Shown here: in pieces, positions 1 to 64,000 of the stretch
How the letters are laid out: the number at the start of each line of letters is the position of its first letter
Position numbering within the stretch: position 1 is the stretch's first letter
Source of the DNA: Paenibacillus polymyxa M1
GTDB lineage: Bacteria; Bacillota; Bacilli; Paenibacillales; Paenibacillaceae
NCBI RefSeq assembly: GCF_000237325.1
Contig: NC_017542.1
Span: forward strand, 5,636,501-5,700,500
Direction: 5' to 3'
DNA length: 64,000 nt
Made by a program: the position numbers and the translations under genes
The notes under the pieces: generated by a model
Databases searched by the model: none
Seen by the model: the letters and a program-made list of their open reading frames with translations, nothing else
What the model was told of the DNA's origin: nothing

Positions 1-1
1 T

Positions 2-2284
2 GAGTTGAGTGGATTCAAACAATATATCATCAGCAAAGCCAAGCCTGACAATAATGGCGGTACAGGCAACAAAGTAACGATATACTATAAAAAAGGCTTC
101 AACTCGCCTTACATTCACTACCGTCCGGCTGGTGGTAGCTGGACTGCTGCACCTGGTGTGAAAATGCAGGATGCCGAAATTAGCGGCTATGCTAAAATTA
201 CCGTCGATATCGGTTCTGCCTCCCAATTGGAAGCCGCTTTTAACGACGGCAATAACAACTGGGACAGCAACAACACCAAAAACTACTCCTTCAGCACGGG
301 CACTTCTACGTACACGCCCGGTAATAGTGGCAATGCAGGAACGATCACTTCAGGCGCTCCATCGGGTGCGAATCCCGGGGATGGCGGCGGTACAACTAAC
401 AAAGTAACGGTATACTACAAAAAAGGCTTTAACTCACCTTACATTCACTACCGTCCGGCTGGTGGTAGCTGGACTGCTGCACCTGGTGTGAAAATGCAGG
501 ATGCCGAAATTAGCGGCTATGCTAAAATTACCGTCGATATCGGTTCTGCCTCCCAATTGGAAGCCGCTTTTAATGATGGCAATAACAACTGGGACAGTAA
601 CAATACCAAAAACTACCTTTTCAGCACTGGAACTTCTACCTACACGCCCGGCTCTAACGGAGCCGCAGGAACTATCCGAACAGGGGCACCTTCCGGGAGC
701 GTCCTCAGCGTAGTGACTTCCACCTACGCAACCGACCTCAACGAAGTTACAGGACCTATCCAAGCAGAAAAACTTTCAGGTGTATCCTTAAACGTAAGCA
801 CTTCTACCTACGCACCCAACTCTAACGGAGTTGAAGTAACTGCTCAAACGGAGGCGCCTTCAGGCGCCTTTACCCCTATGGATTTGGGTACCCTTTCCAA
901 CCCCACTTCTCTCAACACAGACTGGAGCAAACAGAGCATTTATTTTATCATGACAGATCGTTTCAGCAACGGAGATCCATCCAACGATAACTACGGTGGC
1001 TTCAATTCCAACAACAACGATCAACGCAAGTGGCATGGTGGCGATTTTCAAGGTATTATTGACAAACTCGACTACATTAAAAATATGGGCTTTACCGCGA
1101 TCTGGATTACCCCGGTAACGATGCAAAAGAGTGAATACGCTTACCACGGCTATCATACGTATGATTTTTATGCGGTTGACGGGCATCTCGGAACAATGGA
1201 CAAGTTCCAAGAGCTGGTTCGCAAGGCACATGACAAAAATATTGCTGTGATGCTAGACGTAGTAGTGAATCACACAGGTGATTTTCAGCCGGGGAACGGG
1301 TTCGCCAAGGCTCCTTTTGACAAAGCAGATTGGTACCATCACAACGGTGACATTACAGGGGGGGACTACGACTCCAACAACCAATGGAAAATCGAAAACG
1401 GTGATGTAGCTGGACTGGATGACTTAAATCATGAAAACCCTGCTACCGCCAACGAGCTTAAAAACTGGATCAAATGGCTGCTTAATGAGACAGGCATCGA
1501 TGGACTGCGGTTGGATACTGTCAAGCATGTACCGAAGGGTTTTCTAAAGGATTTTGACCAAGCCGCCAATACCTTCACCATGGGTGAAATTTTCCATGGC
1601 GACCCTGCTTATGTGGGGGATTACACCCGATATCTCGATGCAGCACTAGATTTTCCGATGTATTATACAATCAAGGACGTGTTCGGACACGATCAATCCA
1701 TGAGAAAAATCAAGGACCGCTACTCCGATGATCGTTACTATCGTGATGCTCAGACTAACGGTGTATTTATCGACAATCATGATGTAAAACGTTTCCTGAA
1801 TGACGCCTCTGGCAAGCCGGGTGCTAACTATGACAAATGGCCACAGCTCAAAGCTGCATTGGGCTTTACTCTGACGTCGCGTGGGATTCCAATTATCTAT
1901 CAAGGCACAGAGCAAGGCTATAGTGGTGGAGATGATCCCGCCAATCGGGAAAATATGAATTTCAACGCCAACCATGACCTGTATCAGTACATCGCTAAGC
2001 TAAACAATGTGCGCAATAACCACCCTGCTCTGCAAAACGGCAGCCAAAAGGAAAAATGGGTGGACGACTCCTTTTACAGTTTTCAGCGCTCTAAAAATGG
2101 CGACGAGGCCATCGTATTTATCAACAACTCCTGGAATAGTCAAACCCGCACGATTGGCAACTTCGATAATCTGTCCAACGGAACCCGCCTGACTAACCAG
2201 CTGAGCAACGACTCCGTTCAGATTAACAACGGTTCGATCACTGTGACTCTTGCTCCAAAGGAAGTTAAAATCTTCACCAAGTAA
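2..2284 (+). CDS. C-terminal part of a beta/alpha-amylase-type precursor: two CBM25 modules plus GH13 alpha-amylase
   Basis: Partial gene: the frame is open to the window edge, so the real start lies upstream. Visible parts, numbered from the codon at base 5: two nearly identical CBM25-like starch-binding modules (about residues 21-105 and 131-215, opening KVTIYYKKGFNSPYIHYRP), a Thr/Ser/Gly linker with decaying repeats (about 215-300), then a GH13 catalytic domain from about 305 (SIYFIMTDRFSNGD). GH13 signatures are DVVVNH, GLRLDTVKH (nucleophile Asp about 504), MGEIFHG (acid/base Glu about 528) and IDNHD (Asp about 593). The P. polymyxa precursor that is cleaved into a beta- and an alpha-amylase has this order after an N-terminal GH14 domain, which would lie just outside the window. 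Secretion is inferred. No lipobox or cell-wall anchor is seen at the C-terminus. Confidence 0.9.
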   Translation, partial: ELSGFKQYIISKAKPDNNGGTGNKVTIYYKKGFNSPYIHYRPAGGSWTAAPGVKMQDAEISGYAKITVDIGSASQLEAAFNDGNNNWDSNNTKNYSFSTGTSTYTPGNSGNAGTITSGAPSGANPGDGGGTTNKVTVYYKKGFNSPYIHYRPAGGSWTAAPGVKMQDAEISGYAKITVDIGSASQLEAAFNDGNNNWDSNNTKNYLFSTGTSTYTPGSNGAAGTIRTGAPSGSVLSVVTSTYATDLNEVTGPIQAEKLSGVSLNVSTSTYAPNSNGVEVTAQTEAPSGAFTPMDLGTLSNPTSLNTDWSKQSIYFIMTDRFSNGDPSNDNYGGFNSNNNDQRKWHGGDFQGIIDKLDYIKNMGFTAIWITPVTMQKSEYAYHGYHTYDFYAVDGHLGTMDKFQELVRKAHDKNIAVMLDVVVNHTGDFQPGNGFAKAPFDKADWYHHNGDITGGDYDSNNQWKIENGDVAGLDDLNHENPATANELKNWIKWLLNETGIDGLRLDTVKHVPKGFLKDFDQAANTFTMGEIFHGDPAYVGDYTRYLDAALDFPMYYTIKDVFGHDQSMRKIKDRYSDDRYYRDAQTNGVFIDNHDVKRFLNDASGKPGANYDKWPQLKAALGFTLTSRGIPIIYQGTEQGYSGGDDPANRENMNFNANHDLYQYIAKLNNVRNNHPALQNGSQKEKWVDDSFYSFQRSKNGDEAIVFINNSWNSQTRTIGNFDNLSNGTRLTNQLSNDSVQINNGSITVTLAPKEVKIFTK
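68..653 (+). repeat. Near-identical direct repeat, 330-bp period, encoding the two CBM25 modules
   Basis: Bases from 68 recur from 398 with an offset of exactly 330 bp and only scattered, mostly synonymous changes over about 250 bp. The near identity at DNA level points to recent duplication or ongoing conversion between the two binding modules. Confidence 0.92.
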
Positions 2285-2298
2285 ACAGCGTTATTCAG

Positions 2299-2327
2299 TT
2301 ACATTGGTTATTCAGATGTGCTAAAAT
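2299..2327 (+). promoter_or_regulatory. Candidate promoter of an RNA antisense to the toxin mRNA
   Basis: TTACAT (2299-2304), 17-bp spacer, TAAAAT (2322-2327) with an upstream TGC (extended -10). It lies just after the amylase stop and points into the 3' half of the opposite-strand toxin transcript. The same arrangement recurs at 61383-61411. Confidence 0.5.
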
Positions 2328-2333
2328 AAATGA

Positions 2334-2480
2334 TAGAAGGATATACTAAAAAAAGAGCAAGGATGCTGGTAACATCCCTACTCTTGGCAACAGCCGCTTT
2401 GAAGAGCGGTCGGCTGTTCAAAGGCGATCTACAGAAATAGACCGTTTTCCCCTTGAGCAGGGCGGTCTATTTCTTTTTGT
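2334..2480 (+). ncRNA. Candidate antisense (RatA-like) antitoxin RNA
   Basis: Inferred RNA of about 145 nt running from the promoter above to the hairpin with arms 2435-2444 and 2463-2472, followed by CTTTTTGTTTT. It is complementary to the 3' UTR and last codons of the small toxin on the other strand, the layout of txpA/RatA-type type I systems. The same hairpin may also end the amylase transcript. No transcript data are available. Confidence 0.45.
2348..2384 (-). terminator. Terminator of the toxin mRNA
   Basis: Arms 2354-2365 and 2373-2384 form a 12-bp stem with two G-U wobbles on the minus strand, followed by seven T (A tract 2348-2354). Confidence 0.75.
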
Positions 2481-2580
2481 TTTGGTTCAGCGCAATAACA
2501 ATGGTAACGATTAATCCGATCAACGCTACTAGTAGCGTGCCGAACATCATCATTAATGTCAGAGCATCCTTAACCTCCAC
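2467..2580 (-). CDS. Putative holin-like type I toxin (Hol-Tox family), 37 aa
   Basis: Short ORF read from the minus strand: it starts MEVKDALTLMMMFGTLL, has one hydrophobic helix, and ends with a basic QNKKK tail. This is the signature of the putative holin-like toxin family of Bacilli, which act at the membrane as type I toxins. The GTG start at 2580 has a GGAGG 8 nt upstream; an ATG at 2586 would sit on the ribosome binding site. The site is occluded in a CTCCC-TTCC-GGGAG hairpin (2590-2603). The stop codon lies inside the AAATAGACCG stem (2463-2472 paired with 2435-2444), so mRNA decay or antisense pairing can act directly on the 3' end of the coding region. Expected neighbours of a type I module, a -10 and an antisense RNA, are present. 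Confidence 0.85.
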   Translation of the reverse strand: MEVKDALTLMMMFGTLLVALIGLIVTIVIALNQNKKK

Positions 2581-2645
2581 AGGCATCACCTCCCTTCCGG
2601 GAGACTTAGCCGACCGCCCACCTAAGCCATTCTGTTGTTACTGGA

Positions 2646-2651
2646 ATTATA
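2646..2651 (-). promoter_or_regulatory. Extended -10 of the toxin promoter
   Basis: TGC-TATAAT on the minus strand, about 65 bp upstream of the toxin start, with no good -35. The predicted mRNA runs from about 2639 to 2347. Confidence 0.5.
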
Positions 2652-2742
2652 GCACGTAAATCCGTCCTTAAGCGACAACATTTTACATACTTATCCAGCC
2701 AATCTTATATGGACACTCATCGTCTTTTTCTGCTTACACACT

Positions 2743-3480
2743 CTACTTTGTCTCTATACGGGTATAGCTTCGCAACGCCAAAAAAAGTCCCAGCACAAAA
2801 ATGAAACAAATACTGATGAGCCCTCCAGAGACATTCGTGTATGTTCTCCCAAGCGTGCCATGCGGAGAAAACAATACGGGTACTGTCCATGGATAAAAGG
2901 TATTCCCCGGTGCATTAACCAAAACAAAATTTAAACACATAACCGTACACATCCCCATAATAGCGGGCACAAATTTTTTCCATCGTATAGCGAAGAACGT
3001 AATGATCGGGATGAGCATAGCGTGCATAAGAATCATTTTAGTGAAGATTCCAAGCTGATGCCTAACGATTTCAAAGGTTAGCGGTCTGGTCGTAATTAAC
3101 ATACCCAATAGAGCAGATAGTACAAATGCCAACAACAGGCTAACAGCGATATACATGTAAATAACAAGCAGCTTGCTGAAGTAAAGACGACTCCGACGAA
3201 CCGGGTTTGTAAACAGGGCAATATGCGTCTTCTCTTGATACTCTCTCGCATAGATATAGCAGGTCAAAATGTAGTAGCTCATATACCCAGTCAGAAAATT
3301 AATAAGAGTAACAATACTCATAAAATAGTCATTCCAACCATCACGATCTATCGAATACTTGGGACTACCCGCGTAACTATATAATTGCAAAATAATGGTT
3401 AATGCTAAAATTATCACACTCAACCAAAGAATTTTAGTTCTTTTCAGTTTCAAGCACTCTGCTTTAAACAGGTCAAACAT
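2743..3480 (-). CDS. ABC-2 type transporter permease, 245 aa
   Basis: Integral membrane subunit of an ABC exporter. About six hydrophobic segments are seen after a short cytoplasmic start (FKAECLKLKRTK), typical of BcrB/LanE-like permeases that pump bacitracin or lantibiotic-type peptides. AAGGAGGG lies 5 nt before the ATG. It is the third gene of an ATPase-permease-permease operon and shares fold and start motif with the second, suggesting a heterodimeric channel. Substrate is unknown. Base composition is more AT-rich than the polysaccharide genes on either side, which may mean acquisition. The immunity or antibiotic-resistance role is inferred from family only. Confidence 0.8.
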   Translation of the reverse strand: MFDLFKAECLKLKRTKILWLSVIILALTIILQLYSYAGSPKYSIDRDGWNDYFMSIVTLINFLTGYMSYYILTCYIYAREYQEKTHIALFTNPVRRSRLYFSKLLVIYMYIAVSLLLAFVLSALLGMLITTRPLTFEIVRHQLGIFTKMILMHAMLIPIITFFAIRWKKFVPAIMGMCTVMCLNFVLVNAPGNTFYPWTVPVLFSPHGTLGRTYTNVSGGLISICFIFVLGLFLALRSYTRIETK

Positions 3481-3507
3481 AGTAGCCCTCCTTCAAAAAC
3501 TCTTCAT

Positions 3508-4227
3508 TTAGGCTCTTCTCTGATATGTCCATACGGATAAAAACAATCCAAGAAGAAAGATCACGAATAAGCTGAACCACGCTATAAGAATATTGACATG
3601 TCTGACCGCGCTTCCTTCATTGGGAGATAAAAGAACGGGAACAATCCAAGGGTACCATTCACTTTTGTATATAAAATTCAAAAATATAGCAGTACAAACT
3701 ACGAGCACAACCACCATGATGCTCTTCCAACGTATAGCAAAAAAAGAGGCGATCGGGATTAACATCACATGCATCACACACATTTTAGCAAATACTTGGA
3801 TTTGGTATACCCAGATAGCCATCGTTAAAGGTCGATCTGTAATGCACATGCCTAATAAGGCGGATAAAAACAGAACGAAAAATAAGGATACAATAATAAA
3901 TCCATAAACAACGGTCAATTTACTAAAATAAAATTTAACCCTAGTGACAGGCGTGGTAAACATAAACAGATGCGTATTTTCCTGATACTCTCTTGCAAAA
4001 ATATAACCAGTTAAAATGTAATAGCTGATAAATCCAGCTGCGACATTGACGAAGAGAACTATGCCCTCGAAATAGTAGGTCCAACCCCTTTTATCAATTG
4101 AATATCTATAAAAAACAGCGCTTAAAGCGAATTCCAACAGGACAACAGCCAACAATATTATAAAACTTAACAACAAAACTTTAGAGCCTTTAAGCTTAAT
4201 AAGTTCAGCTCTAATCACGTCGCCCAC
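3508..4227 (-). CDS. ABC-2 type transporter permease, 239 aa
   Basis: Paralogue of the next gene with about six membrane spans. It begins RAELIKLKGSK, equivalent to KAECLKLKRTK in its partner. The GTG start at 4227 overlaps the ATPase gene by 17 bp; a second GTG nine bases later is the alternative, but alignment with the partner favours the first. Together with the ATPase it forms a three-gene exporter of the BcrAB/lantibiotic-immunity kind. No signal peptide or extracellular domain is seen. Substrate is not predictable from sequence. Confidence 0.8.
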   Translation of the reverse strand: MGDVIRAELIKLKGSKVLLLSFIILLAVVLLEFALSAVFYRYSIDKRGWTYYFEGIVLFVNVAAGFISYYILTGYIFAREYQENTHLFMFTTPVTRVKFYFSKLTVVYGFIIVSLFFVLFLSALLGMCITDRPLTMAIWVYQIQVFAKMCVMHVMLIPIASFFAIRWKSIMVVVLVVCTAIFLNFIYKSEWYPWIVPVLLSPNEGSAVRHVNILIAWFSLFVIFLLGLFLSVWTYQRRA

Positions 4228-5137
4228 CCTCTCCTGAAATGAGAGCCAAAAAATATTCCTCTAGCGTCTGCTTTGTGGTGTGTATCTCATAGACTGAAAA
4301 CTGATGATCTATTAACTGCTTATTTAACGCAGCTGTATTCTCAATCTGACTATGAATTCTTAGTTGTTGTGGGGATATCACATTAGATTGAAGCTGCTTT
4401 ATGTGCTCTTGTAGAAACGCTTGTACTGCTTTTGCATCCTCTACCTTTAGATCTGTATATTGCTCAAAACCTTCCTCCAACTGACTCAGTCGATCTTCCG
4501 CTAACAGTTTTCCATTATGTATAATCCCGATGTGTGTAGCTAACTGCTGAATTTCGCTCAAGATGTGGCTGGAGATAAGAATCGTTTTTCCATCTTCCTC
4601 GCACAACTTCTTTAATAGCTGACGAATTTCCTTAATTCCTGACGGGTCTAGTCCGTTCGTCGGTTCATCTAATATAAGCAACTCAGGATCATGAACAAGT
4701 GCCCTGGCAATTCCTAATCGTTGCTTCATTCCTAGGGAAAAATCCTTAAACTTCTTCTTCCCCGTATGCTCTAACCCCACCGTAGTTAAGGTTCGTTCAA
4801 TTCTCCCATCATCCTTCACCCCCATGTACGTACAGCAGATTCTCAGATTATCTCGTGCACTCAGATTTTCGTATAAACCTGGTGTTTCGATAATGGTACC
4901 TATTTTTGAGAAAATAGAAGGATAGCTTTTCTCCAACCGCTCGCCAAATAAAAAAACCTCCCCATTTGTAGGCTCAACCAGCCTCATCAGCATGCGGATG
5001 GTTGTCGTCTTTCCAGCTCCATTTTCACCTAGAAAACCGTAGATACTGCCCTGTTCTACATGTAAGGAAATATCGTCTACAGCTATCGACATCCCAAACT
5101 GTTTGCGAAGCTTTTTTGTTTCTATAACATACTGCAT
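4211..5137 (-). CDS. ABC transporter ATP-binding protein (BcrA-like), 308 aa
   Basis: Nucleotide-binding subunit of the exporter: Walker A GENGAGKTT, signature region FSLGMKQR, Walker B LLILDEPTNGLDP and the H-loop SSH are all intact, followed by an extra C-terminal domain of about 80 residues usual for BcrA proteins. The start is placed at the ATG at 5137 because AGGAGG lies 9 nt before it; upstream in-frame codons read as non-coding. A TATAAT -10 (5178-5183) lies 40 bp upstream, within TACAGACTGTA, a short palindrome that could bind a repressor. No regulator gene is adjacent. Confidence 0.88.
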   Translation of the reverse strand: MQYVIETKKLRKQFGMSIAVDDISLHVEQGSIYGFLGENGAGKTTTIRMLMRLVEPTNGEVFLFGERLEKSYPSIFSKIGTIIETPGLYENLSARDNLRICCTYMGVKDDGRIERTLTTVGLEHTGKKKFKDFSLGMKQRLGIARALVHDPELLILDEPTNGLDPSGIKEIRQLLKKLCEEDGKTILISSHILSEIQQLATHIGIIHNGKLLAEDRLSQLEEGFEQYTDLKVEDAKAVQAFLQEHIKQLQSNVISPQQLRIHSQIENTAALNKQLIDHQFSVYEIHTTKQTLEEYFLALISGEGGRRD

Positions 5138-5177
5138 TTTTTTCTTCCTCCTACTCCTATACACACCAAATATAATT

Positions 5178-5192
5178 ATTATACAGACTGTA
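5178..5192 (-). promoter_or_regulatory. -10 element and small palindrome before the ABC exporter operon
   Basis: TATAAT at 5183-5178 (minus) overlaps the perfect 11-bp palindrome TACAGACTGTA (5182-5192). No convincing -35 is seen, so it may need an activator or be weak. Confidence 0.35.
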
Positions 5193-5255
5193 CTATCCAC
5201 AAAATGTAAAAACAATCACATTTATTCATTTGCCAATCATTATCCCGATAAAACA

Positions 5256-5301
5256 AAACAGGCACCCGACGAAGCGTACACTTCGTTGCAGGTGCCTGTT
5301 T
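5256..5301 (-). terminator. Terminator of the OYE reductase gene
   Basis: 11-bp arms 5256-5266 and 5291-5301 with an inner GACGAAG/CTTCGT pairing. On the minus strand it is followed by TTTTGTTTTA. Confidence 0.85.
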
Positions 5302-5331
5302 ATATATAAACAACGTGGGATTACTTAGGCC

Positions 5332-6360
5332 TCAGTAGCCACGTTGATATTGTTCAGGTACGGAAGGCTTTTCGCCACGCAGCGCCACCGCTGCATGAAT
5401 CGCCCAATAAGGATCTCGCAGCAATCCGCGTCCCACAGCGACCAGATCGGCATCCTCATTGCCGATTACAGACTGCGCCAAGGCTGGGTCATCCAGTATA
5501 CCGACGGCGATTACTGGGATGTTTAGCGCCTCGCGGATTTGGCGAGCAAACGGCACTTGGTAGCCCGGATAGTTGCCTGGCTTTCTGGCTCCAGCCGGGC
5601 CTTCTCCGCCCGAGCTGACATGGATCATATCTACGCCTGCAGCCTGATATGCTCGGCTCAGCTCAATGGCATGATCCACATCGTATCCACCATCTACGTA
5701 TTCCACCGCACTGATGCGTAAGATTAACGGCATACCCGCAGGCATTTCCTTGCGCACAGCCTGAATGACTTCTACGCCGAAACGGGATAGATCCTTTCCA
5801 TACTCGTCATCTCGCTTGTTCGTAACTGGCGAATGGAATTGGTGAATCAGGTAACCGTGTGCACCGTGAAGCTCAATCGTATCCACGCCTGCTTGAACTG
5901 CCCGACGGGCGGCGTCTGCGAATTTTTGCACCATGCCACGCACTTCCTCCGTGGTCAATGCACGCGGCTGTTTATAATTCACATCCGGATATGCAATGGC
6001 CGAAGGAGCCACCGGCTCTGCTGCATCCTCAGCTTTACGGCCTGCATGGGCAAGCTGTATGCCAACCTTGGCCCCGTGCGCATGAATACCGTCAACCAGC
6101 TTTTTATACGCCGGAATATGTTCATCTGACCAAAGCCCCAGATCGTAATCCGTAATCCGTCCATCCGGTTCCACGTCCGTCATTTCTATAATAATCAGGC
6201 CCGTGCCTCCAATAGCCCGGCTCAGGTAGTGGACATGATGCCAATCATTCGGAATTCCGTCCTTGTCTGTCACCGAGTATTGACACATCGGCGCCATAAC
6301 CACCCGGTTTTTCAATTCCAAATCCTTCAGAGTGTACGGTGTAAACAACGAATTCGTCAA
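5332..6360 (-). CDS. namA: NADPH dehydrogenase NamA/YqjM-type old yellow enzyme, 342 aa
   Basis: FMN-containing ene-reductase of the YqjM subfamily that reduces activated C=C bonds and nitro compounds with NADPH; cytosolic. Seen: the N-terminal FTPYTLKDLELKNRVVMAPMCQY with the Cys characteristic of thermophilic-like OYEs, HGAHGYLIHQF with the paired catalytic His residues, and VGRGLLRDPYW near the end. Length matches the family (about 338). The TTG at 6360 is preferred as start: AAGGAG lies 9 nt before it, and MTNSLFTP matches the YqjM start length. The in-frame ATG at 6369 sits directly against the ribosome binding site. Single gene with its own terminator. Confidence 0.9.
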   Translation of the reverse strand: MTNSLFTPYTLKDLELKNRVVMAPMCQYSVTDKDGIPNDWHHVHYLSRAIGGTGLIIIEMTDVEPDGRITDYDLGLWSDEHIPAYKKLVDGIHAHGAKVGIQLAHAGRKAEDAAEPVAPSAIAYPDVNYKQPRALTTEEVRGMVQKFADAARRAVQAGVDTIELHGAHGYLIHQFHSPVTNKRDDEYGKDLSRFGVEVIQAVRKEMPAGMPLILRISAVEYVDGGYDVDHAIELSRAYQAAGVDMIHVSSGGEGPAGARKPGNYPGYQVPFARQIREALNIPVIAVGILDDPALAQSVIGNEDADLVAVGRGLLRDPYWAIHAAVALRGEKPSVPEQYQRGY

Positions 6361-6643
6361 AGCGTTCATCTCCTTTTTATCTCTACCACATAAATGAAAA
6401 TACGTTCCAAATTACACGGTCTATTATAAGCATAATCGGCACAGTCCAAACGAAACAAAGAGATTCCCCAACTGGAGTATCCCTCATATTTGCACCGTGC
6501 AGTCATTATGTATATCGTATGTTGTAGATATATTGCACACAATCTATTATCCACAACTTAATAACTTTTTGCAAGTAAATATTTAAATATTATTAAATAT
6601 TTTTTTGTCTGCATTTTTCCCGACTCTTGGCCATAACACAAAA

Positions 6644-6663
6644 AGGCGCCCTTACGGGCACCT
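6644..6663 (-). terminator. Terminator after the sugar-binding lipoprotein gene
   Basis: 8-bp stem AGGCGCCC/GGGCACCT with one wobble and a TTAC loop, followed on the minus strand by TTTTT. The AT-rich stretch 6361-6640 upstream of the reductase gene shows nothing else I can support. Confidence 0.75.
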
Positions 6664-6678
6664 CTGCGAAAACTAGTC

Positions 6679-7983
6679 TTATTGCGCTGAGCCTAATTGA
6701 ACCCATGCCTTCTCAATCTCTGCAACCGCCTGATCCTTGTTCATGTTGCCGCTAATATAAGCTTGCATCAGCTCGCCAAACTTTTGGTGGAATGTATCCA
6801 GCGAGTAGTTGACAGACAGATCACCAGACTTGGATGTTTTCAAAATGCTCTCCATTTCCTTAGGCATTTCCAGATCAGGAAGCGGCGCATCCTTGATTGG
6901 AGGGATTACCTTCGCTACTTGGGAGAACCAGTTCTTACCGTATTCCGAAGTGTACAGCCAGTTGAAGAATTCAATCGTTTCCTTGGATACTTCGGAATCC
7001 TTGTTGATACGCAGCGCCTGATCCGCACCAGTAATGATGACTGATTGATCCGCTTTGTCACTCACCGGATATCCCATGATGCCTATCTTGAGATCAGGAT
7101 TAATTTTCTTGATTGCTTCCTCGTCCCATGCACCTTTGCCCGTCATAAACGCAGCTTTACCAGAGGCAAAATCGCTCACTTCTGCATTGCTGTCCCGTTC
7201 CAGCGGCTTATCTGTACCATGCTTCACCGTCAGATCGATGAAGCTAAAGAAGTTGTTGTACAGCACGGGGTAGTCCTTGATTTTCGCTTTACCTGCAATA
7301 AAATCATTAACAAGTTGCTTCGGCTCTACGCCAGCATCCTGCGCAGCAGCATCTACATAGTGTTGGAAGATATGCTTCCATACCCACCACTCTTTATACG
7401 CATTAGCAAATGGAGTAATACCTTTCGCCTCTAGCTTAGTAACAGCATCCTGCATCTCCGCAATTGTCTTCGGTGGGGAGGTTATCCCAGCCTTGGTAAG
7501 CAAATCTTTGTTGTAAATCAACGCAAACAGGTTCCCCTTCACCGGGAGTCCGAGCACCTTGCCGTCACTGGAACTCATATTCGCCCGGACAGCATCCGTC
7601 ATGGCTGCTGCCAGCGGTTCATTGGTCAGATCGGCACTATAATCAGCATAGGTGTCGATGTCGCCTCCTGCCGTGGTCTGGAACACATCCGGTGTACTAC
7701 CCGAAGCTATTTTTGACTTGAGAATGGTGTTGTAGTCTGCCTGCATGATCTCCAGATTGATCTTCACGTTAGGTTTGACCTTCTTATACTCCTCGATATA
7801 CGCGTTAAAAGCATCGGTATACTCCGGTGAGGCTGTAAACATATTTATTGTAACCGTTTTCAAATCTTCTTTGCCGCCAGTGCTTTCTTTAGCCGCATCT
7901 GTGCCGCCGCTGCCTCCACATCCGCTCAACAAACCGACCGTCAAAAGCAAACTGCCGGATAACGCCATCATCTTCTTTAACAT
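6679..7983 (-). CDS. Extracellular sugar-binding lipoprotein of an ABC importer (family 1), 434 aa
   Basis: Lipid-anchored solute-binding protein: the signal peptide MLKKMMALSGSLLLTVGLLSGC ends in an LSGC lipobox, then a Gly/Ser-rich tether and a family 1 SBP fold (TVTINMFTASPEYTDAFNAY, the EAIKKINPDLKIGIMGYPV region). GGAG lies 5 nt before the ATG. It lies just downstream of the YesN/YesM pair on the same strand, while its probable permeases (11711-13437) diverge. No ATPase is encoded here, so a shared MsmX-type ATPase is likely to energise uptake, as is common in Bacilli. The ligand is probably an oligosaccharide but cannot be named. Confidence 0.88.
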   Translation of the reverse strand: MLKKMMALSGSLLLTVGLLSGCGGSGGTDAAKESTGGKEDLKTVTINMFTASPEYTDAFNAYIEEYKKVKPNVKINLEIMQADYNTILKSKIASGSTPDVFQTTAGGDIDTYADYSADLTNEPLAAAMTDAVRANMSSSDGKVLGLPVKGNLFALIYNKDLLTKAGITSPPKTIAEMQDAVTKLEAKGITPFANAYKEWWVWKHIFQHYVDAAAQDAGVEPKQLVNDFIAGKAKIKDYPVLYNNFFSFIDLTVKHGTDKPLERDSNAEVSDFASGKAAFMTGKGAWDEEAIKKINPDLKIGIMGYPVSDKADQSVIITGADQALRINKDSEVSKETIEFFNWLYTSEYGKNWFSQVAKVIPPIKDAPLPDLEMPKEMESILKTSKSGDLSVNYSLDTFHQKFGELMQAYISGNMNKDQAVAEIEKAWVQLGSAQ

Positions 7984-8089
7984 GGATACTCCCCCATTTG
8001 TTTGTGATCAACGTCCATGCGCTCATTCTAAAAAATATAGTCCAATTTAAAAAGGCAGATTAGTGAAGCGTTAAGGGTAAAAAAGTGGT

Positions 8090-9736
8090 TTATTGCAGGC
8101 TCACGCGATACTCCGACGGTGACACCTGATAATAATTGCGAAAAGCCTTACTGAAATAGTTTTTATCCTTGTAACCGAGCATATCGGAAATTTCCTGAAT
8201 TTTCAGACTGGAATCACCCAGCAGTTCCTTTGCCTTGTCCATTCTGACCTTCTGTACATATTCGTGAATGCCGTAACCAAACTGCTGTTTGAACAATTTC
8301 ATCAGATATTCCCGGCTCAAAAAATAGGTTTCGGCAAAAAATGAGATTTTGATATCTTCAAAATAGTAACGGTCGATATACCTTTTGATCTCTGTAATAT
8401 CAAAGGGCTGGTTTCCCGCTTGTGCATGTTGGACCCCGGCAATGTAAAGCTCCAGCATGCGGTGTAATCTCTGACTATAGTCGGCAAAGCTCGTAAAATC
8501 AGCAGACAGATTGCCTTCAACCACGCGCCCCAGTTCTCCTAAGGTTTCCTCCTGATTAGGCGCAGACACAGGCGTACCCAGCTCAATCGTTGCTTCTCTC
8601 AATAAAAAATGGAACTCCCGCAGCAATCGGTCCGCATCCTGCAAACGGAAAACAGAGCCTGCTGCCAATTGCTTCAACAGATCGCTCAGTAGTACCTTTG
8701 CCCGGTTTGCTTGACCGGTCTGAGCATCCTTTTGGATCGACAACAGTCGATCCGTCCATGGCACTTCCTCTGACGCACCCACTTGCCGGGGCACCGTATG
8801 GAGAATAGATTCTCCTTCCAACTTCAACACATCCGTGCTGCGAATGAGCGTCTTGGCATCCCTATAAGCAGAAGCCAACTCCACCACGTCTGTACAGAGC
8901 TTGCCCACGCCGGCTGCTACCACCATATTGAACAGCCCATGCAGGTTCGCAACCGCCTTCTGTGCCACCTGTGCCAGTAGGAGGGACATATGTTCTTGTT
9001 GTCCTGAGGCCAGGGTACAGATCGAAACGACCTCACGCTCTCTTCGCGGATGGGGGAAGCTAAAACAACGCAACCGTTCATCTGATGTCTGCGCTAATAC
9101 ATTCGTTACAGCAAAATCCATCAGATCGGCATCGCCATGAAAACGTGTCCTGCGAATCTCATCCCTGTTCAGCAGCCGCAGCACGATCACGCCAAAGCGG
9201 TTCTCCTGCTGATCTGCTCCAATCAATGGCAGCAACGCGGTATTGGCCTGCTTTTTAAAGCTACCGTCCAAAATGGACATATAGAGCTTTTCTTTCAGCT
9301 TCGGTAGTGACATATTTAGCGTAATGCTCTGATTAATGAACTCGTCTTGGCTTTGCTTACGGCTTTCCAGAATGTCCACCGCCTTGCGCAGTGCCTGATT
9401 CAGATCCTGGCGGTTGATAGGTTTGAGCAGATAATCTACCACCCGCGATTGAATCGCTTGTCGTGTAAATTCAAAGTCGTTGTAGCCACTAATGACAATC
9501 GTCAGCAGATGGGGATATGCCTTCTCGATAACACGAAGAAATTCAATGCCATTCATCTCCGGCATTTTCATATCGACCATCACCACATCGATAGGGTGCT
9601 GACCCAGCAGCTCCATTCCCAACTTTCCATTCGTCGCCTCATAAATATGTTCGATACCCAGACGATCCCAGTCTCCAACAATACGAATGGCTTCGCGTAA
9701 CGGTTCTTCATCGTCAATAATCAATACGTTATACAT
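8090..9736 (-). CDS. YesN-type response regulator with AraC-type DNA-binding domain, 548 aa
   Basis: Receiver domain at residues 1-120 (MYNVLIIDDEEPLREA, VMVDMKMPEMNG with phospho-acceptor Asp55, switch Lys in YLLKP), a long linker of about 300 residues of the usual YesN kind, then two AraC helix-turn-helix motifs at about 445-548 (FAETYFLSREYLMKLFKQQFGYG; IQEISDMLGYKDKNYFSKAFRNYY). It starts inside the kinase gene (8-bp overlap), so the two are co-translated. The expected targets are the adjacent binding-protein and permease promoters, in response to an extracellular carbohydrate. Confidence 0.92.
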   Translation of the reverse strand: MYNVLIIDDEEPLREAIRIVGDWDRLGIEHIYEATNGKLGMELLGQHPIDVVMVDMKMPEMNGIEFLRVIEKAYPHLLTIVISGYNDFEFTRQAIQSRVVDYLLKPINRQDLNQALRKAVDILESRKQSQDEFINQSITLNMSLPKLKEKLYMSILDGSFKKQANTALLPLIGADQQENRFGVIVLRLLNRDEIRRTRFHGDADLMDFAVTNVLAQTSDERLRCFSFPHPRREREVVSICTLASGQQEHMSLLLAQVAQKAVANLHGLFNMVVAAGVGKLCTDVVELASAYRDAKTLIRSTDVLKLEGESILHTVPRQVGASEEVPWTDRLLSIQKDAQTGQANRAKVLLSDLLKQLAAGSVFRLQDADRLLREFHFLLREATIELGTPVSAPNQEETLGELGRVVEGNLSADFTSFADYSQRLHRMLELYIAGVQHAQAGNQPFDITEIKRYIDRYYFEDIKISFFAETYFLSREYLMKLFKQQFGYGIHEYVQKVRMDKAKELLGDSSLKIQEISDMLGYKDKNYFSKAFRNYYQVSPSEYRVSLQ

Positions 9737-11558
9737 GGCTGACTCCTCCCCGGGGAATTTGCATTCTCATTTCTGTTCCTGTTTCATCCGTAAGTATGAA
9801 TAACCCTGCCTGATCTCCATACAAAAGCTTCAACCGTGTGTTCAGATTTTTCAGGCCAATATGCTCGCTCTCCCGGTCTTCCCATTTTTCATCGAACGAA
9901 TCCAGCACTACTTTCAGCTTGTCCTCTGAAATTCCAGGTCCGTTGTCCCTGACTGCAATTGTAGCGTCTGTAGCACCTGATTCGGCCGAAATGACGATCA
10001 GAATGTCACTTGATACTTTTTCCAGCGCATGCTTGATAGAGTTTTCTACCAACGTCTGCACGGATAATCTCGGAATCGGCAGCTCCATCAGCGTGTCCTC
10101 CCATACCACTTCGACTCGAAGTCTCGCCCCGAATCTTGCCTTTTGCAGACCTATATACCGTTCAATATGCCTGAGCTCCTCGCAGGCAGCTACAATATCC
10201 TTGCCGTTGATGGAATAGCGCAGAGTTTGGGCCAATGCATCGACCATATCCGCCATGTCGAACATCTCCCGCTTTAATGCCTGTGTGGATATGGCTTGTA
10301 AGGCATTATACAGAAAATGGGGATTAATCTCAGCCTCCAGCGCCTTGAGTATGGCATTCTTTTCGACCAGCTTCATACGATAGCGCTCATTAATAAGTTC
10401 TTCGGTTCTTTGGACCATTTCGTTAAAATGCAGCGACAAATAGGCAATCTCATCGTGCCCCTTCACAGGAGCCCTTGCCTCAAAATCTCCGGTGCTGAAC
10501 CGTTTCATCTGGGTAGATAGCTTATGTAAAGGTCGGGTAATCGCGTTCGAGGTCAATGTCACCAAAATAATAGACACACCTAAAAATAAAGCCCCGATGA
10601 CATAACTCCAATTCCGTGTGGTCGTAGCGGCTTCATAAATTTGGCGGTATGGAATCGGCTTGATGAGCTGCCACCCGTCCTTTTGGCCTGCATCATAAAC
10701 GACCAAATACTCCTGGTTGCTGTTGCTGTCTGACCACGTTACTTGTCCGCTTCCTCCCTCTCCGATCTGAGCCAATACTCCAGAATCACGCATTCGTTCA
10801 TACAGCGGAAGACTGTTCACATAAAAGGGAACCCGTTCGGGGCTGATCAGCATCAGTTGGTCCCCTTTACCCAGTGGAATATTCCGCATGATTTCATCTA
10901 CGGCGCTCGTGTTGTAATAAAAGGACAACACTGCCTGCGGGTGACGGGATGCAATCGATCTCAGCACTCGATGGTAAGCCATAAAGCTGGCTTGCGGCGC
11001 CACATAGCCCATATCAGAGCGGGATTCCACAAAGGATTGAAATGATTCGTTTGCAGTGCTGGCCATCGCCTCTTTATACCAGGGAAGCTTGGGAAGATCC
11101 GTGTTTATTCCTTTGCGTACCGTTATGTTATACGTCTCCCTAGTCACTACGTAGTATTGATGGCGGTCCGCCACATATAGATAGATCGCTTCCAGATCAT
11201 TGCGGGAATAAAACATGTTGCGCAAGTAATTTTCAATGACCATTCGTGCAGCATAGTCCCGATTCTCATTAGCAATCGCGTTCATGATATCGTTATAGCG
11301 AAGCTGTGGCAGAGCCAGCTGCTGCATCCCCTCCAAGTAATCCTCCAAATTCTGATTGACCAGCAGCAGATTATTCGTCGTGCTGGCGATGCTATGGTTG
11401 ACCGACTCCTTTTCAATCATCTGATAGGAAATAATCGTGAGTGAGCCCACCACCAGAATAATCACCGACGTAAAAAGCAGAATGAGCTTGTTCACTAATT
11501 TTTGCGTAATCCGCTTCCACATGGATCGAAGAATTGTCCCTACACGCCCTGACATCAT
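9729..11558 (-). CDS. YesM-type sensor histidine kinase, 609 aa
   Basis: Membrane sensor partner of the YesN regulator. From the ATG at 11558 (AAGGAG 8 nt upstream; the longer ORF start at 11618 has none): a cationic start, a first membrane helix at about 20-42, an extracellular sensor of about 250 residues, a second helix (VIGALFLGVSIILVTL), a HAMP linker with PLHKLSTQMKRFSTGDF, the His-kinase box NPHFLYNALQAI and an ATP-binding domain with DNGPGIS. This is the class 5 (YesM/LytS-like) kinase layout. It diverges from the permease genes, leaving about 150 bp for both promoters. Confidence 0.92.
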   Translation of the reverse strand: MMSGRVGTILRSMWKRITQKLVNKLILLFTSVIILVVGSLTIISYQMIEKESVNHSIASTTNNLLLVNQNLEDYLEGMQQLALPQLRYNDIMNAIANENRDYAARMVIENYLRNMFYSRNDLEAIYLYVADRHQYYVVTRETYNITVRKGINTDLPKLPWYKEAMASTANESFQSFVESRSDMGYVAPQASFMAYHRVLRSIASRHPQAVLSFYYNTSAVDEIMRNIPLGKGDQLMLISPERVPFYVNSLPLYERMRDSGVLAQIGEGGSGQVTWSDSNSNQEYLVVYDAGQKDGWQLIKPIPYRQIYEAATTTRNWSYVIGALFLGVSIILVTLTSNAITRPLHKLSTQMKRFSTGDFEARAPVKGHDEIAYLSLHFNEMVQRTEELINERYRMKLVEKNAILKALEAEINPHFLYNALQAISTQALKREMFDMADMVDALAQTLRYSINGKDIVAACEELRHIERYIGLQKARFGARLRVEVVWEDTLMELPIPRLSVQTLVENSIKHALEKVSSDILIVISAESGATDATIAVRDNGPGISEDKLKVVLDSFDEKWEDRESEHIGLKNLNTRLKLLYGDQAGLFILTDETGTEMRMQIPRGGVSHV

Positions 11559-11710
11559 GATAACCGCTCCTTTTGAAAGCGTACACATTTTTACCCTCAA
11601 CTGTTTTCTTAAATCCATTGGTCCGGCCCTAGGGGCTATCCTATACTTTCATTATATCTTAAACAGCTTGGAGCGAAAGACCGGAAAATGCTGAGAAAAA
11701 GAGGTGCGTT

Positions 11711-12607
11711 ATGCTGAAAAAAAGGGGAACATGGGGCGACAAGGGCAGCAAGCTGGAATTTGGTTTATTCACATTGCCCGTAATCTTGTGCATTACAATT
11801 GCATTTTATATTCCGTTTTTGATGACGATACGCTATTCCCTGACCAAGTGGAACGGTATATCCAAACATCCGAAATTCGTGGGTCTAGATAACTTCAAGC
11901 AAATCCTGCTCGGAGACGCTAACTTTGCACATGCAGCCTGGTTTACAATCAAATACGCCATTTTGTACATTGTGCTGGTAAACGTGCTGGCCATTTTGCT
12001 GGCACTCGTCCTCGACATGAAGCTCAAAAGCTCGGCCTGGCTACGCGCGGCTTTCTTTATACCTTATATCCTCAGCCTCGTTATTGTCGGCTTTATATGG
12101 AAATTCATCTTTATGCAAGGCTTTGAGTCACTGGACCACAGTACAGGCTGGGGCATCTTCCAGCTCAGTTGGCTAGGCGAGGAAGGGCTCGCGTTTATTT
12201 CCATTTTGGCGGTATCCATCTGGCAATCCATTGGCTTTTACATGGTCATTTATATTGCAGGTTTGCAATCTGTACCTGAGGATCTAAAAGAGGCTGCCAT
12301 CGTTGACGGAGCAGGGCCGATCCGGAGATTTTTCAGTATTATTTTGCCAATGCTCGCACCCTCGATTACGATCTCGGTCTTCATGGCACTGACCAACTCG
12401 ATCAAGGTGTTTGACGTCATTTTATCTCTGACTGGCGGTGGACCAGGAGGTACGACATACAGCATTGCGTATGATATTTACCGAGATACGTTCCAGAACA
12501 ATCTGTATGGCTACGGAACAGCCAAAGCCTTGATTTTATTCGTTGCAGTACTGATCATTACGATTATTCAATTGTCTATTTTCAAACGCAGGGAGGTTGA
12601 AGCCTGA
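11711..12607 (+). CDS. Sugar ABC transporter permease (MalF/UgpA-like), 298 aa
   Basis: Inner-membrane channel subunit of a carbohydrate importer, with six predicted membrane spans and the cytoplasmic EAA loop EAAIVDGAGPIRRFFSIILP that docks the ATPase. GAGGTG lies 4 nt before the ATG. It diverges from the YesM kinase gene. The following permease starts within its stop codon (TGATG), so the two are translationally coupled. The partner binding protein is most likely the lipoprotein at 6679-7983. No ATPase gene follows. Confidence 0.9.
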   Translation: MLKKRGTWGDKGSKLEFGLFTLPVILCITIAFYIPFLMTIRYSLTKWNGISKHPKFVGLDNFKQILLGDANFAHAAWFTIKYAILYIVLVNVLAILLALVLDMKLKSSAWLRAAFFIPYILSLVIVGFIWKFIFMQGFESLDHSTGWGIFQLSWLGEEGLAFISILAVSIWQSIGFYMVIYIAGLQSVPEDLKEAAIVDGAGPIRRFFSIILPMLAPSITISVFMALTNSIKVFDVILSLTGGGPGGTTYSIAYDIYRDTFQNNLYGYGTAKALILFVAVLIITIIQLSIFKRREVEA

Positions 12608-13437
12608 TGCAACGCAGCCGTACAGGACGTATTTTGCTGGAAGCGGGCATGATTGTATTATCGCTGTTATTCTTGTACCCGCTGTTTCTCGCCATTAACA
12701 ATTCGTTCAAAAGCTTCGCTGAGGTCATGACCGACGTCATTGCGCTGCCCAAGCAGCTTTCGCTGGATAACTACGTATACGTATGGAAGTTCATTGACTA
12801 TCCTCGTTTATTTCTGAATAACACGATTATTACTGTGCTCGGGCTGGCAGGCATTGTGCTGATATCCTCCATCGCTGCTTATAAGCTGGCACGGACGAAA
12901 AGCAAGTGGAGCTCCGCCATTTACATGCTGTGCATTATGCCGATGTTGATTCCATTTCAGTCCATCATGCTCACTGTCTTGCGACTGGCGAAAGACTTGA
13001 ATTTGGCAGACAGCACTTGGGGACTCGGCCTGCTGTACTGGGGTTTCGGAGCCCCGCTGGCAGTGTTTATCTATCACGGCTTTGTGAAAGGCATCCCGGT
13101 CGAAATTGACGAAAGCGCCAAAATCGACGGAGCCTCAGGCTTTCGGCTCTTCTTTTCCGTCATCTTCCCGTTGCTGAAATCGGTCACCGCCACTATTGTT
13201 ATTATCGACGTGATGTGGATATGGAACGATTTTCTGCTTCCACTTCTCATGGTTAACGGCTCACCCAGCACCAAAACACTTACGCTGGCTGCCTATACCT
13301 TCGTTGGGCAATATACATCAGACTGGCAATATGCCATGACCGCGATGGTAATGGCTGTGCTGCCCTCCATTATCGTATTTATCTTTCTACAAAAATACAT
13401 TGTTAAGGGCGTAGTGGCCGGGGCCGTCAAAGGTTGA
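12607..13437 (+). CDS. Sugar ABC transporter permease (MalG/UgpE-like), 276 aa
   Basis: Second channel subunit with six membrane spans and the EAA motif ESAKIDGASGFRLFFSVIFP. It ends with the hydrophobic tail VKGVVAGAVKG typical of MalG-family permeases. Its ATG overlaps the stop of the first permease (TGATG). A strong hairpin follows 30 bp after the stop. Substrate is inferred to be that of the upstream YesMN-controlled system. Confidence 0.9.
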   Translation: MQRSRTGRILLEAGMIVLSLLFLYPLFLAINNSFKSFAEVMTDVIALPKQLSLDNYVYVWKFIDYPRLFLNNTIITVLGLAGIVLISSIAAYKLARTKSKWSSAIYMLCIMPMLIPFQSIMLTVLRLAKDLNLADSTWGLGLLYWGFGAPLAVFIYHGFVKGIPVEIDESAKIDGASGFRLFFSVIFPLLKSVTATIVIIDVMWIWNDFLLPLLMVNGSPSTKTLTLAAYTFVGQYTSDWQYAMTAMVMAVLPSIIVFIFLQKYIVKGVVAGAVKG

Positions 13438-13465
13438 GGCAATTACATCATTACAGATGACCCAA

Positions 13466-13498
13466 AGAGGACTTGCGTCAAGTTTACGCAAGTCCTCT
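13466..13498 (+). terminator. Terminator-like hairpin after the permease pair
   Basis: Perfect 13-bp arms 13466-13478 and 13486-13498 with a 7-nt loop. The downstream T content is modest (TGTCTTCGT). It may serve the convergent signal peptidase gene as well. Confidence 0.7.
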
Positions 13499-13531
13499 TG
13501 TCTTCGTGATGTCCATGCCCGTACTCTGACA

Positions 13532-14152
13532 TTATTTATGCTTAACCCATTGCGCGCTATCCATCGGCCAAAAAATCACATCCGCACGTCCAACAATGTC
13601 CTTGATGGAAACAAAACCAATAGCACGACTATCTCTACTATTATTGCGGTGGTCACCCATCACAAAAATATACCCCTCAGGAACCTTGGAATCGGTTATA
13701 GTTCCGTTTGGAAAGTCCACATTATTATATAATTCTCCCTTGGCGTGAGCATCTTGGATAGCTCCTTGAATGTATGGCTCCTCTACTTTCTTACCGTTCA
13801 CATAAAGATGATCACCTTGATACTGAATTGTATCTCCAGCCACTCCAATAACACGCTTAATAAAGTCCTTTTGTTCCTTTTTTACATGGAATACAACAAC
13901 CTCGCTTGCCTTGGGGTCACGAAAATCGTAAATCACCTTATTCACGACCACTCGTTCATCTGTTTTGAAATTCGGTTCCATGGATGCTCCCTCAACAATA
14001 AATGGCGCAAATAACAGCCAACGTATAATGAACACGAGCACAATGGCTGCAATAATTGCCTTAAGCCAATCGATCATCTCATTATTCATTCGCGGTCGCT
14101 TTTCCTGCAATGGTTCGGAAGTTGAACTCGTCAAATGCTTCCCGCTCTCCAT
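13532..14152 (-). CDS. sipS: Signal peptidase I (SipS/LepB family), 206 aa
   Basis: Membrane-bound serine protease that removes signal peptides from exported proteins. After a 26-residue cytoplasmic start there is one membrane helix (WLKAIIAAIVLVFIIRWLL), then box B with nucleophile Ser57 (VEGASMEPN), box D with general base Lys99 (DFIKRVIG) and box E GDHRNNSRDSR. The single-helix architecture and length match Gram-positive Sip proteins. AAGGTGGG lies 8 nt before the ATG. It is a stand-alone gene with its own promoter (14189-14218). It could process the many secreted enzymes in this window, though Paenibacillus normally has several paralogues. Confidence 0.93.
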   Translation of the reverse strand: MESGKHLTSSTSEPLQEKRPRMNNEMIDWLKAIIAAIVLVFIIRWLLFAPFIVEGASMEPNFKTDERVVVNKVIYDFRDPKASEVVVFHVKKEQKDFIKRVIGVAGDTIQYQGDHLYVNGKKVEEPYIQGAIQDAHAKGELYNNVDFPNGTITDSKVPEGYIFVMGDHRNNSRDSRAIGFVSIKDIVGRADVIFWPMDSAQWVKHK

Positions 14153-14188
14153 GCGCTAAACCCACCTTTTCTCCCAATTTTCATTTCT

Positions 14189-14218
14189 ATTATATGTATA
14201 ATGTTTAAGTATAATCAA
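14189..14218 (-). promoter_or_regulatory. Promoter of the signal peptidase gene
   Basis: Minus strand: TTGATT (14218-14213), 18-bp spacer, TATAAT (14194-14189), 40 bp upstream of the start codon. Confidence 0.65.
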
Positions 14219-14306
14219 ATTTTCCCAGCCTGGCAAAACCATATTTTTAGTTGGAACAAAAGTGTGAACTTTTTTTCACAATATCAAAAAAAACAATAAA
14301 AAACTG

Positions 14307-14335
14307 TTGATGCAAACGTTAACATATATTACACT
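14307..14335 (+). promoter_or_regulatory. Pectate lyase promoter with embedded cre site
   Basis: TTGATG (14307-14312), 17-bp spacer, TACACT (14330-14335). The sequence 14310-14324 fits the CcpA operator consensus WTGNAANCGNWNNCW at every position and sits across the -35 and spacer, so CcpA would block polymerase. It is followed by a leader of about 145 nt before the start codon; the leader has only a weak 4-bp hairpin before a T run (14394-14410) and no recognisable riboswitch. Confidence 0.7.
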
Positions 14336-14485
14336 GTGCATATACTTCTTAGAGCGTTTTGGACTTATGATAGATCAATCTGTCCCCCCAGGAGGTGTCC
14401 TATTTTTTAATGGAAAGACAGCATGATCCACTTTTATATGTGCTATCTTCTTTTAAAATATGAGCTCAGATAAGGAGGAATTTAC

Positions 14486-15835
14486 ATGTTTAAACGGAAT
14501 GATCGTTCAAAAAACGGCTTTAACGCTCTAAGACTCGGTGTTTCTTTTGTTCTTGCTTCTTCTTGCCTTATTGGAACCGCTTACGCAGATGTTCCATCCA
14601 ACAACCTCCCCTCTACCACACTCACAGAGGAAGCCGTCAGTGCAACCGATTCAGCAGCTGCTTCCACCACGTTAGCGGCAGGTGATTTGTATGTAGCTCC
14701 TAATGGTAACGTGTCCAATCCAGGCACGATATCTAGTCCTACCACCCTCGAAGCAGCACTGACACAAATTGCTCCTGGTAAAACCATCTACCTGCGCGGT
14801 GGTAACTACGCCTACTCTTCAACGATTACAATTCAGCGTGGAAATAACGGCAGTAACGGCTCACTCAAGGGGTTAGTCGCTTACGGTAGCGAAAAGCCTG
14901 TACTTGATTTTTCTGCTCAGGCCTTTGGTTCAGCCAATCGGGGACTTCAGCTTAACGGAGACTTCTGGCTGGTCAAAGGTCTTGAAGTCAAAGGTGCCGG
15001 AGATAACGGTATCTATATCGGCGGCAGTAATAACCGAATTGAAAATGTGGAAACCCACCACAATCGGGACACCGGACTCCAGCTCGGGCGTTATTCCCCT
15101 AACGCTTCGACCAGTGAGTGGCCTGCGAACAATTTGATCTTGAATTCCTACTCTCATGATAATGCCGATCCCGATAATGGTGAGGATGCCGATGGCTTCG
15201 CAGCCAAACTGACTGTAGGATCAGGCAATGTGTTCGATAACTGCTTGGCAGCGTACAACGTAGACGATGGCTGGGATCTGTACAGCAAAACGGAAACAGG
15301 CCCTATCGGTGCCGTAACCATTTTGAACAGTGTGGCCCATCACAACGGGCAAACCTCTGATGGAACGTCTACTGCGAACAGTGACGGCAACGGCTTTAAG
15401 CTGGGTGGAGACAAAATCAAAGTCAACCATATTGTAAAAAACAGTATTGCTTTCCAGAACAAAAAACACGGATTCACCTACAATAGCAACCCTGGCACAA
15501 TTACTTTGACCAACAATACTTCATGGGACAATGGACAAAGCAATTTCGCCTTTGATAAGGGTGAACACGTGTTCATTAACAATCTCTCTTTTGAAGGAAC
15601 AGCAAGTGATAAAACAAGTGGCACAGATCAAGATAACTCAAACGTTTGGTGGAAAAACAAAAAAACGACGAATGCCAAAGGTCTCGCAGCCAGTGCAGAC
15701 GACTTTGTCAGTCTCGTGCCTTCCATCACTCGAGGCGCAGACGGTTCCATCCAGCTGGGTGATTTCCTTAAGCTGGCCAAAGGAAGCGATCTGATTGGCT
15801 CGGGTACTCCGAGCGGAAATATAGGGGCACGGTAA
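14486..15835 (+). CDS. Secreted pectate lyase, right-handed beta-helix, PL9 (PelL-like), 449 aa
   Basis: Extracellular polygalacturonate/pectate lyase. The Sec signal peptide (positive start, hydrophobic core LGVSFVLASSCLIGTAYA) is cleaved near residue 34. The body is a parallel beta-helix with PL9-like blocks: LYVAPNGNVSNPGTISSP, ENVETHHNRDTGLQLG, DADGFAAKLTVGSGNVFDNC, NVDDGWDLYSK and DGNGFKLGG, which carry the Asp/Lys and calcium ligands in Dickeya PelL. AAGGAGG lies 8 nt before the ATG. It begins a pectin module with a symporter and a GH105 hydrolase, and its promoter carries a perfect cre site. Confidence 0.9.
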   Translation: MFKRNDRSKNGFNALRLGVSFVLASSCLIGTAYADVPSNNLPSTTLTEEAVSATDSAAASTTLAAGDLYVAPNGNVSNPGTISSPTTLEAALTQIAPGKTIYLRGGNYAYSSTITIQRGNNGSNGSLKGLVAYGSEKPVLDFSAQAFGSANRGLQLNGDFWLVKGLEVKGAGDNGIYIGGSNNRIENVETHHNRDTGLQLGRYSPNASTSEWPANNLILNSYSHDNADPDNGEDADGFAAKLTVGSGNVFDNCLAAYNVDDGWDLYSKTETGPIGAVTILNSVAHHNGQTSDGTSTANSDGNGFKLGGDKIKVNHIVKNSIAFQNKKHGFTYNSNPGTITLTNNTSWDNGQSNFAFDKGEHVFINNLSFEGTASDKTSGTDQDNSNVWWKNKKTTNAKGLAASADDFVSLVPSITRGADGSIQLGDFLKLAKGSDLIGSGTPSGNIGAR

Positions 15836-15946
15836 AAGCTCTACCTAATCAGGACGCCTGGCCCATCTACCAACCTAGACAATTCTGCATAATATAGCGA
15901 CCGGTGATTGTCCTCATAACCAGACAAAATATGAGGTGAACAGATC

Positions 15947-17479
15947 ATGGAACGAAAAATCACACTGAAACATACACTTGCCTATGGAAGCGGTAACATG
16001 CTGGGAAGTGGCGCACTTGCTATTAGCGGTGCATGGTTAATGTACTTTTATACAACCTTTTGCGGACTGTCTCCTGTTCAGGCCGCAGCCATTTTCTCTG
16101 TTGCCAGCATCATAGATGCGGTCAGCAATCCGATCATGGGCTTTATCAGCGATAACTTTCACCGAACCCGCTTAGGCCGTAAATTCGGCAGACGCCGTTT
16201 TTTCATCATGATGGGTATCCCGCTGATGCTCGTGTATCCGATGCTTTGGATAGATGGGCTGGGCTTCTGGTATTACCTGAGTACGTACGTGCTGTTTGAA
16301 CTGGTGTACACCTCTGTCATGGTGCCGTATGAAGCACTAGCGTCTGAGATGACCCGAGACTTCGGCGCACGCTCCAGATTGACTGGATGGAAGGCCATGT
16401 TTGGTAAAATCGCCAATTTTGCTGCCGCTTTTATCCCTGGTCGCTTTATTGCTGCTTACGGCAAAGACTCTCCATTGCCTTTCTTGTATACCGGTCTCGT
16501 TTTTGCAGCAATTCTGCTGATTGCCATGGCTTTCTTGTACAAAAACTCCTGGGAACGTCCAAGTGAAGAACTGCAAAAGGAACTGGAAGGTGAAGCTCCG
16601 CTTTCCTTTATAGATTCCATGAAAAAGTTGTTTATCGACATTTCCTCCACTTTTCGGGTCAAGACGTTCCGTCATCATCTCGGGATGTACCTGGGCGGAT
16701 TTTCAGCCGAGTGGCTGTTTACTTCAGCTTTTACGTACTTTATTGTTTTCTCCTTGTTCCAAAGCTCGGAGATGGTATCCAATCTGAACAGCTTTAACTC
16801 TGTCATTCAACTAATTTCTACCTATTTCTTCATCCAATTCTGTGTGCGTAAAGGGTTTCGTATGCCTTTCATCGCCGCACTCGTCGTCGTTTGCTTTAGC
16901 GTAGCAGGTTATGGCCTGCTCTATATGACGGGAGCCTCTAATACAATGATGTGGCTATATGTCATCACACTGTTCATGGGACTTGGTACGGGTGGCGTCT
17001 ACTACATCCCTTGGAATCAATACACGTTCCTTGCCGATGTGGATGAAGCGTTAACTGGTCGTCGCCGTGAAGGTATTTATGCGGGTATGATGACTTTTGC
17101 CGGAAAAATGGTGCGGGCCGTTGTCGTTTTCATTCTCGGCTGGGTGTTACAGAACTTTGGCTTTGTATCCGGAGCTGAAAGTCAGCCAGTCTCTGCTCAG
17201 CACGCTATCTTTTATGTACTCGTGGTGGGTACGATCGTTCTCGCGATCATCGGGATGATTGCTTCTGTCGTAATGAAGCTGGATATTGACAGCCACAAGA
17301 AGCTAATCGCCGAGATTGACCGCCTCAAAAACGGCGGCTCGATGAAATCAGCCAAGCCAGAGGCTCGCAAAGTGTTCGAACAGCTGACAGGCTTCAGCTA
17401 CGAGCGGTGCTGGGGCAACAACAATGTGGGCTTCAAGAGCAGACCCGTTGACCCTAAGACACACACTCCGTCTATGTAA
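15947..17479 (+). CDS. GPH-family (glycoside-pentoside-hexuronide) cation symporter, 510 aa
   Basis: MFS-fold sugar:cation symporter with about 12 membrane spans and the family's N-terminal signature (LAYGSGNMLGSGALAISGAW; SNPIMGFISDN; RLGRKFGRRRFF). The family imports melibiose, glucuronides and oligogalacturonides. It lies 110 bp after a pectate lyase and 49 bp before a GH105 unsaturated uronyl hydrolase, so the likely cargo is an unsaturated galacturonate or rhamnogalacturonan oligosaccharide (inference). GAGGTG lies 9 nt before the ATG. The C-terminal 60 residues are polar and cytoplasmic. Confidence 0.88.
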   Translation: MERKITLKHTLAYGSGNMLGSGALAISGAWLMYFYTTFCGLSPVQAAAIFSVASIIDAVSNPIMGFISDNFHRTRLGRKFGRRRFFIMMGIPLMLVYPMLWIDGLGFWYYLSTYVLFELVYTSVMVPYEALASEMTRDFGARSRLTGWKAMFGKIANFAAAFIPGRFIAAYGKDSPLPFLYTGLVFAAILLIAMAFLYKNSWERPSEELQKELEGEAPLSFIDSMKKLFIDISSTFRVKTFRHHLGMYLGGFSAEWLFTSAFTYFIVFSLFQSSEMVSNLNSFNSVIQLISTYFFIQFCVRKGFRMPFIAALVVVCFSVAGYGLLYMTGASNTMMWLYVITLFMGLGTGGVYYIPWNQYTFLADVDEALTGRRREGIYAGMMTFAGKMVRAVVVFILGWVLQNFGFVSGAESQPVSAQHAIFYVLVVGTIVLAIIGMIASVVMKLDIDSHKKLIAEIDRLKNGGSMKSAKPEARKVFEQLTGFSYERCWGNNNVGFKSRPVDPKTHTPSM

Positions 17480-17528
17480 TCAGCAATAACAATTACAGAT
17501 TAAACTTTACTGAAGAGGTGACTGTATC

Positions 17529-18656
17529 ATGGCAAATTCAACTTCGCAACCAACAACCAATCCTACAAAAACAGAATCCTGGGCTGTACGTATGAGCGAA
17601 TCCGTGCTTAAACGGAGTCCAGAACGTTATGAGAAATGGGAATATGACCATGGCGTGATTTACAGAGGTCTGGAATGGGTTGGCGAACTGACAGGTGATC
17701 CCAAGTATATGGAATATATAAAAAAACATATGGATCACTTTGTTGACGAAAATGGCGTGATTCAGCGCTATAAAGTAGATGAGTACAATATTGACCACGT
17801 AAATAACGGTAAGCTGCTCTTCACTCTGTATCGTGCCACAGGAGATGAACGCTATAAAAAGGCAGCCTTCCAATTACGCAGTCAGTTGGAAAAACATCCA
17901 CGCACAAGCGAGGGCGCATTCTGGCATAAGCAAATTTATCCGTATCAAATTTGGCTTGACGGCTTGTACATGGGTGCCCCGTTCTATGCTGAATTTATTC
18001 GCGAATTCGGAGATCCATCAGAGTTTGACGATGTGACCCTGCAATTCAAGCTATGCTACAAGCATACGCGTGATCCTGAAACGGGTCTGCTCTATCACGC
18101 TTGGGATGAGAAGCTGGAGCAGCCTTGGTGCAACCCGGAAACAGGCTGTTCCAAAAATTTCTGGGGCCGCTCAATGGGCTGGTTTGTCATGGCACTCGTC
18201 GACGTGCTGGACTACATCCCAGAAGATCATGCAGATCGTCCCGTCTTGATCGATATGCTGAACGAAACACTGGAGGCCTTGCTGAAAGTGCGTGATAAGG
18301 AAAGCGGCGTCTTTTATCAGGTGCTCAATCTGGGCCATGTGAAAGGCAACTATCTGGAAGCATCTGCTTCCTGCATGATTCTATATGCTATTGCCAAAGG
18401 TGTTCGCAAAGGCTATCTGCCAGAGCATTATCGTCAAGAGGCGGAAATCATCCGTAAAGGTATTATTGATGAGTTTATCACGATTACTGAAGAAGGACTT
18501 GTGAATCTGAACAAAACAGTACAAGTAAGCGGTCTGGGAGGTAAGGATCGCCGGGATGGTACCTTCGCTTACTATATCAGTGAGCCGATTATAACTAACG
18601 ATCCCAAAGGTATTGGCGCTTTCATTCAGGCGATGGGAGAAGCGGAGCGCATCTAA
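17529..18656 (+). CDS. GH105 unsaturated rhamnogalacturonyl/galacturonyl hydrolase (YteR-like), 375 aa
   Basis: Cytoplasmic hydrolase that removes the unsaturated uronic acid produced by pectate lyases, acting by hydration of the double bond. No signal peptide. The alpha/alpha-barrel has family motifs QIWLDGLYMGAPFYAEF, LLYHAWDE, FWGRSMGWFVMALVDVLDY and GVFYQVLNLG; the Asp of IWLDGLYMG corresponds to the catalytic Asp of YteR. Length fits the family. GAGGTG lies 8 nt before the ATG. It is the last gene of the pectin module (lyase, symporter, hydrolase), followed by a hairpin terminator. Confidence 0.92.
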   Translation: MANSTSQPTTNPTKTESWAVRMSESVLKRSPERYEKWEYDHGVIYRGLEWVGELTGDPKYMEYIKKHMDHFVDENGVIQRYKVDEYNIDHVNNGKLLFTLYRATGDERYKKAAFQLRSQLEKHPRTSEGAFWHKQIYPYQIWLDGLYMGAPFYAEFIREFGDPSEFDDVTLQFKLCYKHTRDPETGLLYHAWDEKLEQPWCNPETGCSKNFWGRSMGWFVMALVDVLDYIPEDHADRPVLIDMLNETLEALLKVRDKESGVFYQVLNLGHVKGNYLEASASCMILYAIAKGVRKGYLPEHYRQEAEIIRKGIIDEFITITEEGLVNLNKTVQVSGLGGKDRRDGTFAYYISEPIITNDPKGIGAFIQAMGEAERI

Positions 18657-18687
18657 ACGATGCGGACTATATACTCTTAGATAGCAC

Positions 18688-18717
18688 AAAGGACGGTGGC
18701 GATCAGCCCCGTCCTTT
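18688..18717 (+). terminator. Terminator after the pectin module
   Basis: 9-bp arms AAAGGACGG/CCGTCCTTT with a 12-nt loop, followed by a C/T-rich tail. It can serve both converging genes. Confidence 0.7.
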
Positions 18718-18738
18718 CCTCATTTATGCCTATCTTAC

Positions 18739-19686
18739 TTACTTCATAACCTTAAATTCATATCCCTGTTTCTTCAGATATTCTATGATTTGCGGCAATG
18801 CTTTGGCCGTTTCTTCTTTACCATAGGTGTCATGCATGAGTATGATTGCTTTTTCTCGACCTTTGACTGACCTTATAAACTGGTTGATTAGTGCCGGTGC
18901 TTTCTTGGATCTTCCCTCTGCATCCTTCGTTAATACATTCCAGTCCACCTGATGGTAATCCTTTTGACGCAAAACCTTATCCAGAGCAGCCATTCCCTGT
19001 GGATCTCTTCTGTTCCATGTCATGTGGCCCCCAGGGAAGCGGATCATTCTGGTGGAGAATTCTGGCCCCAGAATGCTTTTTAGAACCTGATTGTTCTTCT
19101 CGATCTCCTGCATAACATGATCCGTATTTACTCGTCTGTTCGGATATAAATATTTATAATTATGTGAGTACGTATGGTTTCCTATCGCGTGACCCTCTTT
19201 GACAATTCTTTTGATAAGGTTCCTGGTGTGCTCATTTTCATTGGCTTCTTTACCTACAATAAAAAAGGTTGCCTTGACCTTCTGCTTTTTCAGAATATCT
19301 AATATCTGAGGTGTGACCGTCACGGATGGTCCGTCATCAAAGGATAAGTAGGCCACTTTTTTACCATCAGCTCCATCGGGCATTTGCCCTAGCATTTGCT
19401 GATTTAAATATTTTTCGACAAAGGCACCGTCTTCTACATCGGGATCATTTTTTGGAGAGGCCGCTTTACCCTTTGCCCCTGCGCTGTCTTTAACATTTGA
19501 TGAGCTGGAATCCGTTTTTTTAGCAAGCTCCTGGGTCGGCGCGTGTGGCTTGCTATCCGAAACCTTTATCGCAATAAAAGTAATACAGCCTGCCACAAAT
19601 AATATAATAGCAATCAGTATCAGCCTTCTTCTGTTCCTCTTCAAGCGGTGCTCACTTGTTCTACTATGTGAATAACCCTTTTCCAT
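18739..19686 (-). CDS. Membrane-anchored polysaccharide deacetylase (NodB domain), 315 aa
   Basis: CE4 deacetylase acting outside the membrane on peptidoglycan or another N-acetylated glycan. Order: basic cytoplasmic start, one membrane helix (LILIAIILFVAGCITFIAI), a low-complexity linker, then NodB motifs SFDDGPS (catalytic base and metal Asp), HTYSH (metal His pair), RFPGGH and LMHDT. The ATG at 19686 (MEKGYSH) is chosen because the upstream GTG of the longer frame lies within the GGAGG ribosome binding site. It lies downstream of an O-acyltransferase on the same strand with a structured element between, so both may modify cell wall or exopolysaccharide. Confidence 0.88.
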   Translation of the reverse strand: MEKGYSHSRTSEHRLKRNRRRLILIAIILFVAGCITFIAIKVSDSKPHAPTQELAKKTDSSSSNVKDSAGAKGKAASPKNDPDVEDGAFVEKYLNQQMLGQMPDGADGKKVAYLSFDDGPSVTVTPQILDILKKQKVKATFFIVGKEANENEHTRNLIKRIVKEGHAIGNHTYSHNYKYLYPNRRVNTDHVMQEIEKNNQVLKSILGPEFSTRMIRFPGGHMTWNRRDPQGMAALDKVLRQKDYHQVDWNVLTKDAEGRSKKAPALINQFIRSVKGREKAIILMHDTYGKEETAKALPQIIEYLKKQGYEFKVMK

Positions 19687-19710
19687 TAGATTATGTACCT
19701 CCACACCAAA

Positions 19711-19844
19711 ATAAGAAAAACCACCGGAGCAGGGTGAATGGGCACCTTACAACGAACATTGCAAAACTCTGAGGTTTAGCCAATGAAAGTTTAAGGGTGC
19801 ACTTCAACCAGGGGACGCACAACCTACTCCCGGTGGTTTCTTAT
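19711..19844. repeat. Long nested inverted repeat, possible structured RNA or miniature element
   Basis: Outer arms 19711-19727 and 19830-19844 (ATAAGAAA.CCACCGG), extended inward by AGCAGG/CCTACT; then 19742-19749 with 19791-19800, 19757-19761 with 19781-19785, and 19764-19767 with 19774-19777 nest in order into one rod. On the minus strand the outer 3' arm is followed by TTTTTCTTATTTT, so it could end the acyltransferase transcript or regulate the deacetylase. It does not match a riboswitch that I recognise. Confidence 0.55.
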
Positions 19845-19887
19845 CTTGCATTTGCATAATTTATGAATATCATTGCGGCTCTGCTCA

Positions 19888-21834
19888 TTAAGATTGCTTC
19901 GTTAGGGCCTCAGCCAGCAAAGATGCATAGGCTTTAGCGCCTTTAGGTTTTAAATGTACTCCATCATGCTCAAAATATGAGTTTTTACCAGAACTTGCTG
20001 CATACCAGTCAATCATTGTAATTCGCGGATCTTGGGATGCAGCTTCGGCTAGATGCTTGTTCACAATGCTCTCCCAGGGCCGTGGTACACGGGTATTCAC
20101 AAGTATAATACGCTTCGTATCCTTCAGGCTGGCGAGCAGATCAGATAACTGGTCCTTGGTAAAAGCGCCGTTCGTACCCAGTTCAATAATCACCGTCTTA
20201 CCCAGCTGTCCGTTTTGTCTCAGTTGCTCCAGTACAGCAGGCGCTTCCGTCATTTGACGGCCGATCCGTCCATCCACAACGGCCCCCGGGAAGTATTCCT
20301 CAATGTACGACTGTACATCGAGCATGACAGAGTCTCCAATGGCGGTCACGCTCGAACCATCGCCTGTCATAGACTTAGCCTGTTTGGATGTAGTCGAAGG
20401 TTCCGTCTTCGTCGTAACGCCATCCGCAGTACCAGCCTTGACTGTCGTGTTTTTAGGCGTCTGGGCTTGAGACGGAGCTTTACTGTCCTGGACTCCTTGT
20501 GGCTTGATGGCTGTAGGCTCCTTGGAAGCTACGGACACCGTTCCGTGAAGCGGCGGCATCGCCTTTGCCTTTGCAATTGGCTGCTCATCACTAGATGCTG
20601 CCTGCAACGTTGCGTCAGGAGATACCACGTACAGGTGAACTGTACCCACACCAATACCTATACAAAACATTGCTGTTGCGGTTGTAGAGATCCATCTCCA
20701 CCGCACCTGTCGACGAACCGCTGAACGAATTCCTGCAATCCAGTGCCGGAATCCATCGTGCCGAATCGGTTCCTCGACATATTTAAACGAGAGAGACGCC
20801 AGCAGTATGGTAGCTAGCAATTGTATAACGATACGCATCACATGCACACCATCGGTGTCCACCTGAGGTGTAGTTAGCGTGATAACTGGAAAATGCCATA
20901 GATACAGTCCGTAGGAACGGGCGCCTATCCAGCGTAGCGGCTTGCGTCCAAGCAGGCGACCGAGATGGCTCACTGGGTGTGCCAACGCTGCGACCACAAT
21001 AGCAGTGACCACAGCAATCCCCAGCAAGCCGCCGCGGTACAGAGATGGATCATATTCATTCGAGGCCCACGCCCAGTGGCATAGCAGCAGCAAGCTGATT
21101 GCACCGATGCCATCGAGAAGCAGGCGCGCCTTCGCAGAAGCATGCTCTTTCAGCTTGCCGCTTGGCCATACCAAGGCCAGCGCCGCACCAATCAGTAGAG
21201 CAAAGCCACGTGTATCCGTTCCATAATATACCCGGCTCGGATCGCTTCCCGGTACGTAAATCACGGCCATGAGGAGCGCGGATATTAACGCCAGACAAAT
21301 CACCCATCCGGCCAGTACAATACGCTTGGGCATGTACTTTAGCCCAAGCGCCAGCAGTAAAGGCCACAGGATATAAAACTGCTCCTCCACCGCAAGCGAC
21401 CACAGATGCCCAAGCGGAGAAGGAGGGCCGAAACTTTCAAAATACGAAACCTGATGGAAAATAAACCACCAATTGCTCATATACACCAATGCGGCAGGTA
21501 CATCTCCGCGCAAGGCCGTAAGCCGTGACGGATCGAAAAGCAACGAGCACAGGACAATGACAGCCACAACCGTCAGCATGGCAGGCAGCAACCTTCTGGC
21601 ACGACGCACCCAGAAATCTTTCATTTTAAAACTATGATATGTATCCCACTGACTGACTAGAATATCTGTAATCAGATACCCCGACAAAGTAAAAAAGACG
21701 CCTACACCCAACAAACCACCCGGCAACCAATCCGGATTCAGATGATACACAATGACTGCGATGACCGCCAGTGCTCTTAGTCCATCCAAACCTGGCATAT
21801 AACGACGTTGTGACGACAACCGATTAGACTTCAT
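19888..21834 (-). CDS. OatA-like membrane acyltransferase with SGNH domain, 648 aa
   Basis: Acyltransferase-3 membrane domain (about residues 10-370, RRYMPGLDGLRALAVIAVIVYH and FFTLSGYLITDIL, about ten spans), a Ser/Thr/Lys/Pro linker, then an extracellular SGNH esterase-like domain (VTAIGDSVMLDV, VIIELGTNGAF, YFEHDGVHLKPKGAKAY giving the Asp-His pair). This is the OatA layout for O-acetylation of peptidoglycan or a secreted glycan. The ATG at 21834 is chosen: it has AAGGA upstream, and the longer frame's start (21942) coincides with the predicted transcription start. It probably works on the same surface polymer as the neighbouring deacetylase (inference). Confidence 0.88.
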   Translation of the reverse strand: MKSNRLSSQRRYMPGLDGLRALAVIAVIVYHLNPDWLPGGLLGVGVFFTLSGYLITDILVSQWDTYHSFKMKDFWVRRARRLLPAMLTVVAVIVLCSLLFDPSRLTALRGDVPAALVYMSNWWFIFHQVSYFESFGPPSPLGHLWSLAVEEQFYILWPLLLALGLKYMPKRIVLAGWVICLALISALLMAVIYVPGSDPSRVYYGTDTRGFALLIGAALALVWPSGKLKEHASAKARLLLDGIGAISLLLLCHWAWASNEYDPSLYRGGLLGIAVVTAIVVAALAHPVSHLGRLLGRKPLRWIGARSYGLYLWHFPVITLTTPQVDTDGVHVMRIVIQLLATILLASLSFKYVEEPIRHDGFRHWIAGIRSAVRRQVRWRWISTTATAMFCIGIGVGTVHLYVVSPDATLQAASSDEQPIAKAKAMPPLHGTVSVASKEPTAIKPQGVQDSKAPSQAQTPKNTTVKAGTADGVTTKTEPSTTSKQAKSMTGDGSSVTAIGDSVMLDVQSYIEEYFPGAVVDGRIGRQMTEAPAVLEQLRQNGQLGKTVIIELGTNGAFTKDQLSDLLASLKDTKRIILVNTRVPRPWESIVNKHLAEAASQDPRITMIDWYAASSGKNSYFEHDGVHLKPKGAKAYASLLAEALTKQS

Positions 21835-21944
21835 TTCAGCAGCCGTCCTTCTTGCAAATTCGAACTCTCTGTCTGTTTCAATGCTCTTCTGCCCTTTCCC
21901 TCTCCTGCACATCGTCTGTGCGATGCCCTGTAGCCTTTTCATTC

Positions 21945-21950
21945 ATTATA
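21945..21950 (-). promoter_or_regulatory. -10 element for the acyltransferase gene
   Basis: TATAAT on the minus strand, with no clear -35. An AACTTCA/TGAAGTT inverted repeat (about 21953-21985) lies upstream and could be an operator. Confidence 0.4.
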
Positions 21951-22052
21951 TAAAACTTCATAATCGTAATGATTTCATTGAAGTTAAAATTAATGACAAT
22001 GTTTTTATTATATCATTCCTTTCCACAGTTAGGTAACTGCTGATAGATATAC

Positions 22053-22095
22053 AAAAAAAGGCATCTCTTCCCTTAGGAAGAAAATACCTTTTTTT
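22053..22095 (-). terminator. Terminator after the NSS transporter gene
   Basis: A7-GG...CC-T7 outer stem with an inner CTTCC/GGAAG pairing around a CTTA loop. U-rich on both strands. Confidence 0.8.
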
Positions 22096-22109
22096 AAAAT
22101 TCGTATCTA

Positions 22110-23459
22110 TTAAAATTTGATGATCCCTGAAGTATGAAGGAATACCAACAACATCAGGATCGGTGAAACATAGCGAAGGCCGAACAACCATACACGGAAC
22201 CAAATAGGCTTGAGATTGGCATGCTCGCCAGCAGTTTTCCAGTAGTACCCTGTGAATATAACAATCAGTAAGCCACCGAGTGGCAAGAAGATGTTGGACG
22301 CTGTGAAGTCAACAAAGTCAAAGAAGGATTTGTCGCCCACCTTTAACTCTGGAACCAACCCCATAGATAATGCAGAAGGGACACCCAGCAACAGACACAG
22401 GATCGATACGATGACAACCGAGCGAACCCGGCCCCAACGGAACCGCTCCATAACATAAGCTACGGGTACCTCCAGCAGGGATACCATAGAGCCTAATGCC
22501 GCAACTGCCAGCAATACGAAGAACAAACCACCGAAGAAAGCTCCGAAAGGCATGGCAGAGAATGCAGCCGGTAAAGCAATAAAGACCAATGACGGTCCTT
22601 GGGCAGGGTTAATACCAAAGGAGAAGGTTGTAGGGAAAATGATCATACCTGCGATAAACGCATAAATTAAATCCCCGCCACCAACTGCCAGCATGGCTCC
22701 ACCCAGCGATTGTCGACGATCCACATAAGCACCATATGTGACCATAATCCCCATCCCCAGTGAGAGGGAGAAGAAGGCATGTCCCAAAGCAACCAATGCA
22801 GACTCAATACTCAGCTTAGAAAAGTCGGGATTCAAAAAGAAGGATACACCCGCACCAGAACCTGGCAACATGAGAGCGTTAATCATCAACACGAGCAACA
22901 GGATAACCTTAGCAGGAATCAGAATTTTATTGAACTTTTCAATTCCGTTCGATACCCCTAGGGTAACCACGACTGCTGTAAATGCAAAAACAATTAACAA
23001 CCACACCAACGGTGCATAGCCGGAAGAAAATGAAGCGAACTGGCCAGCAAAATCATTATTAGAAAACAGACTTCCGCTAAATGCCTCTACAGCATAATGC
23101 AGTGTCCATCCTCCTACAATGGCATAGAACGACAAAATAACAAACGGCACGATAACAAACATAATGCTCATCTTGCCCCAAATTGGATGTCCGCCTACTT
23201 TCACCATTGCAGAGGCAGCACTTCCTCGACCTGCACGGCCAAGCGCAAGCTCTGCTAAAAGCACAGGCAAACCAACAAGCAACAAGCAGACAATAAACAA
23301 CAAGAAAAATGCAGCTCCGCCATATTGTCCGGTAATATACGGAAATTTCCAGATGTTACCTAGTCCTGCCGCACTCCCGATCGCTGCCAAAATGAATCCA
23401 GCCGACGAGAAGCGTTCATTCTTATCAGACAGGTTATTCTTCCCCTTGCCCAAATTCAT
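22110..23459 (-). CDS. Neurotransmitter:sodium symporter (NSS/SNF) family transporter, 449 aa
   Basis: Sodium-driven amino-acid transporter of the LeuT fold. The TM1 sodium/substrate site GSAAGLGNIWKFPYITGQYGGAAF is intact, and about 11-12 spans are predicted, the usual number for bacterial NSS proteins. The ATG at 23459 has GAGGGGG 5 nt upstream; the longer ORF start (23558) is rejected because it precedes the predicted transcription start. The promoter carries an unusual 10-bp inverted repeat around its -10. The substrate (amino acid or related amine) is not determinable. Confidence 0.9.
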   Translation of the reverse strand: MNLGKGKNNLSDKNERFSSAGFILAAIGSAAGLGNIWKFPYITGQYGGAAFFLLFIVCLLLVGLPVLLAELALGRAGRGSAASAMVKVGGHPIWGKMSIMFVIVPFVILSFYAIVGGWTLHYAVEAFSGSLFSNNDFAGQFASFSSGYAPLVWLLIVFAFTAVVVTLGVSNGIEKFNKILIPAKVILLLVLMINALMLPGSGAGVSFFLNPDFSKLSIESALVALGHAFFSLSLGMGIMVTYGAYVDRRQSLGGAMLAVGGGDLIYAFIAGMIIFPTTFSFGINPAQGPSLVFIALPAAFSAMPFGAFFGGLFFVLLAVAALGSMVSLLEVPVAYVMERFRWGRVRSVVIVSILCLLLGVPSALSMGLVPELKVGDKSFFDFVDFTASNIFLPLGGLLIVIFTGYYWKTAGEHANLKPIWFRVWLFGLRYVSPILMLLVFLHTSGIIKF

Positions 23460-23478
23460 GGTATCCCCCTCATTCTCT

Positions 23479-23554
23479 CTACTTACGCATAAACTTGAGC
23501 ATGCGTACATAAATAATTTTTTCTCATTATAGCGTAAGTAGGATGTAAGGTCAT
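23479..23554 (-). promoter_or_regulatory. NSS transporter promoter flanked by a 10-bp inverted repeat
   Basis: Minus strand: ATGACC (23554-23549), 17-bp spacer, TATAAT (23531-23526). Perfect inverted arms CTACTTACGC (23479-23488) and GCGTAAGTAG (23532-23541) lie one in the spacer and one about 40 bp downstream, suggesting paired operator half-sites. Confidence 0.5.
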
Positions 23555-23621
23555 GCATAATTTTTCACTATTACCGGATTTATTTTCATAATGTTCGGTA
23601 TCTACACAATACAACAAAAAA

Positions 23622-26174
23622 CTACATTTTTTCTTCAGTATCCTTCTTAATAATGGTCTCTCCCATACGATTGGATACTTTTTGGTAAATATACGAAATG
23701 GCCAGCAATACAACCCCAAAAGAGAAATAGGCTACAATAGTACTTCCTGACGTTAACAAATGTAGATCGTACCAAAGCAGCTTACCTGTCGATAGCAGGG
23801 TCAAACCCAATCCAAATCGGCGGATGTAGACCACTCGTTTGAGGAAGCCGTATACAATATACAAAATAGCCAGCAGCAGATACACCAGACTGAACACAAG
23901 ACCTGCGTCTCCCAGACGGAACTGAACTCCGAGAAAAGCGGTAATGATACCCAACAAATATACTCCCATAATGACCGGATACAGCTCATTACTTCTATAC
24001 TGTCGAGTCATCAGTGCGTTTAAGAAGTCCCTGCTGCTGAAGAATACCAGTACATTAAAGGCTGCCAGTACAATTAACGCCACGTAATCAGCAGCCGTAT
24101 TCTGCGCGTAATCCTCATGCAAGGTTGGAATCGCTACGGTAACCACCAATGCCAGCGCGTAGCCTATGATGTACAATGCCAAGCTATAGTATTTAATCAC
24201 CCGATCGTACAACAGCCTCACTTTAGGCAGGAAATAAGCTAACACCAGGGATACGCAGGTAAACAACAATACCTTGTACAAGGTGTAATGTGCAAACTCA
24301 TCGGATACGACGATGTTATACCAATGACCAGCTTCATACAAAAGATAGAGGTACACGTTCACCAAAGCTACATATTTAAATCCTTGCATGATATGCATTT
24401 CGTACAAGCGATTGTTTTTGAAAGCATTCGGACGGCTAAATTCAATCGCATAAAAGACAGTAACGATCAACATTCCCAATGTAATGAGCGTATATTTGAG
24501 CCCAAAATAATCCGTCTCAAAGCCTGATAACAGATATATAGGAAAATCGATGAAAAAGAATGCGCCCAGACACAGTCCTAGAATGCCCCAGCCTGCACGC
24601 TCTAATTCCTTCAAGCGATAGCGATGTCCATATAATGTGAGGAGCACTGCCTCGATTAACCAGCCCATGGACAACCATCTGACTCCAAACTGGAACGGAA
24701 TCATGAGAATGGCAAAGGTCAATGATGTCGCATAAAATAGTATTTTGGTTTGTTTCTCCTTTGGAATATATCGACGAACCCATTGGCCCAAGCCCCCATA
24801 CACCAAGCAAAAGACGAGTGCCAGCAATCCTTTGTAATCATCCAGGCCTGCATCACCGAACAGAGAATACAGAACGGAACAGCTCACGACTGTATTCAGA
24901 GCCAACAGGGAGAAATCCAGCCATGATAGTTTTGTTTTGAATCGGAACGGCACCCACAGTGTCATCCCGAGATACATTGCAAATGTAATGATTGCATACA
25001 GCATGCTGGCTATGGTGCTGTCTGATAACCACGTGAGTACAACCATTAATGGGGTATTGAGTAGAAAGCTGATATATTGCACGATGACCCACCGTTTGCG
25101 GAAGGATACGAGCAGGATCAACAGGTTCAGCAGGAATAGATAACCCATCGCAATATACACGGCGTTTCCTTCCAACCCGTTTGCAGCCATATAGGAAAAC
25201 AACGGGAGATATCCTCCTACTAAACCGAAGGAACATATCGTTCGAGACTCATATCTTAATGACAACAGCACAGCGGTCACCGTAACTAGAACGGACAAGC
25301 CTATGCCTGTATACATTCCTATGATTTCTAGCAAAAAGTAGCTATAAAATATGGACCCGTACAGTACAGAAATACCGCCGCCCAAAATACCGAGAGCAAA
25401 GGTCTGCTTCTGCTTGCGATACAACCACTCGCCGCCGCCCAGCATTAGCGCTCCTAGCAAAAAGAAGGCAACGCCCTTCATATTTCCTGTAAACCAGTTT
25501 GAGTATGAGTATTTAAAAGCGGCTCCCACACCCAAGATAATGAGCAAAATCCCTAGCTTGTTAATCCAGTTCAATCCCAGCATCATTTCAAACTGATTCT
25601 GCTTCATACGCTTCTGCATCGTTTCTTCGCTGATCTCTTCTTCCCCGAGTTGATGGAGCTCGTGTGCCGTCTGATGAAGCAATTTGCGCTCTGCCTCCTG
25701 AAACCGCCTGCGTTGCTCCATGATCCGTTCACGAATCTCCTCTGAGAATAGTCTCAGTCTAGCGACGATCTCGTCCTGATCCTCTTTAAGCTCATGAGTG
25801 GTTTGCTGAATAAGCTGGTCCACCCGGTTTTTAGCCCCATACTCAATGGATGTCAGCCGATTTTCCCCTTCTGCGGTTCTGGAAGCAAAATAGGTCTCCA
25901 GCTTTTCCCGCGAAATGCGAATCATATTCGCCTTTTCGCTCAGCATTTGCTCTGTCAGCGCAGTACGCAGCTTTCCATTTTCCTGCTCAATATGTCGTAC
26001 CCGCTCTTCCAAATGAATGCAGCGAGCCTGATAATCCTCGAACTTTTTTTGTAGCACCTCATTCTCCAGAATGATATCTGAAGCTTCGTAATCTGCAATT
26101 AATGTTTGATACTCCTTGAGCAGCTTATTCTGTTCTTGGCGGATCGTATGTAAACGATCTTTAAAATCCTCCAT
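23622..26174 (-). CDS. DUF2339 polytopic membrane protein with N-terminal coiled coil, 850 aa
   Basis: Large membrane protein of unknown function. The first about 200 residues are a charged coiled coil (RQEQNKLLKEYQTLIADYE...), followed from about 205 (GLNWINKLGILLIILGVGAAFKY, the DUF2339 opening) by some 25 membrane segments to the C-terminus. The second ATG (26174) is chosen because GGAGGAG lies 5 nt upstream and the first ATG overlaps that site. It is a single gene with a TATAAT -10 at 26240-26235. No catalytic motif is seen. Confidence 0.85.
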   Translation of the reverse strand: MEDFKDRLHTIRQEQNKLLKEYQTLIADYEASDIILENEVLQKKFEDYQARCIHLEERVRHIEQENGKLRTALTEQMLSEKANMIRISREKLETYFASRTAEGENRLTSIEYGAKNRVDQLIQQTTHELKEDQDEIVARLRLFSEEIRERIMEQRRRFQEAERKLLHQTAHELHQLGEEEISEETMQKRMKQNQFEMMLGLNWINKLGILLIILGVGAAFKYSYSNWFTGNMKGVAFFLLGALMLGGGEWLYRKQKQTFALGILGGGISVLYGSIFYSYFLLEIIGMYTGIGLSVLVTVTAVLLSLRYESRTICSFGLVGGYLPLFSYMAANGLEGNAVYIAMGYLFLLNLLILLVSFRKRWVIVQYISFLLNTPLMVVLTWLSDSTIASMLYAIITFAMYLGMTLWVPFRFKTKLSWLDFSLLALNTVVSCSVLYSLFGDAGLDDYKGLLALVFCLVYGGLGQWVRRYIPKEKQTKILFYATSLTFAILMIPFQFGVRWLSMGWLIEAVLLTLYGHRYRLKELERAGWGILGLCLGAFFFIDFPIYLLSGFETDYFGLKYTLITLGMLIVTVFYAIEFSRPNAFKNNRLYEMHIMQGFKYVALVNVYLYLLYEAGHWYNIVVSDEFAHYTLYKVLLFTCVSLVLAYFLPKVRLLYDRVIKYYSLALYIIGYALALVVTVAIPTLHEDYAQNTAADYVALIVLAAFNVLVFFSSRDFLNALMTRQYRSNELYPVIMGVYLLGIITAFLGVQFRLGDAGLVFSLVYLLLAILYIVYGFLKRVVYIRRFGLGLTLLSTGKLLWYDLHLLTSGSTIVAYFSFGVVLLAISYIYQKVSNRMGETIIKKDTEEKM

Positions 26175-26457
26175 GTTCTCCTCCATCGCTGTTCGTTTTG
26201 GTAATCAATACATTTTACATGAAATTAAAATAGCATTATAGAGACTATAGCCCATTTTGGACGCTGAATTGAGGCTATTACTTAAATATTCTTCCAGTTT
26301 CATCATCGCAGATGAAGCAGAATAGATATACATAAGAAATAAAGCCTACCTTTCCTCTTCGCAAACATGAAATCCGAATTATTTACACTGTGTATTTATT
26401 TTTATTGGAAAGATCATGTTGAAAAACGGAAGTAATCCAATGTACAGACTCACGCCC

Positions 26458-26486
26458 TTGATTAACTTGCCAAAAATCCGTATACT
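26458..26486 (+). promoter_or_regulatory. Promoter of the T-box leader
   Basis: TTGATT (26458-26463), 17-bp spacer, TATACT (26481-26486), giving a start near 26493. Between 26241 and 26457 I see nothing else. Confidence 0.7.
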
Positions 26487-26492
26487 AACAAA

Positions 26493-26722
26493 AAAGCAAA
26501 CGACATTATGCCTATGAAGAGCATCCAACTCGGAGGCGTTTACGCCAAGGATTATACGTTAGTGTACGATATGGCGATATGTTCCTAAGTAAACCGGACC
26601 CGCCCGTTAAAGCGGAGCAAAGTGGATTGGAGAGTCATGACATCAGTCATGCTGTCCGGTCAATTTGGGTGGCACCGCGAGATCAAAGCGCTCCTCGTCC
26701 CATGTGGATGAGGGCGCTTTTT
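26493..26722 (+). ncRNA. T-box leader (serine-responsive by context)
   Basis: The hallmark T-box sequence TGGGTGGCACCGCG is at 26666-26679; its UGGN bulge pairs with the uncharged tRNA acceptor end. It is followed by a terminator with arms AAAGCGCTCCTC and GAGGGCGCTTT (26685-26720) and a T run, 32 bp before the seryl-tRNA synthetase start. Upstream (about 26510-26640) is the stem I region; I could not place the specifier codon with certainty. The role is transcription antitermination when tRNA-Ser is uncharged. Confidence 0.92.
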
Positions 26723-26753
26723 GTATTTTTATCCGAAGAAGGAGTGCGGTGTC

Positions 26754-28043
26754 ATGTTGGATATCAAATGGATCAGAGAGCATCAAGAGCAAGTTCAGAG
26801 AGCAGCAGACGACAAAGGAATACAGGTATCGGTCGCAGAACTGTTAACCCTGGATGATCGGAGAAAGCAGTTGCTTCAGGAAGTAGAACAGCTTCGTCAG
26901 ACACGCAATCAGTGCAGTCAGGATATCGGGGCACTGATTCATACCGGAAAGAATGAACAGGCGGAACGGGCTAAGCGGCAGGTTAAAGAAATTAACGGAC
27001 GACTAGATCTTATGGAAGTTCCGCAACAGGAAGTAGAGGAACAGTTTCAACAGCTTTTGCTTCTGATGCCTAATATCGTATCGCCAGATACGCCATGGGG
27101 AAGAACGGATGAAGATAATGTAGAATTGGAGCGGGTCGGGACGATACCCGAATTCGGATTTGAACCCAAGGATCACATGACGCTCGGCCAGCTTCACAAC
27201 CTGATCGACGTGCATCGCGGTGTCAAAACGGCCGGTACCCGTAACTACTATCTGACGGGGGCTGGGGTGGCGTTGCACCGGGCTGTGCAGCAGCTTGCTG
27301 TTGATCTGCTAAGCGAACGAGGATTTCAGCTGCTGGACGTTCCATTAATGGTACGCTCCGAGGCAATGCGCAGCACTGGCTTTTTCCCGCTTGGATTGGA
27401 TCAGACGTACCGTATCGCAGGGGAGGATCAATGGCTTGTAGGCACCTCGGAAGTTCCGCTGGTCTCGTATTACAGCGGAGAAATTGTGGACGTTACAGAC
27501 CCGATTCGGCTGGCGGCGGTATCCGTATGCTTCCGCAACGAGGTCGGCTCGGCCGGAAGGGACGTTCACGGACTGTATCGTGTGCACCAGTTTGCCAAGG
27601 TGGAGCAGGTCATCATCTGTGAGGCGAGCTTGGACGCTTCAGAGCAGATGTTTCAGGAAATTACGCGTAATGCGGAAGATCTGCTTCAACTGTTGGAGCT
27701 GCCTTACCGCAAGATGGCTGTCTGTACAGGCGATATGTCGCAAAAAACCTACAAGCAGGTGGACATTGAGACATGGATGCCTAGTCGACAGGCTTACGGC
27801 GAAACACACTCGTCGTCCCAGCTGCTTGATTTTCAGGCGCGTCGTTCCAACATCCGGTACCGTAACGCGGACGGCAAGCTTCAATATTGTTACACACTCA
27901 ACAATACAGCGGTCGCTTCGCCTCGGATCTTGATCCCGCTGCTAGAGCATCACCAACAAGAGGACGGTTCGATCCGCATTCCAGAAGCTTTACGCCAGTA
28001 TATGCCGCAGCATATGGATTTTTTGCGTGTGCCCACGTCATGA
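26754..28043 (+). CDS. serS: Seryl-tRNA synthetase, divergent paralogue-like, 429 aa
   Basis: Class II synthetase that charges tRNA-Ser with serine. It has the N-terminal antiparallel coiled-coil arm (about 1-105), motif 2 FRNEVGSAGRDVHGLYRVHQF and motif 3 region PRILIPLLEHH, plus the family's QARR. Several normally invariant positions differ: TSEVPLVSYYSGE instead of TAEVP..., YGETHSSSQ instead of YREISSCSN, and TLNNTAVASPR instead of TLNGSGLAVGR. This suggests a second, specialised SerS rather than the housekeeping copy. The start at 26754 has AAGGAG 9 nt upstream. It is preceded by a T-box leader and followed by a strong bidirectional terminator. Confidence 0.88.
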   Translation: MLDIKWIREHQEQVQRAADDKGIQVSVAELLTLDDRRKQLLQEVEQLRQTRNQCSQDIGALIHTGKNEQAERAKRQVKEINGRLDLMEVPQQEVEEQFQQLLLLMPNIVSPDTPWGRTDEDNVELERVGTIPEFGFEPKDHMTLGQLHNLIDVHRGVKTAGTRNYYLTGAGVALHRAVQQLAVDLLSERGFQLLDVPLMVRSEAMRSTGFFPLGLDQTYRIAGEDQWLVGTSEVPLVSYYSGEIVDVTDPIRLAAVSVCFRNEVGSAGRDVHGLYRVHQFAKVEQVIICEASLDASEQMFQEITRNAEDLLQLLELPYRKMAVCTGDMSQKTYKQVDIETWMPSRQAYGETHSSSQLLDFQARRSNIRYRNADGKLQYCYTLNNTAVASPRILIPLLEHHQQEDGSIRIPEALRQYMPQHMDFLRVPTS

Positions 28044-28111
28044 AAATATGGGCACACTCTGAAGAAGCGTAGAGACAAATGAGTAGGATTTCCTCACAGT
28101 AATAAACAACA

Positions 28112-28147
28112 AAAAAGACGAAGGACAACGATCCTTCGTCTTTTTTT
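28112..28147. terminator. Bidirectional terminator between serS and hmp
   Basis: A6-GACGAAGGA...TCCTTCGTC-T7: perfect stem with 6-nt loop, U-rich on both strands. Confidence 0.9.
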
Positions 28148-28153
28148 AATGTC

Positions 28154-29383
28154 TCACTGCGCTTCTGCTTCCCATGCACTGGCAGGACCAAAAAATTCAT
28201 AGTGGATATCCGATGCAGGGATATTCCACTCCTTCAACAGGCCGTATACCGATTGCATGAATCCCACAGGGCCGCAAAAGTAATATTGGGCATTACGTTC
28301 CGGTATTACGGATTGCAGCCAAGCCAGATCCAAACGTCCTTCCTTGTGAAAAGCCTGGGCTAGACGATCCTGCTCGGTTGGTCTGCTGTAGCACCACCGA
28401 ACGGCCGCCTGTGCATGTGTGGCGACCAGCTTTTCCACCTCATTACGCAGAGCATGGTTATCTCCGTTGACCGCTGCGTGGACAAAGGTGACGGGCCGAT
28501 CTGGAGCAGACTTCACCAAGGAAGCCAACATACTGACCATCGGGGTTAGCCCGACTCCACCGCTAATCAATACAACAGGTCTGCGATCTGTCTGATCCAG
28601 CGTAAAATCACCCGCAGGTGCAGACACCCGCAGCACATCGCCCTCCTGCACCTGCTCATGCAGATACACAGATACTTTACCCGCTGGGCGAGACCCGACG
28701 GCGTCCTCGCGTTTTACGGATATCCGGTAGTAAGGTTGGCCCGGTGCATCGGAAAGGCTATACTGACGGATGTGGGTGTTATGTTCACCCGGGATCTGCA
28801 TCTGCAGACTGATATATTGCCCAGGCTCGAATGCAGGCAGCACCTGTCCATCCTGCGGCACCAGATAAAAGGACGTAATCTGGTCGCTTTCCTTAACCTT
28901 TTTCTGCACAACAAAGTTCTTGAAGTCTGACCAGCCTCCCTGCTGCTGTTCAGCGTTCTTGTACATTTCAGCTTCCACATCTATAAATACATTCGCAATC
29001 ACACCATAGGCTTCGGCCCATGCGTTGATGATCTCATCTGTTGCTGCATCCCCTAGCACGTCCTTGATCGCAGCGAGCAGATATTTCCCGACGATAGGAT
29101 AATGCTCTGGCTTAATCCCCAAACTACGATGCTTATGTGCAATCTGACGTACCACCGGAAGAATTTCCTCCAGACGGTCAATGTGCTGTGCAGCCGCATA
29201 TACAGCATTGGCCAACGCACCTTGTTGACGCCCTTGCTTCTGATTCGCGTGATTAAATATATTGAGAAGCTCGGGATGGGCCTCGAACATCATCTGGTAA
29301 AAACGCTTGGTGATCGTAGTTCCGTGTACCTCCAAAACAGGTACAGTCGATTTAATCGTTGCAATGGTTTGCTCACTTAACAT
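28154..29383 (-). CDS. hmp: Flavohemoprotein, nitric oxide dioxygenase, 409 aa
   Basis: Detoxifies NO to nitrate using O2 and NAD(P)H. Domains: globin (1-145, opening LSEQTIATIKSTVPVLEVHG, with the proximal-His region), FAD-binding (about 155-265, RQYSLSDAPG) and NAD-binding (about 270-400, GGVGLTPMVSML and CGPVGFM). Length is normal for Hmp. AAGAGGG lies 7 nt before the ATG. Upstream is a well-placed Fnr-type promoter, implying induction when oxygen is low. It stands alone and is convergent with serS. Confidence 0.95.
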   Translation of the reverse strand: MLSEQTIATIKSTVPVLEVHGTTITKRFYQMMFEAHPELLNIFNHANQKQGRQQGALANAVYAAAQHIDRLEEILPVVRQIAHKHRSLGIKPEHYPIVGKYLLAAIKDVLGDAATDEIINAWAEAYGVIANVFIDVEAEMYKNAEQQQGGWSDFKNFVVQKKVKESDQITSFYLVPQDGQVLPAFEPGQYISLQMQIPGEHNTHIRQYSLSDAPGQPYYRISVKREDAVGSRPAGKVSVYLHEQVQEGDVLRVSAPAGDFTLDQTDRRPVVLISGGVGLTPMVSMLASLVKSAPDRPVTFVHAAVNGDNHALRNEVEKLVATHAQAAVRWCYSRPTEQDRLAQAFHKEGRLDLAWLQSVIPERNAQYYFCGPVGFMQSVYGLLKEWNIPASDIHYEFFGPASAWEAEAQ

Positions 29384-29467
29384 CGTAGTATCCCTCTTCT
29401 CTCCAAAATAAGATGAACAATAGTTGTTATTAACATAGTTCCCTTTTGTTAACCCTCAATTAAAGCA

Positions 29468-29510
29468 AGTATACCCACATAAAGCAATCGTTTATGTGAT
29501 TCCAGTCACT
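29468..29510 (-). promoter_or_regulatory. Fnr box and promoter of hmp
   Basis: TGTGA-N6-TCACT at 29495-29510 equals the B. subtilis Fnr consensus. A TATACT -10 (29473-29468) puts the start near 29461, so the box is centred at -41.5, the class II activator position. Between the start and hmp there is a small AACAA-TAG-TTGTT palindrome (about 29416-29428). Confidence 0.7.
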
Positions 29511-29676
29511 TTAAATTTGAAATAATTCATGAACGTGTCAATGACAAAGCGCACAATCACAAACAATTCTGATATAAGTGACGAGCTTCCCTATATACCT
29601 ATTTCGTATGTAATGATCAAATTTGTTCTTTCTTCTAACAGCAGTTTACCATTCTAAAGACTTCAATTTATTCCAC

Positions 29677-29704
29677 TTGTAAACGCTTCCAATTAAGATA
29701 AAAT
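29677..29704 (+). promoter_or_regulatory. Promoter with cre site upstream of the GH43 gene
   Basis: TTGTAA (29677-29682), 16-bp spacer, TAAAAT (29699-29704). Positions 29677-29691 match the cre consensus WTGNAANCGNWNNCW fully, starting on the -35, so CcpA repression is expected. Confidence 0.7.
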
Positions 29705-29771
29705 CAAAGATGAGGTGCCGGACAAGCCCTTCTGGCCCATCCTATCCGTGTTAAAGGAGGCAGATGATATC

Positions 29772-31313
29772 GTGAAGTGGATCAGCAACAGCAAATCGTT
29801 AGCCGCATGGATTTGTATTATACTCGCAGTGGTCGGTGCAGGTCTTCAACCTGATGCGGTACATGCCAATACTACAGGCGTTACGCAAGCAACCTATGGG
29901 AGCGAGATGAACCCATCGCTGAATGGTATAGACGCCGCTAATGCAGAACTTTCCTTGAATGCAATAGCAAGCACAGCCATTACGAACGGAACAGATTGGA
30001 AAGACACCGCAGGTAACCCGATTCAGGCAAACAGCGGAAATATCCTAAAAGTAGGCTCCACTTATTATTGGTACGGCGAGCATGCCGAAAACTGGAAATT
30101 TGAAAAAGTGAACGTATACACCTCGACCGATTTGAAAAATTGGTCCTTCCGCAGTAGTATTCTCACCAAAGATTCCGCCCCTGAGCTGAATTCAAGCAAA
30201 ATTGAGCGTCCCAAAGTCATTTACAACAAATCCACCGGAAAATATGTATTATGGGCACACTATGAAAATGGCACGGATTACTCACTCGGTCGCGTAGCTG
30301 TCGCTACCAGCGATACACCCGACGGGAATTTTACTTACCAAGGCAGCTTCCGCCCGCTGAATTATGAGTCTCGTGATATGACGGTATTTACGGATACTGA
30401 CGGTAGCGGCTACCTCATTACAGCTTCCCGTAAAAATGGCGGCGCCAACGATACGATGGCAATCTTCAAGCTGACGGCCGATTATACAGGTGTGCAGTCG
30501 TTCGTTGGCTGGATTTTTGAAAATGGCTATCGTGAAGCCCCCGCTGTTGTGAAAAAGAATAACACCTACTACCTGTTTACCTCACAGGCATCCGGCTGGT
30601 ATCCGAATCAGGGTGCTTATGCAACCGCCAGCTCCATGACTGGAAGCTGGTCTGCTTTGTCGCCTTTCGGAGATCCGGCGGCTTATGGCTCGCAAATCCA
30701 CTCCATCGCCACAATTACAGGCAGCACTGGAACCAGCTACATCTATATGGGCGACCGCTGGAACCCGCTCAATCTGAGCGATCACAAATTCATCTGGTTG
30801 CCACTGACCTTGAATGACTCCAATAAAACGGCTACTCTGAACTGGTACAGTAGTTGGGATCTGGATGCTGCCACAGGCAAGGTCATCCTGCCGTCTCTTG
30901 TGAATCACGCGCAAGGCAAAACGGCGACTGCCAGCTCAGCCGCATCCGCTTCTCCAGCTTCACTGGCGAACGATGGCAATCCCCAAACCTCATGGAAAGC
31001 TACATCTGCATCCTGGCCTGCATGGTGGCAGGTCGATTTGGGCAGTACCAAGACGATTAGCGAAGTGGATATTTCATGGTTTATGTACAAAGGATCTGAA
31101 GCATATTATAAGTATAAAATCGAATATAGTACGGATGGTGTTCATTATTCCACCATTGACCGCACAAGCAATACCACATATGGCTTTACCAGTGACAAAG
31201 TTAACTTCCAAGCCCGTTACGTGCGCATCAATCTTGTTAATGCGGTGTTATTTAATAATCCAAACAACTGGTACACCCCAACGGTGCATGAAGTCAGGTT
31301 GCTTGGTCATTAA
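29772..31313 (+). CDS. Secreted GH43 glycosidase (galactanase-like) with C-terminal F5/8-type CBM, 513 aa
   Basis: Extracellular side-chain or galactan-degrading enzyme. The signal peptide (WISNSKSLAAWICIILAVVG..AVHA) is followed by a five-bladed propeller (about 60-330: IQANSGNILKVGSTYYWYGEH, ERPKVIYNKSTGKYVLWAHYE, REAPAVVKKNNTYYLF) resembling the exo-beta-1,3-galactanase branch of GH43, then a discoidin-like module (about 345-513: QTSWKATSASWPAWWQVDLG; VHEVRLLGH). The GTG at 29772 is taken as start, with AGGAGG 11 nt upstream; codons before it read as leader. It has a cre-controlled promoter and is a monocistronic unit with a hairpin after it. Confidence 0.85.
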   Translation: MKWISNSKSLAAWICIILAVVGAGLQPDAVHANTTGVTQATYGSEMNPSLNGIDAANAELSLNAIASTAITNGTDWKDTAGNPIQANSGNILKVGSTYYWYGEHAENWKFEKVNVYTSTDLKNWSFRSSILTKDSAPELNSSKIERPKVIYNKSTGKYVLWAHYENGTDYSLGRVAVATSDTPDGNFTYQGSFRPLNYESRDMTVFTDTDGSGYLITASRKNGGANDTMAIFKLTADYTGVQSFVGWIFENGYREAPAVVKKNNTYYLFTSQASGWYPNQGAYATASSMTGSWSALSPFGDPAAYGSQIHSIATITGSTGTSYIYMGDRWNPLNLSDHKFIWLPLTLNDSNKTATLNWYSSWDLDAATGKVILPSLVNHAQGKTATASSAASASPASLANDGNPQTSWKATSASWPAWWQVDLGSTKTISEVDISWFMYKGSEAYYKYKIEYSTDGVHYSTIDRTSNTTYGFTSDKVNFQARYVRINLVNAVLFNNPNNWYTPTVHEVRLLGH

Positions 31314-31335
31314 CTTGCTTCATTAAAAAAGAACA

Positions 31336-31372
31336 GGCAGGAGAATCCCATATTAGATAGGCTTCTTCTGCC
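31336..31372. terminator. Terminator between GH43 and the GntR regulator
   Basis: 10-bp stem with one wobble (arms 31336-31345 and 31363-31372), A-rich on the left, T-rich on the right; usable from either side. Confidence 0.6.
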
Positions 31373-31407
31373 ATGTTTGCTTTACCACCTGTTTCGTACT
31401 CATTCGC

Positions 31408-32118
31408 TCAACGTATCCGATTTACTGTGGTAAACACAAATTTATCATACCGATGCCGTGAGAATGAGTATTCAAACGGTATACCCGTATCCAGATAACC
31501 TACCTGCTCAATTTCTAAAACCGGATCATCCGCACCACAATCCAAATGTTCCCAATCTAGCTCGGTCGACTTGGACGCACGGATGGTACGATGTGAACTG
31601 ACAATATTAAGGCCCAGCTCCTCCTTAATATGTTTGTACACTGAGCCGTGCAACACCTGCTCGGTAATACCGCTGATCAGCTTGGTAGGCATGTATGTGC
31701 GCTCTATCACATACGGCTCTCCTTCTACAATACGCAGACGGACTACATGATACACAGGAGAATTGGCATCAATAAATAGATGCGCCGCTACCTCTTCAGA
31801 TGGAAATTGAACGTCAAAGGCTATGATTTTACTTTTGATTTCTTTCCCGCGCAGTACGTTGGTCAGCCCCAGCATTTCATTCACAACGACATTAACCGGA
31901 CCATTGTAGACCGATTTGACGATAAAGGTTCCGTGTCCTCTTTTACGATTCAACAGCCCTTCCGACACCAATGTATCCAATGCCCTCTTAATCGTCATCC
32001 GACTTACCCGGAACTCACTGGCCAGTGAAATTTCATCGGGGATCGGATCATCACTGCTATAGGTCTTATCTATAATACGCTTCTTGACCTCTTGTGCAAT
32101 CCGTTGGTATTTATTCAT
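31408..32118 (-). CDS. GntR-family regulator with UTRA ligand domain, 236 aa
   Basis: Winged-helix N-terminus (1-70: YQRIAQEVKKRIIDKTYSSDD, SRMTIKRALDTLVSEGLLNRKRGHGTFIV) and a C-terminal UTRA sugar-phosphate-binding domain (about 85-230, VYHVVRLRIVEGEPYVIERTYMP). It follows the PTS/6-phospho-beta-glucosidase operon on the same strand after a strong terminator, so it is the likely repressor, released by a phosphorylated glucoside (inference from LicR/BglR/TreR-type relatives). AGGTGG lies 7 nt before the ATG. Confidence 0.88.
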   Translation of the reverse strand: MNKYQRIAQEVKKRIIDKTYSSDDPIPDEISLASEFRVSRMTIKRALDTLVSEGLLNRKRGHGTFIVKSVYNGPVNVVVNEMLGLTNVLRGKEIKSKIIAFDVQFPSEEVAAHLFIDANSPVYHVVRLRIVEGEPYVIERTYMPTKLISGITEQVLHGSVYKHIKEELGLNIVSSHRTIRASKSTELDWEHLDCGADDPVLEIEQVGYLDTGIPFEYSFSRHRYDKFVFTTVNRIR

Positions 32119-32222
32119 CTGTCTACCACCTGTACTAAAATTTGTTTTATGTCAGCATTTTACCAAAAACATCGGTAGCGCTGGTTCTTTTGGTTCTGCA
32201 GGCGGGGACATCGAGGTATTAT

Positions 32223-32240
32223 GGTATAAGTAAGTATACC
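32223..32240 (-). promoter_or_regulatory. Inverted repeat upstream of the GntR gene, candidate operator
   Basis: GGTATA-N6-TATACC, perfect 6-bp arms, about 105-120 bp upstream of the regulator start; possible autoregulatory site. Confidence 0.4.
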
Positions 32241-32291
32241 GAACAATATACTTTCTCACCAGCAGTATACAGGGGAACTTGGCTCGGTGAT

Positions 32292-32317
32292 AAAAAAAGG
32301 TGGTCCAGAGGACCACC
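32292..32317 (-). terminator. Terminator after the PTS/GH1 operon
   Basis: GGTGGTCC/GGACCACC with a 3-nt loop, followed on the minus strand by seven T. Confidence 0.92.
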
Positions 32318-32324
32318 CACCACC

Positions 32325-33749
32325 TTAGAATCCGTTATTTTCGATCACTTGCTTGAACCAGTGCCCACTCTGTTTAACGGATCTTTTGCCTTCGTTCTGA
32401 AGGTCGACAGATACGAAGCCATAGCGATTTTTATAAGCGTTCGTCCAGGACCAGTTGTCCATAAATGTCCATAAGTGATAACCTTTTACATTGGAGCCTT
32501 CTGAGATGGCACGTTGGACCCATTTGAGATGCTCACGGATAAAATCAATGCGATAGTCATCATGGATCATGCCGTTCTCATCCCTGAATTTTTCCTCGCC
32601 TTGAACACCCATTCCGTTTTCTGATATGAAGCATTCAATGTTTCCATAATTCTCCCTGACGTTGGTCAGAATGTCGTAAATGCCCTTCTCATAAATCTCC
32701 CAGCCTCGCATCTCATTCATCTTACGACCAGGCATGGCGTAATAATCGAAGAATCGTTCCGGCACAAAAGGCGCATCTGGATTCGGAAGACTTTCGCGAG
32801 CCTTGACTCTGCGCGGCTGATAATAGTTAATCCCCAGCAGGTCCACAGTGCCTTGACGTATAATCTCCCGGTCTCCGTCTTCCATGTTTGGTACGAATCC
32901 CTCTTGGCGTAACAACTTTACGAGCAAAGGATTAAATTCTCCCGTCACAGATGGGTCTAAAAAGGAACGGTTAAAGAACGCATCGCATATTTCAGCAGCC
33001 TGCACGTCTGCAGGGTGCTGACTACGCGGATAAGTTGGCGTCAGGTTCAAAATAATACCAATTTTGCCCTTATAACCGCCTTCTTTGTAAGCCTTAATGG
33101 CACTCGCGCTCGATAGCAGGGTATGATATCCCACCTGTACAGCTTTCCCGAAATCCACTTCATTTGGATAGTGGAAATCGTACAGATAGCCGCCTTCCAC
33201 CGGGACAATCGGCTCGTTATGTGTAAACCATTTGGCTACACGATCCCCGAATAGCTCAAAGCAAGTGTTAGTGTAATCCACGTAAGCTTCGACCGTCTCC
33301 CGGTTTACCCAGCCTCCTTTTTCCTGTAAAGCCATCGGCAAATCAAAATGATACAGATTCACAAACGGCTCAATCCCCGCCTCATGCAACTCTGCAATGA
33401 CGGCATTATAGAATTGAACCGCCTTCTGGTTCAATTCACCTCTTCCTGCTGGAAACAGGCGTGACCAGGAAATGGAGAACCGGAAGGAGTTATGGCCAAG
33501 CTCTTTCATGAGTGCAATATCTTCTTTGTAACGAGTATAGAAGCGGGATGTATCGCCAGGTCCCACCCCGTCATAAAAACGGTTTGGCTCCTGTTCAAAC
33601 CAATAATCCCAGATGTTCGGTCCTTTTCCGTCTCCCTCCACGGTTCCTTCTGTCTGGGTCGCCGAGGCTGATGAGCCCCACCAGAAGTCGGATGGAAAAC
33701 AGTATTGAATGGCTTGCTGCTCTGTATCTTTCATTTCGGTATGATTCAC
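32325..33749 (-). CDS. GH1 6-phospho-beta-glucosidase, 474 aa
   Basis: Cytoplasmic enzyme hydrolysing phosphorylated cellobiose or aryl-beta-glucosides delivered by the PTS. The TIM-barrel GH1 signatures are present: FPSDFWWGSSASATQTEG at the N-terminus, acid/base Glu in THNEPIVP and nucleophile Glu in FISENGMG. Length is typical. The GTG at 33749 has AGGAG 7 nt upstream. It is the last gene of the IIB-IIA-IIC-GH1 operon, closed by a strong terminator just after its stop. The phospho-form preference is inferred from the PTS context. Confidence 0.93.
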   Translation of the reverse strand: MNHTEMKDTEQQAIQYCFPSDFWWGSSASATQTEGTVEGDGKGPNIWDYWFEQEPNRFYDGVGPGDTSRFYTRYKEDIALMKELGHNSFRFSISWSRLFPAGRGELNQKAVQFYNAVIAELHEAGIEPFVNLYHFDLPMALQEKGGWVNRETVEAYVDYTNTCFELFGDRVAKWFTHNEPIVPVEGGYLYDFHYPNEVDFGKAVQVGYHTLLSSASAIKAYKEGGYKGKIGIILNLTPTYPRSQHPADVQAAEICDAFFNRSFLDPSVTGEFNPLLVKLLRQEGFVPNMEDGDREIIRQGTVDLLGINYYQPRRVKARESLPNPDAPFVPERFFDYYAMPGRKMNEMRGWEIYEKGIYDILTNVRENYGNIECFISENGMGVQGEEKFRDENGMIHDDYRIDFIREHLKWVQRAISEGSNVKGYHLWTFMDNWSWTNAYKNRYGFVSVDLQNEGKRSVKQSGHWFKQVIENNGF

Positions 33750-33805
33750 AGCTCTACTCCTCTCTCTTTTGCAATGAATAAGCCGCTAGTTCAGGCTCAT
33801 TCACA

Positions 33806-35134
33806 CTACATTCCAACAGTTTGATCCTTACCTGCAATGGCTGCTTGGTTAATCTCCTCTTCCTGCTCTTTACGGACGTTCATTCGATCAATAAATTTCA
33901 GGAATGGGAACCAAATGACAAAAACGACAGCCATATTAAACAACTGCAGTACGCCTCCCATTAGAGATCCCGTAGCCATCATTCCACTAAAGAACAACGG
34001 CATCGTCCAAGGGACCTGTATTCCGTTAGGCGGTGGTACAAGCCCGGTGGACATCGCGAAGTAAGTAATCAGCGTAACGATCATTGGAGCAATGACCCAT
34101 GGGACAAAAATAAGCGGATTCATCACAATCGGCAAACCGAAAATGACGGGTTCATTGACATTGAATAGACCTGGTCCAATGGCCAACTTACTGACCTGCT
34201 TCAATTGCTTGCTCTTTAGAAAGATCAGAATCGTGAGCACGACTGCCAGTGTCATACCTGTACCACCGATACCTACGGTATAAATATCCACAAACTGCTT
34301 GGTGATAATATGCGGCAGTTCTGCTCCTTTGGAGTACGCTTCGTAGTTTTCAAGTGCCAGCGTATTCCAGATCGGTTCCATGACTGAGTTGATAATAATC
34401 TGACCATGAAGCCCAAAGAACCATAAAAGCTGAACAAAGAAAATAGCAATTAATGTAGGTATAATACCACTGCCCAAATGCACCAGAGGTGCCTGTACAG
34501 CATGATAAATCAGATCATGCAGGTTATTATGAAGAGTCAGTGTAACTACAACATTAACGATCAAAAATATGCCCAATGTGATACACGCCGGAAGCAAAGC
34601 GGCAAACGATTTGGCAACAGCTGGCGGAACGCCTGGAGGCATTTTGATAACAATGTTCCGCTGTGTCACTCTTCGATAAATTTCAGCAGCTATAAAAGCA
34701 ACGATCATGCCAAGGAACATGCCTTTGGCCCCAATCCGATCCAACGGAATGACACCAGCAATCGTGGCACCGTTTTCTTGTGTCAGCACAAATGGGGTGA
34801 GCATCAAGAAGCTGACCAACGCGATCATGCCGCCGAATATAGGCTCGACCTTATAACTTCGGGATAAATAATAGCCGATCCCGACAACTACGAATAAGGT
34901 CATGATGTTCAGGGTGGCACTCGGCGCAATGTTCAGCAGACTGTTAAAAGTCGCATAATTACCGTCCCCCATCCACCCTTTGAGAAACGGCAGATTGATA
35001 ATAACGACAATGATGGAGCCAAAAACTGTTAATGGAAATGACAACATAAATGCATCACGCAGTACAGTAAGATAGCGGTTGTTGTTCAGTTTACCGGCAA
35101 TAGGTATCAGTATCCGGCTTAATTTTTCAAACAA
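33806..35134 (-). CDS. PTS cellobiose/lichenan-type transporter subunit IIC, 442 aa
   Basis: Membrane channel of a lactose/cellobiose-family phosphotransferase system, with about ten spans. Family landmarks include NRYLTVLRDAFMLSFPLTVFGS near the start and FFGLHGQIIINSVMEPIW and FNVNEPVIFGLPIVMNP (the substrate-binding NEP motif). GAGG lies just before the ATG. Separate IIB and IIA genes precede it. It imports and phosphorylates beta-glucosides such as cellobiose for the following GH1 enzyme. Confidence 0.92.
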   Translation of the reverse strand: MFEKLSRILIPIAGKLNNNRYLTVLRDAFMLSFPLTVFGSIIVVIINLPFLKGWMGDGNYATFNSLLNIAPSATLNIMTLFVVVGIGYYLSRSYKVEPIFGGMIALVSFLMLTPFVLTQENGATIAGVIPLDRIGAKGMFLGMIVAFIAAEIYRRVTQRNIVIKMPPGVPPAVAKSFAALLPACITLGIFLIVNVVVTLTLHNNLHDLIYHAVQAPLVHLGSGIIPTLIAIFFVQLLWFFGLHGQIIINSVMEPIWNTLALENYEAYSKGAELPHIITKQFVDIYTVGIGGTGMTLAVVLTILIFLKSKQLKQVSKLAIGPGLFNVNEPVIFGLPIVMNPLIFVPWVIAPMIVTLITYFAMSTGLVPPPNGIQVPWTMPLFFSGMMATGSLMGGVLQLFNMAVVFVIWFPFLKFIDRMNVRKEQEEEINQAAIAGKDQTVGM

Positions 35135-35218
35135 AGCCTATTCCTCCCCGCGAAGTGACTTGCATCAATAGGGTTGCAAGCATTTCATGTCCCAAAATTC
35201 ACAATTTTACAGGTCCTG

Positions 35219-35551
35219 CTATAAACTTCTGGATTTGAACAGCTCCAGCAGTTCTTTAACCAGATCCTTCATGGTCACCGTGGACATCAGATGATCCTCG
35301 GCATGCATCAGAAGGAGCGAGAAGGGAGTTTGAGTACCTCCCGCTTCCTTCTTAACCATTTGAAAATGGATATCATGTGCAGCACGTAAATCTTGCTTGG
35401 CTTCTTTGAGCAGTTCGTCCGCACCTTCTACATTTTCATTTCGGTATTCAGTCAGCGCTTGAATTACTTTACTGCGAGCGCTTCCACTGTGAAGAATAAG
35501 TTGGAAACTAATTTGCTCTTCCGTCAGTTCAGCTATATTGATCTTATCCAT
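35219..35551 (-). CDS. PTS lactose/cellobiose-family subunit IIA, 110 aa
   Basis: Small helical phosphocarrier that takes phosphate from HPr and passes it to IIB. The active-site region LLLMHAEDHLMS carries the phospho-His (His83 or His87), and the three-helix pattern and length are typical. It overlaps the IIB gene by 8 bp, showing translational coupling, and is followed by IIC after 84 bp. Confidence 0.93.
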   Translation of the reverse strand: MDKINIAELTEEQISFQLILHSGSARSKVIQALTEYRNENVEGADELLKEAKQDLRAAHDIHFQMVKKEAGGTQTPFSLLLMHAEDHLMSTVTMKDLVKELLELFKSRSL

Positions 35552-35861
35552 TTTTGCGTTCCACCAGCTTTACGGCCTGTTCATAGGCTTTCTTACCGTC
35601 AACCATTCCGTAGGCCATCATGTCGATCACTTCTACATGAATACCATATTGAGATGCTTCCTTTTCCAGTTGTCCTTTAAGAAAACTCATTTGCGGGCCA
35701 ATCAATACCGCGTCAGCCTTAGCCATATCTTCTGCCGCCTGATCTTGACCTACTGCCCAAATTTCAGCCTCATCTCCAATGGACTTAGCATATTCCTGCA
35801 TCTTGGTAACCAGCAAACTTGTAGACATACCTGAGCTGCACGCCAGTAAAATTTTCTTCAT
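35544..35861 (-). CDS. PTS lactose/cellobiose-family subunit IIB, 105 aa
   Basis: Cytoplasmic sugar-phosphorylating subunit. The P-loop KKILLACSSGMSTSLLVTKM contains the phospho-Cys8. It is the first gene of the operon, with AAGGA 6 nt before the ATG. The promoter region upstream carries a TATAAT -10, a long palindrome over the -35 and a near-perfect cre site. Confidence 0.93.
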   Translation of the reverse strand: MKKILLACSSGMSTSLLVTKMQEYAKSIGDEAEIWAVGQDQAAEDMAKADAVLIGPQMSFLKGQLEKEASQYGIHVEVIDMMAYGMVDGKKAYEQAVKLVERKNG

Positions 35862-35903
35862 GATTATTCCTTCCCTTCAAGGTCTGATTGGATGATAACT
35901 ACT

Positions 35904-35975
35904 AGAAAACGTTTACAGCGTAATTATAAATCCGCTTTTCGCATTTGTCTATACATTTAACATATATGTATAGAC
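35904..35975 (-). promoter_or_regulatory. PTS operon promoter with cre site and 10-bp palindromic operator
   Basis: Minus strand: TAGACA (35951-35946), 17-bp spacer, TATAAT (35928-35923). The palindrome GTCTATACAT-N9-ATGTATAGAC (35947-35956, 35966-35975) covers the -35. A cre-like site (35904-35918, 14 of 15 consensus positions) overlaps the start point. This suggests dual control by the local GntR protein and CcpA. Confidence 0.7.
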
Positions 35976-36094
35976 TTTTTTTAAAATGACACATTTTCTT
36001 CTTTTTTTGAAAAATGAACTGATATTATCTTAAATCTCTCAATAATAATCGTTTCTCACTATAAGAGATGTGCGAGGCTTAGCGAGCAGCGGCA

Positions 36095-36451
36095 TCAAGC
36101 ACTTCAGGATTGCACGCAGGATATATGAGGAAGCACCCAGAACGCTACGTTGCTGCGGTACTACCGGAGCTTCGCTTTGAGGATGAACAGTTTTGTCTGC
36201 CCAGTTTCTGTTTAGGTATAGTGATCGACTCGACTATGAGTTTTCATAAAAATACGGTACACGAACTGCTACGAGTGGCTTCAGAGGAAGTCCGCATTTT
36301 TCCTCTGACCGATTTAACAGGCACTCGTTACGATCTGCTAGATCGTTTGATTCTTGAGCTGGAGGCAGAAGGCTTACGGGTGACGGAGGCCAAGGTCCCG
36401 TATGAGTTTATGCGTAACGGCAACTCTCTGTTGAGCATCCGAAAGATGTAG
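36095..36451 (+). pseudogene. C-terminal remnant of a class I SAM-dependent methyltransferase
   Basis: The readable protein has ERYVAAVLPELRFEDEQF and later ELLRVASEEVRIFPLTDL and KVPYEFMRNGN, which match the C-terminal third of a common Bacilli methyltransferase. Between them the frame makes no sense, but the +1 frame at about 36209-36246 reads FLFRYSDRLDYEF, exactly the missing family block. So there are two compensating frameshifts. The SAM-binding N-terminus is absent and there is no good ribosome binding site. It is a decayed gene, probably not functional. Confidence 0.7.
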
Positions 36452-36608
36452 GTCAGGTTTAGAGCTTTCACACACTGAAAATTAGAAAAAATTTGAATAT
36501 CAAGAAACATTCCTACATTTTTATCGTCTATATTATGGAAGGCCTTACGTATGAGGGCAGAATTCTTTGAAGCCCGAAGTTAAAATCAACTCACAAAGGA
36601 GCTTATGC

Positions 36609-37724
36609 ATGTTGAAAAAGTTAGGATTAGCTGCATTGATTCTGGTGACTAGCCTCTCCGTTATGGGAACAGGTTGGGCCGCATCCAGTACAACAACCAT
36701 TGAAGTCTCTAAAACCGCTGTAGATTACAACATTGCTCGTCCTTCAAGCGATGGTGCTTTCCATGATGGCTTATTGGCCGCTGAAACATCTGCCGGAAAC
36801 CTTGTGTATTACAATACCAAAGGACAAAAAGCTTTCTCTCTTCCCGCCGAGCTTAAACCTATTGGTGATTTTCAAGAGCAACGAGCTGTAGTCAAAAATA
36901 CAAAAACCAATCTCTATGGATACATTAATACCAAAGGGACACTGGTTATTCCTTGCCAATATACCGAAGCCAATGTCTTTTCCGAAGGCAAAGCCAAGGT
37001 CACAATAGCAGACACCAAAGAAAATGCAATTATAGATCGAACGGGAAAAATCCTTTCTCATTTTAAAGAAAATGTGGATTCAGAATATGTATTTACAGAA
37101 GGTCTGGCTCTTGCCTATGCCCCTAACACTGGGAAGATTGGTTTTGTGAATGCTTCCGGTAAACTAGCGATTCCTTATCAATATAAATACAGCCGTAGTT
37201 TCTCGGATGGCTTGGCTATTGTTCAAAATAGCAAGGGGCTATACGGTTATATCAATACGGCAGGCAAAGAAGTCATTCCACCTCAATACAAATCCGGCGG
37301 AGACTTCTCGGAAGGATTGGCCCCAGTACAAAATGCCAAGGGTAAATGGGGATTCATCAATAAACAGGGAAAAGTCGTGATTCCCTTTAAATTTACGGAT
37401 GCACAGGATTTTAGCGAGGGTCTGGCCAGTGTGAAAAATGCGAAAAATGAAGTTGGGTTTATTGATAAAACCGGAACATTGGTCATTAAATATCAACAAA
37501 AATATGACGTTACATCTCCATTCAAGGAAGGCATTGCTTTAGTCGGTAAACAAGCAAACTCATCCGTTTCGGACGGAAAATTCGGTTACATCAATCGCCA
37601 AGGTCAACTGCTGACCAAGCTTGAATACAGATCGGAATCTTCTTCCTTCTCTAATGGTTATGCTGTTGCTTTTATCAAGCCAGGCAAAGCCTTCATTGTA
37701 TCTAAACATTCTGTTTCAAAATAA
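36609..37724 (+). CDS. Secreted WG-repeat protein, 371 aa
   Basis: Signal peptide (MLKKLGLAALILVTSLSVMG..WAA) followed by about seven WG-type repeats with the pattern G-(Y/F)-I-(N/D)-x-x-G-x-x-V-I-P-x-x-Y, e.g. GYINTAGKEVIPPQY and GFINKQGKVVIPFKF, each followed by FSEGLA-like turns. AAGGAG lies 7 nt before the ATG at 36609; the longer frame start is rejected. WG repeats form beta-sheet solenoids of unknown, probably binding, role. No wall anchor is visible. Monogenic, with a strong terminator. AT-rich compared with nearby genes. Confidence 0.85.
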   Translation: MLKKLGLAALILVTSLSVMGTGWAASSTTTIEVSKTAVDYNIARPSSDGAFHDGLLAAETSAGNLVYYNTKGQKAFSLPAELKPIGDFQEQRAVVKNTKTNLYGYINTKGTLVIPCQYTEANVFSEGKAKVTIADTKENAIIDRTGKILSHFKENVDSEYVFTEGLALAYAPNTGKIGFVNASGKLAIPYQYKYSRSFSDGLAIVQNSKGLYGYINTAGKEVIPPQYKSGGDFSEGLAPVQNAKGKWGFINKQGKVVIPFKFTDAQDFSEGLASVKNAKNEVGFIDKTGTLVIKYQQKYDVTSPFKEGIALVGKQANSSVSDGKFGYINRQGQLLTKLEYRSESSSFSNGYAVAFIKPGKAFIVSKHSVSK

Positions 37725-37725
37725 A

Positions 37726-37772
37726 AAACAACCCTGGAGGCAGATCGAATGGATCTGCTTCCAGGGTTGTTT
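37726..37772. terminator. Long-stem terminator after the WG-repeat gene
   Basis: Arms 37726-37746 and 37752-37772 pair almost completely with a 5-nt loop. Serves the two converging genes. Confidence 0.85.
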
Positions 37773-37796
37773 AGATTGCCAATATCTCAAAACCAC

Positions 37797-38234
37797 TTAG
37801 TCGTGTGTATAGAATTTTACGCCAGGCAGATCAGCTGCCACCCAAGAATAATTAATAGTATTACTGTTGTAATTTTTGGTCCCCGCCTGAGCGATCTGTA
37901 CTTCCTTCAAGATCGTGATCGATGATCCCTTCGGTCTGACGACTACGACATGACCATGTCCGTCCGCTTTTTTGATCCCGATGGTAGGGTACCCGAGATT
38001 TGCTCTTTTTTGAGCATCCTGAAAAGTTACAGGGGACCAGCCCGGCACCTTTTTATTCAGTAAAGCATCAGCCATTTGATTGGCTAAGCCACCTGGCAAG
38101 GAAGCCGACATCGCAGCCATCACATCTTGCGCGAAAATATTACATTTTGTTCCACCTACCGGTGAATACTTTTTGTTCGTTTCTACCTTAAAACCATCGA
38201 TTACAGATGCGTATGTGCTTGCACTTCTAGCCAT
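37797..38234 (-). CDS. Small protein with NlpC/CHAP-like Cys-His layout, 145 aa
   Basis: Not firmly assigned. The ATG at 38234 has GGGGG 8 nt upstream. The sequence GGTKCNIFAQDVMAAM (Cys31) and, 60 residues later, ADGHGHVVVVRP (His93/His95) look like the catalytic Cys helix and His strand of papain-fold amidases (NlpC/P60, CHAP and similar). There is no signal peptide or membrane helix, so if active on the wall it must leave by another route or by lysis; a phage-, toxin- or effector-like role is possible. No immunity gene is obvious next to it. Confidence 0.6.
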   Translation of the reverse strand: MARSASTYASVIDGFKVETNKKYSPVGGTKCNIFAQDVMAAMSASLPGGLANQMADALLNKKVPGWSPVTFQDAQKRANLGYPTIGIKKADGHGHVVVVRPKGSSITILKEVQIAQAGTKNYNSNTINYSWVAADLPGVKFYTHD

Positions 38235-38448
38235 TGAAAATTCCCCCTGAATATAAGTTGTAGAGGAAATGACGGAGTCGCTTGAACATCTGAATGGCTC
38301 CACATTCAATTGATGTTGGCCTCAATTCCCTCTCAACTATTAGGGTGATTTCCGGCTTACTTTAACAACGCAATACCACAGAAAATGAACTTTTTTTATA
38401 TTTCCTATTCAGATTCCATTCACAGTGATAACCAGGGCTTTTGCTTGA

Positions 38449-38607
38449 TTAATCATCACTTAGTTGAAGACTTTCTTCACTGATTACGGTTGGAACGATA
38501 AGCTCAGGAGTAGTCGCAGGCTTAGCGGGTGTAAAATAGTCTGCAATTCCCACCATAACAGCAATGCCAATAAACAGGACGATCCAATTACGATTCTTTT
38601 TCATCAT
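38449..38607 (-). CDS. Small single-span membrane protein, 52 aa
   Basis: Read directly from the minus strand: MMKKNRNWIVLFIGIAVMVG forms a basic start and one helix, followed by an acidic Pro/Thr-rich tail ending LQLSDD. GAGAGG lies 5 nt before the ATG at 38607, and the gene starts 9 bp after the preceding stop, so it is translated from the same mRNA as the 188-aa and DUF4173 genes. I know no family. A secreted or tail-exposed regulator of the membrane partner is possible but unproven. Confidence 0.65.
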   Translation of the reverse strand: MMKKNRNWIVLFIGIAVMVGIADYFTPAKPATTPELIVPTVISEESLQLSDD

Positions 38608-38616
38608 CTGTACCTC

Positions 38617-39183
38617 TCATTCTTCACTGCGCCCGTTCAGCCACTTGAACCAGTGGAGCAAATGACTGAATCGGTATTCATGCTGGGAAGCATACGTCCA
38701 TACCTCTGGCTCTTCACCAGGTTCCCTCCAGACGAGCATGGAAAAGTGACCTTCTTTCTCGCTTGCAACCGACAGCAGCGAAAGACGATCATCCCCGAAT
38801 CGGTAAGGCGCCGATTCTACCCAGTAATTTCGCATATCGCTGATCCAGCTGCGAAAATGCTGTGTACCTGCGATTCGCAGCACTTCATCAGGAAGGAGCA
38901 GATGCTCATGGATGTCCTTCCAATCCCCTGCATATTGGTACCGCGCTGCCAACATTGGACTGAGCGGTCTCACTTTGCCTAGAGCCAACGTAGGGATGCA
39001 GGTGACGGGAACGACCGGGCCAATACGCTGGATAGCATAAGCACGGGCTTCCTCCTCACTCATCCCGTAGGACATAGCCTCCACGAGAAAATCATTCCGC
39101 CTTACACCAAATTGATACTGATACTGTGACATTTCATCCTGTAGCTCCAATACCATATCCTGTGTCGTATCTGTTCCGATCAT
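38617..39183 (-). CDS. Conserved-looking soluble protein of unknown function, 188 aa
   Basis: No recognised domain. The start is put at the ATG at 39183 (AGAGGTG 7 nt upstream). The protein is soluble and rich in Trp/Tyr/His, with the acidic N-terminal segment VLELQDEMSQYQYQFGVRRNDFLVEAM and a mid-region DDRLSLLSVASEKEGHFSMLVW that reads like a small alpha/beta domain. It follows the DUF4173 gene by 13 bp and precedes a 52-aa membrane protein, suggesting a three-gene unit. Confidence 0.7.
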   Translation of the reverse strand: MIGTDTTQDMVLELQDEMSQYQYQFGVRRNDFLVEAMSYGMSEEEARAYAIQRIGPVVPVTCIPTLALGKVRPLSPMLAARYQYAGDWKDIHEHLLLPDEVLRIAGTQHFRSWISDMRNYWVESAPYRFGDDRLSLLSVASEKEGHFSMLVWREPGEEPEVWTYASQHEYRFSHLLHWFKWLNGRSEE

Positions 39184-39196
39184 TCCCAAACACCTC

Positions 39197-40711
39197 TCAT
39201 TCCAAAATATAGTCGTGCAATTCCTGTTGCGCTCGATACTTAGCCCAATTGAATTCTGGCCAATTCGATTCTTCTCTCGTCATGCTCATCAAGCGGGCTT
39301 GTAAAAACTCATCCAGCGCTCCATGTTCCTTACGGCTAAAATCAATCAGCAGCGGAATCGCGTCCGCTGACAGCTCACTCAAATATTCCTTGTCTATCAC
39401 CGATGTTGTACGATACCGTTCGAGATTATTTTCAGCTATCCGTACATCAATGCCCACATAGTTCACGACGACATAGGCGATTAGAGCGAGTACAATATAA
39501 TATTTCGCCAGCGGAAGCTGGCGGACATGAATGCGCACAGCTGCAACGAGCAGCAGCAAGCCTAGAAAAATCATAAATGCGTGTACCAGATAGCGGATAT
39601 ACGTATAGCCGTATGCTTCTTCGTACATGACCAGCCGGGTATATCCCGAGTACAGCATCACACCCGAACAACCAACGAGTATGTACAGCAGGCCGCTGTT
39701 CAATGTTTGCACTATACCTGAGCCGAATTCAGTCCACTTCAATACACTGATCATCAGCACAAAGTTGATACCTGTTACCATAACCAGCTCCCCGAATCCT
39801 CTTCTCGCATATTCAGCATACGAGGTTCCTTCTGGCAAAGCCCCTTCCCATGCACCAAACAGATATCCGAACTGCAGCACGACGAACACAACATACACCA
39901 GATTCATGACAATCAGCACTGTAGCGGTAATGACAGGATCAAACTTGATCGCGACCGGCTCGTGGTAAGGTACTGCTACTGCTGGCTGAGCCTCTCTCTC
40001 CGTATTCCGCGGAGCAGGCTGTACAAATCCCCACAAGTAACAGAAAAAACAGAAGGTAAAAAAGCAGGTCCAAATCAGCCGCGGCAAACCACTCCCAAAG
40101 GTCAATGTACCAATCCATGCGGGTATGCCTGATAACAACTTTTCGAACATCCCGTCTGCCGAAGCCAGCAGAGATAAAATAATGAGTAGCAACGGCAAGG
40201 CAATAAGTAGACCGATTATCACTTTACCCAATACACGCTTACGCTCATCCTTTACATTCCGAAAGGCTGCCGTCTTAAACATCCGAAACGGGGTCACGAT
40301 ATGGCGAAAATTTTGATAAAACCAATGGCTTAGCGCCTGACCGATAATACCGACTTCCGACCAGCCATGCCTTTTTTCCCCGAACAGCAACACCATATGC
40401 ACGCTAATCAGAGCAGCTATAGCCAGGGCATTTAACACATAGAAGATCGGGTTATCGAACAGCACATATGTCAGTGCCAGCATCATAATGACCACGAACA
40501 GCAGACGTCCTATCCATGAAACGGGCCGGCAACTATCTCGATTAAAGGAATACATATACACGTAAAATACAATAACAAAAATAGGCATAGACACGCCCAG
40601 CCCATGTCCGAAGAACAGATATTGATGAACCAGCGCCAACACAATAGCGCCAGCAAAGGCGGACAACAACGACGCTTTCGGCAAAGACGATCCACTCATC
40701 TTGTCATGCAT
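39197..40711 (-). CDS. DUF4173 polytopic membrane protein, 504 aa
   Basis: Membrane protein of unknown function with about 12-13 predicted helices and the family-type segment YAEYARRGFGELVMVTGINFVL, plus a cytoplasmic C-terminal region (VIDKEYLSELSADAIPLLIDF). The ATG at 40711 is used because the longer GTG start lies in its GTGGAGG ribosome binding site. First gene of a three-gene unit. It diverges from the SgrR-like regulator, sharing about 150 bp. Confidence 0.8.
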   Translation of the reverse strand: MHDKMSGSSLPKASLLSAFAGAIVLALVHQYLFFGHGLGVSMPIFVIVFYVYMYSFNRDSCRPVSWIGRLLFVVIMMLALTYVLFDNPIFYVLNALAIAALISVHMVLLFGEKRHGWSEVGIIGQALSHWFYQNFRHIVTPFRMFKTAAFRNVKDERKRVLGKVIIGLLIALPLLLIILSLLASADGMFEKLLSGIPAWIGTLTFGSGLPRLIWTCFFTFCFFCYLWGFVQPAPRNTEREAQPAVAVPYHEPVAIKFDPVITATVLIVMNLVYVVFVVLQFGYLFGAWEGALPEGTSYAEYARRGFGELVMVTGINFVLMISVLKWTEFGSGIVQTLNSGLLYILVGCSGVMLYSGYTRLVMYEEAYGYTYIRYLVHAFMIFLGLLLLVAAVRIHVRQLPLAKYYIVLALIAYVVVNYVGIDVRIAENNLERYRTTSVIDKEYLSELSADAIPLLIDFSRKEHGALDEFLQARLMSMTREESNWPEFNWAKYRAQQELHDYILE

Positions 40712-40858
40712 GGTAAATACCTCCACAACTATGCTTTATAACCCTTATTGTAGATGATAAAATAAGAAGATAAAGAGAAATTAATTGAAATAAAATTTCC
40801 TATTTTATAAAAGCAGTTACGCTTTTACTCAAGCATAGGGGAAACGGAGCATTCCTGA

Positions 40859-42601
40859 ATGAAACTTCACGCCCAATTTTTACGGCTTCACTCCCACGCA
40901 GCTGACGACAGGGACGAGAACCATGCCATAGAGACTACGCTGGATGAGCTGGCGGCTATTTTTGACTGCACCCACCGCAACGCCTTGATGATCATTCAGA
41001 AAATGGAGCAGCACGACTGGATACAATGGACTCCCCGCCGAGGCAGAGGCCGCCGTTCCAGTCTACGCTTCCTCATTCAGCCGGAAGACATTGCCGTGCA
41101 ATCCATGATGCAAGCCATAGACCGCCATGATATCAAACGCGCATTGGATGAAATCCGAGCTCATTCACGCTCCTCCACCATGCAGGAGCATTTACAAGGC
41201 TGGCTGCTGAATTATTTCGGGCATCACGCAGAGGTGCGCAGTGATCAGCAGCAGATCGACACGCTGCGTTTGCCTATTCGCCAGCAGCTCTATACGCTGG
41301 ACCCGTTGTACTTGAACTGGCTCGCCGAGTCCTTCGTATCCAGCCATGTCTTTGACGGGCTGGCCCGCCGGGCGAACGAGAGCGGCGAGATTTTGCCCGG
41401 ACTGGCGCACGCTTGGGAAGTGGACACTACTCGTACGCAGTGGACTTTTTTCCTGCGTAAAGAAGTGCTGTTTCATAACGGCAAAATACTGACCGCAGAA
41501 GACGTCGTTTATACCTTTGAGCGACTGAGCCGGGCGCCGGGAAGGAGACTTTACCATTTTATCGTCCGGCAAATTCAGCACGTTCAGGCGTTGAGTCCGA
41601 CGATGGTACGCTTTGTACTAAAGGAGCCGAACGAGCTATTTCTATCCTTCCTGTGTACCAGCCGGGCTGCAATTGTACCGCGTGAGCTTAATCAGGTGGG
41701 TGAAGCCGCATTTGGCGTCCGTCCTATCGGTACAGGGGCCTTCAAGGTCACGGAAATGAACGAAAGCCTGTGCCTACTTGAGGCTTTTGCACCTTATTTT
41801 CAAGGTCGTGCTCATCTAGATCGGGTGGAAATCGTCCAACTCCCGTGGGCAACTAAGCTGGAATCGTCGGATATGGAAGACACCGCTTCCTCTTTTCACA
41901 TTATTCATAATCCTATCCTGGCAAGAGACACGGATACCGCATGGAGCCAGATTCACTCGGCAGCTTCGGTGCGCAAATTTATCACATGTAACACACACAA
42001 GGACGGACCGCTGCGCAACCCGGAAATACGTGCTCGGATTGTAGCATGTCTGGATCATCGCCCCCTTCCTTCAGCAGTGGATTCATCTAACGCTAACGAT
42101 TCATGTGAACCACTGGCGGCGTTGCAAATTGCCACCATTCCTGAGTATAGAGCGGATGCAGAACGGGTCGCGGCCCAGCTCGAATCCTGTGGATATACCT
42201 GTAACATCGTGGCCGCATCCATGAATGAATTTAAAAGTTCATCGATTCGTATGGAGTCAGACTTAATCATCTTTTCTCTGTTTCGTGACCGTGATGAGCA
42301 ATTGCGCCTGTTTGATCTGTATCTTAATGTATCCGGACATGTGGAGCCGCATAGCCGCGTGGATATCGAAAGACTGCTGCGCGAAATTGCACGGGAAGCT
42401 GATCATACCGTCAGAGCGCAGCAATTTGAACATATCGAAACTCGGCTCATGGATGAGCACCAGCTGCATATCTTATATGAAAAGCCCGTTCAAACGGCAT
42501 ATCTTCCTACTGTACGCGGCGTATCCTTTAACAGCCAGGGCTGGGTGGATCTGCGTCATGTATGGTTTCCGCCTGCCCAGCTCCCAACTCCTCTCACTTG
42601 A
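40859..42601 (+). CDS. SgrR-family regulator: HTH plus solute-binding (SBP_bac_5) domain, 580 aa
   Basis: N-terminal winged helix (about 1-115, LDELAAIFDCTHRNALMIIQKMEQHDWIQW, TPRRGRGRRSSLRF) fused to a periplasmic-binding-protein-like domain (about 160-570, LPGLAHAWEVDTTRTQWTFFLRKEVLFHNGK; FKVTEMN). In E. coli SgrR senses sugar-phosphate stress with this layout. There is no signal peptide, so the binding domain is cytoplasmic. GGAG lies 9 nt before the ATG. No dedicated transporter gene is next to it, so targets are unknown. Confidence 0.87.
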   Translation: MKLHAQFLRLHSHAADDRDENHAIETTLDELAAIFDCTHRNALMIIQKMEQHDWIQWTPRRGRGRRSSLRFLIQPEDIAVQSMMQAIDRHDIKRALDEIRAHSRSSTMQEHLQGWLLNYFGHHAEVRSDQQQIDTLRLPIRQQLYTLDPLYLNWLAESFVSSHVFDGLARRANESGEILPGLAHAWEVDTTRTQWTFFLRKEVLFHNGKILTAEDVVYTFERLSRAPGRRLYHFIVRQIQHVQALSPTMVRFVLKEPNELFLSFLCTSRAAIVPRELNQVGEAAFGVRPIGTGAFKVTEMNESLCLLEAFAPYFQGRAHLDRVEIVQLPWATKLESSDMEDTASSFHIIHNPILARDTDTAWSQIHSAASVRKFITCNTHKDGPLRNPEIRARIVACLDHRPLPSAVDSSNANDSCEPLAALQIATIPEYRADAERVAAQLESCGYTCNIVAASMNEFKSSSIRMESDLIIFSLFRDRDEQLRLFDLYLNVSGHVEPHSRVDIERLLREIAREADHTVRAQQFEHIETRLMDEHQLHILYEKPVQTAYLPTVRGVSFNSQGWVDLRHVWFPPAQLPTPLT

Positions 42602-42635
42602 CGGCAAGGAAGCTCCTTCAAATGCACTTCCAAAT

Positions 42636-42675
42636 AAAAAAGGTATCCTCTTCTTCATAAGAGAATACCTTTTTT
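42636..42675. terminator. Bidirectional terminator between the SgrR-like gene and the peptide/regulator locus
   Basis: A6-GGTATcCTCTT...AAGAGaATACC-T6 with one mismatch; U-rich on both strands. It ends the regulator-propeptide transcript on the minus strand 18 bp after the propeptide stop. Confidence 0.85.
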
Positions 42676-42692
42676 AATGTTATCCAGACCCT

Positions 42693-42845
42693 CTATGCGA
42701 ATGGTTCAGGAGATGACAATGCCCATCCCCCCAGCCCATGACTGTGGACATCGCTTGGGTCTTCTATAGGAGGGGTGACGGGTGGAAAATGCAATAGGAT
42801 AAAAACATTAAATGCGAGCAGAGAAAAAACGATCTTTTTTATCAT
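42693..42845 (-). CDS. Putative secreted signalling propeptide of an RRNPP/AimR-like system, 50 aa
   Basis: Found by reading the minus strand in the frame +1 to the regulator. The ATG at 42845 lies 38 bp inside the end of the regulator gene; GGAGAGGT is about 11 nt upstream. The peptide begins MIKKIVFSLLAFNVFILL, a textbook Sec signal (two Lys, hydrophobic core), then a short Pro/Asp/His-rich region, and ends GLGGWALSSPEPFA, from which a short mature signal could be cut. Size, signal sequence, strand, overlap with a TPR regulator and a terminator immediately after all fit Phr, PapR or Aip propeptides. No sequence family can be named. Confidence 0.72.
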   Translation of the reverse strand: MIKKIVFSLLAFNVFILLHFPPVTPPIEDPSDVHSHGLGGWALSSPEPFA

Positions 42846-44208
42846 GGATGTACTCTACCTCTCCAAGTAAGTTTTTATACTCCTCTTTGTCCTCAGAAGT
42901 GGCAGTATGCCGATACTTTTCAAATAGTCCTACACATTTGATGGTGACAGGATTACCATTCAGCACGACGGAATAGGAAAGGCTCTCGAGCAGGAATTTC
43001 ATACCTTTGGAATAACGATGTTTGTTGAGATCGTAACAAGCCATCTCTGCCAAAAATCGTGCATAGAGATCTGCTGACATTTGCTCGGTATAGGTGCCTA
43101 CCTTGGCATGCTGATCTGCAAATGCCTCAATTTGTTTTTCAAAGTGTTGCAGTACATGATCTACATTAAAATCATAACGGTTGGCCGCTACCATTATTTT
43201 ATGTAACCCCACTAGAATTTCGCCTTCATTTTTTTCCAAATAATCTACATACTGTGGAATTACATCCAAGCTGCCGGACATCAACTGATACAAATACCCG
43301 TTGGCCTCAGCCCAGTTGCTACAAAGAGCCTTCAGACGCCGAGCTTCTTCCGTATCCTCTTGCACCCAGCTCAAATCCGAATACAGGGATACATATTCCA
43401 GCGCTTTCTGATAATCCCCGCGCTCATCCCACACCCCGGCACGCAGCACATAAGAGTATACAATATACATAAATAAAGGACCCTTAGGTTCCCTGCCACG
43501 CTCTGATTTTCTGGTATTTCCGTATTTTTGCTCGTATTGTACTTTGGCTTTTTGAGCCATTTTTTCAGCAAACCATTCTACTTTATCCCAACGCCGCAAG
43601 GAAGCATACGTATTAGCCAAGTCTCTTAAGGCATCTAATTGGTCTGCTTCGCCCAATCGCTCCACAAAGCTTTCAAAATGTGTAGCTGCCCATAAATTCT
43701 CATCCTGATCATCGCCAACGGTAATCGTAAATAAACGGTATTGGCAGAGCGCCAGCCGCTCCGAATGTTGATACTTCTCACTTTCCGCGACATTCTTGTA
43801 AATAATGGCCGCAGCCTCGAACCTACCTTCGCTGAACAATTCCTCCGCTGTCTCAAATAAAGCCGGGGCGTATATGAGATAGTCCATCATAAACTCCACG
43901 ACTTGCTTAATACAATCCAATTTATTCAGCTCTGCACAGCGATGCAAAAAGGGACGAACCCGTCGCCAATTCGGTGCCGTATTCCGTATAAATTCATCAA
44001 TGTATAGCTCATAGAGGCTCCCTTCTTCAAGCCCCATGCCTGCAGCAATCCGATCCAGCAACAGCATCGCAATTGGCCGGTTTCCGTTGATAATGGCACT
44101 AATCGTACCTGCATTAATACCTGTCTTCTCCCCAAACTTACTAATCGTAATTCCTTCTCGTCTGATGTACTGCTCCAGCTCTGCGCGAATAGTGGTTGTT
44201 TCCTTCAA
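42808..44208 (-). CDS. XRE-type regulator with TPR-like C-terminus (RRNPP/AimR-like receptor), 466 aa
   Basis: N-terminal helix-turn-helix (about 1-65: GITISKFGEKTGINAGTISAIINGNRP) followed by about 390 residues of helical repeats (e.g. FEAAAIIYKNVAESEKYQHSERLALCQYRLF; LDALRDLANTYASLRRWDKVEWFAEKM), the layout of peptide-binding RRNPP receptors. The TTG at 44208 has GGGGGTG 6 nt upstream; the in-frame ATG at 44244 has no ribosome binding site. The 3' end overlaps a propeptide gene, which suggests that a secreted peptide controls it. P. polymyxa is known to carry AimR-like orphan receptors (AloR) with adjacent Aip peptides; membership is inferred from layout, not searched. Confidence 0.85.
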   Translation of the reverse strand: MKETTTIRAELEQYIRREGITISKFGEKTGINAGTISAIINGNRPIAMLLLDRIAAGMGLEEGSLYELYIDEFIRNTAPNWRRVRPFLHRCAELNKLDCIKQVVEFMMDYLIYAPALFETAEELFSEGRFEAAAIIYKNVAESEKYQHSERLALCQYRLFTITVGDDQDENLWAATHFESFVERLGEADQLDALRDLANTYASLRRWDKVEWFAEKMAQKAKVQYEQKYGNTRKSERGREPKGPLFMYIVYSYVLRAGVWDERGDYQKALEYVSLYSDLSWVQEDTEEARRLKALCSNWAEANGYLYQLMSGSLDVIPQYVDYLEKNEGEILVGLHKIMVAANRYDFNVDHVLQHFEKQIEAFADQHAKVGTYTEQMSADLYARFLAEMACYDLNKHRYSKGMKFLLESLSYSVVLNGNPVTIKCVGLFEKYRHTATSEDKEEYKNLLGEVEYIHDKKDRFFSARI

Positions 44209-44279
44209 ATCAGGCACCCCCAGGGATAACTTGCATGATTTCAATACAAAAAAAGAAAATTCCCGTGAATATTCCCTTA

Positions 44280-44308
44280 ATTATACAAAAGAAAGCCCAC
44301 TTAGCCAA
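44280..44308 (-). promoter_or_regulatory. Promoter of the TPR regulator/propeptide operon
   Basis: Minus strand: TTGGCT (44308-44303), 17-bp spacer, TATAAT (44285-44280); start near 44273. A direct repeat GGGAAT...GGGAAT in the leader (about 44248-44276) could be an operator. Confidence 0.65.
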
Positions 44309-44335
44309 CTGCATCAGTACATTTATATCAAAAAA

Positions 44336-44364
44336 TTCAATAATTCTCCGAATTGCCGTATACT
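44336..44364 (+). promoter_or_regulatory. Promoter of the DUF6953 gene
   Basis: TTCAAT (44336-44341), 17-bp spacer, TATACT (44359-44364). It is divergent from the regulator promoter. Confidence 0.6.
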
Positions 44365-44418
44365 ACAGAGGCGAGCTGAACAGCTACACCCAATCGGTCG
44401 CAGGAAAGGATACGACAA

Positions 44419-44664
44419 ATGGACAACACCCCAACTATAGAACAACAAATTGCACAATGGATGGTCGCGCAGATCCGTGAAGTGGGCACTTTGAAACAAG
44501 AAGATGCCATTGCATATGTACGCTCTGAATATGGAGAGCAGTATGTGTTTATAAGCGAACATGGTCATGTCTCTTTGGAAAAAGAAATCAAAAAGGCATT
44601 TCGCAAGCTACATGGTGGCCGAATCGCCTGGGATCGTGATGCATTCCTCTGGGCCTGGACTTAA
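44419..44664 (+). CDS. DUF6953-like small protein, 81 aa
   Basis: Soluble small protein of unknown function: IEQQIAQWMVAQIREVGTL, then a helix-turn-helix-like stretch and RIAWDRDAFLWAW at the end, the pattern I associate with DUF6953 proteins of Bacilli. GGAAAGG lies upstream of the ATG. Monocistronic, with its own promoter and terminator. It diverges from the peptide-receptor operon, so it could be a target of that regulator, but nothing in the sequence proves this. Confidence 0.65.
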   Translation: MDNTPTIEQQIAQWMVAQIREVGTLKQEDAIAYVRSEYGEQYVFISEHGHVSLEKEIKKAFRKLHGGRIAWDRDAFLWAWT

Positions 44665-44674
44665 CAAGCAAAAG

Positions 44675-44700
44675 CATCTGCTATCGGCAGATGTTTTTTT
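44675..44700 (+). terminator. Terminator after the DUF6953 gene
   Basis: CATCTGC/GCAGATG stem with a 5-nt loop, then seven T. Confidence 0.85.
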
Positions 44701-44706
44701 GATGAT

Positions 44707-45666
44707 TTAACCGTAGATCCTCTGGAGTCGGCTAATTTCCTCCTTCACAAACTGTCGGAGTATTGCAGGCTCCACGATTTCAACCCGGCCGATCCAATCC
44801 ATCGTATCGCGACAAGCCGCTTCATAGCTATACATGTTAACGGTTACAAGGAAGTGACTGCCCTCCTGCACAGACTGAATGATTTCCATCCTTTTCGCTA
44901 GTATTCCAGCTTGCTTCTTAGTCGTTCGGATCAGAACAGGATAGTATTTTTTCTCTCTACAAAGCTGCTTAAACGTGCTTTCTTGCCTCATCCAATAATG
45001 TTCCAGTGAGAAATCTCCAGGAACCTCAAAGACTTCGGCAGACGGCTGAATCTCTATAATTCGCTCACACTTAAAGGTCCGAATCTCCTGCCCGACTTCA
45101 CAAAAGGCAATAAGATACCAATCTCCCTTTTTCACCACAAGTCCATAGGGATGTACATCGCGAGAAGAACAAGAGCCGTCAGCTTTCTCATACTGAATAG
45201 TTACTTTATAGGACCCCCACACTGCCGCTCTCACGGCTTCCAGGCAAGGAATCGCTACACGTTCCGTCCACCACGGTGTATCATCAAAATAAAACCGCGC
45301 TTTGGCTTTTTGAATATCGGACTGATATGGGGCCGGCATCGTCTGTTCCAGTTTGAGCAAAGTATTCTTTAACTTCAAACCCGATTCTGTGGACCCGCCC
45401 GTATAAATGCCCATCCCCGTTAAATACAACTGAATGACATCCCCGCCATTCAACTGTTTCAGATTCGCTGTATAACCGTCCATTAAATAAATTCCGCCCT
45501 TCGGGCCGGATGCGGTAACAATCGGAACTCCGGCTTCAGCCAGAAGGTCGATATCCCTGTAAATGGAGCGTACAGAGGTTTCCAATGCCAACGCCAATTC
45601 CCTGGCCTTCATTCTCCCTCTAGATTCGATACATAATAAAATCGCGATTAAACGATGCAGTCTCAC
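44707..45666 (-). CDS. YafY-family transcriptional regulator (HTH_11 + WYL), 319 aa
   Basis: N-terminal winged helix (RLHRLIAILLCIESRGRMKARELALALETSVRSIYRDIDLLAEAGVPI) and a WYL ligand-sensing domain (about 140-230, DVHPYGLVVKKGDWYLIAFCEVGQEIRTFKCERI) with a WCX tail. The GTG at 45666 is the start: GGAGG lies 7 nt upstream, whereas the ATG of the longer frame abuts it. It diverges from a Gfo/Idh/MocA oxidoreductase gene; a TTGNCA direct repeat in the gap is a likely binding site. Ligand unknown. Confidence 0.85.
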   Translation of the reverse strand: MRLHRLIAILLCIESRGRMKARELALALETSVRSIYRDIDLLAEAGVPIVTASGPKGGIYLMDGYTANLKQLNGGDVIQLYLTGMGIYTGGSTESGLKLKNTLLKLEQTMPAPYQSDIQKAKARFYFDDTPWWTERVAIPCLEAVRAAVWGSYKVTIQYEKADGSCSSRDVHPYGLVVKKGDWYLIAFCEVGQEIRTFKCERIIEIQPSAEVFEVPGDFSLEHYWMRQESTFKQLCREKKYYPVLIRTTKKQAGILAKRMEIIQSVQEGSHFLVTVNMYSYEAACRDTMDWIGRVEIVEPAILRQFVKEEISRLQRIYG

Positions 45667-45719
45667 AATCATACCTCCACAATAGATGGTTAACCCGAAA
45701 TGAAAAGATGATGCAAAGA

Positions 45720-45743
45720 TTGTTGACACCCTGTTGGCAACAA
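45720..45743. promoter_or_regulatory. Candidate operator of the WYL regulator
   Basis: TTGTTGACACCCTGTTGGCAACAA region: TTGTTG/CAACAA inverted ends and a TTGACA...TTGGCA direct repeat with an 11-bp period, one helical turn. It lies between the divergent regulator and oxidoreductase genes. TTGACA (45723-45728) may also be the -35 of the oxidoreductase. Confidence 0.5.
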
Positions 45744-45778
45744 TAGGTGTGTATCATAGAAGTAAAGGGGTGTAATGG

Positions 45779-46726
45779 ATGATGAATATTGGAATTTTGG
45801 GGACGGGATTCGGCTCGTATCACGCCTCACTGTTAAACAACCATCCCAAGGTAAACAGACTCATTGTATTTGGAAGGAACGAAACCAAGCTGCAAAAATT
45901 GAAAGAGGAGCTAAACGTAGAAGTCACACAAAATATAGAGGATATTCTGCTGGATCCGGACGTGGGTATCGTCGATCTATGCCTGCCCTCCCACCTGCAT
46001 AGGTCACATGCCATTGATGCGCTAAAGCACGGGAAGCATGTATTTTGTGAAACACCGGTTTGCTTTCATCTCGAAGACGCTCTTCTTATGCAACAAGCTG
46101 AGAAGCAATATGGCAAAAAAATTCTGGTCAACCAGTTCATTAAGTTTGATCCTGCCTATACCTATCTGTACGAGGCTTATCGCCAACAAAAATACGGAAA
46201 ACTCATTTCCTTGTCCTTGAAAAGAGAAACCCCTCCCTTGTGGGGAGACCTTGGACTAAGCTCCATCCCTACGCAGTTCATGATTCATGAACTGGATTTA
46301 TTCACCTGGCTATGGGGTCCCTGTGATCCATATACAGTGTGGGGCACAGAGGTAGTCCATCCCGAACAGGCACAGGTTCGGGCTTACTATCAGCATCGGG
46401 ATGCCTTCACAGAAGTCAACGCTTCTTCCCATATGCCGAAAAGCTATCCTTTCACGGTAGCCTATGAGGCTTATTTTGAAAAAGCCAAACTGGTATTTCA
46501 TGAGAGTGACGAAAACGATCCTTTACCCACCGCATTATTTGAGTATACCGCATCAGGACAGCAAAAAATCAACCTCGAATCTGCCAATCCATACGAAAAA
46601 AGTTGGGATCATGCACTTGAATGCTTTGGCGGACATGCAGAATGCCTCATTCCTCTGGAGTCGGCTGTACAAGCACTGGAAATGGCCATTGAGATTAAAA
46701 ACTGGCTGGAGCAGGCTCGGCGTTAG
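45779..46726 (+). CDS. Gfo/Idh/MocA-family NAD(P)-dependent oxidoreductase, 315 aa
   Basis: Rossmann N-terminus (NIGILGTGFGSYHASLL, VGIVDLCLPSHLH, GKHVFCETPVC with the EKP-like motif as ETP) and a C-terminal alpha/beta substrate domain. Likely oxidises or reduces a sugar or inositol-like substrate in the cytoplasm. The Lys of the usual EKP motif is replaced by Thr, so catalysis may be altered. GGGGTG lies 6 nt before the ATG. It is divergently arranged with a WYL regulator, which is its likely controller. Confidence 0.85.
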   Translation: MMNIGILGTGFGSYHASLLNNHPKVNRLIVFGRNETKLQKLKEELNVEVTQNIEDILLDPDVGIVDLCLPSHLHRSHAIDALKHGKHVFCETPVCFHLEDALLMQQAEKQYGKKILVNQFIKFDPAYTYLYEAYRQQKYGKLISLSLKRETPPLWGDLGLSSIPTQFMIHELDLFTWLWGPCDPYTVWGTEVVHPEQAQVRAYYQHRDAFTEVNASSHMPKSYPFTVAYEAYFEKAKLVFHESDENDPLPTALFEYTASGQQKINLESANPYEKSWDHALECFGGHAECLIPLESAVQALEMAIEIKNWLEQARR

Positions 46727-46764
46727 CCGGTATGTAGCTGGCACCTACGGAAATCAGCTTCCTA

Positions 46765-47778
46765 TCAGGAAGCTGTATCCGCAGGCAAGGACACTTCGTC
46801 CGCGTAGTTCGTTGCCATAATCTTGGCTACCCCGGCCGGGTCTGTCGTCTGTCCCAACGCCCACATCATTTTCGTCACCAGCGCTTCCGTTGTCATGTCA
46901 TAGCCCGGAATAACACCCTTCTCCAGTACCTTCTGACCTACCTCATAAATCGTCAGGTCCCCGCCCTCATAAGGACATTGAGTTGTGACGACAATACTCA
47001 TACCGTCCTTCATCAGCTCCTCAATTTTGCTAATGAGGCTTCTTTCTTTAAAAGGCACGCCCCCCATGCCAAAGCCCTCAATGACGATACCTTTATAGCC
47101 CAAACTCTGAATAGCATCGAAAATCGCGGGATTCGTACCTGGAATCAGCCTGAGCAGAAATACTTCAGCAGCATACCCGTCATTGTATGGGTGACGAACG
47201 GTATCACGATTTGCAAATACACCCTCCGTATAGACCACCTTGCCGTTCTCCACGAGACCTACGTACGGATAGTTAATACTCTCAAAAGCGTTATAGCTGC
47301 GTGTTCTGATTTTCGAGCTGCGACTACCGTTGATAATTTTGCCATTAAACACGACAAAAACCCCTGCCACCTCGCCACATGCGGTCAGGAATGAGTCAAT
47401 TACATTTTTTTTGGAATCACTGTGCTCGGCCAATATGGATACCTGCGAACCTGTCACCACAACGGGTTTGTCCACAGTCCCCAACATGAAGCTCAGGGCT
47501 GAAGCTGTGTAAGCCATCGTATCCGTGCCATGGGCAATAACAATACCGTCGTATTGATCGAGCGAACGATGTACCATCCGAGCGATGGAAGCCCAATCCT
47601 CTGGTTGTGTATTGGTGCTATCAATGCTCATCAGATTGCAGGCATCAATCTCACATATTTCCTGAAGCTCCGGAATTTCAGCCAAAATATTTTCAGCCGA
47701 TTGGGTTGGAGTCAGGCCGTTTTCCTGATAGGAGGAAGAAATTGTTCCTCCGGTATTAATGAACAGAACCTTTTTCAT
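46765..47778 (-). CDS. ansA: Type I (cytosolic) L-asparaginase, 337 aa
   Basis: Hydrolyses L-asparagine to aspartate and ammonia. The two catalytic Thr motifs are present: MKKVLFINTGGTISS (Thr12 region) and GIVIAHGTDTMAYTASALSFM (Thr-Asp pair and HGTDTM). There is no signal peptide, so it is the low-affinity cytosolic kind. Length is typical for AnsA. AAGGAA lies 9 nt before the ATG. It converges on the oxidoreductase gene; a 9-bp perfect hairpin (46755-46775) overlaps its stop but lacks a T tract. Confidence 0.92.
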   Translation of the reverse strand: MKKVLFINTGGTISSSYQENGLTPTQSAENILAEIPELQEICEIDACNLMSIDSTNTQPEDWASIARMVHRSLDQYDGIVIAHGTDTMAYTASALSFMLGTVDKPVVVTGSQVSILAEHSDSKKNVIDSFLTACGEVAGVFVVFNGKIINGSRSSKIRTRSYNAFESINYPYVGLVENGKVVYTEGVFANRDTVRHPYNDGYAAEVFLLRLIPGTNPAIFDAIQSLGYKGIVIEGFGMGGVPFKERSLISKIEELMKDGMSIVVTTQCPYEGGDLTIYEVGQKVLEKGVIPGYDMTTEALVTKMMWALGQTTDPAGVAKIMATNYADEVSLPADTAS

Positions 47779-47887
47779 TTGCCAATGTTCCTTCCCGATT
47801 ACAACTTCACTTTATTGTTCTTAGAATTTATCATGAATAAGGGTGATTAGCTACTTTGCAACGGAAAATAACTTCGAATGTAAGGCT

Positions 47888-47952
47888 AAAAAAGCACGAC
47901 AAAACAAGCGCCGACTTTCCTGCCTACCGCGACTTGTTTAGCGTGCTTTTTA
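47888..47952. terminator. Terminator after the cystine-type ABC operon
   Basis: AAAAAGCACG/CGTGCTTTTT outer stem with an inner AAACAAG/CTTGTTT pairing; T-rich on both ends. The rest of 47779-48008 holds the asparaginase promoter region, where I see no clear boxes. Confidence 0.75.
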
Positions 47953-48008
47953 CGATAGTTGCAATGAATCTACAGCACTGCACATACCTTTAACCCATTC
48001 ACGTACTT

Positions 48009-48776
48009 TTATGGCGATGCTGGCTGGTCCTGTAACGTTCTTTGCCCCAAAGCTTTGCCCAAGAATTGTCGTGTCCGTTCTTCCTTCGGATGATTGAAAA
48101 ACTGTACCACCGGCCCCTGTTCCACGATCGCACCATGCTCCATCAGCACGACCCGATCCGCTACATCCCTCGCAAAACCAAGCTCATGCGTAACAATAAT
48201 CATCGTATTGCCTTCACTCGCCACCTTTTGAATTACGGACAGCACTTCATCCACCAGCTCAGGATCGAGTGAGGAGGTTGGCTCATCGAACAACAACACC
48301 TGCGGATTCAGCGCCAAAGCGCGGGCAATCGCAACACGCTGCTGTTGTCCACCCGAAAGCTGGGCAGGATAATAGGTCATACGATCCTTTAACCCGACCT
48401 TTTCCAAAATGCCTTCACTGATCTCCCTTGCCTGCTTGCGATCCATCTTTTTCACACTGGTCAGACCAATCATCACATTGTGGAGTGCATTCAAATTTTT
48501 AAACAGCTGATATTGCTGAAATACCATTGCCGTTGCCATCCGCAATCCGAGAATATCCTTTTTTCCTGCCTTGGCCGCATCTACCTTCAGACCGTCTATT
48601 TCAATGATACCGCTGGTCGGCTGTTCCAAAAAATTAATGCTGCGCAGCAGAGTAGATTTCCCCGATCCGCTTGGTCCCAGGATGACCACGACTTCTCCCT
48701 TGCCCACCGTCAGGTCTATGCCCTTTAACACATGATGCTGCCCAAAATGCTTATGAATTTGATGAAGTTGAATCAT
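48009..48776 (-). CDS. Polar amino-acid ABC transporter ATP-binding protein (cystine type), 255 aa
   Basis: ATPase subunit with Walker [10 protein letters not shown], signature LSGGQQQR, Walker [15 protein letters not shown] and H-loop VTHE. It is closest in feel to TcyC/TcyN/GlnQ proteins. The start at 48776 ([12 protein letters not shown]) is chosen by family length; the ribosome binding site is weak, so it may rely on coupling to the permease stop 5 bp upstream. Last gene of the SBP-permease-ATPase operon. Confidence 0.9.
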
Positions 48777-48780
48777 GCCC

Positions 48781-49497
48781 TTATTCACTTCTTTCGTATA
48801 TTCGGATACGCTTCTCCAGCACAACAAGCCCGCGCTCAATAATGATGCACACCAACCAGTAGATCAAAGACACCGCAACATATACCTCAAAAAAAGCCAA
48901 CGCTCGCGCGCCCATAATTTTGGCCTGTCCCATCATATCGACGACACCAATCATAAAAATAAAAGATGTATCCTTCACTGTACTGATCAGTGTGTTTCCC
49001 AAATTGGGCAAAGCCACCGTTAGCGCCTGCGGCAATACAATTTTGAGCATAATCTGTGTTTGGCTCATGCCGATGGAATTGGCAGCCTCAAATTGTCCCC
49101 GATCGACTGAATGAATCGCTGCCCGGAATGTCTCCGACAAATATCCTCCAAGGTTCAATGAAAATGAGAGCAACGCAAACAGCTCGGGCGGAATGACATA
49201 GACATTGAATTGCTGCAAGAAGCCATATTCGTTCTGAAAATAATACAAAAACTTGGGTATTCCGTAATATACGAGAAACAGCTGCACAATGAGCGGTGTT
49301 CCCCGGATGTACGAGACATACAACGTAGACAAGGGCGCCAAGACAGGCACCTTGTATATCCGGATTAAGGCCGTAGCCAACCCGATGATCGCACCCAGCA
49401 GCATGGAGACAAACGCAATCCATAATGTAACAGGGAGATACTCCACGATCTGGGGAAGGCTTTTCAGCATATAATCTAAATCAAACAGCTTTTCCAT
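48781..49497 (-). CDS. Amino-acid ABC transporter permease (TcyB/TcyM-like), 238 aa
   Basis: Membrane subunit with about five spans and the His/Glu/Gln family permease motif (EAANSIGMSQTQIMLKIVLPQAL is the EAA loop). The N-terminal MLKSLPQIVEYLPVTLWIAFVSML is typical of cystine permeases. It sits 30 bp after the binding-protein gene. A single permease gene implies a homodimeric channel. Confidence 0.9.
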   Translation of the reverse strand: MEKLFDLDYMLKSLPQIVEYLPVTLWIAFVSMLLGAIIGLATALIRIYKVPVLAPLSTLYVSYIRGTPLIVQLFLVYYGIPKFLYYFQNEYGFLQQFNVYVIPPELFALLSFSLNLGGYLSETFRAAIHSVDRGQFEAANSIGMSQTQIMLKIVLPQALTVALPNLGNTLISTVKDTSFIFMIGVVDMMGQAKIMGARALAFFEVYVAVSLIYWLVCIIIERGLVVLEKRIRIYERSE

Positions 49498-49527
49498 AGG
49501 AACCCCACTCTACTTTTTACATTGTTA

Positions 49528-50337
49528 TTACTGAGGAATAAATTCTCCGCCTGTCCACTGTTCAGACAATTTTTTCAGTGTTCCGTCCGCTTTAAGTTCT
49601 TTAATAATCGGGTCGATTTTAGCTTTCAGCTCCTCACCCTGCTTATCCTTTTTGAACACCAGATTGATATTATCGCTTTGCACAGGCTCGCCCACAGCTT
49701 CCACCTGCAAGCCTTCCTTCTTGATCGTTGCTGCGGCCATCACTGGATCATTCACATAAGCATCCACTCGGCCATTTTGCACGTCTTGGAGGTTATCGGA
49801 CGAAGTGCCTGTATCGTTATATTTTAAAATAATTTTGTTCCCGTTCTTCGCATTATACTGCTCTAGCAACTGCGTATAGGAATCCCCTACCGAGGCGGCT
49901 ACCTTCTTGCCTTCCAAATCCTTGAGAGAATGGATATCCGTTCTACCCTTTTTCACAATAATAACCGACTGAGCGGAGAAATAGGACTCATCCGAGAACA
50001 GATATTTCTTTTCACGCTCCGGATTTTTGGCAACTTCATCTGCGATGATCTGAACTTTATTCGCATCCAGCGCAAGGAATATCGCATCCCAGCCAGAAGG
50101 TACAAATTCAATCTTATAGCCGTCCAGCTTCTTATCGATCTCCTTGACTACTTCCACATCGTATCCGGTCAGCTCGTTTTTATCATTCGTAAAAGCAAAC
50201 GGCGGGTAGTCATTTTGTGTCCCCACATAGAGTACCTTATCCCCTGATGCCGCTTCCTTCGAGGAACATCCACTCAAAGCACCCGTTAATAACACAAGAG
50301 ATAGGCCAATCGCTGCTACTAAAGCAGATTTCTTCAT
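49528..50337 (-). CDS. Amino-acid (cystine-type) binding lipoprotein, 269 aa
   Basis: Family 3 solute-binding protein: signal peptide with lipobox ALSGC, then the fold signature YVGTQNDYPPFAFTNDKNELTGYDVEVVKEI, the SGWDAIFLALDANKVQIIADEV hinge and GVKV-like DLEGKKVAASVGDSY. Cystine is the best guess from similarity to TcyA/TcyJ/TcyK, but other polar amino acids are possible. First gene of the operon; a TATAAT -10 (50389-50384) lies upstream, and a CymR or S-box element is not evident. Confidence 0.88.
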   Translation of the reverse strand: MKKSALVAAIGLSLVLLTGALSGCSSKEAASGDKVLYVGTQNDYPPFAFTNDKNELTGYDVEVVKEIDKKLDGYKIEFVPSGWDAIFLALDANKVQIIADEVAKNPEREKKYLFSDESYFSAQSVIIVKKGRTDIHSLKDLEGKKVAASVGDSYTQLLEQYNAKNGNKIILKYNDTGTSSDNLQDVQNGRVDAYVNDPVMAAATIKKEGLQVEAVGEPVQSDNINLVFKKDKQGEELKAKIDPIIKELKADGTLKKLSEQWTGGEFIPQ

Positions 50338-50383
50338 AAGTGATATCCCCTTTTGAAATCCAAGTAATTTACTATGATTTTAT

Positions 50384-50389
50384 ATTATA
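50384..50389 (-). promoter_or_regulatory. -10 of the cystine-type ABC operon
   Basis: TATAAT on the minus strand, 46 bp upstream of the start; the -35 is poor (TTGTAT at 16 bp). Confidence 0.45.
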
Positions 50390-50451
50390 ACGAGTTATTC
50401 AAATAATACAACTAGCAAATTTCATTTCGATTATCTAACCAGATATTGCAC

Positions 50452-50472
50452 AAAAAAAGACCCTTGCGGGTC
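50452..50472 (-). terminator. Terminator of the nik operon
   Basis: GACCC-GCAA-GGGTC followed on the minus strand by seven T. Confidence 0.88.
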
Positions 50473-50477
50473 AGTTG

Positions 50478-51287
50478 TTATTCATGAAGTGGAAGACGGT
50501 CTGCAGGGTGCTCCGGCAAAATGGACGAAATTAAACGTTGCACAGCCGGGTGAGCAGATTCAAAAATCTGATCTTTCTTATCACAGTGCTCGATTAATCT
50601 CCCCTGTTCCATCACAGCGATGCCATCACAGACGGCGTAAGCCGCTCGAATATCATGCGTGATAAACAGATATGACAATCCAAATGAAGTTTTCAGCTCT
50701 TCCAACAGGGATAAAATGCGCATCTGATGAACCATATCCAGACTGCTGACGGACTCATCCAGCACGATCAGCTTGGGTCTGAGCGCAATCGCCCGTGCAA
50801 TATTAATCCGCTGTAATTGTCCACCGCTGAATTGGTGCGGATATTTATTCCGATCCTCCGGCTTGAGACCCACCCGCTCCAGCAGGCCTTCTACCGTTCT
50901 TTTTTGTTCCTGCACTGATAACCGCTCGTAATTATCCAAAGGCTCTCCGACAATCTGTCCGGCGGTCATGCGAGGGTTTACAGCAGAATAGCAGTCCTGG
51001 AATACAACCTGCATATCCCGTCGCAATCCCCTGCGTACTTGAGGACTTCCATTATAGATGTCCTGACCCTGAAACAGTACCTGACCCTCCTGCGGCTTCT
51101 CCAGCCCCAGAATAACCTTGCCCAGCGTGCTCTTCCCCGCTCCGCTGGTTCCCAGCAGTCCCAGACAAAATCCGCTCTCTATGGTAAGCGACACATCAGT
51201 GAGCACAGGGAGACGTGATTCGGAGCGGCCCAGCCATTTGCGCTTTCTATAGCTATGAGTTACTTCCTTCACTTGCAGCACACGCAT
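50478..51287 (-). CDS. nikE: Nickel ABC transporter ATP-binding protein NikE-like, 269 aa
   Basis: Second ATPase of a dipeptide/nickel-type importer: Walker A GTSGAGKST, signature FSGGQLQR, Walker B LIVLDESVSSLD. Pro of the usual DEP is replaced by Ser, as is common in NikE and CntF proteins. GGGGAG lies before the ATG. Last gene of the operon, with the terminator right after its stop. Confidence 0.88.
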   Translation of the reverse strand: MRVLQVKEVTHSYRKRKWLGRSESRLPVLTDVSLTIESGFCLGLLGTSGAGKSTLGKVILGLEKPQEGQVLFQGQDIYNGSPQVRRGLRRDMQVVFQDCYSAVNPRMTAGQIVGEPLDNYERLSVQEQKRTVEGLLERVGLKPEDRNKYPHQFSGGQLQRINIARAIALRPKLIVLDESVSSLDMVHQMRILSLLEELKTSFGLSYLFITHDIRAAYAVCDGIAVMEQGRLIEHCDKKDQIFESAHPAVQRLISSILPEHPADRLPLHE

Positions 51288-51328
51288 TCGCTCCCCTTTT
51301 GAAAGTATCCAACAGACAACTAATCGCC

Positions 51329-52150
51329 CTACTGATTTATGCCCTGAAGGGACAACTTAGGTCTGGCCTGCAGCAGCATTTTCGTATATTCATGCTGTGG
51401 CTGGTCGAACAACTGAAAAACCTCTGCCTGCTCAACAATACGTCCCCGCTGCATCACTGCCACTTCATCCGCCATTTGGGAGATGACACCCAGATCATGC
51501 GAGATCAGCAAAATAGACGTGTCATATTCCGTACGCAAGCGATCCAACTCTCTCAGCACCTGTAGCTGATTAACCACATCGAGTGCCGTTGTCGGTTCAT
51601 CCGCAATAACCACTGCTGGCCGCAGGCACATGGAAATGGCGATCATGACCCGTTGCAGCATCCCGCCACTCAACTGAAACGAATAACGTTTCATCAGCTT
51701 GGCTGGATCAGGCAGATTCATATTTTCCAGAGCCATTATGGCAAGATCGCGAGCCTGCTGTTTGGTTAATCCGGTATGCGTGCGGATCGTTTCCATAAAC
51801 TGATCCCCAATCGTATATACTGGCGTAAAAGCTCTCATCGGATTTTGCATAATAAAAGCGATTTCCTTGCCCCGAATGCGGCGCATCTCCTCAGTTGCCA
51901 TTCCGTTCAACTCACGACCGTTCAGACGGACACTGCCTTCCACATCCATCGTCTGGCGATCCAGTAACTGGAGAAGCGCGTTACAGGTTACTGTTTTGCC
52001 GCTCCCACTCTCGCCGACAAGACCCAGAACCTGCCCCTTTTTCAGTTCAAAATGGATAGGTTCTAGTAGAGATACCGCCCCTGCATCAGTTTTGAGCTTT
52101 ACCTGCAAGCCGCTGACCTCCAGCACCTGCGTCTTGGCCGTGTCATTCAT
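51329..52150 (-). CDS. nikD: Nickel ABC transporter ATP-binding protein NikD-like, 273 aa
   Basis: First ATPase of the importer: Walker A GESGSGKTV, signature LSGGMLQR, Walker B VVIADEPTTALD, H-loop ISHD. It pairs with NikE as a heterodimer under the NikB/NikC channel. The ATG at 52150 is used: AGGAG lies 11 nt upstream and it sits 19 bp after the nikC stop; the longer frame starts inside nikC. Confidence 0.88.
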   Translation of the reverse strand: MNDTAKTQVLEVSGLQVKLKTDAGAVSLLEPIHFELKKGQVLGLVGESGSGKTVTCNALLQLLDRQTMDVEGSVRLNGRELNGMATEEMRRIRGKEIAFIMQNPMRAFTPVYTIGDQFMETIRTHTGLTKQQARDLAIMALENMNLPDPAKLMKRYSFQLSGGMLQRVMIAISMCLRPAVVIADEPTTALDVVNQLQVLRELDRLRTEYDTSILLISHDLGVISQMADEVAVMQRGRIVEQAEVFQLFDQPQHEYTKMLLQARPKLSLQGINQ

Positions 52151-52169
52151 CGTTGTCCCCACTCCTGTT

Positions 52170-53003
52170 TTACTGACGTTTGGCAATCCCGTATCGGTCG
52201 GACAGCGTCTCCCCCAATATATTGAAGGCCATCACCACCACCAGAATCATGATACCCGGATAAATCATTAATTCCGGATGACTGCGGATGTATCCCGTTC
52301 CCTCATGAATCATGGCTCCCCATTCAGGAGTCGGCGGCTGGATACCTAGACCAAGGAATGACAACGCGGAGATATCCATAATCGCCCAGCCCATCTCCAG
52401 CGTACCAATGATTACAATCGGCCGCAGCACATTTGGAATGATGTGCCGCCGGATAATGGCCCCTGAGGAGGAGCCGCTAATCCTTGCGGCCGCTATAAAA
52501 TCCTGCTCTTTCAGACTGACAACCATATTGCGGCACATTCGGGCATAGTACACCCACTGCACCAGCATCAAGGCAAACAGCACCTGCATGAGACCCGGCC
52601 CAAAAATACCGACAATGCCGAGCACAAGCACCAAGTTGGGAAACGCCATAATGCCTTCGCAAAACCGCATCAGTACACTATCGACCCAACCGCCCAAATA
52701 ACCTGCAATTGATCCGATTACAACACCGATGCTTAGCGAGGACAGGAAAATTAATGTCGCAAAGCCAAGCGAAATTCGTGCTCCATACAGCAGCCGGGAT
52801 AGATTACACCGACCCAGATGATCCGTTCCCAGCCAATACTCTTTTGAAGGACCTTCCAGCTTATGCAGTAAATTGACCTTAACGGGATCATGGGGAGCCA
52901 GCCACGGAGCCAGCGCCATTATGATAAAAAGGGCTGCCAGCACGACAGAGCAAACCACGATTACCTTTTGATCCTTGAACATTTTACGCAACCTTATCAT
53001 CAC
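52170..53003 (-). CDS. nikC: Nickel ABC transporter permease NikC-like, 277 aa
   Basis: Membrane subunit of the OppC/DppC/NikC group, with about six spans, the conserved DHLGRCNLSRLLYGARISL segment after the first helix, and EAA region AAARISGSSSGAIIRRHIIPNV. It overlaps nikB by 4 bp (ATGA). Confidence 0.9.
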   Translation of the reverse strand: MMIRLRKMFKDQKVIVVCSVVLAALFIIMALAPWLAPHDPVKVNLLHKLEGPSKEYWLGTDHLGRCNLSRLLYGARISLGFATLIFLSSLSIGVVIGSIAGYLGGWVDSVLMRFCEGIMAFPNLVLVLGIVGIFGPGLMQVLFALMLVQWVYYARMCRNMVVSLKEQDFIAAARISGSSSGAIIRRHIIPNVLRPIVIIGTLEMGWAIMDISALSFLGLGIQPPTPEWGAMIHEGTGYIRSHPELMIYPGIMILVVVMAFNILGETLSDRYGIAKRQ

Positions 53004-53944
53004 TGCTCTGCTCGTCCCTTCGAGGAAATTCGGGGGTCCATATACAACTGCACCAGATCAACGAGCAAATTGCATACGATGAACAGGCATGCCGCCAGAA
53101 ACACATAGCATTGTATGACGGGAATATCCCGGTTAAAAATGGCTTCCACAAAATAACGGCCAAACCCAGGCCATGAAAACACCTGCTCCACAATAATCGT
53201 TCCAGTCAGCAACTTGCCCATATTCATGCCCATACTTGTTATTAGCGGAGTCATAGCCATTTTGAGTATGTGCTTGAGCATAATCACCCGCTCGCGTATT
53301 CCTCTAGTTCTGGCATACAGTACATACGTTTCCTGAAGCTGTTCCAGCACACTGGATCGCAACAGACGCGTATATAAAGCAATCAGAACCAGCGACAGAG
53401 TCAACGTCGGTAACACCAGATGCTGCCACGTTCCCCGACCCTCTACAGGTAGCCAGTCCAATCGGACAGAGAAAAAGAAGATTAACAAATATCCCAGCCA
53501 GAACTGGGGAATTGACGCCCCGAAATACGAAATCCCCCGACTCAGTATGTCGATCCAGCCATTTTTACGCATCGCCGCCAATACACCTAACGGGATGCTC
53601 ACAACGATGGATAGTGCCATGCTGCTTAATGCCAGCTCAACAGTGGCAGGCAATCGAGCCTTCACCTCATCCCACACTGGCTTGTTGGTCAGATACGAAG
53701 TACCAAAATCCAACCGACTGATTCTTTGAATTGTATGCATATACTGTGTCAGCAATGGCTGATCCAGTCCGAACTCATGTCTTTTCTGCTCCAGAACTTC
53801 CGGGGTAGGATAAATATGAGCAGCCGTCAAATAAGCTTCAGCCGGATCAACCGGTGAAATGTGAATGAGTGCAAAGGTAACGAGGGTGGCAAAGAGAACA
53901 ATAGGAATGACCGCTACCATTCGCTTCCCGATATAGCTAATCAT
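53000..53944 (-). CDS. nikB: Nickel ABC transporter permease NikB-like, 314 aa
   Basis: Membrane subunit of the OppB/DppB/NikB group: YIGKRMVAVIPIVLFATLVTFALIHI N-terminal helix, about six spans, EAA-type loop ARTRGIRERVIMLKHILKMA. It follows nikA by 34 bp and overlaps nikC. Confidence 0.9.
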   Translation of the reverse strand: MISYIGKRMVAVIPIVLFATLVTFALIHISPVDPAEAYLTAAHIYPTPEVLEQKRHEFGLDQPLLTQYMHTIQRISRLDFGTSYLTNKPVWDEVKARLPATVELALSSMALSIVVSIPLGVLAAMRKNGWIDILSRGISYFGASIPQFWLGYLLIFFFSVRLDWLPVEGRGTWQHLVLPTLTLSLVLIALYTRLLRSSVLEQLQETYVLYARTRGIRERVIMLKHILKMAMTPLITSMGMNMGKLLTGTIIVEQVFSWPGFGRYFVEAIFNRDIPVIQCYVFLAACLFIVCNLLVDLVQLYMDPRISSKGRAEQ

Positions 53945-53978
53945 AAGTTGTCCTCCTATCCTATAAATTAACGTTACC

Positions 53979-55616
53979 TCACCGTTTCAGTTGCTTTCCA
54001 ATTTCAATTCCCTCAAATGGATTCTCATCCCGATTAGCTGGGAAAACAAAGTTAGTAATTTTTTTCTGATACACTGCCGTTTTCTTAATATACGAAATAG
54101 GCACAATGGCAGATTGCTCTTGGAGCGTCTTCAAAATCGAAGCATACAGTTCTTGACGCTTGGTTTCATCTGTCGATGAGAGCGCTTCGTGTACTTGCTG
54201 ATCCAGATCCTTCTTCATGGGAAGGGCGCTCAGCACCTCAGAAATTCCGAAGCTCTTCTTGGCAATAACATTAATAAAGGAATGCGGATCATAAGGCGCA
54301 CCATAGTTGTACCAGAAATACAGATCAAACTGGTTGGATCTAAGCCGCTTGATTTGAACCGTCAGCTCCAGTCCGGTCAGATTCACTTTGACACCCAGCT
54401 CTCCCCATTCGGCCTGAATGGTTTCAGCCATCGCCTTTTGGATCGGATCGGTCTTGTCGAAAATCAGCTCAAAATCCATCTGTTGTCCGTCTTTCTCCCG
54501 TACTGTGCCGCCTGCGGGCAGCTTCCAGCCAGCCTCATCCAACAATGCTTTGGATTTTTCCACATCATAGCCTATTGGCTGTAAGTCCACATTTGTATAT
54601 GGGTAGTTTTTGGATAAAACCGTATCCGCTGTTTCCTCCAGCCCTGAGGTTACGCCTTCCACCATCGCCTGCTTGTTAAATCCATGCTGGAGTGCCAGAC
54701 GTACCCGAAGGTCTGCCAGCTTGGGATTGGACGAGTTGAGCAACAGGCTTCTTGTGCCAACAGGCTCGGACAGCGTAGTAACATACTGATTCGTGTCGCG
54801 AAGCTGTTTGAAAGCATCCAGGCTAATAACACCCTCTCCATAAATCAGATCCAGGTCGCCTTTTTCAAAGGCCATTACACGTGTTTCACCATCGGGAATA
54901 ATTTTGACCGTAATTTTGTCCACCTTCGGTGCAGTACCCCAATAATTCGGATTACGCTTAAAGGTTGCATACTCATCCTGCTTGTATTCATCCAGCATCC
55001 AAGGTCCTGTACCTACAGGTTTCTTAATTCCTTTGGACGTATCACCATCATCCGGGAACCCGGCTTCACCCAAAAAACGGAACGGGCGAACGACAGACAG
55101 ATCTTGAAGAACCGGGTAGTATGGCTCTTTGAGCGTCATTCGGAATGTACTGTCATCTACAGCTTCAGTTTTGTCGAGAACGCCTACTATACCAAGCCAG
55201 CTATGCGTTTTCTCATTTTTCATAATAGCGTCAAAGTTCTTTTTGACAATCGCTGCATTAAATAGCGTTCCATCGGAAAATTTCACACCTTTACGCAGCT
55301 TAAACGTATATGTCTTGCCGTCCTTGGATATGGTCCAAGATTCAGCCAAAGCAGGCTCCAGCTTGCCTCCTTGCTTGTAGCTGACTAACGGCTCATAAAT
55401 CATGGATTGTGCAAAAAGTTGGGAAGGGTTGTATACGTGAGGATTCATTGTACCAATGTCCCGTGGCCACGATAGCGTGATCGACTTTTCATTGGCAGCT
55501 CCGTTAGTAGAGGTGGATGCAGGTGTGTTCTCCTGCTTCGCGCAGCCCAGAATAACGGATAATAAGAGGAGTGTCACCAACATAAGGGTGGCAGTCTTGC
55601 GGTGTCGAACGGACAT
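53979..55616 (-). CDS. nikA: Nickel-binding lipoprotein NikA-like, 545 aa
   Basis: Family 5 binding protein anchored by a lipobox (VILGC). Colinear with E. coli NikA as I recall it: SWPRDIGTMNPHVYNPSQLF, YEPLVSY, YYPVLQDLSVVRPFRFLG, GTGPWMLDEYK, GAPYDPHSFI, PISYI. The likely ligand is Ni(II) or another divalent metal, possibly as a small chelate; CntA-type opine-metallophore binding cannot be excluded. Start at the ATG at 55616 (GGGG 10 nt upstream) or the TTG at 55619. A Fur box covers its transcription start. Confidence 0.85.
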   Translation of the reverse strand: MSVRHRKTATLMLVTLLLLSVILGCAKQENTPASTSTNGAANEKSITLSWPRDIGTMNPHVYNPSQLFAQSMIYEPLVSYKQGGKLEPALAESWTISKDGKTYTFKLRKGVKFSDGTLFNAAIVKKNFDAIMKNEKTHSWLGIVGVLDKTEAVDDSTFRMTLKEPYYPVLQDLSVVRPFRFLGEAGFPDDGDTSKGIKKPVGTGPWMLDEYKQDEYATFKRNPNYWGTAPKVDKITVKIIPDGETRVMAFEKGDLDLIYGEGVISLDAFKQLRDTNQYVTTLSEPVGTRSLLLNSSNPKLADLRVRLALQHGFNKQAMVEGVTSGLEETADTVLSKNYPYTNVDLQPIGYDVEKSKALLDEAGWKLPAGGTVREKDGQQMDFELIFDKTDPIQKAMAETIQAEWGELGVKVNLTGLELTVQIKRLRSNQFDLYFWYNYGAPYDPHSFINVIAKKSFGISEVLSALPMKKDLDQQVHEALSSTDETKRQELYASILKTLQEQSAIVPISYIKKTAVYQKKITNFVFPANRDENPFEGIEIGKQLKR

Positions 55617-55644
55617 CAATGTATTTCCCCTTTTCTATATATGT

Positions 55645-55698
55645 GATAATGATTATCATAATCATATTTAGAATAGGTACCACATTATATTTTGTCAA
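55645..55698 (-). promoter_or_regulatory. nikA promoter with Fur-type box
   Basis: Minus strand: TTGACA (55698-55693), 17-bp spacer, TATTCT (55675-55670). GATTATGATAATCATTATC (55663-55645) matches the classic 19-bp Fur consensus at 18 positions and covers +1 to +19. Fur repression is expected; Zur or PerR boxes are similar enough to need testing. Confidence 0.8.
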
Positions 55699-55758
55699 CA
55701 ATATTCGGCAAGCAGAGCTATTATTTATTTTGAATTTTTATAATATTGAATTTATGGA

Positions 55759-56538
55759 TTAATCCGCCAATGTTTGAAATAGGGCACGCGTGTATTCATG
55801 CTTCAATAGTTCTTCATCCCAATCCTCAAATATTTCCACGATCTCTCCCTGAACCATGACGGCAACACGATCACAGAACGTACGGGTGGACTGAAGATCA
55901 TGAGTGATAAAAAGATAGGACAGCTGGCGTTCGAGTTGCATTCTTTTGAGCATGTCTAGCACGGAAGACTGGGTTGTCGTATCCAGATTGGCGACCGATT
56001 CATCGAACAGGATGATTTCTGGTTCAACCGCCAACGCCCGAGCAATGCACACCCGCTGTTTTTGTCCACCGCTTAGCTGTGCAGGGTATTTTCCCAGACT
56101 GTCAGCCTCCAACCCTACCGATTCCAGTAAGGAAAGGCAGATATCCAGCGCCCTTACCTTTCGCTTAGGAAAATAGTTACGGATCGGCTCCATCAAAATA
56201 TCTTGAATGGTCATACGGGGATGCAGTGAAGAGGCCGAGTCCTGCGCAACCAACTGGATTCGTTTGTACAGATGAATATCCTTCATCCTTCTAGTATGTA
56301 TGGGCCGGTGATCCAGCCAGATTTCCCCCGAGGTCAACGACTCCAGCCCCAGAATACACTGTGCCAGCGTACTTTTGCCACTTCCGCTTTCTCCAACCAA
56401 TCCAAGGCATTCTCCCTGTCGTAATTCCAGACTCACTTTCTGTATAGCCTGCTGCTCACTCTGTCTCGTGTTGAACCAGCCTTTTCTCCGTCTGCGGACA
56501 GGGTAAGCTTTGGTGACGTTCTTCAATTCCAGTATCAC
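55759..56538 (-). CDS. Second metal-type ABC importer: ATP-binding protein (NikE/DppF-like), 259 aa
   Basis: ATPase with Walker A GESGSGKST, signature LSGGQKQR, Walker B IILFDESVANLDT (again DES rather than DEP) and H-loop ITHD. It overlaps the preceding ATPase gene by 4 bp. Last gene of the cobalamin-riboswitch operon. A linker of about 140 bp with the nikA promoter follows; I see no clear terminator. Confidence 0.88.
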   Translation of the reverse strand: MILELKNVTKAYPVRRRRKGWFNTRQSEQQAIQKVSLELRQGECLGLVGESGSGKSTLAQCILGLESLTSGEIWLDHRPIHTRRMKDIHLYKRIQLVAQDSASSLHPRMTIQDILMEPIRNYFPKRKVRALDICLSLLESVGLEADSLGKYPAQLSGGQKQRVCIARALAVEPEIILFDESVANLDTTTQSSVLDMLKRMQLERQLSYLFITHDLQSTRTFCDRVAVMVQGEIVEIFEDWDEELLKHEYTRALFQTLAD

Positions 56539-57440
56539 GGTTGCATCCTTCCTTCCGGGGTCATCTCCAGCACCCGATCTGCTATGCGGCTTATCCCCTG
56601 ACGATCATGTGAAATTAACAAAATCGTGAGATCGAAATCTTCCCTCAACTGTAGAAGCAAGGCCAGAACCTTGTCGCGGTTAATAACATCCAGCGCTGTA
56701 GTAGGCTCGTCGGCAATAAAGAGGCGCGGACCAGAGCTTAACATTGCAGCCAGCAGTACCCTTTGGCACATACCTCCGCTTAGTTCAAAAGGATATGATG
56801 ACAGAATATGCTCAGGATCGGCAAAACCGACCTTGCGGAGCAGAGAACACAAATAGGATTCCTGCCCTGGAATAGTACGGCCTCCAGCCAGCTCTGTGAC
56901 ACGATTTAGCATCAGCCGCATCCGTGACAGCACACCCTGGGGCTGCGATGCAGTGTGGGACGGGGCAGCATCAGCTTGCCCCAGCTCCTTCTGGGCGCGC
57001 ATCAGGCGCCCCCCGTTCAGTCTAAGCGTATCCGTCAGCTGGGCACGGACGGTACGGATCGGATTCAGCCCGCTCAGCGATTGCTGAATGAGCAGGGCAA
57101 TTTCCCCACGGCGCAGTCTTTGCCAGCGCTGTTCATGGAACGGGATAATGTCTTCCCCGTTATAGTAGATGCACCCTTGCGTAACACCAACACCTGGGTC
57201 CAGCATACCCGCGATTGCGTGTGCGGTCAGGCTTTTGCCGCATCCACTTGGCCCAGTCAAGGCTACAATTTCCCCTGGGTAGACGGAAAAGTTCACATCC
57301 CGTAATAGCGGTTTGCTTTCGCTTCCGCTGGCTCTTACACCTGTACGGCAAATCTCCAAATGTTCCACGTGTAACAACGGTTTTTGCATGTATGCTTGCT
57401 CTATCGTGTCCTTTCGCCCCGTGACTGGTCGCTCCCCCAC
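56535..57440 (-). CDS. Second metal-type ABC importer: ATP-binding protein (NikD/DppD-like), 301 aa
   Basis: ATPase with Walker A GPSGCGKSL, signature LSGGMCQR, Walker B LFIADEPTTALD, H-loop ISHD. An insert of about 40 residues (RAQKELGQADAAPSHTAS...) lies before the signature. The GTG start at 57440 overlaps the permease stop (TAGTG); an ATG 17 codons on (MQKPLLHVEHL) is the alternative. Partner of the 55759 ATPase. Confidence 0.85.
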   Translation of the reverse strand: MGERPVTGRKDTIEQAYMQKPLLHVEHLEICRTGVRASGSESKPLLRDVNFSVYPGEIVALTGPSGCGKSLTAHAIAGMLDPGVGVTQGCIYYNGEDIIPFHEQRWQRLRRGEIALLIQQSLSGLNPIRTVRAQLTDTLRLNGGRLMRAQKELGQADAAPSHTASQPQGVLSRMRLMLNRVTELAGGRTIPGQESYLCSLLRKVGFADPEHILSSYPFELSGGMCQRVLLAAMLSSGPRLFIADEPTTALDVINRDKVLALLLQLREDFDLTILLISHDRQGISRIADRVLEMTPEGRMQP

Positions 57441-58255
57441 TATTTTGCCGCCTCCTTTTCCGAAAAATGATCACCCAGAAGCTGGCAGGCAAGCACAAAT
57501 AGCATAATCGCCAAACCCGGGAAGATCATAACATGCGGAGCCACCTGAAAATACGAGGTTGCATCATGCAGCATCACACCCCACTCTGGCTTGGGCGGCT
57601 GTACACCCAGTCCAAGAAAGGAGAGCCCAGCGATCATTAACACCACGCGTCCGATATCCCATACCGTATAAACCAACAATTGCGGCCATACTTGTGGCAA
57701 TACATAACGCCTTAGTATGCGCACGTGTGAATTACCGAACAAACGGGCATACCGTACATAGTCCTCCTGGCAAGCTTTTTGAACCAAACTACGGATATAG
57801 CGGACATAGCCCGCCCACCGTACCGCAATAATCGCTAGAGTCATGTTGACGAAACCCGGCCCCAAAATACCCACAATCGCTACCGTTAAAATAATATCAG
57901 GAAAAGCCAGTACGCCGTCGATTCCCCGCATAATCAACTGATCCACGCGCCCTCGCACATAACCAATGAGCAAGCCTGTGGGCAGACTGATACACAGCGT
58001 AGCTACCGTAATCGCACAAGCGATTAGCACACTCGTCCGAATCCCGTAAATGAGCCGTGACAGCACATCCCGACCCAGATGATCCGTACCAAAAGGATAT
58101 TTCCGACTGGGTGGTGCCAAACGGTTCAGAAGATCCACATGCAGAGGATCATGAGGGGCGGCCCATGGAGCCAGCAATCCGAGCAGCACGATCAGGCCAA
58201 ACAGTGCGCCCCCTGTCAGCAAGCTTCCTCTAAAGGAAAGCCGTATCTTTTTCAT
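57440..58255 (-). CDS. Second metal-type ABC importer: permease (NikC/DppC-like), 271 aa
   Basis: Membrane subunit with PFGTDHLGRDVLSRLIYGIRTSV after the first helix and six spans. The start is set at MKKIRLSF (GGGGGA upstream); the 58 preceding in-frame residues overlap the upstream permease gene and read as non-coding. Coupled to the ATPase gene by TAGTG. Confidence 0.87.
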   Translation of the reverse strand: MKKIRLSFRGSLLTGGALFGLIVLLGLLAPWAAPHDPLHVDLLNRLAPPSRKYPFGTDHLGRDVLSRLIYGIRTSVLIACAITVATLCISLPTGLLIGYVRGRVDQLIMRGIDGVLAFPDIILTVAIVGILGPGFVNMTLAIIAVRWAGYVRYIRSLVQKACQEDYVRYARLFGNSHVRILRRYVLPQVWPQLLVYTVWDIGRVVLMIAGLSFLGLGVQPPKPEWGVMLHDATSYFQVAPHVMIFPGLAIMLFVLACQLLGDHFSEKEAAK

Positions 58256-58269
58256 TTTCAGCTTCCCCC

Positions 58270-59199
58270 TTAACGCAAACGCAGCCTTGGATCTATCACC
58301 GTCTGGACCACATCCACCAAACACTGAACACCTACAATTAAAAATGCAGCAAACATAACATATCCCTGAATCACCGGGTAATCCCGCTGCGTAATTGCAT
58401 CTATAAAATACTTGCCCAACCCTGGCCATGAAAAAATGGTCTCTACGATGACGTTACCTGCCAGCATAAATGATAGATTCGTACCTAACAGCGTAACCAT
58501 TGGCAGAACGGCATGTTTAAATAGCTCAAAAAAGAGAATATGCATACGGGAAAAACCGCGAGCCCTCGCTGCCTTCACAAAATTGCGGTCACTCAGCTCC
58601 AGCATTTGAGCGCGCAATACACGAGCTTGCACCGTTCCCAATCCTGCACCAAGCGTCAGCGCTGGGAGTACTAAATGTGTCCAGTCCTCCCTTCCCATGG
58701 ATGGGAGCCAGCCCAAGCGAACGGAAAATAGATAGATTAGCAGAAAACCAAGCCAAAAAGAAGGGATCGACGATCCTAGCAAAGCGAACAGCCTGCCCAG
58801 ACGATCTAGTGGACCGCTGACTTTTAGCGAGGCAGCCAGGCCCATCCCAAGCGTAAGCACCGTCATGACGGCAAAGCCCGCCAAAGCTAGCTCCACCGTA
58901 GCGGGTAGTCTGCTCCACAGTTCGTTTAGCACCGACTCCTTGGACACATATGAGGTTCCCCAATGTCCCGTGAACACATCCCGCAGCCAGTTCATATATT
59001 GAATATGAAGCGGCTCATTCAAGCCCAGTTCGTTTCGCAGCGCGGTCAGCGCCTCCCCAGAAGCAGGAACATTATGCGCGGTGAGCAAAATGAGGGCAGG
59101 GTCACCAGGGGCCAGCCTCATCAGTACAAAAGTCAGCGTGGATACAACGAATACAATGATGGGCAGCTGCGCCACACGTTCCAGTATAAAACGAATCAT
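58270..59199 (-). CDS. Second metal-type ABC importer: permease (NikB/DppB-like), 309 aa
   Basis: Membrane subunit: IRFILERVAQLPIIVFVVSTLTFVLM start, six spans, loop ARARGFSRMHILFFELFKHA, WPGLGKYFIDAITQRDYPVIQGY near the end, all typical of the DppB/NikB group. It follows the binding-protein gene by 15 bp. Confidence 0.88.
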   Translation of the reverse strand: MIRFILERVAQLPIIVFVVSTLTFVLMRLAPGDPALILLTAHNVPASGEALTALRNELGLNEPLHIQYMNWLRDVFTGHWGTSYVSKESVLNELWSRLPATVELALAGFAVMTVLTLGMGLAASLKVSGPLDRLGRLFALLGSSIPSFWLGFLLIYLFSVRLGWLPSMGREDWTHLVLPALTLGAGLGTVQARVLRAQMLELSDRNFVKAARARGFSRMHILFFELFKHAVLPMVTLLGTNLSFMLAGNVIVETIFSWPGLGKYFIDAITQRDYPVIQGYVMFAAFLIVGVQCLVDVVQTVIDPRLRLR

Positions 59200-59214
59200 A
59201 GGATACGTAGCTCG

Positions 59215-60798
59215 TTATTCCGCAATATCAGATTGCGCTGTAATGTAGTAATACTCGATCGGATGCGGCGTAAAGCCCTCTACCCCTTTTTTCACGCCAA
59301 ACACATTGTCAGGGTGTACAATGAACGACTGCGGCAAGTCTGTATTGATGATATCCAGCGCTTGCAGTGTTACCGCATTACGCTGTGCGGTATCCTTTGC
59401 CAACTTCAGGCTGTTAAGAATATCCTCCAGCGGTTTGGAAGCATAACGGCTTACATTAGCTTCACTTGTAGAGGAGTAGAACATGTCCATAAAATACTGC
59501 GGTTCCCCTGTATGGGCCGTGAGCATGCTGTACATAGCAAAATCCCAATCGTTTTTGGTCAACGCCTCGTCGATATTTTCCACCTTGCGAATTTTGACCT
59601 GGATTCCCTCATTCAGCAACTGGCTCTGAATAACCTCAGCCATGACGGATAGCTCCGGACGCTGAGGGAAGGTCAGCAGCGTAACCTCGAATGGCTTGCC
59701 CTGCTTGGACCATGTGCCTTGGGCATCCTTTTGCCAGCCATCCTTCGTCAACAACTGCTCTGCCGTTCCGTTCAATGCTTTGCGCTCAATCTTACCGAAG
59801 GGAAGGATACTCGGAAACGGGCTGCTTGCCTCCGTACCGAAGCCCCTCATGACGGCGCTCACAATGGATGCGCGCGGAATCAGACTGTCCACCACCTTAC
59901 GGTTGGTCGCATCCTTGAACACAGGCGATTCCATGTTGTACACAATCATATGGGTACGCAAGGACGGAGCCGACAGCACTTGTAGCTTGTCGTTCTTTTT
60001 TAATACCCCTGCGTTATCTACCGGAATATCCGTCGCTACATCTACCTCACCGGATTGCAACGCCATCAGGCGCGAATTACCGTCCGTAATGAATTTCATC
60101 GTTGCTTCAGCCAGTCGTGCCTTTTCGCCCCAATATCCGTCATAACGCTCTACGACCAAGGATTGATCCTTGTTAAAGGCTTTGATTTTAAAAGCACCTG
60201 TCATTGCAGGGTAGCTCTGCTCATCTTTCATGGATTCCACATCCAGCACGATTGTTGACGGATCAGCCAGATTGGATGCCAGCGCTGCATTCGGTTGGTT
60301 TGTCGTAATTTTCAACGTCAGCGGGCCATTTACATCAATGGACTTCACATCCAGTAAATCCTTCGCCAGGTGACTTTTCTCGATAGAGCGCAGCAAAGAT
60401 GCTTTTACGCTTACTGCATCCATACTCTTTCCATCATGAAAAGTGACCTTATCCTGCAAGCTGAACGTCCACACGTTAGGACTGTCGTGCTTCCATTCCT
60501 TGGCTAGCCAAGCCACAGGCTCCAACTTTTCATTCAAACGAATGAGTGTCTCACCGGCACCGGAACGCATCACATCCCAGCTATTGTCTCCATGCGGATC
60601 GACGCCTGACGGTTTCCACGTATACGCCATCACCAGCTTTTTACCTGCTGGAGTCTGTTGTGCAGGCGTATTCTCACCCTTGCCTGAGCTATCCTCCGTC
60701 TTCGTGGCTGTGCCGCATCCCGAAAGAGCCATAACTGCCATCAGCAGCAGCAATCCTGTACATATGAACCATGAACGCCTATTACGATTGCCTATCAT
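59215..60798 (-). CDS. Second metal-type ABC importer: binding lipoprotein, probable cobalt or corrinoid-precursor uptake, 527 aa
   Basis: Family 5 solute-binding protein with lipobox ALSGC and a long polar tether. Core motifs: YTWKPSGVDPHGDNSWDVMRSG, ETLIRLNEKLEPVAWLAKEW, FHDGKSMDAVSVKASLLRSI. It is related to NikA but clearly diverged. Because the operon leader is a cobalamin riboswitch, cobalt is the most economical substrate; nickel or a peptide cannot be ruled out from sequence. AGGAGG lies 9 nt before the ATG. Confidence 0.85.
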   Translation of the reverse strand: MIGNRNRRSWFICTGLLLLMAVMALSGCGTATKTEDSSGKGENTPAQQTPAGKKLVMAYTWKPSGVDPHGDNSWDVMRSGAGETLIRLNEKLEPVAWLAKEWKHDSPNVWTFSLQDKVTFHDGKSMDAVSVKASLLRSIEKSHLAKDLLDVKSIDVNGPLTLKITTNQPNAALASNLADPSTIVLDVESMKDEQSYPAMTGAFKIKAFNKDQSLVVERYDGYWGEKARLAEATMKFITDGNSRLMALQSGEVDVATDIPVDNAGVLKKNDKLQVLSAPSLRTHMIVYNMESPVFKDATNRKVVDSLIPRASIVSAVMRGFGTEASSPFPSILPFGKIERKALNGTAEQLLTKDGWQKDAQGTWSKQGKPFEVTLLTFPQRPELSVMAEVIQSQLLNEGIQVKIRKVENIDEALTKNDWDFAMYSMLTAHTGEPQYFMDMFYSSTSEANVSRYASKPLEDILNSLKLAKDTAQRNAVTLQALDIINTDLPQSFIVHPDNVFGVKKGVEGFTPHPIEYYYITAQSDIAE

Positions 60799-60853
60799 CC
60801 CACATGTCCTCCTCTATCTTGTAAAATATCGTATAAACCTAACGCAAAACGCG

Positions 60854-60897
60854 AAAAAAGCATTCCCAACCACTTGACCAGCAGTCAGAAATGCTTT
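60854..60897 (-). terminator. Riboswitch expression-platform terminator
   Basis: AAAGCATTTC/GGGAATGCTT stem with a long loop, followed on the minus strand by six T, 55 bp before the binding-protein gene. Confidence 0.7.
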
Positions 60898-61014
60898 CAT
60901 TATAAAATGTCAAAACTCACCTCAAAGCCAACTCCAAAAACATAGAAGGGATCAGATCGGTTTCAGACATTCCGTATGCAGCACGCCTAACCACCTCCCC
61001 AGCATCCCGTGGGT

Positions 61015-61190
61015 CTGACAGTGATGTCAAAACAGGCAGGTCTCCTGACTCCAGGCTTATCTTTCAGGCCTTCCCGGTTCCTCACAGTTCCAGTGGCTAT
61101 TCTGAAAGCTCCAGCAGTACCCTGCTGATGCCTGTTTACAGTGGCGGGTCCGTGTCGGAATCTACCGAACTTCCCTTTTAAGTGAACACG
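61015..61190 (-). ncRNA. Cobalamin (B12) riboswitch
   Basis: Minus-strand aptamer: AAAAGGGAAGTTCGG start, CCCGCCACTGTAA core and the B12 box AGTCAGGAGACCTGCC (within 61033-61050). A terminator follows at 60897-60854. Binding of adenosyl- or other cobalamin is expected to shut off the downstream ABC importer. Confidence 0.93.
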
Positions 61191-61291
61191 CTCAACAACT
61201 ATCTACATCGTCTCAACAAAACCTCGTATATAGAGTTGTCCGGCTCACACCTGTTTTCTTCCTTTATTCCTTTTTATTACGAATTAGGATT

Positions 61292-61320
61292 ATCTTATTT
61301 TGTTGCTACTGGCTTGTCAA
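61292..61320 (-). promoter_or_regulatory. Promoter of the cobalamin-riboswitch operon
   Basis: Minus strand: TTGACA (61320-61315), 17-bp spacer, TAAGAT (61297-61292), about 100 bp upstream of the aptamer. Confidence 0.7.
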
Positions 61321-61382
61321 CAAATGCAGCGTAATATTTTAAATTTGAATGATACGATGAGAATCAAGGCTGTGACTATTCA

Positions 61383-61411
61383 TTGCATGCACGCAATTCA
61401 CGTGCTAAAAT
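61383..61411 (+). promoter_or_regulatory. Candidate promoter of the second antisense RNA
   Basis: TTGCAT (61383-61388), 17-bp spacer ending TGC, TAAAAT (61406-61411). It is built like the promoter at 2299-2327. Confidence 0.5.
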
Positions 61412-61417
61412 TAGGTA

Positions 61418-61572
61418 TAGAGATATCCACCGTATCCGTATACTAAAAAGAGCCTTCGCCGCGCCAACGGCAAAGACTCCTAGGATTTGAAAGGCTGTGG
61501 ATCACCACGGCGCGCTAAATGCTTAGCTAAACCCACCGTTAGGCGCCTAACCTAATCAAGCGGTGGGTTTTC
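61418..61572 (+). ncRNA. Candidate antisense antitoxin RNA for the second toxin
   Basis: Inferred RNA of about 155 nt, ending at the AAACCCACCG/CGGTGGGTTT hairpin (61529-61538, 61561-61570) followed by TTTTC. It is complementary to the 3' part of the small toxin mRNA on the minus strand. Confidence 0.45.
61445..61479 (-). terminator. Terminator of the second toxin mRNA
   Basis: 12-bp stem with two G-U wobbles (61450-61461, 61468-61479), then five T on the minus strand; same build as the terminator at 2348-2384. Confidence 0.75.
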
Positions 61573-61687
61573 GCTTGTTCCGAAATTTCCGACGCAGCCA
61601 GCGATAAAGTTTACGAATACTAAACACCAGGCTTAGTAACGTAACCATCCAACGCAACACATCGTAGCACGACACAAGTGTGACCAT
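61556..61687 (-). CDS. Candidate type I toxin, small membrane peptide, 43 aa
   Basis: Read directly from the minus strand. The ATG at 61687 has GGGGGTG 6 nt upstream. The peptide has one hydrophobic helix (LRWMVTLLSLVFSI) and a strongly basic tail (RKLYRWLRRKFRNKRKPTA). The ribosome binding site lies in a GCTTCCC-GAAA-GGG..GAAGC hairpin (61689-61711); the stop codon follows directly on the 5' arm of the AAACCCACCG stem; a wobble terminator and an antisense promoter follow. The same order is found at the holin-like toxin at 2467-2580 although the peptides are unrelated. The family is not recognised. Confidence 0.68.
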   Translation of the reverse strand: MVTLVSCYDVLRWMVTLLSLVFSIRKLYRWLRRKFRNKRKPTA

Positions 61688-61767
61688 CGGCTTCACCCCC
61701 TTTCGGGAAGCTGCGCCATGGTCCGAAAACATCCACCACTATAATCCGCTCTGGGTAACCCCATGCC

Positions 61768-61808
61768 AAACAGCCGGAAAAGAGGCTACGTCCTCTTTCC
61801 GGCTGTTT
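61768..61808. terminator. Terminator downstream of pbuX
   Basis: 17-bp near-perfect arms (AAACAGCCGGAAA.AGAGG/CCTCTTTCCGGCTGTTT); T5 on the plus strand, TTT on the minus. Confidence 0.75.
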
Positions 61809-61826
61809 TTATCTATTTCCTATTCA

Positions 61827-63134
61827 TCAAACCTTCTGTGGAACCTCCGAGACATTTACGCCTTTGACCGATTCACCCTGTTTTCTTGCCAAAACGATGT
61901 TCAAGACAATTGCCGTAATCGAGCCCGATACAATACCATTTTGCAGCAGCATTTTGGCAAAGCTAGGCAGTTGGTCAAACATTTGCGGCAGAACAGCTGA
62001 GCCTAGGCCTACAGCAATACTGCATGCTGCGATCAGCAGATTGCTTTCCTTCCGCAGATCTACTTCTGACAAAATAGACATACCTGATGCAGCAACCGAG
62101 CCAAACATGACGATCATTGCCCCGCCCAGCACAGCGTTAGGAATCACTGTCGTCAAGGCAGCCAGCTTAGGCAGCAAACCGAGAACGACCATGATGCCGC
62201 CCGCAGCAAAAATAACGTTACGCGATTTGACGCGAGTTAGCGAGATCAGACCCACATTTTGCGAGAAGGCCGTGTAAGGGAACGCATTAAAAATACCGCC
62301 CAGCATAATCGCAAGCCCCTCCGAACGAAGTCCATTGACGATTTGCTTTTGTTCCACCTTCTGATCAATCGCTTTACCTACTGCCAGATAAACCCCCGTA
62401 GACTCGACCATGCTGACAATATTGACGATAATCATCGTGCATACCGCCATAATGCTGAATTCTGGCTTACCAAAATAAAACGGCTGCGCAATACTCACCC
62501 ATGAAGCATCCGCTACGGGAGCAAAGTGCACCATTCCCATCACATAGGCGACTACAGTACCTGCGAACAGACCAATAAGTACGGAAATCGAGCGTAAAAA
62601 GCCCTTAGCTACTCGATTGACAAGCAGAATAACCAGTAGTGTAACCAGTGCCAGCAGCAAATTACGCGGCTGTCCAAAATCCGCGCTGCCCTGACCACCC
62701 GCTACATTGTTCATCGCCACCGGAATAAGGGATAGACCGATAATCGTAACGACCGAGCCGGTAACCACTGTTGGGAAAAAGCGTAACAGTTTGCCATATA
62801 GCGGTGCCGCAAGCACCACAAATATACCGGACAAAATGATGGCACCGTACGCTGTCGCCAGATTTGAGGTCGAAGCAATTGCGATAATGGGTCCTACTGC
62901 CGTAAACGTACAGCCCAAAATGACAGGCAATCTACTTCCAAAAAAGCGTGTGCCCATAATCTGTAATAATGTAGCAATCCCGCAAGTGAATAAATCAGCA
63001 GCCACTAGATAGGCCATCTGGGCTGGCGTCAGGTGAAGTGCTCCCCCTACAATCAGAGGAACAGCAATGGCTCCGGCGTACATCGCCATGACATGCTGGA
63101 AGCCCAGCGCAAATAATTTTTGTTTACTTAACAT
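61827..63134 (-). CDS. pbuX: Xanthine permease (NCS2 family), 435 aa
   Basis: Proton-coupled xanthine importer. About 12-14 spans, MLSKQKLFALGFQHVMAMYAGAIAVPLIVG start, VESTGVYLAVGKAIDQ (the NCS2 Glu/Gly substrate motif) and NAFPYTAFSQNVGLISLTRVKSR. It overlaps xpt by 7 bp and shares its guanine riboswitch. Length matches B. subtilis PbuX. Confidence 0.94.
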   Translation of the reverse strand: MLSKQKLFALGFQHVMAMYAGAIAVPLIVGGALHLTPAQMAYLVAADLFTCGIATLLQIMGTRFFGSRLPVILGCTFTAVGPIIAIASTSNLATAYGAIILSGIFVVLAAPLYGKLLRFFPTVVTGSVVTIIGLSLIPVAMNNVAGGQGSADFGQPRNLLLALVTLLVILLVNRVAKGFLRSISVLIGLFAGTVVAYVMGMVHFAPVADASWVSIAQPFYFGKPEFSIMAVCTMIIVNIVSMVESTGVYLAVGKAIDQKVEQKQIVNGLRSEGLAIMLGGIFNAFPYTAFSQNVGLISLTRVKSRNVIFAAGGIMVVLGLLPKLAALTTVIPNAVLGGAMIVMFGSVAASGMSILSEVDLRKESNLLIAACSIAVGLGSAVLPQMFDQLPSFAKMLLQNGIVSGSITAIVLNIVLARKQGESVKGVNVSEVPQKV

Positions 63135-63745
63135 CCCACATTCTCCTTAACGGGAGGAATCACCATGCCAGCTTCCTCTATAAAATGGACTTCGCCCGGT
63201 GCCATGGAAGCGATACGCGCAAGAGAACGTACGGCAATGCCCCTTTGCTCCAACAACCCGCGGCCTTCCTGAAAGCTCTTTTCAATTACACAGCCGACTC
63301 CGGCCAGTTCCGCTCCTGCTTCCTTCACAATATCCGTAAGTCCGACCAAAGCTGCACCAGTAGCCAAGAAATCATCCACGATCAGTACATGGTCGCTAGC
63401 ATCGAGATATTTTTGGGAAATGCTCACCTGATAGGTTTCCTGCCGAGTGAATGAATGAACCTCTGCGAAGTATACCTGTTCATTCAGCGTGATCGCCTTC
63501 TTCTTCTTCGCATAAATGAACGGTACCCCCAAGGCAATAGCAGTAGCCATCGCAAATTGAATACCACTAGCTTCAATGGTAAGTACCTTGGTAATCGGAG
63601 CATTGCCGAACAGGCGTGCGAACTCCTTGCCAATCTCCAATGCTAGTGCTGTATCCACCTGATGATTCAAAAATGAATCTACCTTTAACACCGTATCGGA
63701 TAAAATCTGTCCCTCTTGACGAATACGTTCTTCCAAAGCTTTCAT
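63128..63745 (-). CDS. xpt: Xanthine phosphoribosyltransferase, 205 aa
   Basis: Converts xanthine and PRPP to XMP. PRPP-binding loop HVLIVDDFLATGAALVGL and the purine-specificity segment ASGIQFAMATAIALGVPFIYAKKKK are present. The start is MKALEERIRQEG at 63745; the longer frame runs back through the riboswitch and is not coding. GGAG lies 13 nt upstream, a loose spacing. First gene of xpt-pbuX. Confidence 0.94.
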   Translation of the reverse strand: MKALEERIRQEGQILSDTVLKVDSFLNHQVDTALALEIGKEFARLFGNAPITKVLTIEASGIQFAMATAIALGVPFIYAKKKKAITLNEQVYFAEVHSFTRQETYQVSISQKYLDASDHVLIVDDFLATGAALVGLTDIVKEAGAELAGVGCVIEKSFQEGRGLLEQRGIAVRSLARIASMAPGEVHFIEEAGMVIPPVKENVGC

Positions 63746-63797
63746 TATGCGAATATCGCTCCTCTGTACTTTAAATAGAATAAAACCTGCTAAAACC

Positions 63798-63990
63798 AAA
63801 AAAGGACAAGCTCCCTTGAGTCGTTTCTCAAGTGAAGCCTGTCCTTGGGGTCGTAATCCCTGACGGATTGGCGCACAAATAAAATGCCCGCATTCATCCG
63901 AAGCTGATGCGCTATCACTCATAGTCGGACGATTACAGTGGTCATCCGGTAGAAACTTTTGGGCCATATCCCCAATATTATACGAGTCAT
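63798..63990 (-). ncRNA. Guanine-type purine riboswitch with terminator
   Basis: Minus-strand aptamer (about 63990-63915) with GGGGATATGGCCC, AAAGTTTCTACCGG and GTCCGACTATGAG; the C in GAC indicates guanine/xanthine-type rather than adenine specificity. A long terminator follows (63847-63798, AAGGACAGGC... / ...GCTTGTCCTT plus T run). It controls xpt-pbuX by transcription termination. Its promoter is outside the window. Confidence 0.95.
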
Positions 63991-64000
63991 ATGAAATTGA

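Follow-up and report, generated by a model that had tools for sequence, protein, structure and literature searches.

In the AimR-AimP (arbitrium) system (NCBIfam NF038310), a peptide receptor bearing a helix-turn-helix (HTH) is encoded adjacent to its propeptide, as at the locus described here. The published family of this kind in Paenibacillus is Alo (autoinducer peptide locus, AloR/AloP; Voichek et al. 2020, PMC7425212), and the AimR-like orphan receptors with Aip peptides to which a first-pass annotation of this DNA had referred were not borne out. AloP ORFs are described there as 32-50 amino acids long and as situated just downstream of, or overlapping, the 3' end of the receptor gene (PMC7425212). 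The mature AloP13 pheromone, SHGRGG, acts both in P. polymyxa itself and in a reporter strain of B. subtilis; alo14 is found beside alo13, and its receptor, aloR14, is described as being without a good peptide (PMC7425212). In the Rap-Phr systems, mature PhrH and PhrK are excised from the interior of their propeptides by two cleavages (PMC7425212), a kind of release which we also propose for the present locus. According to the same source, Rap receptors are phosphatases (PMC7425212), whereas the receptor studied here carries a DNA-binding HTH.

In this study, we describe a receptor-propeptide pair in a 64,000-nucleotide stretch of Paenibacillus polymyxa M1 DNA (the window, to which all coordinates refer). 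We propose that the pair is a putative AloR-AloP quorum-sensing unit with an internal SHGLGGW or HGLGGW pheromone, a tail that is trimmed away and putative autoregulation. We assign this reading a probability of roughly 0.8, a joint figure for the whole, vertical inheritance of the unit included.

Both genes lie on the minus strand. ORF reading combined with domain and homology searches places the aloR-type receptor gene at 42808..44208 (466 codons). Its TTG start at 44208 is preceded by GGGGGTG, and a further in-frame TTG is present upstream, at 44244. The aloP propeptide gene occupies 42693..42845, extends over 50 codons from ATG to TAG and encodes MIKKIVFSLLAFNVFILLHFPPVTPPIEDPSDVHSHGLGGWALSSPEPFA, including the stretch ...SHGLGGWALSSPEPSA. 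Its ATG is located 38 nt ahead of the end of the receptor stop codon, giving an overlap of 38 nt. The minus-strand ORF at 42845-42693 reported in the first-pass annotation is thereby confirmed, and so is the gene order of RRNPP systems which it had recognised, a receptor followed by an overlapping propeptide whose N-terminus is hydrophobic. Judged from its residues, a basic N-terminus and a hydrophobic stretch, the 50-amino-acid AloP carries a putative Sec signal.

At about residues 11-65, the N-terminal part of the receptor matches a Cro/C1-type HTH (Pfam HTH_3, E 1.1e-4) at 22.5 bits, just below the Pfam cut-off of 23. The same family is matched by 57 of 69 aligned members of the receptor family at E <= 0.01. 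The C-terminal region is putatively helical and TPR-like; in the receptor itself TPR appears as a trace (weak match to Pfam TPR_2, E 0.013), and the tentative assignment comes from relatives that match TPR models at E <= 0.01 (TPR_12 in 18/69 aligned members, TPR_2 in 15/69). An intrinsic terminator hairpin on the same strand (42636..42675, extent taken from the fold) closes the aloR-aloP unit. Hairpin and T-run begin 17-18 nt past the aloP stop, with a folding energy of -22.3 kcal/mol (z -4.4), in agreement with the strong terminator claimed earlier; the corresponding hairpin of ortholog L040 reaches -28.6 kcal/mol (z -4.9). A simple terminator scan of the region did not include the hairpin after aloP among its listed sites.

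Concerning the family of the pair, the M1 genome reveals 27 receptor matches, 19 of them covering more than 300 query residues; the full-length paralogs among them have identities as low as about 36%. The paralog L019 (E 2.2e-83, 36%) is followed by a propeptide that ends in SHGRGG, and it is adjoined by L018, for which no good propeptide was found in the propeptide scan. By its SHGRGG propeptide and the adjoining L018, L019 is identified at the sequence level as AloR13, and through L019 our pair is assigned to the AloR-AloP family. Homology to AloR was established through the paralogs of the own genome, L019 above all, rather than through published AloR sequences.

The pair shares with the Alo systems of Paenibacillaceae (Voichek et al. 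2020, PMC7425212) a receptor homologous to those of the family (here by way of the paralogs, L019 included) with an N-terminal HTH, HTH_3, though at the slightly subthreshold score given above. It further shares the downstream overlapping propeptide of 50 amino acids with a hydrophobic N-terminus, the HGxGG motif seen in AloP13, and conservation of the system across the polymyxa group. Two differences from the systems described in that paper (PMC7425212) are evident: the core of our pair is internal and followed by a nine-residue tail, and the spo0E-like gene found downstream of alo13 has no counterpart beside our pair. An adjacent spo0E target was rejected, the nearest spo0E-like gene on the contig being about 144 kb away. 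Of the eight spo0E-like genes of the genome, five follow another alo receptor, or a fragment of one, at a downstream distance of no more than about 0.6 kb.

Across the family, 77 of 96 receptor loci gave a propeptide above threshold and 19 did not, picker and threshold being a heuristic of our own; 57 of the 77 propeptides start at exactly -38. The 96 loci include a few that represent pieces of a single gene, as L015 and L025 seem to do, or duplicates of a single record. Seven loci had been dropped before counting, namely L027 and L028-L033, the latter taken as repeats of G-handle genomes. Membership in AimR/arbitrium was rejected: the receptor matches the NCBIfam AimR model over about 90 HTH-side residues alone and scores 23.4 bits, far below the cut-off of 70, and over the own genome none of the five matches to the model exceeds that cut-off. 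Rap-Phr was set apart by the HTH and by the Pfam and NCBIfam hits, which contain no Rap family. A PDB search by sequence yielded HTH-type and chance-level matches, with no RRNPP receptor among the listed names.

Close orthologs of the receptor (E <= 1e-140, 84-100% identity) are present in 15 of 75 genomes of the genus, the own genome counted. All 15 keep the aloP ORF together with a SHG[L/M]GGW core, and in 14 of them the ORF has exactly 50 codons and starts at -38. The exception, L049, has 47 codons and starts at -55, counted from a receptor stop that is itself displaced, with tandem stops close to the receptor end; it was excluded from the 14 ortholog rows used for stop counts and pN/pS. 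In these rows, the codons outside the overlap contain no stop in the aloP frame, as compared to 22 and 21 in the two alternative frames. The first-pass annotation had made the pair depend on conservation of this frame in relatives. As the frame is kept in all 15 orthologs, that test failed to refute the pair.

In a tree of 87 rows, from which the repeats L028-L033 and receptor fragments spanning less than 380 of the query were left out, the 15 ortholog receptors form one clade with a support of 100/100. Their surroundings are likewise shared. An SgrR-like gene (SgrR_N/SBP_bac_5) lies downstream of the pair in 15/15 orthologs, a DUF6953 gene upstream in 13/15 (absent beside L046 and L049), and a WYL gene match upstream in 14/15, partial in some, with none in the L049 stretch. 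The best explanation is that aloR-aloP is a vertically inherited unit of the P. polymyxa group. A mobile or phage location of this copy was rejected because its chromosomal neighbours are kept across species, which is a further difference from AimR-AimP.

It might be argued that the receptor is effectively an orphan, or tuned mainly to another Alo peptide, and that aloP is a decaying relic. The published aloR5, aloR14 and aloR18 are described as being without a good peptide (PMC7425212), and the shortened propeptide of L049 with its tandem stops would fit such decay. However, 14 of 15 orthologs retain an ORF of 50 codons whose core is under strong constraint, which speaks against a relic, and we consider this explanation highly improbable. 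Most likely, AloP is a small secreted peptide that is sensed by the receptor whose gene it overlaps.

The predicted pheromone core SHGLGGW (42723..42743, minus strand) corresponds to aloP codons 35-41 and was located by pN/pS and by the position of the motif in relatives. It is followed by the C-terminal extension ALSSPEPFA (42696..42722, minus strand; codons 42-50), delimited by pN/pS and ortholog comparison. Over the 14 rows, pN/pS, calculated without correction from every pair of these related sequences, is 0.55 in the overlap, 0.58 in the rest of the signal, 0.44 in the linker, 0.06 in SHGxGGW and 0.71 in the tail. By amino acid, the core is the most conserved window of seven codons. The core codons do vary, their differences being slightly lower than elsewhere (0.37 vs 0.52). 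When the core is chosen in advance from AloP13, seven random columns of the 37 outside the overlap match its conservation in 429 of 100000 draws; without this advance choice, the best of 31 windows equals it in 8903 of 100000 shuffles. Since the window test is weaker without a pre-set core, the case depends on the agreement with AloP13 and with relatives that have no tail, and the position of the motif in the propeptide is weightier than the constraint test.

SHGLGG and the SHGRGG of AloP13 are identical at 5 of 6 positions. The fourth residue of the core is L, or M in some members of the group. In 42/42 other motif-bearing Alo propeptides, 0-3 residues follow HGxG[G/A], counted from the last motif of each propeptide, as compared to 11 residues in 14 of the 15 orthologs and 8 in one. 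All 15 close orthologs have the C-terminal extension, which is absent from these 42 propeptides; the 42 are not independent of one another (some are identical, L034 and L074 have the same receptor, and four are own-genome paralogs). Twenty further propeptides do not contain HGxG[G/A]; many of them close with another GG motif, and that of L021 (SNHGVFSYTA) has HG eight residues ahead of its end. Tail-less relatives end in THGSGGW (L053), EHGMGGY (L034) or SHGAGGW (L147), directly followed by the stop. A database protein, P0003, has the SHGLGGW core with a different tail, TFFMP (known from its protein record). The mature peptide is most likely SHGLGGW or HGLGGW and not the C-terminal end, because the core is constrained and is C-terminal in tail-less relatives.

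The first-pass annotation had taken the C-terminal 6-12-mers of AloP as the signal. Mature Phr peptides are usually located at the extreme C-terminus (Voichek et al., PMC7425212), and many Alo paralogs of the own genome have a GG motif in that position. In aloP, however, constraint is lowest in the C-terminal segment (pN/pS 0.71 vs 0.06 for the core), and the motif found at the C-terminus of other propeptides lies inside this one. The proposal is probably wrong, and we give it very little credence.

A mature signal that retains the tail deserves more attention. A single cut before S35 would release the 16-mer SHGLGGWALSSPEPFA, the N-terminal half of which would fill the receptor pocket while the tail is tolerated. 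According to Voichek et al. (PMC7425212), some AloP peptides are presumably longer when mature, and AloP4, AloP9, AloP15 and AloP16 have more than six residues past the fragments found by MS, possibly being processed further. The tail has the same length in 14 of 15 orthologs, and its serines 44 and 45 are invariant over the 14 rows; since these two serines never vary, the tail may have a function. Against the 16-mer stand the high pN/pS of the tail, natural tails of different length (L049, P0003) and the tail-less relatives, and we regard it as rather unlikely.

Under the preferred reading, that of an internal pheromone with a discarded tail, a single promoter would give rise to a transcript of aloR and the overlapping aloP up to the terminator. 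The 50-amino-acid AloP would be exported via its hydrophobic N-terminus. Extracellular proteases would cut before S or H and after W, thereby releasing a short peptide centred on SHGLGGW; it is conservation and the tail-less relatives that point to this two-cut release. By homology to Alo13, the peptide would be re-imported, bind the TPR-like part of AloR and alter its DNA binding. The nearest candidate target would be the promoter of aloR itself, through GGGAATATTCACGGGAATTTTC at the start site.

More tentatively, a C-terminal Alo signal may have been turned into an internal and possibly gated one: in the ancestor of the polymyxa-group orthologs, the stop codon behind an Alo pheromone would have been lost, adding a tail for whose removal a second protease would be needed. 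Six tail-less relatives end in GG[W/Y/F/L] followed by TAA or TGA. Cross-talk with AloP13 is possible in this scenario, since SHGLGG and SHGRGG differ at one position and two deeply split receptors that read near-identical signals within one cell may respond to each other's peptides. We consider the scenario conceivable, with the balance tilting against it.

Upstream of aloR, a sigma-A-type promoter, TTGGCT-17-TATAAT (44280..44308, minus strand), has 10/12 consensus matches. It is conserved in 15/15 orthologs, with an identical -10 and TTGGC[T/G] as -35. The promoter match alone proves nothing, because shuffles hold more such sites than the region (4.8 vs 2). Just downstream of the -10 lies a candidate AloR operator, the repeat GGGAATATTCACGGGAATTTTC (44255..44276, minus strand), proposed from its conservation: among the 15 orthologs it is exact in 12, with 1 mismatch in 2 and 3 mismatches in 1. 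It exhibits partial dyad symmetry and is a single site in the own genome at up to 3 mismatches. A relaxed operator pattern recovered the aloR site in each of eight genomes (0 mismatches in seven, 2 in G031). Elsewhere in the eight genomes it matched three-mismatch sites alone, some of which recur in two to four genomes, and there were control hits in three genomes. The conserved promoter and repeat suggest autoregulation of aloR, and the candidate operator would be the first putative target of AloR.

Overlapping receptor and peptide genes have been described from Paenibacillus before; in the present pair, the conserved signal appears to be internal, not terminal. The pair probably corresponds to a published alo locus, since it fits the search in ATCC 842 as described, which covered homologs of 250 amino acids or more and overlapping ORFs of 30-50 amino acids (PMC7425212). 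Genome G072 contains the ortholog L043 (98% identity, 50-amino-acid propeptide), and 4,353 bases of the ATCC 842 plasmid are present in it at 100%, which hints at ATCC 842 but falls short of proof. Three other P. polymyxa plasmid records of almost equal length match the own receptor equally well, so that other strains seem to carry the plasmid. A literature search for SHGLGG, SHGMGG, SHGRGG, HGLGGW and HGMGGW in the text of papers, as distinct from figures and supplements, found SHGRGG alone, in one paper. Our contribution is a precise prediction of the pheromone (SHGLGGW or HGLGGW, with M replacing L in some members of the group). Moreover, owing to the lineage-specific tail, control of an RRNPP signal by a second cut can be tested cleanly. 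The agricultural use of P. polymyxa lends practical interest to its signalling code.

Other alo loci showed features of their own. The split receptor formed by L025 and L015 (G000:C1:3181850-3184472) seemingly has its N- and C-terminal parts about 1.3 kb apart, with a propeptide ending in NVTIGGF still downstream. Two propeptides contain the presumed core twice, that of L023 (G000:C2:336359-337132) as NNHGANS...NNHGANS and that of L099 as SHGAGT...SHGAGT, resembling the pseudo-repeated pheromones described for Rap-Phr. Several alo receptors or fragments of them (L003, L012, L013, L020/L027, L023, L026) lie on the second, plasmid-like contig C2 of G000, and receptor homologs are present in 32 plasmid records. 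Alo-type receptors with propeptides ending in IHGLGG or SHGAGGW are also encoded on IMG/VR contigs classed as viral (L144, L146, L147); among the eight flanking ORFs of L144 and L147 (two of six loci), six have no phage-family match, one matches an unknown family and one HTH regulators. In L055, L059, L060 and L065, a Spo0E-like gene directly follows the receptor and a propeptide was either not found or looks broken, which suggests that these are orphan receptors retaining their target.
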